Shown here: in pieces, positions 1 to 38,684 of the stretch | How positions within the stretch are numbered: the first letter of the stretch is position 1 | Layout: each line of letters begins with the position of its first letter | IMG/VR virus record: IMGVR_UViG_3300046163_000017 | Location: 1-38,684 of that record | DNA: 38,684 bases | Reading direction: 5' to 3' (one strand) | DNA from: a virus | Translations under genes and position numbers: made by a program | The notes under the pieces: model-generated | What the model was told of the DNA's origin: nothing | The model's database searches: none | What the model saw: only the letters and a program-made list of their open reading frames with translations

Positions 1-1424
1 GAAGTACCATTAATGTTGACTCTAAACCTATGAAAACCACCACCAGAATTATTATAACTTATATAGTCATTACCTGCAAATCTAATAGCTGCGTGTGCGC
101 CTGTAGCGTTACCTGCCCTGTCCGAGCCATCAAGATGTATGAAATATGAAACATTACCTGTAGTTGGTATAGGAGAACTAAAAATAGTACTAATATCGTC
201 AACCACACGACTCACACTACTCCCATAGGTAGGTATGTAGGATGTTGCGTAGCTTCCTAACTCTGCTTGTGCGCCCCAAATCTCAATACTACCAACTCCT
301 CCTGCTGACTGATTGCAGATACCAAAGTTTACAATAGGACTTGTAAAAGTGTAATCAAATCTTTGCCATTCGGATGTAGTGGTGAAGTCAGAACTTCGTA
401 CTGCTGCTGAACCATCCCAATGCCTAAAACAAAACTTTTTTCCCGAATCGCTTCTTGCCCATACTGATGTAGTAAATGTTGATGAACCGCTTCCATAATT
501 ATAAAAAACTAACGACTCGTTACCACTTCCAAAATTAAGAGTAGTAGCATTGTTATTTCCTTCAGGAGAAACAATAAAAGAACTTCCTAAAGTTGCTGAA
601 GAAAAAAGACCCCATTCACTACTGCTAAAGTATTCCGATTGTGAAAATATATTTGTCCTTTGTGGCTCTAACAAGAGTGCAGGACACGAACTATCCGTAT
701 AATCTAATCTTGGAGTATTATCAGTAATACCTCCGTATACGGCAGATGTAGTTGTTTCTATGTAGTCTCTTGCTACAAGTCCCTGCTCTTGTTGATATCC
801 CCAAATGTAAACTCCACTTGTGCCATCACCTACATCAGCACATCTTAATGTGTATTTAGCAGGATTACCAGTGGTTTGATTGTAAAAGAAAGATATTCTA
901 TACCAACCATTTCCTACACTTACTGCTTTAGCATCGGAGTATTGACTGCCACCACCTGTAATTGAACCATTTGTTAGGTCAATAGTAAGAAGTGAACCTA
1001 CTACATAATTTTCCCTAAATCTTATACTTGTAAATTCTGCCGCTTTTGCATATACTGATATAGTATACAAACTTGTAGGGATAGTACTATTTTGAAATAC
1101 ACCGCTACTATTGGCAATAGAAGGGTCAAGTCCATTATCAGCAACTAATTTATCGGCAGTTGTAGTTCCATCAGGTGCTACCGCAACATTAGAAACAATA
1201 GTATGCGAACCTTTTGACCAAGATGCATCGGAGAAGTCTTGAGAATATAAAATTTGATTCTCTGTCTCCTTCTCTATATTACCATCTGCATTAACTCTCG
1301 TAGCAGCACTTGCACGAGTGAAAGTAAAATCACCATCACCGCTTACAGGCTTTTGGCTAAACACTTTACCTGTCTTTGTTCCGCTTGGTATAAGTACCAA
1401 ACTTGATTTATCGTATATGCTCAT
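1..1424 (-). CDS. Receptor-binding / tail fibre-like protein, 3' end outside window
   Basis: The frame is open from an ATG at 1424 down to the left edge, about 475 codons, with the C-terminus missing. It starts 3 nt after the TAA of the upstream 600-residue gene. The protein has a GDFTFTR...ATRV module near residue 30, then an ENQILYSQDFSDASW block, and later PALLLEPQRTN and SYIPTYGSSVSR. These blocks recur in the same order in the 600-residue neighbour, so the two are paralogues. Comparison with that neighbour suggests roughly 100 residues are missing. Beta-rich modules of this type are found in phage fibres that bind surface glycans; that role is inferred from position and repeats. Confidence 0.8.
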   Translation of the reverse strand, partial: MSIYDKSSLVLIPSGTKTGKVFSQKPVSGDGDFTFTRASAATRVNADGNIEKETENQILYSQDFSDASWSKGSHTIVSNVAVAPDGTTTADKLVADNGLDPSIANSSGVFQNSTIPTSLYTISVYAKAAEFTSIRFRENYVVGSLLTIDLTNGSITGGGSQYSDAKAVSVGNGWYRISFFYNQTTGNPAKYTLRCADVGDGTSGVYIWGYQQEQGLVARDYIETTTSAVYGGITDNTPRLDYTDSSCPALLLEPQRTNIFSQSEYFSSSEWGLFSSATLGSSFIVSPEGNNNATTLNFGSGNESLVFYNYGSGSSTFTTSVWARSDSGKKFCFRHWDGSAAVRSSDFTTTSEWQRFDYTFTSPIVNFGICNQSAGGVGSIEIWGAQAELGSYATSYIPTYGSSVSRVVDDISTIFSSPIPTTGNVSYFIHLDGSDRAGNATGAHAAIRFAGNDYISYNNSGGGFHRFRVNINGT

Positions 1425-1427
1425 ATC

Positions 1428-3230
1428 TTACAAAGTTGTTAATGCGATACACTCGCTATCAGTTAGTGCCGTTGGGAACACAAGGATTTGTTTAACATAT
1501 CCTTCCATCCATCTATTAGGAGATGCGGATTGATACAAATTAAAATTAGTCATACCTGTAGGTTTTAAGGATGTTGAATCTGTATCTTCTTGTGTTCCAT
1601 CAACAAAAATCTTAAAATCACTACCATCATATTTTAGCAATATCTTGTGATTATCAGTATGGTCTAAACCTGTTGCAGTTAATCCTATTGTAGTTCCTTG
1701 ACCTGATAAGAATCCTTTAATTTGATTGTTAGTCTCATCAAGTTCAAGCATTAAACGATTGTCATTACTTCCATCGTTTATAGATATTCTACGAGATGAA
1801 CCACCATTAGACAAAGACTTAACTTCTAACAACATTGTGTTTACATCGCCTAATAAATCACCAATACTTGTTTTATTAGCAACATCTTTACCCCTCGTAA
1901 CCGCAGAACCCATAGTAGGTATGTAACTTGTAGGGTAACTTCCTGCTTCTATTTGCATTCCGTAAGAGTAAAATTCAGTAGCCGTACCTTGACTTGAGAA
2001 ATCACTAATGTACATTGCAGTAGTAGTACCGCCAGTCAAATTAGTAGCACTAACATCAAATCTTTGCCATTCGTTTGTAATGGTTACAAGTTTACTTCTT
2101 GAACCACCACCTCCGCCAAATCTACGGATTGATATTTCTATTGTAGTATTCTCTGAACCACTTGCTGCTTTTAAATAAATAGAACCTGTATAAGCACCAT
2201 CGGGTTGGTTATTGTGAAAATATACTCTATCACTTGCTCCTGCTTTTACAAACTTTGTTGCGTTATAACCACCATCTGGAGATAGTGTTTCGGTAGTATT
2301 TGATGTAATCGTACCTGTCCAATTTCCTACAACATAATCGTTTGAACTTACATATTCGCTATTGGTAACCACATTCGTTCTTTGAGGCTCAAGTAAAAGA
2401 GCAGGACACGAAGCACCACCACTATAATCTAATCTCGGTAAGTCCTCTAATATACCTGCTTGTGCAGTAGATGCTCCTGTTTCAATGTAGTCAGTAGCAA
2501 CCATTGAAGATTCTAATTGGAAGTCTTGTAAAAAGATTCCTGATGTTCCATCTCCTGCAAAAACAATGTGTTCGCTTGATGTTGGAGAAGGTATAGGACC
2601 TATGCCTACATTGTAAGAACCGCTATGATTGATTGTAAAAGTGATTCTGTACCAATCGTTACCAATACTCGTAATTACAGAATCTACAATACTATCTCCA
2701 CCGCTTGTTCCCTTTGTGCCGTTTTGCAAATCAAAGTTTGCATATGCTCTATTACCACCAATACCATAAACACGAAGTTGAGCGTGATAACCCGAATACT
2801 TTACATAAACACTACCAGTATTTAAACCAGTTTTAGAATAATTGTTTTGATAAATATATTTACTTGTTGATAGTGTACTTGGAATCAAAATAAAAGCATT
2901 TGTTCCTCCATTTCGGTCTGCTTGACCAGAGGTAACACTACTAAAACTTTTTACCCATATAGAATTAGTAAAATCATTTGAGTAAGTCAAGATATTCTCT
3001 CTACCCTTCTCAATAAGACCATTAACATCTACCCTTGTAGCAGCAAGATTTGAACCCCTACTAAATGTGAAGTTACCCTCTGAAGGTGTACTCCCATCAG
3101 TACCATCATTGTTTCCCGTAGCATCGGGATGTATAATACTATTGCCTAAAGGCTTTACAGTATCAAGTCTGCCATCCTTAACCAAGGACGGAACCATTAT
3201 TAGACTCGCTAAATCTTTTAAGCTGCTCAT
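1428..3230 (-). CDS. Receptor-binding / tail fibre-like protein with LamG-like C-terminus
   Basis: 600 residues, rich in Ser, Thr, Gly and Asn, with no signal peptide. The order is a short N-terminal leader (LVKDGRLDTVKPLG), a FTFSRGSNLAATRV block, a jelly-roll-like domain (about 75-245), a second domain opening with PALLLEPQRTN (about 275-445), and a C-terminal LamG-like region with HKILLKYDGSDFKIFVDG (about 525-545). The last motif is the usual LamG core. Its ATG overlaps the preceding gene's stop by 4 nt, indicating translational coupling. It is the closest paralogue of the truncated gene to its left. It probably forms part of the distal tail or fibre and binds host surface sugar; the exact ligand cannot be read from the sequence. 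Confidence 0.8.
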   Translation of the reverse strand: MSSLKDLASLIMVPSLVKDGRLDTVKPLGNSIIHPDATGNNDGTDGSTPSEGNFTFSRGSNLAATRVDVNGLIEKGRENILTYSNDFTNSIWVKSFSSVTSGQADRNGGTNAFILIPSTLSTSKYIYQNNYSKTGLNTGSVYVKYSGYHAQLRVYGIGGNRAYANFDLQNGTKGTSGGDSIVDSVITSIGNDWYRITFTINHSGSYNVGIGPIPSPTSSEHIVFAGDGTSGIFLQDFQLESSMVATDYIETGASTAQAGILEDLPRLDYSGGASCPALLLEPQRTNVVTNSEYVSSNDYVVGNWTGTITSNTTETLSPDGGYNATKFVKAGASDRVYFHNNQPDGAYTGSIYLKAASGSENTTIEISIRRFGGGGGSRSKLVTITNEWQRFDVSATNLTGGTTTAMYISDFSSQGTATEFYSYGMQIEAGSYPTSYIPTMGSAVTRGKDVANKTSIGDLLGDVNTMLLEVKSLSNGGSSRRISINDGSNDNRLMLELDETNNQIKGFLSGQGTTIGLTATGLDHTDNHKILLKYDGSDFKIFVDGTQEDTDSTSLKPTGMTNFNLYQSASPNRWMEGYVKQILVFPTALTDSECIALTTL

Positions 3231-4090
3231 AGTATAGCGTTTAATTCTGTTTCAACACAAGATAAAGATTCTACATTACCACCATCAGCACTTACTCTAA
3301 TGTCGTAGTTAGCAGAATATAGTCTTGCATCAGTAATATCTGGTAAGCCGTTTAAAGCTGTCTGTACACACGCAGGTGCTTCAAAGGTAAGTCCGTTAGC
3401 ATTAGCGTAAGTTGTTAGCGTAGCAGTGCTGTCACCGCTTAATACTTCGTCTGCACTTAACTTATACCAAGCCTGTAATCCGTTACTTTCTGTAGTAGAT
3501 ACTTGCTCGTAACTTTTCCACATCACGGAATTAATCTCATCGCTTGACAACGCGCGGTTCCATATCGCGACGTTGGCGAGGTTGCCGTTGAAGTAGTTGC
3601 TTTCGTATGTACTCTTTCCGATGGTAGAATCGTAAGTGCTGACGCTTATTGTTTGCGATGTTGCGATTGATGAAGCCAAAGAACCATCCACATAAAGTTT
3701 TTGTGTTGTTCCATCGTATGATGCAGTAACGAAAAGCCAATCGTTCAAAGAAAGTGTGTGTGTTCTATCGCTTCCATTTAATTGATAAAACAAAGTATTT
3801 GAATCGTTTACAAGTAAACGAACCCCATCGTCATTCGTGTCGCGATTGTCAAAAATCGTTGAAAACGCAGCCGAATCTAAATAAACCCACGCCGCTATCG
3901 TGTGGTTGGTATGACTGAACGGGTTGTTCGTTTGTATAAAATCACTCGTCCCGTTAAATTCAGCCGAAGCATCAACAGGAAAAGTTAATTTAGGAGGTGT
4001 TAAGAATCTATTCGCCATAACTAATCCATCCTTTACATAGGTTAATAGTGAACCACCCCTTGAAAGGACGGTATTTAGTAGTCCTAACAT
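3227..4090 (-). CDS. LamG (concanavalin A-like) domain structural protein
   Basis: 287 residues. The N-terminus (LLTYVKDGLVMANRF) resembles the leader of the 600-residue neighbour. A LamG domain follows at about 40-195: DASAEFNGTSDF, HTIAAWVYL, WLFVTASYDGTTQKLYVDG and VAIWNRALSSDEI are its standard strands. The C-terminal 90 residues differ and carry NGLQAWYKL. The DNA of the LamG segment (about 3540-4000) is visibly richer in CG dinucleotides than both flanks, suggesting recent acquisition of the domain. It is likely a receptor-binding or decoration subunit, and is coupled to the downstream gene by a 4-nt overlap. Confidence 0.8.
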   Translation of the reverse strand: MLGLLNTVLSRGGSLLTYVKDGLVMANRFLTPPKLTFPVDASAEFNGTSDFIQTNNPFSHTNHTIAAWVYLDSAAFSTIFDNRDTNDDGVRLLVNDSNTLFYQLNGSDRTHTLSLNDWLFVTASYDGTTQKLYVDGSLASSIATSQTISVSTYDSTIGKSTYESNYFNGNLANVAIWNRALSSDEINSVMWKSYEQVSTTESNGLQAWYKLSADEVLSGDSTATLTTYANANGLTFEAPACVQTALNGLPDITDARLYSANYDIRVSADGGNVESLSCVETELNAIL

Positions 4091-4096
4091 AGTTCA

Positions 4097-4366
4097 TTAC
4101 ACTGCTTTATAAGCTAATACCTTGCCTGATACGCAAGATACGCTATCAAATTTACCGTAGATGATTGTTCCCTCGCCAAGTCCTAAACTTGTCAACGCAT
4201 CACCCACTTGTGTCGTAGTAGTCACTACAGCACCTTCAATCGCTTGGATAGCACGGAAGCTCTCACCCGAAGTAGAAGCCTCACCAGCATCTAATAAACG
4301 GAACCCGTAATCTCCTGTAGCCGATTGATAGAAGTTGCCTTCTTTAACAATAGTTTCGTAAGCCAT
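4097..4366 (-). CDS. Small phage structural protein of unknown function
   Basis: 89 residues (MAYETIVKEGNFYQSATGDYG...). No domain recognised with certainty. It is rich in Gly, Thr and Ala, ends FDSVSCVSGKVLAYKAV, and has no membrane segment. It sits between tail-tube-like genes and LamG fibres in the late operon, 6 nt upstream of the LamG gene, so a virion or tail-tip role is likely but inferred. The ATG follows an A/T-rich stretch, as elsewhere in the late operon. Confidence 0.7.
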   Translation of the reverse strand: MAYETIVKEGNFYQSATGDYGFRLLDAGEASTSGESFRAIQAIEGAVVTTTTQVGDALTSLGLGEGTIIYGKFDSVSCVSGKVLAYKAV

Positions 4367-4382
4367 TATATTTTGTTTTTAT

Positions 4383-4544
4383 TTAATCGTGTAGTTGTAG
4401 GAAGAAAACTAACCCTTCTCCCTCTATTGAATTTACAACTGAACCGCTATAACCACCTCGTACATATAGGTAGTTCTTCTCTGTAGAAGGAGTCGTTACC
4501 GCATCCTTCATATAGCCCGTTCCGTTGTTTAATAAGTAACCCAT
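4383..4544 (-). CDS. Short hypothetical protein (53 aa)
   Basis: The frame is open from an ATG at 4544 that shares one base with the TAA of the preceding gene (TAATG), the same coupling used at other junctions here. The protein starts MGYLLNNGTGYMKDAV, has YLYVRGGYSG in the middle and ends FFLQLHD. It fills what would otherwise be a 177-nt gap in a very compact operon. No family recognised; a short structural subunit is possible. Confidence 0.6.
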   Translation of the reverse strand: MGYLLNNGTGYMKDAVTTPSTEKNYLYVRGGYSGSVVNSIEGEGLVFFLQLHD

Positions 4545-5071
4545 TAATCAAAAATGGTTTGGTCGCTAAACACTGATTTATCATTGATTGCCAAAGAAGC
4601 AATACCACTTTCGGTATTTAGTGTTATATTGACATAAGACTTCTCACCAGTACCTGTACCGCTGTTAGCCTCATAGTTCATCGTTAAGCCATCCATCCAT
4701 CCACTGATAGTTACAGTGTCGTTGTTGTGTAAAAGAACGCAGCAGATGTCCTCTCTGCGGCTCATAAGGTCTATTTGATTTACCTTATTATCTACAGCAG
4801 GAGCTTGGATAGTAATATCCGTAGATACTACTCCTAATCCGTTAGATGTATTCTTGTTCTCTGTGAAAGTTGTAGTCCCGTCCTTTGGGTTATGCTCAAA
4901 CTTTACCGTGTCTACGGTGTCTACTTGTGTTACCTGTGTCTCATCAATAGGGTCAAAGGTAATTGTCAAGTCTTTTTGTAATAATAGGACAGCTTTCTTG
5001 ATACCACCTGTAACTCGTTTGTTACAATTGATATCAATATCGCTTAATAAAATGCTACAATTGAAAGCCAT
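4544..5071 (-). CDS. Tail tube-like protein, paralogue 2
   Basis: 175 residues. It shares layout with the next gene upstream (5139-5669): an opening MAFNCSILLSDIDINCNKR against MACNVTLADISYSCDD, a central predicted beta region, and a C-terminal NSGTGTGEKSYVNITL against NSGTGRSEKNRFQLTL. The two look like an old tandem duplication. Size, position after the capsid gene and the beta-rich content fit a major tail protein or a tail-tube/tail-terminator variant. A terminator-like hairpin sits directly upstream, so this copy may be expressed at a lower level or from its own promoter. Confidence 0.6.
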   Translation of the reverse strand: MAFNCSILLSDIDINCNKRVTGGIKKAVLLLQKDLTITFDPIDETQVTQVDTVDTVKFEHNPKDGTTTFTENKNTSNGLGVVSTDITIQAPAVDNKVNQIDLMSRREDICCVLLHNNDTVTISGWMDGLTMNYEANSGTGTGEKSYVNITLNTESGIASLAINDKSVFSDQTIFD

Positions 5072-5080
5072 ATATTTTTA

Positions 5081-5113
5081 AATAAAAAGGGGAGAGGATT
5101 GCTCCACTCCCCC
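5081..5113 (-). terminator. Rho-independent-type terminator after the first tail-tube-like gene
   Basis: Read on the minus strand, GGGGGAG and GGA pair with UCC and CUCCCCU around a GCAA loop with one U-U mismatch, followed by UUUUUAUUU. This is a stem of about 10 bp followed by a U-run, just after the gene ending at 5139 and just before the ATG at 5071. It probably cuts down read-through from the strongly expressed capsid and tail-tube genes. Confidence 0.75.
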
Positions 5114-5138
5114 TTGTGTTAATTTACAAGATTTGCTA

Positions 5139-5669
5139 TTATGCAGTTGCAGTAGCAAACTCAGCAGCACCGATGCTGTAAGACAATCCCTGCTCGTCAC
5201 CTGTTAGGGTAAGTTGGAAGCGGTTCTTTTCAGAACGACCAGTTCCAGAGTTAGCGTCAACAGTACCTGCGTACAAGCCGTAGTCCAAACCACAAACGTG
5301 GTAAGTTCCAGCAGCAGTTTGTACAAAAGCAACCAACTCAGCACCACCTTTAGAAATGTCGTTAAGAGCTGTGATTTTGTCAGCAGTCATTTTAGGAAGC
5401 TCTACAGATACAGTTGGTACAGTTGAAACGATACCATCAGCAGCTACAGTTTTAACCTCACTGAATACAGAGAAGCCATCCTTGTTGTTAAAAGAAATTT
5501 GTGATACTCCAGTTACAGCAGTAGCAGCAGTTACTTCACGGTCAGCGTCTGTTCTTGTCAAAGCAGTCAGAGCGTCAGAGCGGTTAGCAACGTGCAATTC
5601 TACGATACCGCCAATTGCAACATCGTCACAAGAGTAAGAAATATCAGCAAGAGTTACATTACAAGCCAT
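5139..5669 (-). CDS. Major tail (tube) protein candidate, paralogue 1
   Basis: 176 residues, beta-rich and Ala/Thr-rich, starting MACNVTLADISYSCDD and containing GTYHVCGLDYGLYAGTVDANSG. It is two genes' distance from the scaffold and immediately after the capsid gene, flanked by a UUCG stem-loop upstream and a terminator downstream, as expected for an abundant virion protein. It is paralogous to 4544-5071. The identification as tail tube rests on size, context and abundance-type signals, not on a recognised motif; a head decoration protein is the main alternative. Confidence 0.65.
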   Translation of the reverse strand: MACNVTLADISYSCDDVAIGGIVELHVANRSDALTALTRTDADREVTAATAVTGVSQISFNNKDGFSVFSEVKTVAADGIVSTVPTVSVELPKMTADKITALNDISKGGAELVAFVQTAAGTYHVCGLDYGLYAGTVDANSGTGRSEKNRFQLTLTGDEQGLSYSIGAAEFATATA

Positions 5670-5686
5670 TTGTTATAGGGTATTAA

Positions 5687-5706
5687 GGAAGGGCCGAAGC
5701 CCTTCC
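5687..5706 (-). promoter_or_regulatory. UUCG stem-loop between capsid and tail-tube genes
   Basis: On the minus strand GGAAGGGC-TTCG-GCCCTTCC forms a perfect 8-bp stem closed by a very stable UUCG tetraloop. There is no U-run after it, so it is more likely an mRNA stabiliser, a processing boundary or a partial attenuator than a full terminator. It lies between the capsid stop (5718) and the next ATG (5669). Confidence 0.7.
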
Positions 5707-5717
5707 GTTAGTTATTA

Positions 5718-6611
5718 TTATGCGAAGTTCTTAGCGTAGACAATCTCTTCACCTTTCAAGTAAGAGAAACCTAACTTGAACTGTCCCCAAATCTTGTCAG
5801 AGCTTAGTTCAGCTTCGTACTTCATATCAATTGCGCGAACGTCATTGTACTCATCAGTCAACATTACGATGTTCTGTGCAGCAGCAATCATAAATTCGTT
5901 AGCAGGCATTGATGGGAAGTGAATAACTTCCATACCGTAGTAGTTCGGTACACCACCTTCTACAACACCTTGTGGAGTAGTAGTGTAAAGACCAGCGATA
6001 GCGATTTGGTAGTGTTGCATAGCAGCAGTTCCCAAGAAGATAGCAGGTTTGAAGTCACGGTCAGCGTCTCCGTAAACAGCAGCCAACATAACGTCGCTCA
6101 TTGTTTCGTAAGCACCTTCTAATTTGTCAAGGATGTTAGCAGAACTTAATACAGCATCAGTGTCAAAGTCTAATACAGAAGCATCAGCAGCCATTTCAGT
6201 AGTCAATGCAGTACCTGCGACAGTCAATGCTTTCTCAGCAGACAATTTTGCGAAGTAGTCAAATACCCAATCCTTGAACTCTGCGTCCATAGTCTCTGGG
6301 TTGTTCTGACCTTTCTTCAAAAGAAGACCACGGTAAGAAGACTCAAGAGCGTTTTTACAGTTTAAGAAAGACCACTTGTAAGTAGTTACAGTCATTTCTT
6401 TTTCACCGATTGTAGCAGCAGAGTTACCGTCAAACACACAAAGGTCTGAACCGAAAGATAATGTAGCGTCAAAGATAGGTACGTTTACTTTAGCTTTAAC
6501 ACCATCTACAAGACGGAAACGGTTTAATACCGCTGCCGATTTTACCATAGTATCAATGAACAAGTCTGGACGACGGTCACCATATGGCAAGTTTGATATT
6601 ACTATACTCAT
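5718..6611 (-). CDS. Major capsid protein
   Basis: 297 residues, no membrane segment. It begins MSIVISNLPYGDRRPDLF and ends with KIWGQFKLGFSYLKGEEIVYAKNFA, a C-terminal pattern typical of HK97-type shells. It follows the protease/scaffold gene by 43 nt, the usual order for protease, scaffold and capsid. Later regions such as YYGMEVIHFPSMPANEFMIAAAQNIV fit the P-domain and spine of HK97-fold capsids. The capsid role is inferred from context, size and overall pattern. The N-terminal LPYGDR occurs again in the 258-residue protein two genes upstream. Confidence 0.8.
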   Translation of the reverse strand: MSIVISNLPYGDRRPDLFIDTMVKSAAVLNRFRLVDGVKAKVNVPIFDATLSFGSDLCVFDGNSAATIGEKEMTVTTYKWSFLNCKNALESSYRGLLLKKGQNNPETMDAEFKDWVFDYFAKLSAEKALTVAGTALTTEMAADASVLDFDTDAVLSSANILDKLEGAYETMSDVMLAAVYGDADRDFKPAIFLGTAAMQHYQIAIAGLYTTTPQGVVEGGVPNYYGMEVIHFPSMPANEFMIAAAQNIVMLTDEYNDVRAIDMKYEAELSSDKIWGQFKLGFSYLKGEEIVYAKNFA

Positions 6612-6654
6612 TTTATTTTAATTTAAGAGGATTCGTTTAATTAATTTACAATAA

Positions 6655-7713
6655 TTACTTGCGGTTAAAGAAGTTGTTAATCATATCTACCTTCTCAGAA
6701 GTGATACCATTAAAAACTACTGTCTTGTCTTCTACTGTTTCAGCAACCTCTTCAGCCTTTTGTTCAGCAGCAAATTGCTCCTCAACCTCAGCTTCGTTAG
6801 TTTCTTCTTCAGCAGCAAATTCTTCAGACGCTTCTTCAACTACTTCTTCTGTAGCTTCGTACTTGTCGTCTTTCATTTCTTCTTTCTCTTCCTCCTCTTT
6901 GTGTTCGGGAGTATGAGCCATTTCTTCTTCTTTTTCTTCATCTTTGTCTTCAGCCATCTCTTCTTTAGAGTCACCCATAGACGCGATGTGCTTTTGAATC
7001 ATTTCAATGGCTTCCTTCAAATCAGAAACACCAGCGAACTTATCTTCAAAAGATGTCACAGCTTCAAGGAGCGAGTTGTTCTCGTTCTCCAAAGCTTCAA
7101 TTCTTGCTTCGTACTTGTTAGTCATCGTCTCAAATTGAGCCTCCAACTTACCAAGTTCTTTGCCAAAACTAAATTCGTTCATTTGTTCTTCGTTGTTAAT
7201 TGTTGGTTTAATATCTGCCTTTATCTCAATAGAGAAACCATTTATCTCTCCATTTTCAATTGCAGTAAATAATTCGTCAGACTCAATCTTTGCCTTCACG
7301 AATACGGTTCCGTTTGGTAGCTTGTAACCATAGTCCACAGACTTATCGTTATCACTCTCCTTAGTCCAAACTTCAAGCATCACTACATCGTCAGTATCAT
7401 TCTGATGGTTAATGCCAAATGCGTTAAACAACCCTTCCTTAGAATACTTGTACATAATCTCTTGGATTGTCTCCGCAGTGAAGCGTACATAGTAATATCC
7501 CATTTCGGGTGAGAAGCGTAGGATTTCCTTGTTAGGAATCATAATAGGTCCTACAACCTCTTTCTTCTTTTCATCAGCAAACATCTGTACCTTCTCTACT
7601 TCGTTGAAGTGGATGAAGTCTTCCTCAATAGCGGGCTTATCTACAAGAGAAATCTTGTACATCCCTTGAGCGATGTCTTCTAATGATATATCAAATAATG
7701 GTAAGTTATCCAT
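6655..7713 (-). CDS. XkdF-like prohead protease fused to acidic scaffold
   Basis: 352 residues from ATG 7713; an upstream ATG at 7764 would lie inside the preceding gene, whereas 7713 gives an 8-nt overlap. Residues 1-170 match the XkdF/S78-type protease pattern: ISLVDKPAIEEDF (21-33), FGINHQ with candidate catalytic His103, NGTVFVKAKI, and GFSIEIK with candidate Ser161. From about 178 the protein changes to coiled coil (LEAQFETMTNKYEARIEALENEN), then a very Glu-rich tail (about 240-335), and ends MINNFFNRK, a basic end suited to capsid contact. An internal ATG at 7182 opens exactly the scaffold half. It probably directs prohead assembly and is then cleaved. Confidence 0.8.
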   Translation of the reverse strand: MDNLPLFDISLEDIAQGMYKISLVDKPAIEEDFIHFNEVEKVQMFADEKKKEVVGPIMIPNKEILRFSPEMGYYYVRFTAETIQEIMYKYSKEGLFNAFGINHQNDTDDVVMLEVWTKESDNDKSVDYGYKLPNGTVFVKAKIESDELFTAIENGEINGFSIEIKADIKPTINNEEQMNEFSFGKELGKLEAQFETMTNKYEARIEALENENNSLLEAVTSFEDKFAGVSDLKEAIEMIQKHIASMGDSKEEMAEDKDEEKEEEMAHTPEHKEEEEKEEMKDDKYEATEEVVEEASEEFAAEEETNEAEVEEQFAAEQKAEEVAETVEDKTVVFNGITSEKVDMINNFFNRK

Positions 7714-8482
7714 TCTTCTTTGCTTTTTTATGCCACTTTGGTAGCAGGTCATTATCTTGTACATACTTTGGATTAGACGGTCTTCCGTTCTTTACCAAGT
7801 ACATAAATGCGTTTAGTCGGGCAAGCCCCCATTGTGTAGCACTTGTAACCTTTGGTGAGTGTCCTGTATTGAACGCACCCATACCACGAAGTACAACACG
7901 CTTTGCAGCTCCCATACCCACTTTCTTATCGGGGTACTTCTCGTTGTAAGCGTCTACCTTAGTCTTTATAGACTTAAGAACTTTTGCAGATAGCTTTCCG
8001 CCTTTTCCAACACCTTTAGGATTCTTGTTAGGAGTATCACTCTTAGGTGCTTTGGGAGATTTCTTAATGCTTCCATCCTTGCCTTGTGTAGCATAATCAT
8101 CCTTGACTTTACGGTCACCATACGGGAGGTCAGCCACATCAACACTTGCCTTAACTGTTCTGTTTCGTATGCTTTCAGCTTTTCTAATTGCCCAGTTAAC
8201 ACCACTCGTTCCTCCCCAGCCAAGCCAAGCAACATAGCCTCTATCTTTCCAAGGAGTGTCCTTATACTTAGGGTCAATCGCAGCATTCTTTCTATGACGA
8301 TTAAAAGCAGCCATTCTCGCAATAGTTTCATACGATAGTTTTCTTTTTGATGCTAATTGGTTGGCACGAGTCCAGCCCACAGAGGTCATTCCCTTAACTT
8401 CTTTTCCGTGCTTCTTCTTCCACTCAAGAACTTTCTTGGCGTTGTTAGTAGCAGATTGTGGGTAGTCGTTGTATGTAGCCAT
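7706..8482 (-). CDS. Conserved head-morphogenesis region protein (two-domain)
   Basis: 258 residues from ATG 8482; the frame extends one codon further to a TTG, which is less likely. The N-terminal part (2-95) has YNDYPQSATNNAKKVLEWKK, VGWTRANQLA, LSYETIARMAAF and YVAWLGWGGTSGVNWAIRK, a pattern seen beside phage capsid-protease genes. A Lys/Pro-rich linker carrying LPYGDR follows (about 117-165). The basic C-terminal part (about 170-258) has KRVVLRGMGAFNTGH, QWGLARLNAFMYLVKNG and DLLPKWHKKAKKNG. The net charge is strongly positive. It overlaps the protease gene by 8 nt. A role in head assembly or DNA contact is inferred. Confidence 0.65.
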   Translation of the reverse strand: MATYNDYPQSATNNAKKVLEWKKKHGKEVKGMTSVGWTRANQLASKRKLSYETIARMAAFNRHRKNAAIDPKYKDTPWKDRGYVAWLGWGGTSGVNWAIRKAESIRNRTVKASVDVADLPYGDRKVKDDYATQGKDGSIKKSPKAPKSDTPNKNPKGVGKGGKLSAKVLKSIKTKVDAYNEKYPDKKVGMGAAKRVVLRGMGAFNTGHSPKVTSATQWGLARLNAFMYLVKNGRPSNPKYVQDNDLLPKWHKKAKKNG

Positions 8483-8497
8483 CAAATTAATTTACAA

Positions 8498-11212
8498 TTA
8501 TTGTAATATCCCTTCTATAGTAATGTAAGCGTAATCATCGTATACTTCACCGCTTGCGCTCTTAACGAGTATCCCACCTGGAGTTATCCTTGTAGCCGTT
8601 AATGTCTGTAAGAAGAAGTCTAATGAAGCGAGGTTAGAGGTAGGCACAACCATATCAAACTCTATGCGAGGATTCTCACTCTGTAGTATCTTTTCAGAAG
8701 TAGCAAAGATATTATCATAGGTATCCGTTGTATCACCATCTTCATCTTCAAACATAAGGCTCCACCCCGCTGTGTTGTAAGGAAACAATCTTCCGTTAAA
8801 GGTGTGTTGTGTAGAAACGTCTATGTATATACGCTCTGTTTCTGTAATCATTTGGCCACTCTGGTCGTTGCCCTTTAACTTAATGAAAGGCTTCTTTAGA
8901 TTGCTGGCAAATAAAGGTTTATCTAAATACGCAAATCTTAAGCCTACATCTTTGTTCTTCGTAAATATGTTTGCTGTGAACCCAAGTTCTTTCTCGCTAA
9001 AGGCTCCGTTCTGAAAGTTTTGATTACCATCCATATCTGAAGCATCATCGCCACAAACAGAACGATAGTATATAGAAGACTTGAGGTCAAACTTAATCTC
9101 TACGATACCTTCTGGATTAATCTCCTGTAAAGTAGAACCTGTAGTTATACCATCGTTATTTAAATCGTCAAAGTATAGATTATAGTCTTTGTTGTTTATC
9201 TCAAGCAACTTGACCTTATCTCCTCCATTACTAATCCTTACAGACTTTAAATCGTCTATTAGACTGTTTATATTTTGGCTACCCGTTCTTACAATTGAGA
9301 GAGGGTCTACACGAAGAACGTGAGTGTGTAGCGAAGGGTCGGGGTCAGAGTCATCAAACTCATAGAACAACCCACAGTCAAATCTTTTTAGAAGAGCAGT
9401 GAGTATTTCAGATACATTTAATGGACAGGTTTGGTTTATAGAATCGCTAATTATAAACTCATCTGTAAGTTTGTACAAAAGAGTATCAGCATTAGAATTG
9501 AACTTTATATTAAGCTCACCATAATTGTCTATTCTTGTTACAAGTTTTCTTAATTGACCTACGCTAAATAAAGCCAAGTTGAATGCATCTGCTTCAGCGG
9601 GATTGTTACCGCTATAACTTGTCGCATAATTAATTTGAAGACTACCGTCAAGAGGCTCAATAAAATAGTTTACACCATATCTACTTCCACCATTAATAAA
9701 CATCTCTTGGTCTTGAGGCATATATGCCGTGATGTCCTCAAATAACAAGGTGTCATTAAAAATAGAACCGTGATAAAATATTGCGCCTGTGCCACCTGTT
9801 GTACTATCGTCACATTCAAAATAGTCAAAAGGTCCTTGATTATTGTTTTTGTTTGAATTACCTTGCTGAACAGACATAACATTACTCATATCTAAAATCA
9901 GGTCATCACCCTGTGAGTCTCGCAAAGCTATTTTCTTTGCCATAAACCCATCCTCGTATACACCTATGTATACTTTGAATCTCATATCAGAAGGTGAATT
10001 AATTATAATGCCTTGAACGAGACCGTCTTCACCAGCTATAGGTATCTCTAATTTTGGTCTTTCTATAGTCAAGGATGTTGCACCAGAGTTCAGTCTTATA
10101 TCCGCATTAAAAGATACTTTAGGACAAAAGAAGCCTCGTATACCATCAAAGAAATAATCCCCTTGGTCATCTAAATCAGCAGGGTAGAAACCCATTCTTT
10201 TTTCAGCTCCCCAGTCTTGAGTGTCATATAATGGATTGCCTTCAGCATCAGTCCCGTAGTTACCCGCAGTTTCCATATTACCAAACCACTGGGTGTGTAT
10301 GAGCTTTGTATTGCCATTAAGGTCTTCACAGGAGTTCAAGGACTGATTAGTTCCAGACCAAGCAGGTGCTTGTCTAACAAAGAAGTTTCTTCTGTTTACA
10401 TCCTCTTTTGCAAGAAGCTGTGATGGTATAACCATATGCAACTTCTCCGCTTCAAAATCAGCGAATGCTGGGGTGGAAGCATAGTCCCCTAACTCAAATA
10501 ACTTTGAGTCTACCCGAAGTGGGAAGGCAGCAGAGCTTATGTATGCTGTTAAATATTGTAAAAAGCCCTTTACAGAGAACACAGGCATAATACCTGTTCT
10601 ATCAATACCTGTTCCATACTCAAGGAACTGCCTTGCGCCATATCCGAACTTACCATCTACATCATTACAAAAGTCAATGTATGGGAACGAGATAGGACGA
10701 GTATAGTCTGGGTTTGTTCCTCTTGTTCCTGCTTCACCACCGAAAGCAACAAGCTTTTTAAAATCTTGAAAAGTGTGTCGTGTTGTGTAATAGTTGTCCG
10801 TATATAGCTCACCAAGTTTAGTGTCCTTAACTTGAGCAAGATACTTTGACAGGTAGTCTTTTAATTCTACCTCAATATAAGATTGTGCTGAATTGTATTC
10901 AAAAGAAACAACATTAAGTATACCCGCTATCTCTGTTGAGCTGCTTCCGTATATTATAATCTTAAAGTAGAAGTCATCCTTTGGGAAGTCTAATGCAGGA
11001 GATGTTACAGGCTCAAAGTCAAACCTGTTAGATGCTTTGTTGTTAGTTGTTAGCGGTATACGAAGTTTAGTATAGAAAGGTAGCTTGACCTTATCAATCT
11101 CTACGCTATCGTAGAAATCTAAATCATACTCCAATTGCTGCTCTGGAAACAGGTCAACATCATAATAGCTGTTTGCTAAATTGGTCCTGCTAATCTCTAA
11201 CTTAAACTCCAT
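8498..11212 (-). CDS. Large tail protein (distal tail / baseplate-like)
   Basis: 904 residues, the second largest gene. The start (MEFKLEISRTNLANSYYDVDLFPEQQ) and long beta-rich body have no membrane or coiled-coil region. It lies two genes after the tape measure in the transcription order, where siphophages encode distal tail and tail-hub proteins. Motifs such as VELKDYLSKYLAQVKDTK and ILTALLKRFDCGLFYEF are visible, but no enzyme signature is seen. Assignment rests on size and order. The ATG is 2 nt downstream of the previous stop. Confidence 0.6.
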   Translation of the reverse strand: MEFKLEISRTNLANSYYDVDLFPEQQLEYDLDFYDSVEIDKVKLPFYTKLRIPLTTNNKASNRFDFEPVTSPALDFPKDDFYFKIIIYGSSSTEIAGILNVVSFEYNSAQSYIEVELKDYLSKYLAQVKDTKLGELYTDNYYTTRHTFQDFKKLVAFGGEAGTRGTNPDYTRPISFPYIDFCNDVDGKFGYGARQFLEYGTGIDRTGIMPVFSVKGFLQYLTAYISSAAFPLRVDSKLFELGDYASTPAFADFEAEKLHMVIPSQLLAKEDVNRRNFFVRQAPAWSGTNQSLNSCEDLNGNTKLIHTQWFGNMETAGNYGTDAEGNPLYDTQDWGAEKRMGFYPADLDDQGDYFFDGIRGFFCPKVSFNADIRLNSGATSLTIERPKLEIPIAGEDGLVQGIIINSPSDMRFKVYIGVYEDGFMAKKIALRDSQGDDLILDMSNVMSVQQGNSNKNNNQGPFDYFECDDSTTGGTGAIFYHGSIFNDTLLFEDITAYMPQDQEMFINGGSRYGVNYFIEPLDGSLQINYATSYSGNNPAEADAFNLALFSVGQLRKLVTRIDNYGELNIKFNSNADTLLYKLTDEFIISDSINQTCPLNVSEILTALLKRFDCGLFYEFDDSDPDPSLHTHVLRVDPLSIVRTGSQNINSLIDDLKSVRISNGGDKVKLLEINNKDYNLYFDDLNNDGITTGSTLQEINPEGIVEIKFDLKSSIYYRSVCGDDASDMDGNQNFQNGAFSEKELGFTANIFTKNKDVGLRFAYLDKPLFASNLKKPFIKLKGNDQSGQMITETERIYIDVSTQHTFNGRLFPYNTAGWSLMFEDEDGDTTDTYDNIFATSEKILQSENPRIEFDMVVPTSNLASLDFFLQTLTATRITPGGILVKSASGEVYDDYAYITIEGILQ

Positions 11213-11213
11213 A

Positions 11214-11768
11214 TTAACGAGTTGCGATATTAAATTCTAATGAAGACTTAAACTTGTTGTTTAGTGTATCTAAAGATATATCTGATAATCCTACACCATA
11301 CGCCTTGCTATCACATAGGTCTGCAAAAGCAACATCTGAAGATGTTATTACAGTTGATGCTCCACCAAAGTATGAATCTCTTTTAACAGGTATTATAAGA
11401 GAGTAAGATATGTTTGATGTGTATTGATTATAAGCCTTTGAGTACAATCCGTTCTCTACATCCACACCTATTCTATACATACTCGCATCGTACACATCTG
11501 TGGTGTTGTACTTAAATATAGTGGCTGTTATTCCCGAAGGTCCTACAGGATAGATGTTCTCATCAAATGTAAACTCACCCGTAGCTGGATTTGTGCAAAC
11601 CCCATAAACAGCCTTTTCATATACATCGGTATACACAATTTTAACAACGTCTCTTGCTTGGTAATTACCTGTAGGAGATATTTCCTCTAAAGTGTTATCG
11701 CTTGTTTTATCTAAAGCTATAGCATTGTATTGTGCTGCAATGCCTTGTTTGAATACTAAATCAGCCAT
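11214..11768 (-). CDS. Tail-associated protein of unknown function
   Basis: 184 residues, no recognised family. It starts MADLVFKQGIAAQYNAIALD, is beta-rich with many Tyr, Asp and Thr, and ends with LDTLNNKFKSSLEFNIATR. It shares one base (TAATG) with the tape-measure stop and lies 2 nt before the 904-residue gene. A small distal-tail subunit between tape measure and hub is the most natural reading. Confidence 0.6.
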   Translation of the reverse strand: MADLVFKQGIAAQYNAIALDKTSDNTLEEISPTGNYQARDVVKIVYTDVYEKAVYGVCTNPATGEFTFDENIYPVGPSGITATIFKYNTTDVYDASMYRIGVDVENGLYSKAYNQYTSNISYSLIIPVKRDSYFGGASTVITSSDVAFADLCDSKAYGVGLSDISLDTLNNKFKSSLEFNIATR

Positions 11769-14700
11769 TATATTCTGTCGTTTCTATCTCTAATTCTACG
11801 TTCTGTAGCGTTACCACGCAAGTCCTTGTCTGCAACATAAGCTCTTACAGGCTTGCTTACACCTATAGCTGTTGAGGTAGTAGCCTCTGCAATAGCCTTT
11901 AGGTAATCTACACTTTCGTTCAATGGTGAAGATACTAAACCTCCTTCAGCAAATTTCATTCTACCTACTGTTGGATTTAGTCTACCCGATTTATTTATGC
12001 GTTCAAGTAAGTCTCGGTGCATAGAAGTAGCTCTCTTGTTAACGATGTACTCACCGCCTTCCATCTCGTAGCCTCCTTGACCTTGAACAGAGAATGGTAC
12101 ACCACCTTGGTCGTGTGATGGTCCGTTTACCATACCCCCTTCGGCAAACTTAGTAGGGAAAAATTTCTTCTGACCAATTGCCGCAAGCTCTGCTCCATAA
12201 GAAGCTGTAGCTAAAGCACCTGTTATAGCAGCCTTTGCAAGAACACTAACAGGGTCTGCTGTCTTGTCATAGGCAATCAATGTAGGTATAATAGAAGCTA
12301 TTGCTTGAGCATAGTCTGATGTCGCATTTTGCCTATCTCTTTTCTTCTCTGCCTCAAATATCTGTCTGTTAATATCATTTTCTTCAGCTACTTTAGCTTT
12401 CTGAAGTTCTTTTTGTTTTGCTCTAAACTGAGACTCTGTTATTAATTGATTATCTAACTGAGACTTAAGTATATCATTCTCTGTTTCGTATCTATTTTTA
12501 ATCGCTGATTTTTCTGAATCTAATCTATTTTTTGTATTCTCTAGAGCAACATCGTTAAACTTGGATATGGACTCAGCCGCCGTATCAAGGGCATCGCCTA
12601 ATGAATTTAACAACTCGGTCTTTAATGCTTGACCGAATGTCTTCTCCATTTCCTCATCAACTTCTTTTGCCTTTTGTGACGCAGCATCAAAGTTTAAAAG
12701 AAGGTTTGAAAAGAACTGCTCAAGTTCTGGTGATGTTCCAAATAGCGTTCTAAAGGTTCCTATTGTTGTTTCCAACCTTGTTCTTAACTCAGCTATACCA
12801 GCGTCATAAACCTCTTGTGTAGCGGCTCCACTGTCTAGTGCTTTTTGAAGCTCTGATATCTCTTTGCTATAATCAGAAAAGGCCTTGTTCAAATCTTTTA
12901 TTACATCACTACCTAAGACTTTAGAAAGCTTATCTGAAGCTGCGGCACTACGTTCTATTGACTCAGTTTGAGTGTCGTATTCTTTAGATAAATCTCTGAT
13001 TTCAGCAGCTTGTTTTTTATATTGCTCACTAACCAGCTTAGCTCTTTCTGCCTCAATTTCCGCACGTTGTTCCGCTGTTTCTGCTATTTCCGTTTCAACC
13101 TTTGCACGTTCGTTTATTGCATCAATCTCTTTTTGATTGCGCTCTTTTATGTTTCGTAAATCAATCTTTAAAGCCTTGGATTGCTCGGTAGTTCTTTTTT
13201 GCAGCAACTCTGCATCCGTACTATAAGTATTCGTTAATTGGTCTTGATATTTTTTTAAGGTCTGTATTTGAGCCTCAAGCCTTAATCTATAGTTGTCTGA
13301 GAACCCAGCACTATTCTTAATAGAATCTGTTAAACCATCTATGGTTTTTTGAATGTTTTTATTTAATGTATCGGCTTCTTTGTTTACTACATTCCCCTCT
13401 AGTGACTTATCTATTAAGTCTTGTACTGCGTCACCATATGCTTTTGCAGCGAACTCCTGTCCTCTAGTGATTGAGATTTGCTTTTGCTGCTCTTCTATTC
13501 CTTGCGAAAGAAGCCTAGCATATGCTACAAACTTATCTCTAGCTTCTCCAAATACAGCAGAGCCTTGCTCACCTACCATAGTGGTTATTTGCTCTAAGTC
13601 TGCACCAGTCCTCTCTACATAACCGCTAAGGTTTTTAGAAAGCTTTTGATATTCAGTGGATGTTATTTGACCGCTATATAGCAACCTTCTTAAAACTACA
13701 TCATAATCGTTACTAACGTCAAGAGCTTTCTCTACATCCGATGTGTATTTTTCCAACCCTATCTCAGAAAGTATTTTAAACCCATAAGCAGTTCTTTGAG
13801 CCTCGGTGCTTATCAATCCTAAAGCTACTATAAACAAGTCTGACTTTACAATTGAATCACCAATGCCTATCTGAAACTTTTTAAATTCAGAGTTCAGTAT
13901 TTGCATCTGTCCGCTAAGTGTGTTAGCTTGCTCAGAAGCTGCAATCAAAGCTCTTCCTTGCTCGTAATATTTCTTATTACCTTCTTCTATAGCGTCTATG
14001 TTTTTAAGCAATGTAAGAAGCTGTGCTGCATTTCTCTTTCCAACAAGGTCAACTGCTTCACCTAGAGATATATTTTGTTCTGCTAGACCTTTTAGAGAGC
14101 GTTCAACATCTGCTGATGTCTTACCTAATTCAGTGAATATTCCACGAAGACCCGTACCAATACGAGAGGCTGTGAAACCTGCATCTGCTAATGCTGCCAT
14201 AGCACCCGTTGTCTGCTGGAGTGTTAATCCTAATGTGTTTGCAATCGGACCAACGTACTGTATTGCCGTGCCAAATGTTTCAAAAGATAAAGCACTATTG
14301 TTAATAGTAGTTACAAGAGTATCTCCAATTTCGGCTGTTTGTTCAACTAGAAGCCCAAATTGATTACGAAGCTTACCAACTAATGCTGCCGTCTCATTCA
14401 AAGGCGAACCAAGTGCTTGTGCTGAGAATGCTATTTGCTCTGTTGATTTTATTACGTCTTCAGAGGTAAATCCTAACTTACTAAGCTCGGTTTGTAAGCC
14501 TACTATTTCATTCGCGGTAAACTTTGTCTTACCTGCTACAGCAAGAGCGTTATCCCCAAACTTTTCTACGTTATCAGAAGACACACCTGCTACTGCTGCT
14601 AGATTACCAAGAGATTTTTCAAACTCTATGGACTCTTTTATAGAGTCTGTGGTTAAAGCATTAAATATTACTGTTGCCGCATTTATTAATTTGTAGGCAG

Positions 14701-15040
14701 CACCAAAGCGTAATAATGTTTTAGCTGCTGAAAGAATACCCCCCGCTTGGCCCTTAACTGCTTTTGATGCTTTCTGTGTATTAGAAGCAAAACCTTCCGC
14801 AGCCTTAGAGGATTGAGATATTAAATTTCTATGAGACTTTAGGTTTGTACTCAACCTGTTAGTAGACACACGCATAGCCTCAACAGCCTGCTTGCCCTCC
14901 TCGTAAAGTTTTTTCTGTCTCTTAAGTGCAGCCTCGTATTCCTTAGAGCCTTTTTGCAGCTTCTCTATCTGAGCGTTTAAAGCCTTTAACTGTTTGTTGT
15001 AAGACTCTACTCTATCTATTGCTTTTCTAGTTTCACTCAT
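11768..15040 (-). CDS. Tail tape measure protein
   Basis: 1,090 residues. The N-terminus is coiled coil (residues 1-75: ESYNKQLKALNAQIEKLQKGSKEYEAALKRQ split over heptads). A TP901-type tape-measure core follows at about 140-350, with VGKLRNQFGLL, TTGAMAALADAGFTASRIG and LRGIFTELGKTSADVERSLKG. Then come long helical and coiled-coil stretches (about 480-900) and a hydrophobic Ala-rich segment (about 925-970). The C-terminus holds GGMVNGPSHDQGGVPFSVQG and EMEGGEYIVNKRATS, a common ending of this family. It sets tail length: at about 0.15 nm per residue the tail would be near 160 nm, which is an estimate. It overlaps its upstream neighbour by 4 nt. Confidence 0.92.
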   Translation of the reverse strand: MSETRKAIDRVESYNKQLKALNAQIEKLQKGSKEYEAALKRQKKLYEEGKQAVEAMRVSTNRLSTNLKSHRNLISQSSKAAEGFASNTQKASKAVKGQAGGILSAAKTLLRFGAAYKLINAATVIFNALTTDSIKESIEFEKSLGNLAAVAGVSSDNVEKFGDNALAVAGKTKFTANEIVGLQTELSKLGFTSEDVIKSTEQIAFSAQALGSPLNETAALVGKLRNQFGLLVEQTAEIGDTLVTTINNSALSFETFGTAIQYVGPIANTLGLTLQQTTGAMAALADAGFTASRIGTGLRGIFTELGKTSADVERSLKGLAEQNISLGEAVDLVGKRNAAQLLTLLKNIDAIEEGNKKYYEQGRALIAASEQANTLSGQMQILNSEFKKFQIGIGDSIVKSDLFIVALGLISTEAQRTAYGFKILSEIGLEKYTSDVEKALDVSNDYDVVLRRLLYSGQITSTEYQKLSKNLSGYVERTGADLEQITTMVGEQGSAVFGEARDKFVAYARLLSQGIEEQQKQISITRGQEFAAKAYGDAVQDLIDKSLEGNVVNKEADTLNKNIQKTIDGLTDSIKNSAGFSDNYRLRLEAQIQTLKKYQDQLTNTYSTDAELLQKRTTEQSKALKIDLRNIKERNQKEIDAINERAKVETEIAETAEQRAEIEAERAKLVSEQYKKQAAEIRDLSKEYDTQTESIERSAAASDKLSKVLGSDVIKDLNKAFSDYSKEISELQKALDSGAATQEVYDAGIAELRTRLETTIGTFRTLFGTSPELEQFFSNLLLNFDAASQKAKEVDEEMEKTFGQALKTELLNSLGDALDTAAESISKFNDVALENTKNRLDSEKSAIKNRYETENDILKSQLDNQLITESQFRAKQKELQKAKVAEENDINRQIFEAEKKRDRQNATSDYAQAIASIIPTLIAYDKTADPVSVLAKAAITGALATASYGAELAAIGQKKFFPTKFAEGGMVNGPSHDQGGVPFSVQGQGGYEMEGGEYIVNKRATSMHRDLLERINKSGRLNPTVGRMKFAEGGLVSSPLNESVDYLKAIAEATTSTAIGVSKPVRAYVADKDLRGNATERRIRDRNDRI

Positions 15041-15699
15041 ATTCTTATTATTTCAGCTTCAATAATGCTTGAACTGTAAATTAAATATTTTTCGTATATC
15101 CTTCCTTCGTAGTTTCTTTTTGCTTTTCTTAGTGTTGCCTCAACACCATTCCTTTTGTATTCAAATGGATTAGCAAAACTTCTTTTACGAAGACCCTTTT
15201 TCTTTAATGACCTTGCAATAAGGTAAGATATTTTTTTTATATCCTTACTTGTTGCTCTCTTCTTTTTTCCTTTACTATCATAAGTGTAAAACGAATCACC
15301 CTTTGCCATTCGGTCCTGCACCCACTTCTTAATTCTATTACCATTTGGTGACCACTTCTTTCTCTTTGTGCCTTCTGCTAAGTAGTAGTAGTCGCTCTTT
15401 GGGTTTACCCCGTACTCTATGTTCAATCTTACAAAGATGTCTCTCACAACACCTTTTGAGTTTGTAACAACACTAACTCTTACACTGTCTTTATTAACGA
15501 GCCACCTGTCATCACTTGTCGGTATCAGAGATTTAGATTTCTTAGGGTTAGCTAAACCACCTCTAACAACCATCCCTTGGCTTTTTATGTTTGAGATAAC
15601 TCTAGCTATTATAGCTGACTTTCTAAACTCTTTAGCGATAGCAGCTACAACAACAAGTCTTATGTCTCCCTCAAGTTGTTTGGGACTCCGTATAGCCAT
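15037..15699 (-). CDS. Head-tail joining / tail-completion protein candidate
   Basis: 220 residues, strongly basic. It starts MAIRSPKQLEGDIRLVVVAAIAKEFRKSA and has FVRLNIEYGVNPKSDYYYLAEGTKRKKWSPNG in the middle, then Lys/Arg-rich helices. Position directly before the tape measure and the EYG...YYLAEGT pattern fit an HK97-gp10-like tail-completion protein; that match is by eye and not certain. The start is coupled to its neighbour by TAATG, and its stop overlaps the tape-measure ATG. Confidence 0.55.
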   Translation of the reverse strand: MAIRSPKQLEGDIRLVVVAAIAKEFRKSAIIARVISNIKSQGMVVRGGLANPKKSKSLIPTSDDRWLVNKDSVRVSVVTNSKGVVRDIFVRLNIEYGVNPKSDYYYLAEGTKRKKWSPNGNRIKKWVQDRMAKGDSFYTYDSKGKKKRATSKDIKKISYLIARSLKKKGLRKRSFANPFEYKRNGVEATLRKAKRNYEGRIYEKYLIYSSSIIEAEIIRI

Positions 15700-16136
15700 T
15701 AAATATCTATACCTCTATTGTAAGGTTTTCTAGCAACGGTAAATGTAAAGTCGGCTATAGCTGTCGTTATATTGTAATCTTCAATCTGAGCATTACTCAA
15801 ATCTATAGAGCCAAACTCAGCGTCATAGCCTTCTGTCTGCAAATAGTCTTGAAATTGTCCTATTACAAATATATTTTCCTCAACTGACTTGATATTTTCT
15901 TCATCGTTTTCGGAAGCTACTTTATCTATTATAACTATTCCGAAACCAATGTCATACACGGGTGAGTTAAGCTCACGAGAGATATTGGCCTCAAGAGGCA
16001 TAACTATCATTGACCTATAGTTGAACTCTCTATAGTCTAACTCCTCTTCAGAGTTGACAAGCACGACCTCATTAATCATATTATGAAGTTCGCCAAAACT
16101 CTTAACAACGTTGTAAAGGCTACTGAAGTTATTCAT
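15699..16136 (-). CDS. Tail terminator-like / neck protein candidate
   Basis: 145 residues, acidic. It starts MNNFSSLYNVVKSFGELHNMINEV and contains a predicted beta region (FGIVIIDKVASENDEENIKSVEENIFVIGQFQDYL). A short alpha/beta protein encoded between terminase and tape measure commonly caps the tail tube; no diagnostic motif was recognised. The ATG lies 17 nt after the preceding stop, with a copy of the TTGTAAATTA motif just upstream. Confidence 0.5.
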   Translation of the reverse strand: MNNFSSLYNVVKSFGELHNMINEVVLVNSEEELDYREFNYRSMIVMPLEANISRELNSPVYDIGFGIVIIDKVASENDEENIKSVEENIFVIGQFQDYLQTEGYDAEFGSIDLSNAQIEDYNITTAIADFTFTVARKPYNRGIDI

Positions 16137-16153
16137 TGTATCTTTTATGTAAT

Positions 16154-16864
16154 TTACAATTTGCTGAGTGCTTGCTGCTGTCTTTGGTTAGCTGATTCAA
16201 TCTTGTTCTTTTGCGCTAAGAAACTCATCTCGGGCATTACTGTTGACATCTTAAGCATATATATCTTATCGTACTTTGTTATATCCTCGTTTGCTAACAT
16301 ACGGACAATAGAATACCAATACCATTGCTGTGCGAAAAGAGACTCATCGGCTGGGTCGCTGTCCTCTTCTTTATCCTCATCCTCTTCGGGGGTCTCATAG
16401 AACACTCCTGCAAACTGCTTAAATAAAATATGTTCTCTTATTTTAAGAAACTCATTAATTACAGAATAAACTTCTGAAACGCAAGACTCTAGTATTTTAT
16501 ACTTGTTTTCTTTTTCAGTTTCTTGGTCTTCGTTATCAAATTCTTCTTGGTGTTTAGGCCTTAACAACAGTTCCGCTAATGCTAAATCATTTTCAGCTTC
16601 TGTAGCAAATTTAGTCTTTCCCGTTATTATTTGCTCAATCATAATGAACTGACCAAGTACCAAATCCATAGGGTCCTTATATACCTTGAAGTTTTTGTGT
16701 ATATCATACGAGTCATTCCAAGACATATCTAATGGGTATGTATCAGCAATGTCTCTAGTGACATTTACTTTTTGCTCGGGGCTGAGTTGCTGTATATACT
16801 TTAATAGTCCGTCAGCTACTCCAGCGTTCTTTGATATCTCTATGTGGTGCTTGAATGTAATCAT
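16154..16864 (-). CDS. Unknown late protein following the large terminase
   Basis: 236 residues from ATG 16864, which overlaps the terminase stop as ATGA; a frame extension to 16915 would run 51 nt into the terminase gene and adds an Arg/Trp-rich stretch with no support. The sequence is helical and acidic in the middle (ETPEEDEDKEEDSDPADE near residue 165). It includes WNDSYDIHKNFKVYKDPMDLVLGQF and ends QRQQQALSKL. No family recognised. Position suggests a head-tail connector or tail-assembly role. Confidence 0.65.
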   Translation of the reverse strand: MITFKHHIEISKNAGVADGLLKYIQQLSPEQKVNVTRDIADTYPLDMSWNDSYDIHKNFKVYKDPMDLVLGQFIMIEQIITGKTKFATEAENDLALAELLLRPKHQEEFDNEDQETEKENKYKILESCVSEVYSVINEFLKIREHILFKQFAGVFYETPEEDEDKEEDSDPADESLFAQQWYWYSIVRMLANEDITKYDKIYMLKMSTVMPEMSFLAQKNKIESANQRQQQALSKL

Positions 16865-18111
16865 AAAAACAAAGTTACTCCACCATCCTGTTCTTCTGCC
16901 GCGCAGTAAGCGCATATTGCCAAGCTCATTACCATATCATCGTGCTTGCCATCGGTGTTGGAGAATTGTAGGTTACCTGTAATAGCGTTCCGCTTAGACT
17001 TAAAGTCGTAAAGCTCCTTTATCAAGTCCGTGTTCTTAGGTATCTTAATCACCTTGTCCTCAAACAACTTGATGAGGTTACGGATAATCTCGGGCTTACT
17101 CTGTGCTGAGGTTGTAAAGGGTATAAGTTTGTATAGCCTATCGTCATCAGTCAAGTCATCAAACAACAAGTCGTTATTGTTTACCTCAAAGTATGCGGCA
17201 GCTAAGTTATTGTCGTGTTTTAGGTAGAATGATTTTATCCTTTCCTTAAACTCCTCGTAGTCCATTCCCTCTTCCTTGTAATTGAATCGGTCTATATCAA
17301 TCACCCTGTAGTCATCAGACATCGCTGTAAGCACTGTATAATCCTGTGCCACACCAATATCCATTCCTATGTAAATTCTCTCACATCTTGTATCTAATTT
17401 ATCTACAACAGCGTCCTCAACATTGCTGAACAAGGCATTAGCACTCACAGGCTTACACAAGAACTCTTGGTCAAACTGTGCCTTAGTCATACTCTTCTTA
17501 ATACCGAGTACGGTCTTAGCAACATTGTCATCATTAAGGTCAAGGTATGTCCTTTTAATGGACTTAATCTGTTCCCAATTTTCTTCTTGCTGCCCTTCCT
17601 TGTACCAGTCGTAGAACCAGTTAGGGCCGTTGAATGTACTTGCCGCAGATACCTTACCACCCGTCCTTGTAACCATAGGTAACAGCACCTCGTTGATGAA
17701 GTCAAGCTTCATATATGCCGCCTCATCCAAGTATATATAATCCAATGTGGCACCACGAAGATTATCCCCACTGTCAGCAGAGCGAAACTTAATAAATGAA
17801 CCATTGTAAAAATACATCTCATTCGCCTTGCGGTCATACCTCTTGATTATCTTGGTCCATAAATCTTGATGGCTACTGAACATCCCTTCAATGTCCTTCA
17901 TCACTTTGTTGGCTTGGTCCTGTATTGGTGAGACCCAGAACATTCGGTGTTTAGGGTTGTTTAACGCCCTCATCACACAATCATTCTGCATAAAGAAAGT
18001 CTTACCCGTTTGTCTCCCTGCAACTAAACAACTAATAAAGGGGCTGTCCTCGTGAACAAGCCTGTGAAAGTCAACCTGTGGCTCAGTAGGTTTGTATAGC
18101 TTAATCTGCAT
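16861..18111 (-). CDS. terL: Terminase large subunit (packaging ATPase-nuclease)
   Basis: 416 residues. Walker A is AGRQTGKT at 31-38 and Walker B is YIYLDEA at 125-131, giving the packaging ATPase. The C-terminal RNase H-like nuclease shows YIGMDIG with Asp251, AAYFEV with Glu309, and KHDDMVMSLAI with Asp391/392 as metal ligands. The length is normal for a compact terminase. It drives genome packaging at the portal and cuts the concatemer. It overlaps the small subunit by 11 nt and the following gene by 4 nt. Confidence 0.95.
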   Translation of the reverse strand: MQIKLYKPTEPQVDFHRLVHEDSPFISCLVAGRQTGKTFFMQNDCVMRALNNPKHRMFWVSPIQDQANKVMKDIEGMFSSHQDLWTKIIKRYDRKANEMYFYNGSFIKFRSADSGDNLRGATLDYIYLDEAAYMKLDFINEVLLPMVTRTGGKVSAASTFNGPNWFYDWYKEGQQEENWEQIKSIKRTYLDLNDDNVAKTVLGIKKSMTKAQFDQEFLCKPVSANALFSNVEDAVVDKLDTRCERIYIGMDIGVAQDYTVLTAMSDDYRVIDIDRFNYKEEGMDYEEFKERIKSFYLKHDNNLAAAYFEVNNNDLLFDDLTDDDRLYKLIPFTTSAQSKPEIIRNLIKLFEDKVIKIPKNTDLIKELYDFKSKRNAITGNLQFSNTDGKHDDMVMSLAICAYCAAEEQDGGVTLFL

Positions 18112-18553
18112 CTACATCTAAATAGTCTTGCTCTTCTTCTGGAGCTGTTAAATCTATCGTAGCGGTAATATCAATCTTGGTCTGCTCCACCTTAGTTGGA
18201 GCCTTGTACCCTTGCATATCATTGATAATCTTTATAGCGTCCATAGCAGCCTTCATATCATCGTTTGCTATCGCCATATCCCTAATACGAATTAAGGCCG
18301 TTAGGTTCGTTCCCTTGGCCGCCTCAATGCTCTTAAGCTCTGAGTTAGCTATCTCCATTAACGCTTTGTGAAAAGCTGTACCCGTAGTTCTCCTATCACG
18401 ATAGTAGTTTGTGTAACCAAGCTCCTTAGCAATCTTACCCGAAGCATCCATACCGTTATCACGAATCCCCTCAAGGAACTTTGACTGAAGGTCTGTTAGT
18501 TCGCTACCGCGACCCGAGACTACTTTCCCGAAACTGTTTCTCTTACTTGGCAT
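18101..18553 (-). CDS. terS: Terminase small subunit
   Basis: 150 residues. The N-terminal part (SELTDLQSKFLEGIRDNGMDASGKIAKELGYTNYYRDRR, written as one helical DNA-binding region at about 17-57) has the helix-turn-helix layout of small terminases, in which a 'DLQxxFL...G' helix is followed by a recognition helix. A central oligomerisation helix (NSELKSIEAAKG...IRIRDMAIANDDMKAAMDAIK) and an acidic tail (APEEEQDYLDVDAD) follow. The gene order small-large subunit and an 11-nt overlap support the call. It recognises packaging sites on viral DNA. Confidence 0.85.
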   Translation of the reverse strand: MPSKRNSFGKVVSGRGSELTDLQSKFLEGIRDNGMDASGKIAKELGYTNYYRDRRTTGTAFHKALMEIANSELKSIEAAKGTNLTALIRIRDMAIANDDMKAAMDAIKIINDMQGYKAPTKVEQTKIDITATIDLTAPEEEQDYLDVDAD

Positions 18554-18830
18554 CTGTAATCTTGTATAGTGGAATGTTATGTGCGCCTAACCTACCCGTA
18601 AAGGTTAACTCACTAAAGCTTGGTGCTGTCTCATCACTATGATACCATTTCCAAATAGAAGTCTTCACCCTTTGAATACAACTGCCACAAGCAGTCTTAG
18701 GATTCTCTTGCTTTGGAAAGTATTTACTCTTGCCCACCATAGAGTTGTAAAACTTAAACATCTCTGACTTGGTATCACCTTTAGGCATTGTTCCGCTCAA
18801 TAAGGCTATTAGGAGTTCTTTAGCTGACAT
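18543..18830 (-). CDS. First gene of the late operon, unknown function
   Basis: 95 residues (MSAKELLIALLSGTMPKGDTK...). It has a TACGSCIQRVKTSIWKWY block at about 47-64, where CGSC may bind metal or form a disulfide. It overlaps the small terminase by 11 nt and is the first full gene transcribed leftward from the divergent hub. No family recognised with confidence; a terminase-associated or early-late regulatory role is possible. Confidence 0.65.
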   Translation of the reverse strand: MSAKELLIALLSGTMPKGDTKSEMFKFYNSMVGKSKYFPKQENPKTACGSCIQRVKTSIWKWYHSDETAPSFSELTFTGRLGAHNIPLYKITDAK

Positions 18831-18877
18831 ATCTTACTGTTTTGGTATGATTGTATAGAAGTGTTTAATTGAGGCTC

Positions 18878-18928
18878 TTAGAATGCCTCTAATGGAATAT
18901 ACAATATTGAATGTTCAGTGTCTTTCAT
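18878..18928 (-). CDS. Possible 16-codon leader peptide
   Basis: The minus strand reads AAAAGGAG, 4 nt, then ATG and 15 more codons (MKDTEHSILYIPLEAF) before TAA. The Shine-Dalgarno site is unusually clear for this phage. The stop codon lies inside a small hairpin, GAGGC...GCCTC (18871-18889). It is 47 nt upstream of the first late gene, so it may be an attenuator-type leader peptide, or a chance ORF. Expression is not demonstrated. Confidence 0.35.
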   Translation of the reverse strand: MKDTEHSILYIPLEAF

Positions 18929-18957
18929 TATTCTCCTTTTATTATAATAAACTAATT

Positions 18958-18992
18958 ATAATAAACTTTACTCCCATAGTAAAGTTTATTAT
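18958..18992. repeat. 15-bp AT-rich inverted repeat (hairpin)
   Basis: The left arm 18958-18972 and right arm 18978-18992 are perfect complements (ATAATAAACTTTACT against its reverse complement) with a 5-nt CCCAT loop. A second perfect 8-bp dyad, ACTATTAT-A-ATAATAGT, lies at 19018-19034. The cluster lies 128 nt and more upstream of the first late gene. It could be an operator, a cruciform or a DNA-unwinding element. Confidence 0.7.
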
Positions 18993-19085
18993 GATAATAG
19001 TATTAGAGTAAAGTAAGACTATTATAATAATAGTATTTATTATTATACAATATTCCCAAAGGTACTTTTCACATTCGTCAAATCA

Positions 19086-19134
19086 CCTTCCCCCCGCCCC
19101 CTTCCCCCCGCTCCGTGAGGCTAGCTTAACCCCC
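19086..19134 (-). other. G-run cluster (possible G-quadruplex on the minus strand)
   Basis: The plus strand has C-runs of 6, 5, 6 and 5 bases at 19090-19095, 19097-19101, 19104-19109 and 19130-19134. The minus strand therefore carries four G-runs of at least five in a surrounding AT-rich region. The first three are 1-2 nt apart; the last is 20 nt away. A quadruplex or a C-rich protein-binding site is possible. Confidence 0.55.
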
Positions 19135-19427
19135 TCTTTACACTTTTACGGTCACTTATCCAAATATTCCCCTACTTTTTTTCCTAATTTATAATGAGTC
19201 TAGATAGATGACGCGCTTAGTAATGCTAAAAATATTAGCAAGGCGTAACCCCTTACAAAATAATCCTAACATACACAACAAAATAAACCGACAATATGTC
19301 ACCTACTTTAGACGCATTTTAAGCCCTTCTAAGAGACTTTTACCCCTCTCTAGGGTACTCATATCACCTTACCCCATTGGTGAAATAGTAGTATTAAACA
19401 CCCTCTTATATGATACACATTTGGACC

Positions 19428-20095
19428 TAACTACTTGAATATCAATGCTTTACAATTTTAGTGTTGTTTAGCTTCTCCCTAGTACAATATACCTAGTGAC
19501 TAGGTATAAACACCTATGACAAAGTTAAGTACCTGTGTATCAATGACTTAGCTTTTTTAGTGTGTTTTAGTCTTGCCTAAACCTTTTCTTAGGTGGTCCT
19601 AATATCGTCAGATATGGACCTAGAAAATAAATATTGCAATTCGTTTGGTGGTTACAAATATTTATATTATACGCGGGTATCCATATATATTATAATAAAG
19701 CTAACTATCTGATAATCAATGAGTTAGGTGTAACTACTTGATACTCAATGAGTTAGGTCCACTTATATATGAAGGGAGCTATATGGGTATTTATACCTAG
19801 TCAAAAAAAAGTAAAATTGGTATTAAACACCTAAAAATAAGCGTAAGTATCTGGGTATCAATGAGTTAGATGATTTAGTGTATAATAGCTAACTACTTGA
19901 TTATCAATGAGTTAAGAGAAATACATATTTTGTAACTAATTGATTATCAGCTACTTAGGCTCTAGATTTGGTCAAGAACTCACTGTGTCGTTTCTTTGAC
20001 TTGTCAAACGGGGACAACGGGACCCGCCGCCAAGGAGACCTAACTTACTGAAAATCAGGCACTTAGCTTCTAAGTCACTGAAAATCAACGAGTTA
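19428..20095. repeat. Nine copies of a 25-bp dyad repeat (iteron/operator array)
   Basis: Copies start at 19428, 19526, 19702, 19731, 19844, 19890, 19933, 20041 and 20071; each is exactly 25 bp. The consensus has TAACT at positions 1-5, TGA at 9-11, TCA at 15-17 and AGTTA at 21-25, so the unit is itself an inverted repeat around position 13. TAA at the start, TG at 9-10, TCA at 15-17 and TTA at the end are unchanged in all nine. Start-to-start spacing is 98, 176, 29, 113, 46, 43, 108 and 30 bp. Such a unit suits a dimeric DNA-binding protein acting as replication initiator, partition factor or repressor. Confidence 0.85.
19488..19508. promoter_or_regulatory. 21-bp perfect palindrome (operator candidate)
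   Basis: TATACCTAGT-G-ACTAGGTATA is a 10-bp perfect dyad around one central G. A half-site-like copy, TATACCTAGTCA, is found at 19792-19803. It is distinct from the nine 25-bp dyads around it, so a second DNA-binding protein may act here. Confidence 0.6.
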
Positions 20096-20407
20096 CGATG
20101 AGGGTTAGCATCAAGCATAGCACTAACCAACTTGAAAAGCCCCCGAAAGGGTTGCGAGGCGATAACATCAATTCAAGGCAGTTGAGGATTAGCACCCAAC
20201 ACACTGCCCAAACAAGGAGAAAAGGCAAGGCCGCGAGGCGTCTAATGGGTACGGGTGAGAGAGAGACACCGCATAAACAGGCTACAGAGTATTAAACAGG
20301 ACGCACAATGATACCGCGATAACTAGCAACCTAAGACCTCAACGCTAAACCTTTTCAACCTGTTCAATATGAAAAGTCATCAAGTCAAGCACAACAGCGG
20401 CACCCAA

Positions 20408-20446
20408 TGAGGGCAAGCGGGGAGCAATACCCTAGGCCGCTACTAA
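20408..20446 (+). promoter_or_regulatory. Structured leader element A before the first early gene
   Basis: The stretch contains AAGCGGGGAGCAATACC then CTAG and GCTACTAAC; AGCGG pairs with CCGCT. It aligns with element B at 20846-20886 over AATGA, GAGC(A/G)ATACC, CTAG and CTACTAAC. Both sit shortly before small early genes, which points to a repeated 5' leader or binding site. Confidence 0.4.
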
Positions 20447-20478
20447 CTTAAAAAGTCCCTTAGAAGGGCATTAATACA

Positions 20479-20826
20479 ATGAATACTACCAACTTAAAAA
20501 CAGCCACTCAGTTTAAAGCCCTTGCAATGGTTATCGAGAAAATGGAGAAACAAGGCCACACAATCGATTCTAACTGCGAGGCAGGCTATAATGAGAATAG
20601 CGGCTATATTTACATTTGGTCGGAAGATATCCCCGTGAGCTACGGAATAGCAGACTACGCCTACCATAGAGGCGAGGAAGTAGAGTGCGTATTTTCGGAG
20701 TTCATTACAGGAGAGGAATTTTTTGGTACTAGCCTCGAAGATATCGAGAATAAATATAACGAGTGGTTTACCTGTAAGGTGGAAGACGGCGAGTTATTCG
20801 AGGAAGACCGCACACTATTTTCATAA
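20479..20826 (+). CDS. Small acidic early protein, unknown
   Basis: 115 residues, first gene of the rightward operon. It is strongly acidic (Glu/Asp-rich, ending VEDGELFEEDRTLFS) with many Tyr and Phe; SGYIYIWSEDIPVSYGIADYAYHRGEE is the central part. No family recognised. An acidic early phage protein may mimic DNA or bind a host enzyme, but this is conjecture. A hairpin TCCCTTAGAAGGG... lies 20 nt before the ATG. Confidence 0.7.
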   Translation: MNTTNLKTATQFKALAMVIEKMEKQGHTIDSNCEAGYNENSGYIYIWSEDIPVSYGIADYAYHRGEEVECVFSEFITGEEFFGTSLEDIENKYNEWFTCKVEDGELFEEDRTLFS

Positions 20827-20845
20827 GACCACCACAAGCTAGGAG

Positions 20846-20886
20846 GAATGACCGAAGGCGGAGCGATACCGCCCCTAGCTACTAAC
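20846..20886 (+). promoter_or_regulatory. Structured leader element B
   Basis: The gap between two small genes (20827-20900) folds with AGCTAGG (20838-20844) against CCTAGCT (20874-20880) and an inner GGCGG/CCGCC (20857-20861/20869-20873). It shares GAGC(A/G)ATACC, CTAG and CTACTAAC with element A at 20408-20446, in the same order and orientation. A cis-acting RNA element or protein site is likely; the ligand or partner is unknown. Confidence 0.45.
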
Positions 20887-20900
20887 CAACACGAAACGAA

Positions 20901-21044
20901 ATGCAAAACGAATTGTACCAACTTGAAAAAATCGCGGACGCAATGGTTGACCTTTGCCCCTACGATGACCACAACGAGCTAATCGCCCTTAACGCGACCC
21001 GCTTGAAATTACAGGAGAGAATTAACCGCGCATTTAGCGCATAA
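20901..21044 (+). CDS. Short helical protein (47 aa)
   Basis: ATG 20901 opens 47 codons (MQNELYQLEKIADAMVDLC ... LQERINRAFSA) ending 11 nt before the next ATG. The predicted helices carry heptad-like Leu spacing. The ATG follows ACGAAACGAA, an A-rich leader like those of the neighbours. No family recognised. Confidence 0.55.
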   Translation: MQNELYQLEKIADAMVDLCPYDDHNELIALNATRLKLQERINRAFSA

Positions 21045-21055
21045 CCTAGAAAATT

Positions 21056-21298
21056 ATGAAGACACGTAAAAACAATGACGGAACCGTAACTATTAGAATG
21101 GGATACAAAGAACTTTGTGCCTTAACGACAGGATTACGCGAGCAGATGCAAAACAATCAGAAAAGAGCCGAAGAGTCAACCAATGATTTTATAAAGGGCC
21201 TGTATTACGAATTTATGGACGAGGACATTGAGAAACTGAGAAAAGCGAGCGAGCTATTTGATTGGGCCATTGCTATACAAGAAGAAAAAAATAAATAA
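21056..21298 (+). CDS. Small helical early protein, unknown
   Basis: 80 residues. The opening (MKTRKNNDGTVTIRMGYKELC) looks like a short beta hairpin, followed by two amphipathic helices (LCALTTGLREQMQNNQKRAEE and EDIEKLRKASELFDWAIAIQ). The start is preceded by AAAATT, typical of this operon. No family recognised. Confidence 0.65.
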   Translation: MKTRKNNDGTVTIRMGYKELCALTTGLREQMQNNQKRAEESTNDFIKGLYYEFMDEDIEKLRKASELFDWAIAIQEEKNK

Positions 21299-21302
21299 CG
21301 AT

Positions 21303-21473
21303 ATGAAAAACTTGAAAGCAGCCGCATTACTCGCGGCACTATTTGGAACCCTGCTAATTGCCTACGGCGTTGGCGGGGCATTGCCCGAGAATAAAGAACT
21401 GTTCGGTGGAGCAGGTGCGGGGGTCCTATTGTGGACCGCCGTAATTTATGGAGAACTTAGAAAAGCAAAATAA
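21303..21473 (+). CDS. Small two-helix membrane protein
   Basis: 56 residues from ATG 21303; the frame extends upstream to 21258, but that part overlaps the previous gene and adds a Lys-run. Two hydrophobic segments are visible: AAALLAALFGTLLIAYGVGG (6-25) and GGAGAGVLLWTAVIYG (about 35-50), with a short charged loop PENKE between. It probably inserts in the inner membrane. The stop shares a base with the next ATG (TAATG). Confidence 0.65.
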   Translation: MKNLKAAALLAALFGTLLIAYGVGGALPENKELFGGAGAGVLLWTAVIYGELRKAK

Positions 21474-21748
21474 TGGAAAGCACAGCAGAATTTGAAATGA
21501 TGCACAACGGGAACCTTGAATTGTTTGAGGTGTCCTTTGTGTGGGAGGCTTGGAAGGACCGCTTTGATGCTGAGGACAGCAGCAGCGAATTCTGGGAATG
21601 GTCGCACGTTATGGTGAGACTGAGCTACTCCACAGAAGACAATGAGATTGTTAAGATAGCACCTGCGGAATATAACGCGATGCTACCCGAACTTAGGGAC
21701 TTTGTAGAATACAACATTAACGCACAAATTGAAAACGAACTTTACTAA
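21473..21748 (+). CDS. Small acidic early protein, unknown
   Basis: 91 residues, acidic and Trp-rich (VSFVWEAWKDRFDAEDSSSEFWEWSH at about 21-46). It is coupled to the membrane-protein gene by TAATG and ends 2 nt before the next ATG. No family recognised; the acidic aromatic composition is shared with several neighbours. Confidence 0.65.
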   Translation: MESTAEFEMMHNGNLELFEVSFVWEAWKDRFDAEDSSSEFWEWSHVMVRLSYSTEDNEIVKIAPAEYNAMLPELRDFVEYNINAQIENELY

Positions 21749-21750
21749 TT

Positions 21751-21924
21751 ATGAAACAGACATTTTACCCCACAGATGAAGAGCAGGACACGCTAATGTA
21801 TTTAGTGTGTAGAGAGAGCAACAGACGCGGATGGACCTACGATAATTACAACGTACAGGAGAACGCCTACCGCGCTGCTATAAGCGATGGCGCAATGAGA
21901 ACAGATTATTACTTTAACAACTAG
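21751..21924 (+). CDS. Short hypothetical protein (57 aa)
   Basis: ATG 21751 follows TTTACTAATT, with 2 nt after the previous stop. The protein has MKQTFYPTDEEQDTLMYLV and ends AISDGAMRTDYYFNN. It fits exactly between its neighbours (5 nt to the next ATG), which supports it being real. No family recognised. Confidence 0.6.
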   Translation: MKQTFYPTDEEQDTLMYLVCRESNRRGWTYDNYNVQENAYRAAISDGAMRTDYYFNN

Positions 21925-21929
21925 AAATT

Positions 21930-22364
21930 ATGAGCAACTACGGAATTACTATTAACCCAACGATTACGAGAGACGGAATGTTAAATTTATTTTGGGACGC
22001 ACTTTGTGGCGGGTCCATTGGATTTGGAAGCGTGAGCCTAGACTGCGACAAGAAGACATACGAGGACGCTAGAGAGCGCACAAAGATACTGAAGGCTGCG
22101 AACCCTAGCGATTACATTACAGGGTCCTCAGTGTGCTATGAGGACGTGATGACTGAGGTATTGAGAGCGGGAGGTGAGCTATACTATATGGAATACGGAT
22201 ACGATGACGAAAACAGTAGAGTAGCGTTTGACCTTGACCATTTGATGGACAACTTTGAGAACGTGGAACCATATATATTAGAGCAGATGCTGAATGATTA
22301 CGACTCAGTAACAACGGACTCACTGCTACAGTGTCTGTTGCTAGGGGAGATTGTATACGGATAA
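21930..22364 (+). CDS. Acidic early protein, unknown
   Basis: 144 residues. It starts MSNYGITINPTITRDGMLNLF and has a strongly acidic C-terminal half (EYGYDDENSRVAFDLDHLMDN, then NDYDSVTTD). The N-terminal half (FWDALCGGSIGFGSVSLDCD) is Gly/Ser-rich and holds a Cys pair. No family recognised. It is the largest of the small early unknown genes before 22670. Confidence 0.65.
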   Translation: MSNYGITINPTITRDGMLNLFWDALCGGSIGFGSVSLDCDKKTYEDARERTKILKAANPSDYITGSSVCYEDVMTEVLRAGGELYYMEYGYDDENSRVAFDLDHLMDNFENVEPYILEQMLNDYDSVTTDSLLQCLLLGEIVYG

Positions 22365-22377
22365 AACATATTGAATT

Positions 22378-22656
22378 ATGAAATGGGAAATTTATGATAA
22401 CCAAGACAAAGTAATTTACACAGCGTACGACCCGAGTGAGGCCCACATTATGTGGGACCACTACGGGGATGGCACATACTTGAGAGAGGTGGTGACCTGT
22501 AGTGGCTGTGATAACGAAGGACAGCTACAGCACGATGCTTACGGTATTTCAACGGGGCATTGGTGCTACTCCTGCTACGACAGTCCTAAGTACCCGTACC
22601 GCAAGGACAGGTACGATTACGAGGCATATGGTGAGAGGTTAGATGATAATTATTAA
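22378..22656 (+). CDS. Putative zinc-binding small protein
   Basis: 92 residues with two CxxC pairs, CSGC (41-44) and CYSC (63-66), spaced as in a four-Cys zinc ribbon. Flanks are acidic and aromatic (MKWEIYDNQDKVIYTAYDPSEAH; DYEAYGERLDDNY). It probably folds around one zinc and may contact nucleic acid or protein. No specific family recognised. Confidence 0.65.
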   Translation: MKWEIYDNQDKVIYTAYDPSEAHIMWDHYGDGTYLREVVTCSGCDNEGQLQHDAYGISTGHWCYSCYDSPKYPYRKDRYDYEAYGERLDDNY

Positions 22657-22669
22657 ATAAATAGAAACT

Positions 22670-23134
22670 ATGAAAAATGTATTAAGAGATTGGCTAGGAA
22701 TCAATGAGGAGAAGTTCGCCTTAGAGGTACAACTAAACAAGCTACAACAGAAGTTGGACCACTTAGATGCGTCATACGCAGATGTAGATGATAAATTGGA
22801 TAACCTTGACACTGAGGTGAGCAATATGAAGTACGAGCTAGAGGATAAGATATCAGAGTACGATATAGATGACAGAATCAGAGATGTAGCGTACTACGAC
22901 ATTGATGATATCAAGAATGACCTTGATAGCGACACGGATAACTCTGAGATTGTAGACACTGTATTTGACCTTGTGATGCAGGAGATTGAACACAGAGATA
23001 CAATACAGGAATTGGTTGAGCAGAAGCTAGAAGCAATCATCGCTGATGGCGAGAGCAGTGTAAGTACACCGATAGATGTTACTGAGATTGTAGAAGATGT
23101 AGTAGAGGAACTAATTAATAAACTTAGAGGATAA
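22670..23134 (+). CDS. Acidic coiled-coil protein
   Basis: 154 residues. A heptad coiled coil covers about 14-65 (EEKFALEVQLNKLQQKLDHL and DDKLDNLDTEVSNMKYELED), followed by Asp-rich segments (YDIDDRIRDV, YDIDDIKNDLDSDTD) and a helical end EIVEDVVEELINKLRG. The charge is strongly negative. No enzyme motif is seen. It is coupled to the next gene by TAATG. It could be a structural adaptor or host-protein inhibitor. Confidence 0.65.
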   Translation: MKNVLRDWLGINEEKFALEVQLNKLQQKLDHLDASYADVDDKLDNLDTEVSNMKYELEDKISEYDIDDRIRDVAYYDIDDIKNDLDSDTDNSEIVDTVFDLVMQEIEHRDTIQELVEQKLEAIIADGESSVSTPIDVTEIVEDVVEELINKLRG

Positions 23135-23355
23135 TGGACGGGATTGGATTACATATGACAACAGAAGATGCAAGAGAGAAATTGCAGCAGCAAATTGAAG
23201 AATATGCGGAACACGTATGCAGAAACTGTATAGTAGACAGCACGGTTAACGCACTGTTTAACGCTATCAATGTGGAGTTGGATTCCGTAGGTGTACCCGA
23301 TGATATTAGAGAAGAGGTGTTTGATTACTTGAACTCAACGTTCCACGTATCGTGA
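23134..23355 (+). CDS. Small acidic helical protein, unknown
   Basis: 73 residues. It has a helix EDAREKLQQQIEEYAEHVCRNC (about 11-32), then a second helical region VNALFNAINVELDSVGVPDDIREEVFDYLNS. A Cys pair, CRNC, lies near residue 30. The start shares a base with the previous stop. No family recognised. Confidence 0.6.
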   Translation: MDGIGLHMTTEDAREKLQQQIEEYAEHVCRNCIVDSTVNALFNAINVELDSVGVPDDIREEVFDYLNSTFHVS

Positions 23356-23420
23356 TTCGTAGATTGAGAAAGTACATAGACAAAAAGATTTCTATATACC
23401 TTTGGTGGTTTAGAAATTAA
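23352..23420 (+). CDS. Possible basic micropeptide (22 aa, GTG start)
   Basis: A GTG overlapping the previous TGA opens a 22-codon frame, MIRRLRKYIDKKISIYLWWFRN, ending at TAA. It is very basic then hydrophobic, like a short amphipathic peptide. Only the overlap and the composition support it; it may be chance. Confidence 0.25.
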   Translation: MIRRLRKYIDKKISIYLWWFRN

Positions 23421-23447
23421 GTATTAACTTGCAGAAAAATTAGAGCA

Positions 23448-23732
23448 ATGATAAAGTATTTCAATGAGGTAGTCGCAGAGCTACAAAGCAAAGGAACAAT
23501 CTTCGGTGCAGAGTATCGTAAGAAGAACGGAGAGCTGACTAAAATCAATGGTCGGTTCGGAGTATCTAAGTTCGTAAAAGGAACGGGTACAAGTAACCCT
23601 AATGTGCTTACAGTGTGGGACAACAATCGTAAGCGTTACACTTCGCTTATCCCCGATAACATTGTACGCCTAACAACCAACAAGCGTAGATACCTAAAGG
23701 CAGATGAATTTTTAATTGAGAACTATGAGTAA
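23448..23732 (+). CDS. SH3-like beta-barrel small protein
   Basis: 94 residues. The pattern FGAEYRKKNGELTKINGRFGVSKFVKG, then LTVWDNNRKRYTSLIPDNIVRLT, resembles small SH3-barrel proteins found in many phages of Bacteroidota (a 'sequence-from-memory' match). It is basic, unlike its neighbours. It may bind nucleic acid or modulate host transcription, but the role is unknown. Confidence 0.55.
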   Translation: MIKYFNEVVAELQSKGTIFGAEYRKKNGELTKINGRFGVSKFVKGTGTSNPNVLTVWDNNRKRYTSLIPDNIVRLTTNKRRYLKADEFLIENYE

Positions 23733-23880
23733 GTACAAGTACACAGTAGAATGGGAGGGTGATGTAGCCAACTACAAGCAAGACTTTGAGAGTCTTGAAG
23801 AGGCTCGTATAGCTATGATAATGCACCACAAAAGAAACGCAGTAATAAAAGTAAGGAGGGTAGATGAGTATAAAGGATGA
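23725..23880 (+). CDS. Short hypothetical protein (51 aa)
   Basis: ATG 23725 overlaps the previous gene by 8 nt and the protein ends VIKVRRVDEYKG, with its stop 17 nt inside the next gene. The sequence (MSKYKYTVEWEGDVANYKQD, then FESLEEARIAMIMHHKRNAV) has the beta-beta-helix-beta layout of small phage proteins that fine-tune an ion or peptide contact; no family is claimed. Overlap on both sides supports it as real. Confidence 0.6.
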   Translation: MSKYKYTVEWEGDVANYKQDFESLEEARIAMIMHHKRNAVIKVRRVDEYKG

Positions 23881-24181
23881 TTTACTTATCAGTGCTGACC
23901 TAAGTAACCTTTATTGGGTGCTGGGTGAGTTAGCTGAGAAAGCAAAGGAGGACGATGATTTAATCAAAGTCCTCCTACAGCTTGAGCAATTTGTGGAAAC
24001 CCACAAGACACGTACCCGAGATATGGTTACGTACCGAGACACAATAGAGAGAGCGAGGAATGAGTATCGTGGTCTCAAACTAAAATACGATGGTACAGTG
24101 GAAGCCCTCAACCTAAAGACTAAGTTACTTAGTCAAGTTATGAACGAAAAAATGGATGAAGATGTTAATAACCAATTCTAA
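23864..24181 (+). CDS. Coiled-coil early protein, unknown
   Basis: 105 residues, helical throughout: ADLSNLYWVLGELAEKAKEDD, then QLEQFVETHKTRTRDMVTYRDTIERARNEYRGL, then LNLKTKLLSQVMNEKMDEDV. It is the last gene of the first early block and overlaps its upstream neighbour. No family recognised. Confidence 0.65.
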   Translation: MSIKDDLLISADLSNLYWVLGELAEKAKEDDDLIKVLLQLEQFVETHKTRTRDMVTYRDTIERARNEYRGLKLKYDGTVEALNLKTKLLSQVMNEKMDEDVNNQF

Positions 24182-24326
24182 TTTAGACGATTTTATAGAT
24201 GCAGAATACCAATACCTTCTGTATTATAATAATATTATTACTTAGTAATAGTATTATAAGAGTATCCCTTAAGGGGATACTCTATTAATAATAGTATTAG
24301 TAATTATAATAATAGTATACAGAGCG
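24182..24326 (+). promoter_or_regulatory. Regulatory gap before the sigma-factor gene
   Basis: This 145-nt gap is highly AT-rich. It carries a perfect 10-bp hairpin, AGAGTATCCC-TTAAG-GGGATACTCT (24259-24283), and the word ATTATAATAATAGTAT at 24303-24318. The same 16-mer is found in the hub at 19021-19036. The hairpin has no U-run, so attenuation or protein binding is more likely than termination. A second early/middle promoter probably lies here. Confidence 0.55.
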
Positions 24327-25055
24327 ATGAAGATAACAGACAAAGATTTAAGAGCGTGGTTCCCTGCGGACCGAAGGTTCCTGCACTTCTGTGCAAAGTA
24401 TTACGGGTACTCCTTCCACAATGATGAGGTAGTAGAGAGAGCCAACCACTTAGCCGTGCTTAATGTGATGCGGTTAGTAAATAGAGATGAGGAGTTTGAG
24501 AACGAGGCGCATATGACAGGCATAGTTATGTCTTCATTCCGATACGCAATACTCAACTCCTATACCAATTCCCTTTCAGCTAACGAGAAGAACTTAGAGG
24601 TACGCAATGAGAGTGAGGTAACTTATGGTGATGGTGATGATGAGTACAGCAAGTACCAAGCCAATGCAATAGCAGATACCAAAGAGATAGATAACCTCAT
24701 TGATGTAGTAAGAGACTATGCAGAGACTAACCTACCATACCTACAACGCAGAGCTTTAATGGAGTGTGTGATTGGTGAGTCCTCTATGAAGGAGCTGGCT
24801 ACGGAAACAGATACAAGTGTACGCAAGGTCCACCTTGCAAAGCAGAAAGCAGTTAGAAGAATTAAGAAATTTATAGGAGTCCTAAATGAGAATGAAGAGA
24901 AGTATGGAAAGAAAGAGGCTGATGGAAAGTACATTAGCCCATCTCGTAGCAAGTTACAAATCGCAATACAACTTGAACCCATTAGAGAAGACGAGACGAG
25001 AGAGCGTGATTATAGCAAGGCAATGTCTTTTGTCAATACTCCACCAAAAGTATAA
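24327..25055 (+). CDS. Sigma-70-like RNA polymerase factor
   Basis: 242 residues. Residues 16-85 look like sigma region 2 (RFLHFCAKYYGYSFHNDEVVE then MTGIVMSSFRYAILNSYTNSLS). Residues 138-182 form a region-4 helix-turn-helix (LQRRALMECVIGESSMKELA, then ETDTSVRKVHLAKQKAVRRIKKF). Between them is an acidic linker. The layout is that of an ECF-type sigma factor with a longer linker and tail. It likely redirects host RNA polymerase to middle or late promoters. The 3' end overlaps the next gene in another frame by 134-170 nt. Confidence 0.75.
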   Translation: MKITDKDLRAWFPADRRFLHFCAKYYGYSFHNDEVVERANHLAVLNVMRLVNRDEEFENEAHMTGIVMSSFRYAILNSYTNSLSANEKNLEVRNESEVTYGDGDDEYSKYQANAIADTKEIDNLIDVVRDYAETNLPYLQRRALMECVIGESSMKELATETDTSVRKVHLAKQKAVRRIKKFIGVLNENEEKYGKKEADGKYISPSRSKLQIAIQLEPIREDETRERDYSKAMSFVNTPPKV

Positions 25056-25347
25056 CCAAAGCCCGAGTCACTTAGGCAGGATGGTTGGTAAGAACCACGC
25101 CACTGTGCTGCACTGTACTAAGGTCGTGAACAACGCTATGCATTATCGTGATGTTCAGTATGTGGATGAGATAAACAAGTGGGCATTAATCTTTGATGAG
25201 GTTATGCCTAACAGCAACGAGACTAAGGATGAGGTAGCTGATACAATCAGCGACCTACTGCTCAACTCAATGCTTGATAGGAAGAACAAGAAGGATGTAC
25301 TGAGGATGGTGCTGAAAAAAATTAACAATGTTTACGTCAGTAATTAA
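24886..25347 (+). CDS. DnaA domain IV-like DNA-binding protein (1)
   Basis: Up to 153 residues; ATG 24886 is preceded by AGGAG at 8-12 nt, and ATG 24922 is an alternative. Residues 37-80 follow the DnaA C-terminal pattern: RRESVIIARQCLLSILHQKY, then HLGRMVGKNHATVLHCTKV, where GKNHATVLHC matches the DnaA signature G(R/K)DH(T/S)TVLHA. There is no AAA+ ATPase part. It may bind an origin or operators such as the hub dyads. Its N-terminal helix is encoded inside the sigma gene's 3' end, in the +1 frame. Confidence 0.75.
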   Translation: MRMKRSMERKRLMESTLAHLVASYKSQYNLNPLEKTRRESVIIARQCLLSILHQKYNQSPSHLGRMVGKNHATVLHCTKVVNNAMHYRDVQYVDEINKWALIFDEVMPNSNETKDEVADTISDLLLNSMLDRKNKKDVLRMVLKKINNVYVSN

Positions 25348-25386
25348 TATATTGGTGTAATTTAGTAGTAATCAATTCAATTTTAT

Positions 25387-25947
25387 ATGAGCAATTTAAA
25401 CAAATCCCTAATCAAAGTTCAGTCGGAACTCAAAGCTCCGAAGGGACAGCGTAACAAGTTCGGTAACTACAACTACCGCAGTGCTGAGGATATCTTGGAA
25501 GCAGTAAAGCCTTTACTTGCAACCAATGGTTTGACTATGCAAATCTCAGATTCAGTAGCTGAGGTAGCAGGTATCCCTTACATTGAGTCTATGGTTGTGG
25601 TGTCCGATGGAGAGGTAGACAGAGTAGTAACGGCACAAGCAGGTATTGACCCTAATCGTAAGGGTATGGATATCGCACAGTGCTTTGGAGCAAGTTCATC
25701 TTACGCTCGTAAGTATGCACTCAATGGTATGTTCCTTATTGATGATACCAAAGACCCCGATGCTACCAATGACCACGGCAAGGGTTCTGCTCCTGCAAAG
25801 TCAGTACCTGCATTACTACCGCTTACAGATGACATCAAAGCCAAGATGATTGCGGCTGTCAAAGATGGTAAGCGCGATGCAGTAGAGACCGCGCTAGGCA
25901 AGTACAAGATTACAGCAGCACAGCGTAAAGCAATTCTCAGTGCTTGA
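25387..25947 (+). CDS. erf: ERF-family single-strand annealing protein
   Basis: 186 residues. The ERF pattern is clear: KGQRNKFGNYNYRSAEDIL (18-36), a beta sheet with ESMVVVSDGEVDRVVTAQAG (67-86), and MDIAQCFGASSSYARKYALNG (94-114) followed by FLIDDTKDPDAT. A Pro/Ala linker joins a C-terminal helical domain (DDIKAKMIAAVKDGKRDAVE). It anneals single strands in phage recombination and replication. It is paired with a RecE-like exonuclease two genes downstream, as in RecET/Red-type systems. Confidence 0.85.
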   Translation: MSNLNKSLIKVQSELKAPKGQRNKFGNYNYRSAEDILEAVKPLLATNGLTMQISDSVAEVAGIPYIESMVVVSDGEVDRVVTAQAGIDPNRKGMDIAQCFGASSSYARKYALNGMFLIDDTKDPDATNDHGKGSAPAKSVPALLPLTDDIKAKMIAAVKDGKRDAVETALGKYKITAAQRKAILSA

Positions 25948-26218
25948 TTGGTCTGAGAGTTTAGAAGACTTTAAGATGAGAGAGACAGTGACTACATTCG
26001 CTGCCGCTCTTATCTCTGAAGTTGCTAAAGACAGAAAGGAAGAGTTTGTTGATATACTCTTTCAAGTATGTGATTATGAACTAGAGTTTCTACAAAGCTA
26101 TTCAATCCACTTGATAGATTTACTATCGGGATTGGAAACCGACACTCCTACGGAGTTGGAGGTTGACGATTTAGTAGATTACACTCTTCAACATATGGGA
26201 ATCAATGTCAGTAATTGA
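25940..26218 (+). CDS. Small acidic protein between annealing protein and exonuclease
   Basis: 92 residues from GTG 25940, or 80 from ATG 25976. It is acidic and helical (EVAKDRKEEFVDILFQVCDY, then HLIDLLSGLETDTPTELEVD). It overlaps both the ERF gene and the exonuclease gene by 8 and 14 nt, so it is cotranslated with them. No family recognised; a modulator of the recombination pair is possible. Confidence 0.6.
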   Translation: MLDWSESLEDFKMRETVTTFAAALISEVAKDRKEEFVDILFQVCDYELEFLQSYSIHLIDLLSGLETDTPTELEVDDLVDYTLQHMGINVSN

Positions 26219-26960
26219 AAGGTTTAACGATGATGAGGTGTACTATGCGGACAGGGAATACCTGTCCAATAGTTCCCTCAAGCTAATGAAAGAATCCCCT
26301 ACCAAGTTTAACCTATGGCACAAAGGTAAATGGTCACAGCCTAATACCTCAGCGTTTGATGTAGGTCGTGCGTTGCACGCAAGGTTCTTGGAGGACAAGG
26401 TAAACTACATTGGTTGGGAAGGTCAGCGCAGAGGTAACGACTACAAGGAGTTCCGTGCTGAGAATCCACAGACCATTGCACTAACCAAGAATGACTTCCA
26501 CCTTGTTGAAGGTATGTATGACAAGCTGATGAAGGTTGATGCTGTCAAGGAGATTATGGGTCTTGAGTTTACTCCCGAAGTACCAGGAGTGATGGACTAC
26601 CATACTGCTCAAGGCAATGTCGTGAAGGTCAAGGGTAAGGCTGATGCCTTAGCTTGGAATGGTGTAGACAACTACCTTGTGGATTTGAAAACCACTCGTG
26701 ACCCAATGCACAAGTTTAAGCGTAACGCTTTCTTCAACTATGCACAACAAGCATACTTGTACAAGACTATCTTCAATGTAGATAAGTTCTACTTCTTAGT
26801 TGTACAGAAAGAGTTCCCTTACGAGGTGGGTATATACGAAGCAGGTGATGCTTTCCTTGCAAGAGGTGAGCAAGAGTTAGAAGAATCAATTAACCTTTAC
26901 GAAAGATTATTTATCAATGGAGAATTTAAACCATACAGCGCAGACATTGATGTCATATAG
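26205..26960 (+). CDS. RecE-like PD-(D/E)XK exonuclease
   Basis: 251 residues. It opens with YLSNSSLKLMKESPTKF (19-35), a start typical of RecE/Exo VIII-type nucleases, then AFDVGRALHARFLE (50-63, with His58). The PD-(D/E)XK core is KVKGKADALAWNG (141-153, with Asp147) and YLVDLKTT (157-164, with Asp160 and Lys162); KRNAFFNYAQQAYLYK (about 173-188) supplies the later helix. It degrades one strand of duplex ends to feed the annealing protein. It overlaps the neighbouring genes on both sides. Confidence 0.8.
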   Translation: MSVIERFNDDEVYYADREYLSNSSLKLMKESPTKFNLWHKGKWSQPNTSAFDVGRALHARFLEDKVNYIGWEGQRRGNDYKEFRAENPQTIALTKNDFHLVEGMYDKLMKVDAVKEIMGLEFTPEVPGVMDYHTAQGNVVKVKGKADALAWNGVDNYLVDLKTTRDPMHKFKRNAFFNYAQQAYLYKTIFNVDKFYFLVVQKEFPYEVGIYEAGDAFLARGEQELEESINLYERLFINGEFKPYSADIDVI

Positions 26961-27345
26961 TAGCCTTGAGAATGTTATCATCTCGGGTACAAGCACCATA
27001 AGTGGTGTGGCTATATCAGACATTATGTCTAACAGTAAGAAGAAAGAAGTAGCATTAGCTAAGGGCATTGCCTGTGCTGTGTTCAATGATTATGGTTATG
27101 GTGTTCGTGAGATAGCGAGGCTATTGAGCATTGACCATAAAGGGGTATCGGTATATATCGGCTCACACGATAACCGAATGGCTGACAAAAAGTACCTAAT
27201 CAAGTACAAGAAAGTCAAAGCATTTGTTGAAGGCTATGAGCATTCAAATGAAGTAAACGTAAACAGACTCAATGAGATGGCTGGTAAGGTCAGCGCAATG
27301 GAGGAAAGGTACGAGCATTTAAAAGAACTATTAACAAGTAACTAA
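26917..27345 (+). CDS. DnaA domain IV-like DNA-binding protein (2)
   Basis: 142 residues from ATG 26917, or 131 from ATG 26950 with only an 11-nt overlap. Residues 41-100 have KKKEVALAKGIACAVFNDYG, then GVREIARLLSIDHKGVSVYIGSHDN, the DnaA-IV layout with IDHKGVSVYI in place of the usual GRDHTTVLHA. A C-terminal coiled coil (NRLNEMAGKVSAMEERYEHLKELL) could dimerise it. It is the second such protein in this operon; divergence suggests a different target site. Confidence 0.65.
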   Translation: MENLNHTAQTLMSYSSLENVIISGTSTISGVAISDIMSNSKKKEVALAKGIACAVFNDYGYGVREIARLLSIDHKGVSVYIGSHDNRMADKKYLIKYKKVKAFVEGYEHSNEVNVNRLNEMAGKVSAMEERYEHLKELLTSN

Positions 27346-27357
27346 ACAAAAATCAAG

Positions 27358-27603
27358 ATGGCAAACGACAAAGTATTCGTTGGAAAGACAAGTGTAATCA
27401 CCACTAAGTTCGGTGAAATTGTAAAGGTAGCTTTAGGTCCACAGGACTTTGAGGTATTGACTAACAGCAAGAATGAAAAGGGCTGGGTCAACCTTGAGAT
27501 TAAGGACAAGCGTGATGGCGGTAAGTACATCCAGCTACAAGGAGAGTACACAGGTAAGCCGAAGGCACAAGCTGTGAATGATGGCGATGATATGCCATTC
27601 TAA
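27358..27603 (+). CDS. SSB-like small protein
   Basis: 81 residues, much shorter than classical SSB (about 115-180). The body is beta-rich (KTSVITTKFGEIVKVALGP then WVNLEIKDKRDGG). The C-terminus, NDGDDMPF, closely matches the acidic tip (DDIPF-type) by which SSB proteins recruit partners. A one-OB-fold single-strand binder in the replication block is likely. The alternative is an unrelated protein with a mimicking tail. Confidence 0.5.
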   Translation: MANDKVFVGKTSVITTKFGEIVKVALGPQDFEVLTNSKNEKGWVNLEIKDKRDGGKYIQLQGEYTGKPKAQAVNDGDDMPF

Positions 27604-27611
27604 ATAGTGAT

Positions 27612-27629
27612 GGGGGGCTTCGGCCCCCC
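27612..27629 (+). terminator. UUCG stem-loop after the SSB-like gene
   Basis: GGGGGGC-TTCG-GCCCCCC is a perfect 7-bp stem with a UUCG loop, 9 nt after the SSB-like stop. It is followed by TATTACTTT, a weak U-run. It may partly terminate transcription or protect the upstream message. It argues against translation starting at 27607, which would put the hairpin inside the coding sequence. Confidence 0.65.
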
Positions 27630-27651
27630 TATTACTTTAACACCAAGAGAG

Positions 27652-27819
27652 ATGACACTTGAAGATGTTGTAGGATGTTTTATAGTATTAGCTTGGAACG
27701 GCTACCTAATTTATAAATGGATGAGCAATGATAAGAAAGAGAAAGCACATAAGAGAGATACAGAAATACTTGGAGATGTTAATGATAGACCAAGTAAACA
27801 TAACACTACACGCCAGTAG
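27652..27819 (+). CDS. Short single-pass membrane protein
   Basis: 55 residues from ATG 27652 (MTLEDVVGCFIVLAWNGYL...). A hydrophobic stretch, VVGCFIVLAWNGYLIYKWM (about 6-24), is followed by a charged tail KKEKAHKRDTEILGD. A frame extension to a GTG at 27607 crosses the UUCG hairpin and is less likely. No family recognised. Its 3' part overlaps the next frame by 92 nt. Confidence 0.5.
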   Translation: MTLEDVVGCFIVLAWNGYLIYKWMSNDKKEKAHKRDTEILGDVNDRPSKHNTTRQ

Positions 27820-27913
27820 ATTTGGATGGAGTGAAGACATACAGAAACAACTGACCAACTCAGCACTACTCATCCGTAAGTATCAGAGAAGGTTACGATT
27901 AATAAAGATGTGA
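27728..27913 (+). CDS. Short basic protein
   Basis: 61 residues from ATG 27728, or 45 from ATG 27776, which follows GGAG. It is Arg/Lys/Ile-rich with FGWSEDIQKQLTNSALLIRK in the centre and RRLRLIKM at the end. It ends with a TGA that overlaps the next ATG. The long overlap with 27652-27819 leaves the true start uncertain. Confidence 0.45.
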   Translation: MIRKRKHIREIQKYLEMLMIDQVNITLHASRFGWSEDIQKQLTNSALLIRKYQRRLRLIKM

Positions 27914-28383
27914 TGGAGGTAGTTTTAAACGATTCAGAACAAAGACTTGCAAGATATATTGCAAAGCGTAGGTATCAAGTAAACAGAGATAAAGGAACCG
28001 TTGATGCTAAAAAAGGAGAACAGTCAAATGAATTTGTAGACCTTGAAGGTATAGCTGGAGAGATAGCTTTCTGTAAAATATATAATTTATATCCCGACTT
28101 AGAAGTTAAGGTAACTAATCAAAACACAGACAAAGGAGATTGTGTATACAAAGGATATAAGACCGATGTGAAAACAACATCTTACAAAACAGGTAAACTT
28201 ATATGTGCGCTATGGAAGAACAACGAAGTAGACTTGTACGCACTTATGGTTGGAACTTTTCCAGTCTATGAGTTTAAGGGTTTTGCATATGCCTCTGACC
28301 TAAAGAAAAAAGAAAACATAATAAATTTGGGGCGAGGAGATTTATATGCTTTGACTCAAGATAAATTAAATACACAAATATGA
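27913..28383 (+). CDS. PD-(D/E)XK nuclease-like protein (1)
   Basis: 156 residues from ATG 27913, which overlaps the previous stop as TGATG. The nuclease-type core is LEGIAGEIAFCKIY (44-57, Glu50), KGDCVYKGYKTDVKTT (74-89, with Asp76, Asp85 and Lys87). This is the E...D...DxK layout of small endonucleases. A role in recombination, host-DNA breakdown or restriction-like cleavage is possible; the sequence does not decide. It overlaps the next gene by 4 nt. Confidence 0.65.
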   Translation: MEVVLNDSEQRLARYIAKRRYQVNRDKGTVDAKKGEQSNEFVDLEGIAGEIAFCKIYNLYPDLEVKVTNQNTDKGDCVYKGYKTDVKTTSYKTGKLICALWKNNEVDLYALMVGTFPVYEFKGFAYASDLKKKENIINLGRGDLYALTQDKLNTQI

Positions 28384-28685
28384 GTGACGAAGGACAAATG
28401 ATTTATGATGTTGGTGTACGCCTTGCTTGGAAGAAGAAGCGTGGTAATGGATACACCAATATGTATCAAGGTACAAAGGACAGACCCTTTCAGTTTGTTA
28501 CAAGAGCAAAGTCTCTTGACCATATCAATCGCAATCCCGAGATGATAGCAAAGATGATGTCGTTTGTAGGAGCAACAGGTAAAAGCGTTTACGATTTCCA
28601 TATCATAGAAGAGTTCTATCGTAAGGAAATAAGCAATAGCTTTTCACATAAAGAGGAAGATTACAGCAAGGAATTTGGAGAATAA
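28380..28685 (+). CDS. Replication-block protein of unknown function
   Basis: 101 residues. It starts MSDEGQMIYDVGVRLAWKKK, contains FVTRAKSLDHINRNPEMIAKMMSFVGATG, and has a charged C-terminus with many Ser and Glu. It is coupled by ATGA to the nuclease-like gene and lies 12 nt before the helicase. No domain recognised; it could be a helicase-associated factor. Confidence 0.6.
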   Translation: MSDEGQMIYDVGVRLAWKKKRGNGYTNMYQGTKDRPFQFVTRAKSLDHINRNPEMIAKMMSFVGATGKSVYDFHIIEEFYRKEISNSFSHKEEDYSKEFGE

Positions 28686-28697
28686 AAAACAAGAGCA

Positions 28698-29627
28698 ATG
28701 AGAAACATTATTTACAAAGCAGAGGACGTAGTAGACTCACTGTCTACACTACGCAAGGAAGGAGTTAAGAAGGGTGCTTGGACAGGATTTGATTCCTTGT
28801 TTGACAAGTATTCAGTTAAGAAAGGTAGCACCACATACATCTATGCTGGGGCGCATCAAGGTAAATCACAGTTCGGGTTTGAACTAATGATGAATCTATC
28901 AGAGTTCAGCGGTTGGAAGTGGGCAGTATATACTCCCGAGACAGGCTCACCTACTGAGGTGTTTGCAGAACTACTATGGGTATATCTGCGTAAGCCATTC
29001 CTAATCAATGACCATCTCACTGCTACAGATGAGGAGACAGAGAAGGCTATCGAGTTTATCAACTCACACTTCTACTTAATTGATAGCGGTCTACAAGACC
29101 TCAGCATTGAGGGATTCTACACAGCAGTAGAGACTATTGAAGAAGATAACTTCATCACTATTGATGGTTGTATGGTTGACCCATTCACTGAGATTAGAAC
29201 AGATGTTTCAGCAGGTGTGCGTGATGATATTGCTATTGGACAGGTACTCACTAAAGTGCGTAAGCACTCAGCAGAGAAGAACTACCACACCATTGTAACA
29301 GTACACACTAAACACCAACAAGCCAAGTACAAGAATGGCGTACCCTATGTTGACAAGCCTACGATGAATGACATAGCAGGTGGTATGCAATGGAGCCGTA
29401 AAGGTATGATGGTTGTTAATGTATGGCGTTGCCCTTACGGATTAGAGGATGGTAATGGTGTACCTTACGAGCCTAACCAAGTGGAGATTACAGTTGTCAA
29501 GGCTAAACCAAAGATTGTTGGTAAGCTTGGGACCGTTACTTTATATTATGACAAAATGAAAAACAGATACTATGAACTTGACAGCAGAGGAGAAAAGCAG
29601 TACGCCTATCCACAGTCTAATTCTTGA
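28698..29627 (+). CDS. DnaB-like helicase (RecA-fold ATPase)
   Basis: 309 residues. It starts with a short helical region (AEDVVDSLSTLRKEGVKKGAWTGFDSLFD), then Walker A AGAHQGKS (50-57), and FITIDGCMVDPF (about 152-163, the Walker B strand). IVTVHTKHQQ (about 199-208) and MQWSRKGMMVVNVWR (about 230-244) fit the motif 3 and 4 parts of the DnaB ATPase core. The length is that of the ATPase core alone, without an N-terminal primase-binding domain. It should unwind the replication fork. No primase or polymerase gene is seen nearby. Confidence 0.75.
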   Translation: MRNIIYKAEDVVDSLSTLRKEGVKKGAWTGFDSLFDKYSVKKGSTTYIYAGAHQGKSQFGFELMMNLSEFSGWKWAVYTPETGSPTEVFAELLWVYLRKPFLINDHLTATDEETEKAIEFINSHFYLIDSGLQDLSIEGFYTAVETIEEDNFITIDGCMVDPFTEIRTDVSAGVRDDIAIGQVLTKVRKHSAEKNYHTIVTVHTKHQQAKYKNGVPYVDKPTMNDIAGGMQWSRKGMMVVNVWRCPYGLEDGNGVPYEPNQVEITVVKAKPKIVGKLGTVTLYYDKMKNRYYELDSRGEKQYAYPQSNS

Positions 29628-29883
29628 TAGAAGAAAAGCATTCGCTGAACTGATTAGGGCATTCCTTCGGTTCAATGTACCCTCCGCCAAGAAGGTGGAG
29701 GTTATGCCGAATGGTAGCCTATCAATCAACGATACTATATTCAAGGTTGACATATCAGATTACACAGGTATTGAGGTTGGGTTTGGATACATATTCCTAA
29801 ACCCTTCAAGCGGTAGGTTAGTGATTGAAAAGGACAATGTTAAAAAAATATATAAGTTGGAGGTAGACTTATTAGATGGGTAA
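29572..29883 (+). CDS. Small protein after the helicase, unknown
   Basis: 103 residues; its first 56 nt overlap the helicase 3' end in another frame. The body has RRKAFAELIRAFLRFNVPSA, then KVEVMPNGSLSINDTIFKVD, and GVRYIFLNPSSG-like text near residue 75, a beta-rich fold. No family recognised. The close overlap supports cotranslation with the helicase. Confidence 0.6.
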   Translation: MNLTAEEKSSTPIHSLILDRRKAFAELIRAFLRFNVPSAKKVEVMPNGSLSINDTIFKVDISDYTGIEVGFGYIFLNPSSGRLVIEKDNVKKIYKLEVDLLDG

Positions 29884-29895
29884 GTATATTAGAAT

Positions 29896-30159
29896 ATGGA
29901 TACAAGAGATTTAATACTACAAGAGTCTGAGGCGGTTACGAATTTGCTACTGCTAAAGAACGAAGCCTATGGGGATTCAGCACTTAACCCTGCTGGTATC
30001 TTTGCAGGTGGTGATGCAGTTCATAACCTATGCTGTCGCATTGATGATAAGCTTATGCGAATCAAGATGCGTGGTATCACAGATGAGACTGAAGATACAG
30101 TCCAGGATTTAATCGGTTACTTGATACTACTGAAGGTTGCCTTAAGACAAAAGAAATGA
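29896..30159 (+). CDS. Nmad1 / DUF1599-like protein
   Basis: 87 residues. The pattern LLLKNEAYGDSALNPAGIF (18-36), then CCRIDDKLMRIKMRG (46-60) and DTVQDLIGYLILLKVAL (68-84) fits the family of phage proteins called nucleotide modification-associated domain 1 (DUF1599), helical and related to MazG-type folds. Its function in phages is uncertain; nucleotide-pool or base-modification roles have been proposed. The stop overlaps the next ATG (ATGA). Confidence 0.7.
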   Translation: MDTRDLILQESEAVTNLLLLKNEAYGDSALNPAGIFAGGDAVHNLCCRIDDKLMRIKMRGITDETEDTVQDLIGYLILLKVALRQKK

Positions 30160-30668
30160 GTAGGAACACATTCGTAAGAGCAAGTATCTCTGGAGACTAC
30201 GGTCAAGACCTTGTTATGAAGTACCTTGAAGACAAGGGATATGAGGTTGAAGAGGCTCCAAAGAAACTATTCTACGATTGGGATGTCAAAGGAAAGAAGG
30301 CAGGACGTACTGTAACCATTGAGGTTAAGTATGATTCTAAGGCTTATATGTGGGCTGCCCGAAGAGGCAAGCCCGAACAACCTAACCTTTACATTGAGTT
30401 CAGAAGCACTACCAAAGATGCTGACTCGGGAATCTTAAAGTCTAAGGCTGACTTCTACTTCTACATACTGAAGACGGGTGACAAAGATATCGCTTTTGTG
30501 TTTGATAGAGTTCAGTTCTTACAGCACCTACAGATGGCTAACTATAAGGTAGTTGGCAATGGTGCTACAGGGGATGACAATGCCCAAGGTTGGATACCTC
30601 CACTACACGAAATACTTGTATCAAGATATGGGTACAAGGCAACCATAGACCTAACCGAGTATGCTTGA
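30156..30668 (+). CDS. PD-(D/E)XK nuclease-like protein (2)
   Basis: 170 residues. GDYGQDLVMKYLEDKGYEVEE (13-33) followed by FYDWDVKGKKAGRTVTIEVKYD (39-60) gives the nuclease core with Asp43, Glu56 and Lys58. It resembles phage endonucleases of the resolvase/VSR-like type. It lies just upstream of RusA with 8 nt overlap, so a joint role in DNA processing is likely. The substrate is not decided by the sequence. Confidence 0.7.
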   Translation: MSRNTFVRASISGDYGQDLVMKYLEDKGYEVEEAPKKLFYDWDVKGKKAGRTVTIEVKYDSKAYMWAARRGKPEQPNLYIEFRSTTKDADSGILKSKADFYFYILKTGDKDIAFVFDRVQFLQHLQMANYKVVGNGATGDDNAQGWIPPLHEILVSRYGYKATIDLTEYA

Positions 30669-31011
30669 GATAGACCTTGACCTACCTAAACCACCAAGCT
30701 TAAATCAGTATTATGCTGGTAAGCATTGGGCAATTCGTAAAAAACAAAAAGATGAATACTCTAAATTCTGTAAAGAAGAACTTGAGAAGTATGATGCGTT
30801 TACTTGTGAAACCTATGAGATTCATATTCGCTATCATTCTCGTCACGATGTTGACAATGTTATTCTTGTTTCAAAATTTCTCTCGGATACTCTCGTTGCT
30901 ATGGGTGTGGTTAAAGACGATGGTAACAAGTATTACAAAAGACTTGACATCCGCATTGACAAGGACCTACCGAAAGATTCTTTCAAAGTAAAAATTAAGT
31001 GTTATGATTAA
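30661..31011 (+). CDS. rusA: RusA-like Holliday junction resolvase
   Basis: 116 residues, the normal RusA length. PKPPSLNQYYAGKHWAIRKK (9-28) is the substrate-binding end; RHDVDNVILVSKFLSDTLVAMGVVKDD (61-87) holds the catalytic acids Asp63, Asp65 and Asp77 or Asp86/87. It should resolve four-way junctions formed during phage recombination. The overlap with the preceding nuclease-like gene and the following small gene fits a recombination operon. Confidence 0.85.
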   Translation: MLEIDLDLPKPPSLNQYYAGKHWAIRKKQKDEYSKFCKEELEKYDAFTCETYEIHIRYHSRHDVDNVILVSKFLSDTLVAMGVVKDDGNKYYKRLDIRIDKDLPKDSFKVKIKCYD

Positions 31012-31213
31012 CCAAAGAAATTATCAAACGTGTAAATTAATTAAGAACAGGATTGACCTCTACCTATATGAGATGGCTATACTGTTCGCAAACTTAGGTA
31101 CCGACTCTACACACGAAGAGGTTGCTGAAGCCTACAGGCGTGAAGCAGAGTACATTGAACTAATCGTAGAGCTTGACCCCGAAAAGGGAGAGCGACTACG
31201 CTCATCCTATTAA
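31004..31213 (+). CDS. Small helical protein, unknown
   Basis: 69 residues, helical (CKLIKNRIDLYLYEMAILFAN and EEVAEAYRREAEYIELIVEL). It overlaps the RusA stop by 8 nt and ends 1 nt before the next ATG. No family recognised. Confidence 0.6.
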   Translation: MINQRNYQTCKLIKNRIDLYLYEMAILFANLGTDSTHEEVAEAYRREAEYIELIVELDPEKGERLRSSY

Positions 31214-31214
31214 G

Positions 31215-31448
31215 ATGCTTTTTGAAGAATACTACGAAGACCTTACAGACGCAGAAGCAAATCTCATTCTTGATATATACCGAGTCATTGACGTATTGGT
31301 ATATAACCACGAGCCAGTCACATTGGTTAGATTGGGATTTGAACTTAGCATAAACACGCAGGAGCTGTCTGATTACCTGCCTATTATAATCACTATACTT
31401 AATAAAGTAGAAGACCAATATGCCGAGGTACGACAAGTCGCTGATTGA
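31215..31448 (+). CDS. Small acidic helical protein, unknown
   Basis: 77 residues from ATG 31215 (MLFEEYYEDLTDAEANLILD...). The frame extends to a TTG at 31173, inside the previous gene, and that is less likely. PVTLVRLGFELSINTQELSDY (about 34-54) resembles a small helix-turn-helix, which is a possible DNA-binding element. It overlaps the next gene by 29 nt. Confidence 0.55.
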   Translation: MLFEEYYEDLTDAEANLILDIYRVIDVLVYNHEPVTLVRLGFELSINTQELSDYLPIIITILNKVEDQYAEVRQVAD

Positions 31449-31824
31449 GCGTGAAGCAATAATATCTGTACAGCAGGGTAGCCTAACAAACGAGCTTGGT
31501 ATTTTTATACTACAGCGTTGTAAGGAGATAGCTGCATCAGCCTTTGTGACTGATGGTAACAATGAGCTGAAGCAAGCACTAATAGATGCTGCTGTGATGC
31601 GTACCTGTGAGAAGTTCTTGCACTACTATACCGAAGGTAAGTCTGCTGCAAATCTTGTGATTAGTATTATATACTCAACGATGACCAATAAGATAGTGTC
31701 GCTTAACCACAGTGATGTGTATGGTCAGAACATAAAAGGTTACCTCACCTATATAGAGGATGGTGAATCCGTTACCAAGTTAATGCGGTATATTAAAGAC
31801 GATTATCTAAGCGAGAAATTATGA
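31420..31824 (+). CDS. Possible gp55-like late sigma factor
   Basis: 134 residues, helical and basic. ELKQALIDAAVMRTCEKFLHYY (about 48-69), then GKSAANLVISIIYSTMTNKIV (about 73-93), follow the helix order of sigma region 2: a first helix that binds beta' and a second that contacts the promoter -10. There is no region 4. Truncated sigma factors of this shape are the T4 gp55-type late factors. The match is by pattern only. It comes late in the operon, immediately before the lysis genes, which suits a switch to late expression. Confidence 0.4.
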   Translation: MPRYDKSLIEREAIISVQQGSLTNELGIFILQRCKEIAASAFVTDGNNELKQALIDAAVMRTCEKFLHYYTEGKSAANLVISIIYSTMTNKIVSLNHSDVYGQNIKGYLTYIEDGESVTKLMRYIKDDYLSEKL

Positions 31825-32069
31825 TTGAGATTTATAACAGTTGGTTACTCATAAGTTCAGTAGGACTTATGTTTGCATTCTTGTTTATCTTTGAACCCTA
31901 TGGTTATGTGATGGAAAGAATCCTTCCGTTTAAGCCATTTAACTGCGTTCTGTGCCTCTCATTCTGGTGTAGCCTACTCTTGTATGCTTACCTCGGAGAA
32001 AGCCCCTTATACGCAATCTATACAGCTTTCATTGCAGAGCTGTCTTACAGGAAATTGGTGAATGAATAA
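31821..32069 (+). CDS. Phage membrane protein
   Basis: 82 residues with three hydrophobic stretches: WLLISSVGLMFAFLFIFEPYGY (about 8-29), then FNCVLCLSFWCSLLLYAYLG (about 40-59), then YAIYTAFIAELSYR. NCVLCLSFWCS carries three Cys and recurs in small phage membrane proteins. It lies before the endolysin and is coupled by ATGA to the gp55-like gene. A holin or entry-blocking role is possible. Confidence 0.6.
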   Translation: MIEIYNSWLLISSVGLMFAFLFIFEPYGYVMERILPFKPFNCVLCLSFWCSLLLYAYLGESPLYAIYTAFIAELSYRKLVNE

Positions 32070-32145
32070 TGTAAATTCTAAAACCGAGTGGGTGTTTATT
32101 TATTGGGATGAAAAAATAGAAAATGATGACAAATCTAAACAGTGA
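32062..32145 (+). CDS. Possible 27-codon ORF before the endolysin
   Basis: ATG 32062 overlaps the preceding stop by 8 nt and the frame ends inside the endolysin gene. It has TEWVFIYWDEKIENDDKSKQ as its C-terminal 20 residues. It is supported only by overlap coupling. Confidence 0.25.
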   Translation: MNNVNSKTEWVFIYWDEKIENDDKSKQ

Positions 32146-32503
32146 CTTTCACTTATACTTTGAGTACAGTGAGTTTGATTCCCCCGACCAAGCGGGAAGC
32201 TATGAGCATATGGACGTAGAGTTCTTAAATAAGTTAGCAAAAGCAAGAAAGATTGCGGCAATTGGTTTTAAGATAACAAGCGGATACAGAAGCCCAGCTC
32301 ACAATGCTAAAGTTGGTGGTGTAAAAGGAAGTAGTCACACAAATGGACACGCAGTAGATATCTACGCACCCACCTCAACACAAAAATATCTAATTATTAA
32401 CTCTCTTCTCCAAGTAGGGTTTAATCGCATCGGTGTAGCAAAGAACTTTATACACGTTGATGATGACCCAAACAAAAGTGAAGATGTAATCTGGACCTAC
32501 TAA
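32123..32503 (+). CDS. Endolysin, peptidase M15 family
   Basis: 126 residues from ATG 32123, or 125 from the adjacent ATG 32126. The M15A pattern is GFKITSGYRSPAHNAKVGG (48-66), SSHTNGHAVDIYA (70-82) and RIGVAKNFIHVDDD (102-115), giving zinc ligands His72, Asp79 and His111. It should cleave peptide bonds in peptidoglycan. There is no signal peptide, so it needs a holin; a candidate lies 128 nt downstream. It is coupled to the next gene by TAATG. Confidence 0.85.
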   Translation: MMTNLNSDFHLYFEYSEFDSPDQAGSYEHMDVEFLNKLAKARKIAAIGFKITSGYRSPAHNAKVGGVKGSSHTNGHAVDIYAPTSTQKYLIINSLLQVGFNRIGVAKNFIHVDDDPNKSEDVIWTY

Positions 32504-32628
32504 TGAAAAATGATTTTGATGTAAGCGATTCGTTCGCTGACTTCGTAGACGAAATGACTAATGATGAAAAAAACGATAATGCTCAATGCTCCATTGATAA
32601 TCCAGAGTGTGAAGCGTGTGGCAGCTAA
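32503..32628 (+). CDS. Short acidic protein with C-terminal Cys pair
   Basis: 41 residues; the ATG shares a base with the endolysin stop. It is acidic (MKNDFDVSDSFADFVDEMTN), then AQCSIDNPECEACGS, ending with three Cys. It sits between endolysin and holin. No family recognised. Confidence 0.45.
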   Translation: MKNDFDVSDSFADFVDEMTNDEKNDNAQCSIDNPECEACGS

Positions 32629-32707
32629 GTATGAAAAATCCACTGAAAAATTTATTATTGGGCAGTGCCAAGGAAACTGTGGAAGCGGTTGCCAATGTGG
32701 TAGATAG
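32564..32707 (+). CDS. Possible nested Cys-rich ORF in the lysis region
   Basis: A third frame from ATG 32564 (or 32561) covers 47 codons across the junction of the 41-residue gene and the holin: MKKTIMLNAPLIIQSVKRVA, then KFIIGQCQGNCGSGCQCGR at the end. Four Cys fall in the last 14 residues. It overlaps two other frames, so expression is uncertain. Confidence 0.25.
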   Translation: MKKTIMLNAPLIIQSVKRVAAKYEKSTEKFIIGQCQGNCGSGCQCGR

Positions 32708-32996
32708 ATTTGTATCTACACCCGAAGAGAAAGAAGCTGTGCGTCAAAGCATAGAAGAAGAAATAACTAAGCGTTGGCAGGCCGATAGCCTTACCGATTC
32801 TTGGTTGAGTAAGAACGTTAGACCATTAACCCTTGCAACCGTGATGATATTCTTGGTGCTTATGACCTTCTTTGAAGGCTTTGGTATTAGTAGTGTTAAC
32901 GAGAGATGGATTGGATTATGGGAGCTGGTAAGCGTAACAGTGATAGGCGGGTACTTCGCAGTAAGAACCGTGGACAAGAGAACAAAGGTAAAGTAA
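32631..32996 (+). CDS. Holin-like membrane protein
   Basis: 121 residues from ATG 32631. A charged amphipathic N-terminus (VDRFVSTPEEKEAVRQSIEE) leads to SWLSKNVRPLTLATVMIFLVLMTFFEGFG (about 60-88) and WELVSVTVIGGYFAVRTVDK (about 98-117). SWLSKNVRPLTL resembles the start of the first membrane span in three-span phage holins. It should release the endolysin. It is the last recognised gene of the rightward operon. Confidence 0.65.
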   Translation: MKNPLKNLLLGSAKETVEAVANVVDRFVSTPEEKEAVRQSIEEEITKRWQADSLTDSWLSKNVRPLTLATVMIFLVLMTFFEGFGISSVNERWIGLWELVSVTVIGGYFAVRTVDKRTKVK

Positions 32997-33058
32997 GTTG
33001 GTGCGAAAATGCACCTGTAGAATGTACCTGTAGTGGTACTTGTAATAAGAAGGGGTAG
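32918..33058 (+). CDS. Possible nested basic, Cys-rich ORF at the holin 3' end
   Basis: ATG 32918 (or 32906) opens about 46 codons in a frame different from the holin: MGAGKRNSDRRVLRSKNRGQ, then WCENAPVECTCSGTCNKKG. Four Cys fall in the last 19 residues. The TAG at 33056 is at the terminator's foot. The overlap geometry is like an Rz/Rz1 nested pair, but no lipoprotein signal is seen. Confidence 0.3.
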   Translation: MGAGKRNSDRRVLRSKNRGQENKGKVSWCENAPVECTCSGTCNKKG

Positions 33059-33084
33059 GCGTTAGTCTACCTCTTTTCTTTTTG
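33054..33084 (+). terminator. Terminator at the convergence of the two operons
   Basis: GGTAGGC-GTTA-GTCTACC (33054-33071) forms a 7-bp stem with one G-T pair, followed by CTCTTTTCTTTTT on the plus strand. On the minus strand the same stem is followed by CCTTCTTATT, a poorer U-run. It ends the rightward operon and overlaps the stop of the leftward gene at 33067. Confidence 0.7.
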
Positions 33085-33315
33085 GGACTCTTTGTATCCC
33101 TTTTCGTATTCTATGTGTTTTTCAATAGAGTAGATTCTTCCCTCTATATTAGTGATTACGATAATCTTTTTATCAAGCCTTTCGTGTACAGTATGTAGCT
33201 CCATCTTAAGTGATGAGAACTCGGCGTAGATTCCACCTGCTGCAAACACTGCTGCAACAAGCCATATCAACATAGACCAGTTTTCCTTAATAAAGGATTT
33301 ACTTTCTTCCGCCAT
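33067..33315 (-). CDS. Small membrane protein with coiled coil (lysis or spanin-like)
   Basis: 82 residues. One membrane span, WSMLIWLVAAVFAAGGIYAEF (about 13-33), is followed by a coiled coil (SSLKMELHTVHERLDKKIIV, then NIEGRIYSIEKHIEYEK) and a basic end. This layout is that of i-spanins or holin-accessory proteins. It is the last gene of the leftward block and overlaps the previous one by 17 nt. Confidence 0.6.
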   Translation of the reverse strand: MAEESKSFIKENWSMLIWLVAAVFAAGGIYAEFSSLKMELHTVHERLDKKIIVITNIEGRIYSIEKHIEYEKGYKESQKEKR

Positions 33316-33463
33316 TACGCTTATTCATAAAGTACCACTTCTGTGCAGTGTAACCTATGGATGCTAAAAGCAGTAATATCTTGAGGGTGTTCTCCAAGTT
33401 GGAGAATGATATCGCCATCGTAGAGGTGTTGAGTAGTAATACTTTGATATCCGTAGTGTCCAT
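33299..33463 (-). CDS. Small holin-like membrane protein (54 aa)
   Basis: ATG 33463 shares one base with the preceding stop (TAATG). The protein has a weak hydrophobic start (IKVLLLNTSTMAISFS), a span LKILLLLASIGYTAQKWYF (about 27-45), and a basic C-terminus (MNKRNGGRK). The 17-nt overlap with the coiled-coil membrane protein supports a pair. It is probably a lysis accessory or holin. Confidence 0.65.
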   Translation of the reverse strand: MDTTDIKVLLLNTSTMAISFSNLENTLKILLLLASIGYTAQKWYFMNKRNGGRK

Positions 33464-34002
33464 TAAGGGTTGTAGCTTACTCCTCCGTCTTCGCAGGATT
33501 TATATATAATACCATCTTGAGGGTAGAACACATCACCTTGGTAGGTATCTTCCTCATCAAACAAGTCATTGTTACAACCATCGGCAGTAGCGATTGCTTT
33601 AATTGCCTCATTGTCAAGGATGTAATTAGTGATACGTTTGTTGATGTAAGATAGTTTACTATCAACAGTAGTAGATATAGTGTCAAGGATGTATTGGTCT
33701 TGCTTCTGCTCCTCCGCCTTGGTTGTTGCAGTGGCTGTTCTTAATATAGATATAGCAGCCTTTGCTGAATACATAGCTAACGTGTACTTCACCAATTTAA
33801 ACAACCCTTGCTCGGAAACATTTAATGTCTCTGCTAATACTTTAGCCTCAATGTCTTCGTACAAGCAAGTACCTAAAAGGTCTTGTATTGAGGTGAATTG
33901 CTCTAATTGGATTAATGCCAATAAAGCACCTCTGTCCATACGCTTCGGTAAAGGGAAGTTTTGGTACAGGTAGTTATCGTCTATGAATATTACGTCAACC
34001 AT
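33463..34002 (-). CDS. Head-tail connector candidate
   Basis: 179 residues directly after the portal (2-nt gap). The helical pattern YLYQNFPLPKRMDRGALLALIQLEQF, then DLLGTCLYEDIEAKVLAETL and LFKLVKYTLAMYSAKAAISI is typical of small connector (gp6-type) proteins, followed by a Ser/Thr- and Asp-rich tail. It should form the ring under the portal. No diagnostic residue is known for the family. Confidence 0.6.
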   Translation of the reverse strand: MVDVIFIDDNYLYQNFPLPKRMDRGALLALIQLEQFTSIQDLLGTCLYEDIEAKVLAETLNVSEQGLFKLVKYTLAMYSAKAAISILRTATATTKAEEQKQDQYILDTISTTVDSKLSYINKRITNYILDNEAIKAIATADGCNNDLFDEEDTYQGDVFYPQDGIIYKSCEDGGVSYNP

Positions 34003-34004
34003 TA

Positions 34005-35237
34005 TTATACGTCTTCAGTGTTAGCACCCTTAATGCTCTCCAAGTTAATAGGCTCTTCAACAACAGCAAGGTTCATCTGGTCATAACCCACAGTAGCGAA
34101 GATTCTATTTACAGAGTCTAAAAGAATCTCTCTATTAGGTAGCGTTTCAGTCGCTCTAAATATTTGATAAGCTGTAACAAGTTCGTTACCTGTGCCTCCC
34201 AATTTACCACTAACCATAACACCAAATAGAGTAGGAGAAGTAACGTTGTGAGCTGTGAGTATTTTAGCATCATTAAGTTTTGATAAGACATCTACGGTCT
34301 TGTCTAAATTGGATATATCAAGTGGTTTAAAAACGGGAGCATCTTCTTCTTTCTTTACCCACGAGACAATAAAGTTATCTGCGTCTGCGCCTGTAAAGGA
34401 CTCCTTGAACTTGTTATATTCCTCACGCTTCTGCTCTGCACTCATATTTCTACCAATGAAGGTAGCTAATACTTTAGGCGTAAAGCCGTTCTCGGCAGAG
34501 TTCTTAATGTGCTTACCAAAGCTGAAGTCAGATTCAATGTAATGGAATGCAGAGATGTAGCTGGGTACACCATAATATGGGTTACCACTATATGGGTTAC
34601 CTACATAAAGCACCGCTTCAGTACCACTCTTATCAAACTTGTTAAATGCCTTAATCTTACGAGGCTCATTGTGCTGTACAGAATTAGAGCCATAGCCGAA
34701 GCTTCTACGAACGATGTAGTGTGTTACCTCACCTTTCTCATTTGGCTCTGCTACACGCACTCCTTTAGGGTCTAAAGACTTAAACTCAAGTATCTTTGTA
34801 CGCCCTTTGTTCCAACGGACATAAAATGCTAACGCACCCTTATGCTCGTATTGGAATGCAGCGTGGGTCAATACTTCGTATAGACCTTTGTTGTTACCAC
34901 CACAGTGGTTTACAAATGCTTTTAGTTCTGCTTTAGCCTTGTTAGTTTTAGCAAACTCATCAGAGTAGTCAATGTCGTTACCAACTACCATCTTTGCTTT
35001 CTTGGTTAAGATACCACTATGCACAGGTGATTGGCGTAACATCTTCTCAAGGATAACGGGGAAGTCATCGTTTACACCGAACTTAATGTAGTCACCTACT
35101 AAAGTATGTCCTAATCTGTAACGACCATTAAGGTCTTCAATAGAGTTCTCTAACTCGTTGGTTGCAATAGAATGCTCTGTAGCTTGCACATAAGTGTTAG
35201 ATGCAAAAAATTCTGATATATTAGATAGTAGTCCCAT
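34005..35237 (-). CDS. Portal protein
   Basis: 410 residues, the usual length for HK97/SPP1-type small portals. GDYIKFGVNDDFPVILEKML (about 48-67), SPVHSGILTKKAKMVVGND (about 70-88), then FKSLDPKGVRVAEPNE, FHYIESDFSFGKHIKNSAENGFTPKVLATFIG and VTSPTLFGVMVSGKLGGTGNEL (about 328-349) are portal features. It forms the dodecameric ring through which DNA is packaged. It is coded far from terL (at least 16 kb away in this window), near the end of the late block. A TTGTAAATTAA motif precedes its ATG by 4 nt. Confidence 0.85.
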   Translation of the reverse strand: MGLLSNISEFFASNTYVQATEHSIATNELENSIEDLNGRYRLGHTLVGDYIKFGVNDDFPVILEKMLRQSPVHSGILTKKAKMVVGNDIDYSDEFAKTNKAKAELKAFVNHCGGNNKGLYEVLTHAAFQYEHKGALAFYVRWNKGRTKILEFKSLDPKGVRVAEPNEKGEVTHYIVRRSFGYGSNSVQHNEPRKIKAFNKFDKSGTEAVLYVGNPYSGNPYYGVPSYISAFHYIESDFSFGKHIKNSAENGFTPKVLATFIGRNMSAEQKREEYNKFKESFTGADADNFIVSWVKKEEDAPVFKPLDISNLDKTVDVLSKLNDAKILTAHNVTSPTLFGVMVSGKLGGTGNELVTAYQIFRATETLPNREILLDSVNRIFATVGYDQMNLAVVEEPINLESIKGANTEDV

Positions 35238-35241
35238 TGTA

Positions 35242-35252
35242 TTAATTTACAA
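35242..35252 (-). promoter_or_regulatory. Recurrent 11-bp late-junction motif TTGTAAATTAA
   Basis: On the minus strand, TTGTAAATTAA occurs at 35242-35252, 8487-8497, 6641-6651 and 5119-5129, and as TTGTAAATTAC at 16149-16159. All five are at gene junctions of the late operon: just before the ATGs at 35237 and 8482, and just after the stops at 6655, 5139 and 16154. A promoter -10-like element or an A/T-rich translation enhancer are both possible. Confidence 0.5.
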
Positions 35253-35253
35253 T

Positions 35254-35589
35254 TTATAGGTCAGTAAACCTCACGGTAGAGCCATAAATACCTGTACCTG
35301 TTTGAGTAACTGTGTAATCTTGTACCTCTGTAAGGTACTTGTAGCTTTCACCACTGTTAGTTATGGTAAGCTCGTACTCTCCACCCTCAAGGTCATTAGA
35401 CAAAAGGTCTATGTTAATCTGAATGAAATCCTTACAGGAGTCAAGGTTGTTAAGGTCAGTAAGATTGGTAATCGTTAGACTACCAGTACCTACCACCTTA
35501 TCCAATGTAACGTCAAAGCTATTCACCGTAAAAGATGACAGCTTGACGAAAGATAGAGTATTGACTACTCCTGTCTTAAGTCTTTTCAT
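35254..35589 (-). CDS. Small structural protein, unknown
   Basis: 111 residues, beta-rich: TGVVNTLSFVKLSSFTVNSFD, then GGEYELTITNSGESYKYLTEVQDYTV and TGIYGSTVRFTDL. No family recognised. It lies between the double-LamG gene's neighbour and the portal. A decoration or tail-tip subunit is possible. Confidence 0.6.
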   Translation of the reverse strand: MKRLKTGVVNTLSFVKLSSFTVNSFDVTLDKVVGTGSLTITNLTDLNNLDSCKDFIQINIDLLSNDLEGGEYELTITNSGESYKYLTEVQDYTVTQTGTGIYGSTVRFTDL

Positions 35590-35599
35590 TAATGATTAA

Positions 35600-35950
35600 T
35601 TATAGTTCAGCAGTGTTGTCTGCAATAAATTGGCGTACTTCTGCGTTGGTGTACACGGTATAGTTAGGAGCTGACTGTCCGTTGCCTAAAGCGATAAGGG
35701 CAGATACTTCGCTGTCTAACCAAGATGCTTCCATCTCGTATACTACTACGTCAGCTACAGCTACGGGGCTACCGAATAGACCTGTGTTGCGCTCTCCAAA
35801 CTGCTCCCAAGTAGGGTGATGGTTTGTCGTAGACTCTACTTCACCTTCTTCGTTGTAGGTATTCTCTACCCAATCGTAACGAGTAATAGAGGTTGGTAGT
35901 GCGTTGCTAATGTCTGAAGCGGGTACGCTGATAAAGATATTTCCTTTCAT
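35600..35950 (-). CDS. Small structural protein, unknown
   Basis: 116 residues from ATG 35950, 1 nt after the double-LamG stop; a frame extension to 36082 would lie inside that gene. It has MKGNIFISVPASDISNALPT, then HHPTWEQFGERNTG, and SWLDSEVSALIALGNGQSAP. The pattern of a small phage protein near the receptor-binding cluster is recognisable, but no function can be assigned. Confidence 0.6.
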   Translation of the reverse strand: MKGNIFISVPASDISNALPTSITRYDWVENTYNEEGEVESTTNHHPTWEQFGERNTGLFGSPVAVADVVVYEMEASWLDSEVSALIALGNGQSAPNYTVYTNAEVRQFIADNTAEL

Positions 35951-35951
35951 T

Positions 35952-37787
35952 TTATTTGTATGTATTTTTTCCAGAGTTATAGTTTTGTAAAACTTCGGCT
36001 GCCGTAAGAGCGCGGTTGTAGATGCGCGGTTGGGCGATTTTTGTTTCAATGGTTCGCGTTGTAGATAAATCATATCTACCAATTTCCAAAACTTTGTCGC
36101 TTACATATAATGAAGATAAAGCAGTTGCTTTTGTTACCGCTACATTTCCATTTTTATACATTGTTATATTTGAACCATCGTAAACGCAAACTAAATGATT
36201 GTATTTATTTTCGTCTGCCGAATCAAGACTAAAAGTTACATTGTCATTATTAGACCCAGTTGATGAAATAAAGAAATAGTAAGTGTTGTAATCAAGTGTA
36301 TAAAATAGATATGATTGTTCACTAAATTCATCCCATTTAGCAATGATGCCAGCTCCGTTCATATCTGCAAACTCATCAGCGTAAACCCACGCCTCAACGC
36401 TTATCGCACTCGTAATATCCAACGACGCATTATCGTGAACCTCTGCCCAGCTATTCCCGTCAAGATTTAGCGCGCCTTGTTTCCGCACGTTTTCAAATAG
36501 ATTCACGCCCGTAATATCGCGGCCCGTTGTTAAGCCTTGCGGGAGTAATACTTCGTTTTCTTGACCACTTCCGTAAGTAGGCACATAAGAATCTACTTCC
36601 GTTCCGTAATTGATAGATGCACCCCAAACGAGAAAATCACAATCTTGTGTGGTACCCGTTGAAGAACGGGCGCCAAAATTAAAATAGTTGCTTGTTCCGC
36701 TTCCTTCAATATCGTAGCGCACCCATTCGGTAGTTATGTCAAGCGTATTCGTTGCGCTTCCTCTTGTATAAAATGAAATAGTTTGAGCGCTTCCGGTATT
36801 GGATTTAATCCAAACCGCTGATGTATAACTTCCCGACGTGCTTGTGCTTGCCGTTGTTGAAAGTATAGCGTATGAATCGCCAGCACCCCCGTCGTGCGAA
36901 GCTTCAATTCTTGTTGCCGTTTGTGTTCCGTCGGGTGCTTCTGCATAGTTCGGCGTTCTATCTAATGTACCGCCAAGGTTTAGTAGTTTAGACCAATCCG
37001 AATTGTCAAAATCTTCGCTTTGCTTAACATAATTCACCCCCTTATTCCAATCCATCACCGCCGACTGCGGACTTGGTGCGCCGATTCCGTTGACGTATGT
37101 GGCCCCACTGATAGTCCCGTGGTTGCCGTTGCCGCTACCATCGTAAGCCGTCGTTCCCGCGCCTTCCATCATTGGAAGCCATAACTTTAGATTTGATTCT
37201 AAACCAGTAGGTACGACCTTCTCCGGGTTGTTGTATAGGTCGGCCACTTGTGCGGCGGTTAGGGCGGTGTTGAATAGTTTAGTACCCGCTACATCGCCAT
37301 TTAATAAACCGCCCGGTGTATTGCCGTAAGCACCCACTTTAAAAGTGCTACCACTTGAATAAGTTATGGTTGCGGCATATGCTTCGGAATTTATCAATAC
37401 ACCATTAGCATAGAGTTTTGCAGTTGTTCCGTCGTATGTTGCTACGAATTGAGTCCAATTACCTACATATTGGCTTATATCTGTTTGAACCTTTGCGGAG
37501 TTGATATAAACGAACATATTGTTTGACGCATTCTTGTAAAGCATAAAGCCATTTGAAGAATCCCAGTTGCCCGCCAACGTATCGGTATTAGACAAAAGGT
37601 CAAGATATACGTTTGTGATAAGTGAGAAACTTTGTACCTCTATGCTTCCACAATCTACATAATCATTAACCCCGTCAAAATCCAAGGCCTTACCACTAAA
37701 GAGGGAAGCCCTATTGTACCCCTTCGGACTTGCATCCTGCCCCCTTGGGTTTAAGGGCTTATTTGTGTTAGAAAATCCTACAGCCAT
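35952..37787 (-). CDS. Double-LamG receptor-binding protein
   Basis: 611 residues. The first LamG domain (about 30-190) has KALDFDGVNDYVDCGS, WTQFVATYDGTTAKLYANG and FNTALTAAQVADLYNN. A middle jelly-roll-like domain (about 250-400) opens with KQSEDFDNSDWSK. The second LamG (about 435-605) has GALNLDGNSWAEVHDN, YNHLVCVYDGSNITMYKNG and RIYNRALTAAEVLQNYN. The middle block is homologous to those in the left-end fibres, so the modules have been recombined. It probably binds a host surface glycan. Its ATG overlaps the preceding stop as TAATG when the frameshifted gene is read through. Confidence 0.8.
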   Translation of the reverse strand: MAVGFSNTNKPLNPRGQDASPKGYNRASLFSGKALDFDGVNDYVDCGSIEVQSFSLITNVYLDLLSNTDTLAGNWDSSNGFMLYKNASNNMFVYINSAKVQTDISQYVGNWTQFVATYDGTTAKLYANGVLINSEAYAATITYSSGSTFKVGAYGNTPGGLLNGDVAGTKLFNTALTAAQVADLYNNPEKVVPTGLESNLKLWLPMMEGAGTTAYDGSGNGNHGTISGATYVNGIGAPSPQSAVMDWNKGVNYVKQSEDFDNSDWSKLLNLGGTLDRTPNYAEAPDGTQTATRIEASHDGGAGDSYAILSTTASTSTSGSYTSAVWIKSNTGSAQTISFYTRGSATNTLDITTEWVRYDIEGSGTSNYFNFGARSSTGTTQDCDFLVWGASINYGTEVDSYVPTYGSGQENEVLLPQGLTTGRDITGVNLFENVRKQGALNLDGNSWAEVHDNASLDITSAISVEAWVYADEFADMNGAGIIAKWDEFSEQSYLFYTLDYNTYYFFISSTGSNNDNVTFSLDSADENKYNHLVCVYDGSNITMYKNGNVAVTKATALSSLYVSDKVLEIGRYDLSTTRTIETKIAQPRIYNRALTAAEVLQNYNSGKNTYK

Positions 37788-38159
37788 TATGCTAATTCTT
37801 CAGTTGGTTCTGGAAAGTATTCTGGGTGAAGCTCCTTACAAGTCTCTGTCCATTCCGCAATAGCAGAAGATGCTACCGAAAGTATGGATGCCCATAGGCG
37901 CACACCATACCATCTGTGCATCCCAAGACTCTAATGCCTCACCATCCCATAGAACATCTATATGGTAGGTAGAAGATAGTACAGGTGCGGTGAGTTCGTT
38001 TCCTTCATCATCGTATGTACCTTCAGTCTCTACCAAGTGTCCAAGATGAACAATAGCGTGGCTATGTGTAGGGTTTCCTTCTTCATCAACTCCTAATTGA
38101 TTGATTTTCGTGGTCGCAGCACCTTTGCTACCAAACGAGTATTTGCGAAATGTCTTCAT
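37787..38159 (-). pseudogene. Small late gene with a +1 frameshift near 37871
   Basis: The frame opened by ATG 38159 (MKTFRKYSFGSKGAATTKIN, then GVDEEGNPTHSHAIVHLGH, and WCAPMGIHTFGS) closes early at 37836 after 107 residues. If one base is skipped near 37871, the other frame continues SSAIAEWTETCKELHPEYFP and ends EELA at a TAA (37787-37789) that overlaps the next ATG as TAATG, exactly the coupling used elsewhere. Full length would be about 123 residues. A sequencing error, a true mutation or a programmed shift are all possible. Confidence 0.65.
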
Positions 38160-38684
38160 ATTTTTTCTAATCCAAATTTATTTGTTCTTCTTCCTGTAAT
38201 CATATCTTGAATATATTGTCTTGAGTAACCTAACTCTGCTGCACAATCCAAAATACATTCAAATGTTTTGTCAAGTGATTTGCAATATACTTGAACCGAC
38301 TTATGGTTTTTAACTCCTTTATTTTGTCCCTTTTTTGATTGCGATATCTTCTTTTTTTGTTCCTCTGAAAACTTTATTCCTTTTCTTGATTTAGATATCT
38401 TGTCTCTTTCTTCTTTTGTTTTATTGTCTCCAAGTCTACCCTTTTGACCACCTTTTGTAATGTTGGTCAAATTATCTATACCTATTTCTTCAATCAAAAA
38501 CATTTCAAGTTCTTCGGCATCTTCTACTGATAAATCAGTTGCTAACACATCAACATAAGCACCATATTGCTCTTTTATAAAATTCCAATAACGATTTCTA
38601 CCAGAGAATTTATTTGCTCTTTTTTCACAAACACCCATACCGATATAGAAAACTTCTCCGTTATCTTTTCTTCTATGTGCGTAT
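38156..38684 (-). CDS. GIY-YIG homing endonuclease, 5' end outside window
   Basis: The frame is open from the right edge (38683) through YAHRRKDNGEVFYIGMG, then RANKFSGRNRYWNFIKEQYG, to ELEMFLIEEIG, the GIY-YIG catalytic module with its Arg and Glu. A basic region with repeats of K(I/S)S-K-KG and a C-terminal SLDKTFECILDCAAELGYSRQYIQDMI helix-turn-helix follow, used for target binding. The first ATG in view (38638) lies inside the catalytic motif, so the real start is beyond the edge. It overlaps the next gene by 4 nt. Confidence 0.85.
   Translation of the reverse strand, partial: YAHRRKDNGEVFYIGMGVCEKRANKFSGRNRYWNFIKEQYGAYVDVLATDLSVEDAEELEMFLIEEIGIDNLTNITKGGQKGRLGDNKTKEERDKISKSRKGIKFSEEQKKKISQSKKGQNKGVKNHKSVQVYCKSLDKTFECILDCAAELGYSRQYIQDMITGRRTNKFGLEKI

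Follow-up and report, generated by a model that had tools for sequence, protein, structure and literature searches.

A 25-bp dyad repeated nine times in the divergent control region of a phage genome and found in unrelated mobile elements, a candidate site for a shared DNA-binding protein

What is the role of a symmetric 25-bp sequence that is repeated nine times between the divergent operons of a phage, and what kind of protein reads it? The stretch of DNA analyzed here (the window, 38.7 kb) comes from an IMG/VR virus record. Its left half is transcribed leftward and carries the terminase and structural genes, and its right half is transcribed rightward, with genes for an Erf-type annealing protein, an exonuclease, a DnaB-like helicase, RusA, an endolysin, and a holin. 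The divergent control region between them (18830-20479) is non-coding except for short unsupported ORFs, and the dyad array fills positions 19428-20095. It consists of nine copies of exactly 25 bp that match the consensus TAASTNNYTGANNNTCARNNASTTA with at most two mismatches, and at this threshold there are no matches elsewhere in the window. The features of the region are as follows.

18543-18830, minus strand: first gene of the leftward (terminase/structural) operon, the left border of the control region
19260-22364, plus strand: exchangeable control cassette with the array and the early genes at 20479, 21056, 21473, 21751, and 21930; borders approximate
19428-19452, unstranded: dyad 1, TAACTACTTGAATATCAATGCTTTA, two mismatches, by pattern and PWM
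19488-19508, unstranded: element E, TATACCTAGTGACTAGGTATA, an operator-like perfect palindrome of 21 bp in the gap from dyad 1 to dyad 2
19526-19550, unstranded: dyad 2, TAAGTACCTGTGTATCAATGACTTA, one mismatch, by pattern and PWM
19702-19726, unstranded: dyad 3, TAACTATCTGATAATCAATGAGTTA, by pattern and PWM
19731-19755, unstranded: dyad 4, TAACTACTTGATACTCAATGAGTTA, by pattern and PWM
19794-19802, plus strand: half-site of element E, TACCTAGTC, by sequence match
19844-19868, unstranded: dyad 5, TAAGTATCTGGGTATCAATGAGTTA, one mismatch, by pattern and PWM
19890-19914, unstranded: dyad 6, TAACTACTTGATTATCAATGAGTTA, the top score, by pattern and PWM
19933-19957, unstranded: dyad 7, TAACTAATTGATTATCAGCTACTTA, holding a TTG (19940-19942) that the candidate rightward promoter would use as its -33 element
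19963-19970, plus strand: candidate Bacteroidota-type -7 element, TAGATTTG, predicted by consensus
20041-20065, unstranded: dyad 8, TAACTTACTGAAAATCAGGCACTTA, by pattern and PWM
20071-20095, unstranded: dyad 9, TAAGTCACTGAAAATCAACGAGTTA, by pattern and PWM
20479-20826, plus strand: first well supported gene of the rightward early operon (115 aa), within the cassette

All nine dyads share TAA at positions 1-3, T at position 5, TG at 9-10, TCA at 15-17, and TTA at 23-25, with T or C at position 8 and A or G at position 18; sites from elsewhere refine this grammar to C or G at position 4 and a pyrimidine at position 8, mirrored at positions 22 and 18. The pattern TAASTNNNTGANNNTCANNNASTTA with up to three mismatches has 10 matches in the window against 1.27 expected, nine of which are the array, with one lying outside it. 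Sixty Markov shuffles gave a maximum of one dyad per 670-bp stretch, and the array averages one per 75 bp. The dyads score 22.7 to 34.3 by PWM, the next best place in the 38.7 kb scores 8.7, and the best scores in each of ten shuffles range from 1.2 to 10.4. Pattern search, shuffles, and PWM thus bear out the preliminary description of this locus, which reported nine exact 25-bp symmetric units with invariant positions in about 670 bp. That description also placed several spacings near whole helical turns, which does not hold up: the start-to-start distances are 98, 176, 29, 113, 46, 43, 108, and 30 bp, and at 10.5 bp per turn those of 29, 30, 43, and 46 bp correspond to 2.76, 2.86, 4.10, and 4.38 turns, so that only 43 bp is close.

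The two halves of the dyad vary independently at positions 4/22, 6/20, and 7/19, with no Watson-Crick covariation and pairing at chance in three independent collections. An RNA hairpin would show such pairing, and its absence argues for recognition of duplex DNA by a protein, half by half. Judged from its pattern of variation, the dyad is the target of a symmetric, probably dimeric DNA-binding protein. An RNA structure was considered and rejected, given the lack of covariation and the behavior of the leader between the array and the first well supported gene: it folds no better than shuffles (19977-20478, z = -0.18), has no Rfam matches, and yielded nothing in a tRNA search. No supported ORF is found in the leader (19975-20478), which is GC-richer and has long stretches that are near-identical to the corresponding DNA of L385, a contig described below.

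TAnnTTTG is the -7 element of Bacteroidota promoters, and TAGATTTG at 19963 is its sole occurrence on the plus strand of the control region. A consensus search of the control region gave just this one promoter candidate; in this consensus prediction, the -7 element is paired with a -33 TTG at 19940 that is overlapped by dyad 7. The candidate -7 element is also in L385, where the upstream TTG reads CTG. Element E is present in L294, L385, L401, and L423; this palindrome (TACCTAGTSACTAGGTA) and its half-site are specific to the cassette and absent from the rest of the window. On the other side of the region, short palindromes of the TTATAATAA type cluster at 18938-19066, upstream of the leftward operon, and are kept in all close relatives.

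The array lies in a segment with a history of its own. Close relatives, which are up to ~99% identical on both flanks, lose homology abruptly from ~19126-19139 to 22647-23447, whereas L385/L422 has a counterpart of both the control region and the early genes, at 80 to 93% protein identity, with its left neighbor gene being 63% identical and the genes to the right ~40% identical outside the cassette. Because there are relatives without the cassette, and because L385 shares it at an identity above that of its flanks, we conclude that the control region and the first early genes are exchanged as a block. The motif and its layout are conserved in related phages, a point on which the preliminary description had made its proposal depend. 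L385 also has nine dyads, at spacings of 98, 263, 29, 112, 46, 43, 108, and 30 bp, all but one of which are the same as or within 1 bp of those in the window; conservation is partial in L401, which retains the spacings 98, 175, and 29 until the contig end, and L423, which retains 98. Between the window and L385, the fixed dyad positions are identical at 139 of 144 (97%) compared with 431 of 522 elsewhere in the array (Fisher p = 3.5e-6), and the variable dyad positions and the inter-dyad DNA are each 83% identical. The higher identity at fixed positions points to selection on the dyads, to be read with the caution that the two arrays share one recent cassette ancestor and are identical in their 3' part.

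Other relatives (L160, L057, L063, L132, L133, L151, L154, and L124) have one to three dyads at the same place, some of them degenerate, and L123, L126, and L162 have no dyad in the control region. A dyad is detectable in 8 of 34 related control regions, which together with the dyad-free examples makes it dispensable for this phage type. In same-family phages, 20 sites in 57 kb lie upstream of the left operon compared with 5 in 130 kb downstream, as scored with a PWM built from unrelated phages. A nucleotide search with the whole region gave no match among named phages.

Among the matches listed in a scan and subsequent rescans, the dyad is found in many unrelated viral contigs. Contigs that are T4-like by gene content have at least 72 dyad pairs at exactly 50 bp, many of them directly downstream of TTGACA-N17-TATnnn boxes pointing into the pair, and these phages have up to 19 sites in 14 kb, at many separate promoters. 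In L062, L071, L091, L024, and other T4-like contigs, the 50-bp pairs surround a GC-rich 25-bp linker and repeat about every kilobase, with sigma70-like promoters pointing in from one or both sides. Another class of contigs has dyad clusters in one control region per genome. The 97-kb genome of Carjivirus communis (crAssphage) has just two sites at two mismatches or fewer, and these lie 156-157 bp upstream of the two repL genes of this phage; across crAss-like phages a dyad is located 90 to 190 bp upstream in 12 of 14 repL genes, with a few being weak (three mismatches, PWM 7-15). Allele-specific repeats lie between the dyad and the start codon at these loci (e.g., TATACCATACATGGAATAGATTTCG, twice in gp88), and where there is a -7 candidate, the dyad begins ~50 to 125 bp upstream of it. 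No strong dyad is seen in crAss001, whose annotation lists no RepL, and P12024S has no site at two mismatches or fewer. A literature search, in which few subscription papers were within reach, returned no description of the 25-bp dyad.

The association with repL extends to plasmids. A 2.7-kb Elizabethkingia plasmid has a left half-site plus TCA ~150 bp before repL, with the same arrangement in Empedobacter, and in pBI143-type plasmids (L428:1302-1386 and L429:1304-1388) repL is preceded by two perfect half-sites, 60 bp apart, and then by TTTTCCATATTGGAAA-like repeats. The profile built from crAss RepL recovers the RepL proteins of these plasmids (E = 5e-13 to 5e-15), that of pBI143 among them (E = 5e-14). 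A near-complete dyad borders the iterons of a Spirosoma plasmid whose initiator is of another kind. RepL was considered as a universal binder and rejected, as the profile finds nothing in the window or the other array phages and the Spirosoma plasmid uses another initiator.

Exact dyads are rare in chromosomes, with 4 genomes besides the centre having them in a random set of 394 from Bacteroidota. Several dyads of Bacteroidaceae genomes start right at the mnmE stop codon and are followed, where the contig continues, by an HTH_17 gene and a tyrosine integrase, as would be expected of an inserted element. In the Bacteroides integrative element at the mnmE 3' end (L349:7011, L350:2273, and neighbors), the dyad abuts the attachment core and precedes a conserved terminator, a triple HTH_17 protein, and the tyrosine integrase. 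Many single chromosomal matches have the form of terminators, being perfect hairpins bordered by runs of A and T, and one of them is directly behind a tRNA, a usual place of integration; terminators appear among the chromosomal matches because the search pattern is itself palindromic. The Microscillaceae MAG Prado074 (G021) is exceptional in having 908 exact dyads across 6.8 Mb, with 0 to 3 in other genomes of the family, and this abundance is a lineage-specific expansion; 102 of 108 examined dyads are intergenic, and the direction of flanking genes is neutral. A second exceptional genome (G434) has 29 dyads. We also note recurring two-dyad units and, at L205:581-838, seven near-identical tandem dyads at 46 to 47 bp. 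A REP-like element depending on a Y1 transposase (PF01797) was considered, but this gene is present both in the 908-copy genome and in relatives with zero copies and is thus uninformative.

Several proteins and functions have to be weighed for the array. The preliminary description favored the two DnaA-domain-IV-like proteins of the window as binders, and these are phage-encoded and helix-turn-helix-like, with Pfam Bac_DnaA_C matches (E = 8.7e-7 and 1.3e-4) that are both below the curated cut-off. We now regard this as highly improbable, because proteins 97 to 100% identical to both are present in L123 and L126, whose control regions are without a dyad. Of the 20 records examined, only six gave a PF08299 match, and dyad-cluster records such as G007, G009, G012, and G013 gave none, such that the dyad and these proteins do not co-occur, and DnaA boxes (TTATNCACA) are not enriched, the window having 43 matches at one mismatch where 51 would be expected, and none perfect. 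Directly upstream of the first DnaA-IV-like gene, and overlapping it, is a gene for a sigma-70 region 4-like protein (24327-25055; Pfam E = 3.9e-4, below the cut-off). A set of operators or stoperators for a repressor or activator encoded in the cassette, as in an immunity-like system, draws some strength from the joint movement of the array and early genes between phages, and from the specificity of the second palindrome, E, to this cassette type. We consider it rather improbable, however. The cassette proteins common to the window, L385, and L160 are unrelated to anything in other carriers, and those at 20479 and 21930 have no homologs in most of these. Pfam and PHROGs searches of the cassette proteins found no HTH or other DNA-binding family, although new families could escape them, and revealed no repressor gene in or beside the control region. 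Moreover, crAssphage, the plasmids, and the T4-like phages would need unrelated repressors of one specificity, and element E suits the role better than the dyad does. A binder encoded by all of the phages was also sought and rejected: ORF clustering (15 array phages plus T4-like loci) and profiles of window proteins gave only AAA ATPase, GIY-YIG, structural, or recombination proteins. No protein is common to all carriers at the sensitivity used, at which small, fast-evolving proteins could escape and with several of the contigs incomplete.

A replication origin, at which an initiator or helper binds the dyads and the AT-rich DNA between them opens, is consistent with the association of the dyad with repL genes and, in plasmids, with iterons, as well as with the DnaB-like helicase encoded by the phage. 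The array is in the most AT-rich kilobase of the window (33.7% GC), and the cumulative GC skew minimum falls in its divergent control region; the skew agrees with a replication start there but switches with gene direction, and so is neither independent nor decisive by itself. The origin is nonetheless an unlikely account of the array, as there is no RepL homolog or known initiator (by Pfam and PHROGs) adjoining it, its spacing is irregular rather than that of regularly spaced iteron-type repeats, and the T4-like pairs occur at many separate promoters, a number for which origins would have no use. Of the functions raised in the preliminary description, an operator or origin stands in outline, given the divergent control region, the layout kept in L385, and the link of the dyad to initiator genes elsewhere, whereas a partition site finds no counterpart in parA or parB in the PHROGs and Pfam scan of the early proteins. 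The same scan found no integrase, which bears on whether the dyads are att or crossover sites of a tyrosine recombinase. Some chromosomal dyads do sit against the 3' end of mnmE with an integrase gene as neighbor, six are upstream of integrase genes, and the two genomes with 908 and 29 dispersed copies bring to mind REP-like repeats without a phage function. Both are very unlikely for the array: the spacer letters differ among the nine dyads and would not allow free recombination between them, the conserved spacing and control-region position argue for function, and several of the chromosomal singletons are hairpins of the terminator kind described above.

The explanation we prefer, with roughly even confidence, is that the array comprises nine sites for one symmetric, sequence-specific DNA-binding protein governing the start of early transcription, and perhaps replication. 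At the sensitivity used, the dyad is common to unrelated mobile elements without a common protein, for which a host protein is the simplest explanation. From this distribution alone, with phage, plasmid, and integrative-element carriers sharing a site but no protein, we infer that the binder is host-encoded; with exact dyads being rare in chromosomes, such a protein would need looser sites or half-sites at home. A host dimer would bind the dyads, several at once in the window phage, and would gate early transcription by occupying the -33 element and the DNA to either side of the early promoter. The position of dyad 7 over the predicted -33 element of the rightward promoter, with other dyads upstream and downstream, would suit repression or conditional gating of the early operon, although binding may either activate or repress. 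In repL carriers, occupancy may set initiator expression and hence replication, and each carrier would add private repeats as its own switch, such as E here and the direct repeats before repL in crAssphage and plasmids. The array is one instance of a control site that recurs widely in mobile elements of Bacteroidota-type bacteria, with an origin function being possible. More tentatively, and at somewhat less than even confidence, we propose that Bacteroidota and related phyla have a conserved DNA-binding protein, so far undescribed, which recognizes the dyad and gives mobile elements a common point of entry; crAssphage, pBI143-type plasmids, marine phages, and integrative elements would all have taken up the dyad to couple their early expression or replication to host state.

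If this is correct, one host protein sits at a control point of very abundant mobile elements, including crAssphage and pBI143 of the human gut, and finding it would open up copy-number and lysis control in Bacteroidota, where few regulators are known. Even without a host protein, the conserved nine-site layout and the cassette exchange mark an early-control module of this phage group.

Host-factor sites for IHF, Fis, and DnaA are found in control regions and origins of lambda, Mu, and iteron plasmids, and the dyad resembles them as a short site reused by unrelated elements, placed next to the iterons or operators particular to each and close to initiator genes and early promoters. It differs in its strict symmetry and multi-copy arrays, and to our knowledge the 25-bp dyad with its 11-bp half-sites (TAASTNNYTGA) matches no IHF, Fis, or DnaA motif. 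The operator arrays of temperate phages, such as OL/OR of lambda and the stoperators of mycobacteriophage L5, are similar in having many like dyads over a divergent control region in an exchangeable module, but the dyad of the window recurs in unrelated phages and plasmids, and its cassette has no recognizable repressor gene. The pBI143 and crAssphage repL loci share an order of elements, with a dyad or half-site ~90 to 190 bp upstream, then allele-specific direct repeats, and then repL; they have one site or two half-sites, in contrast to the nine full sites of the window phage, in which no RepL homolog was detected. The paired dyads of the T4-like phages (L062, L071, L091, and others) follow the same grammar as the array, including Y at position 8 and R at position 18, and differ in coming as two copies spaced by exactly 50 bp, next to TTGACA/TATnnn boxes, an arrangement that recurs along the genome.
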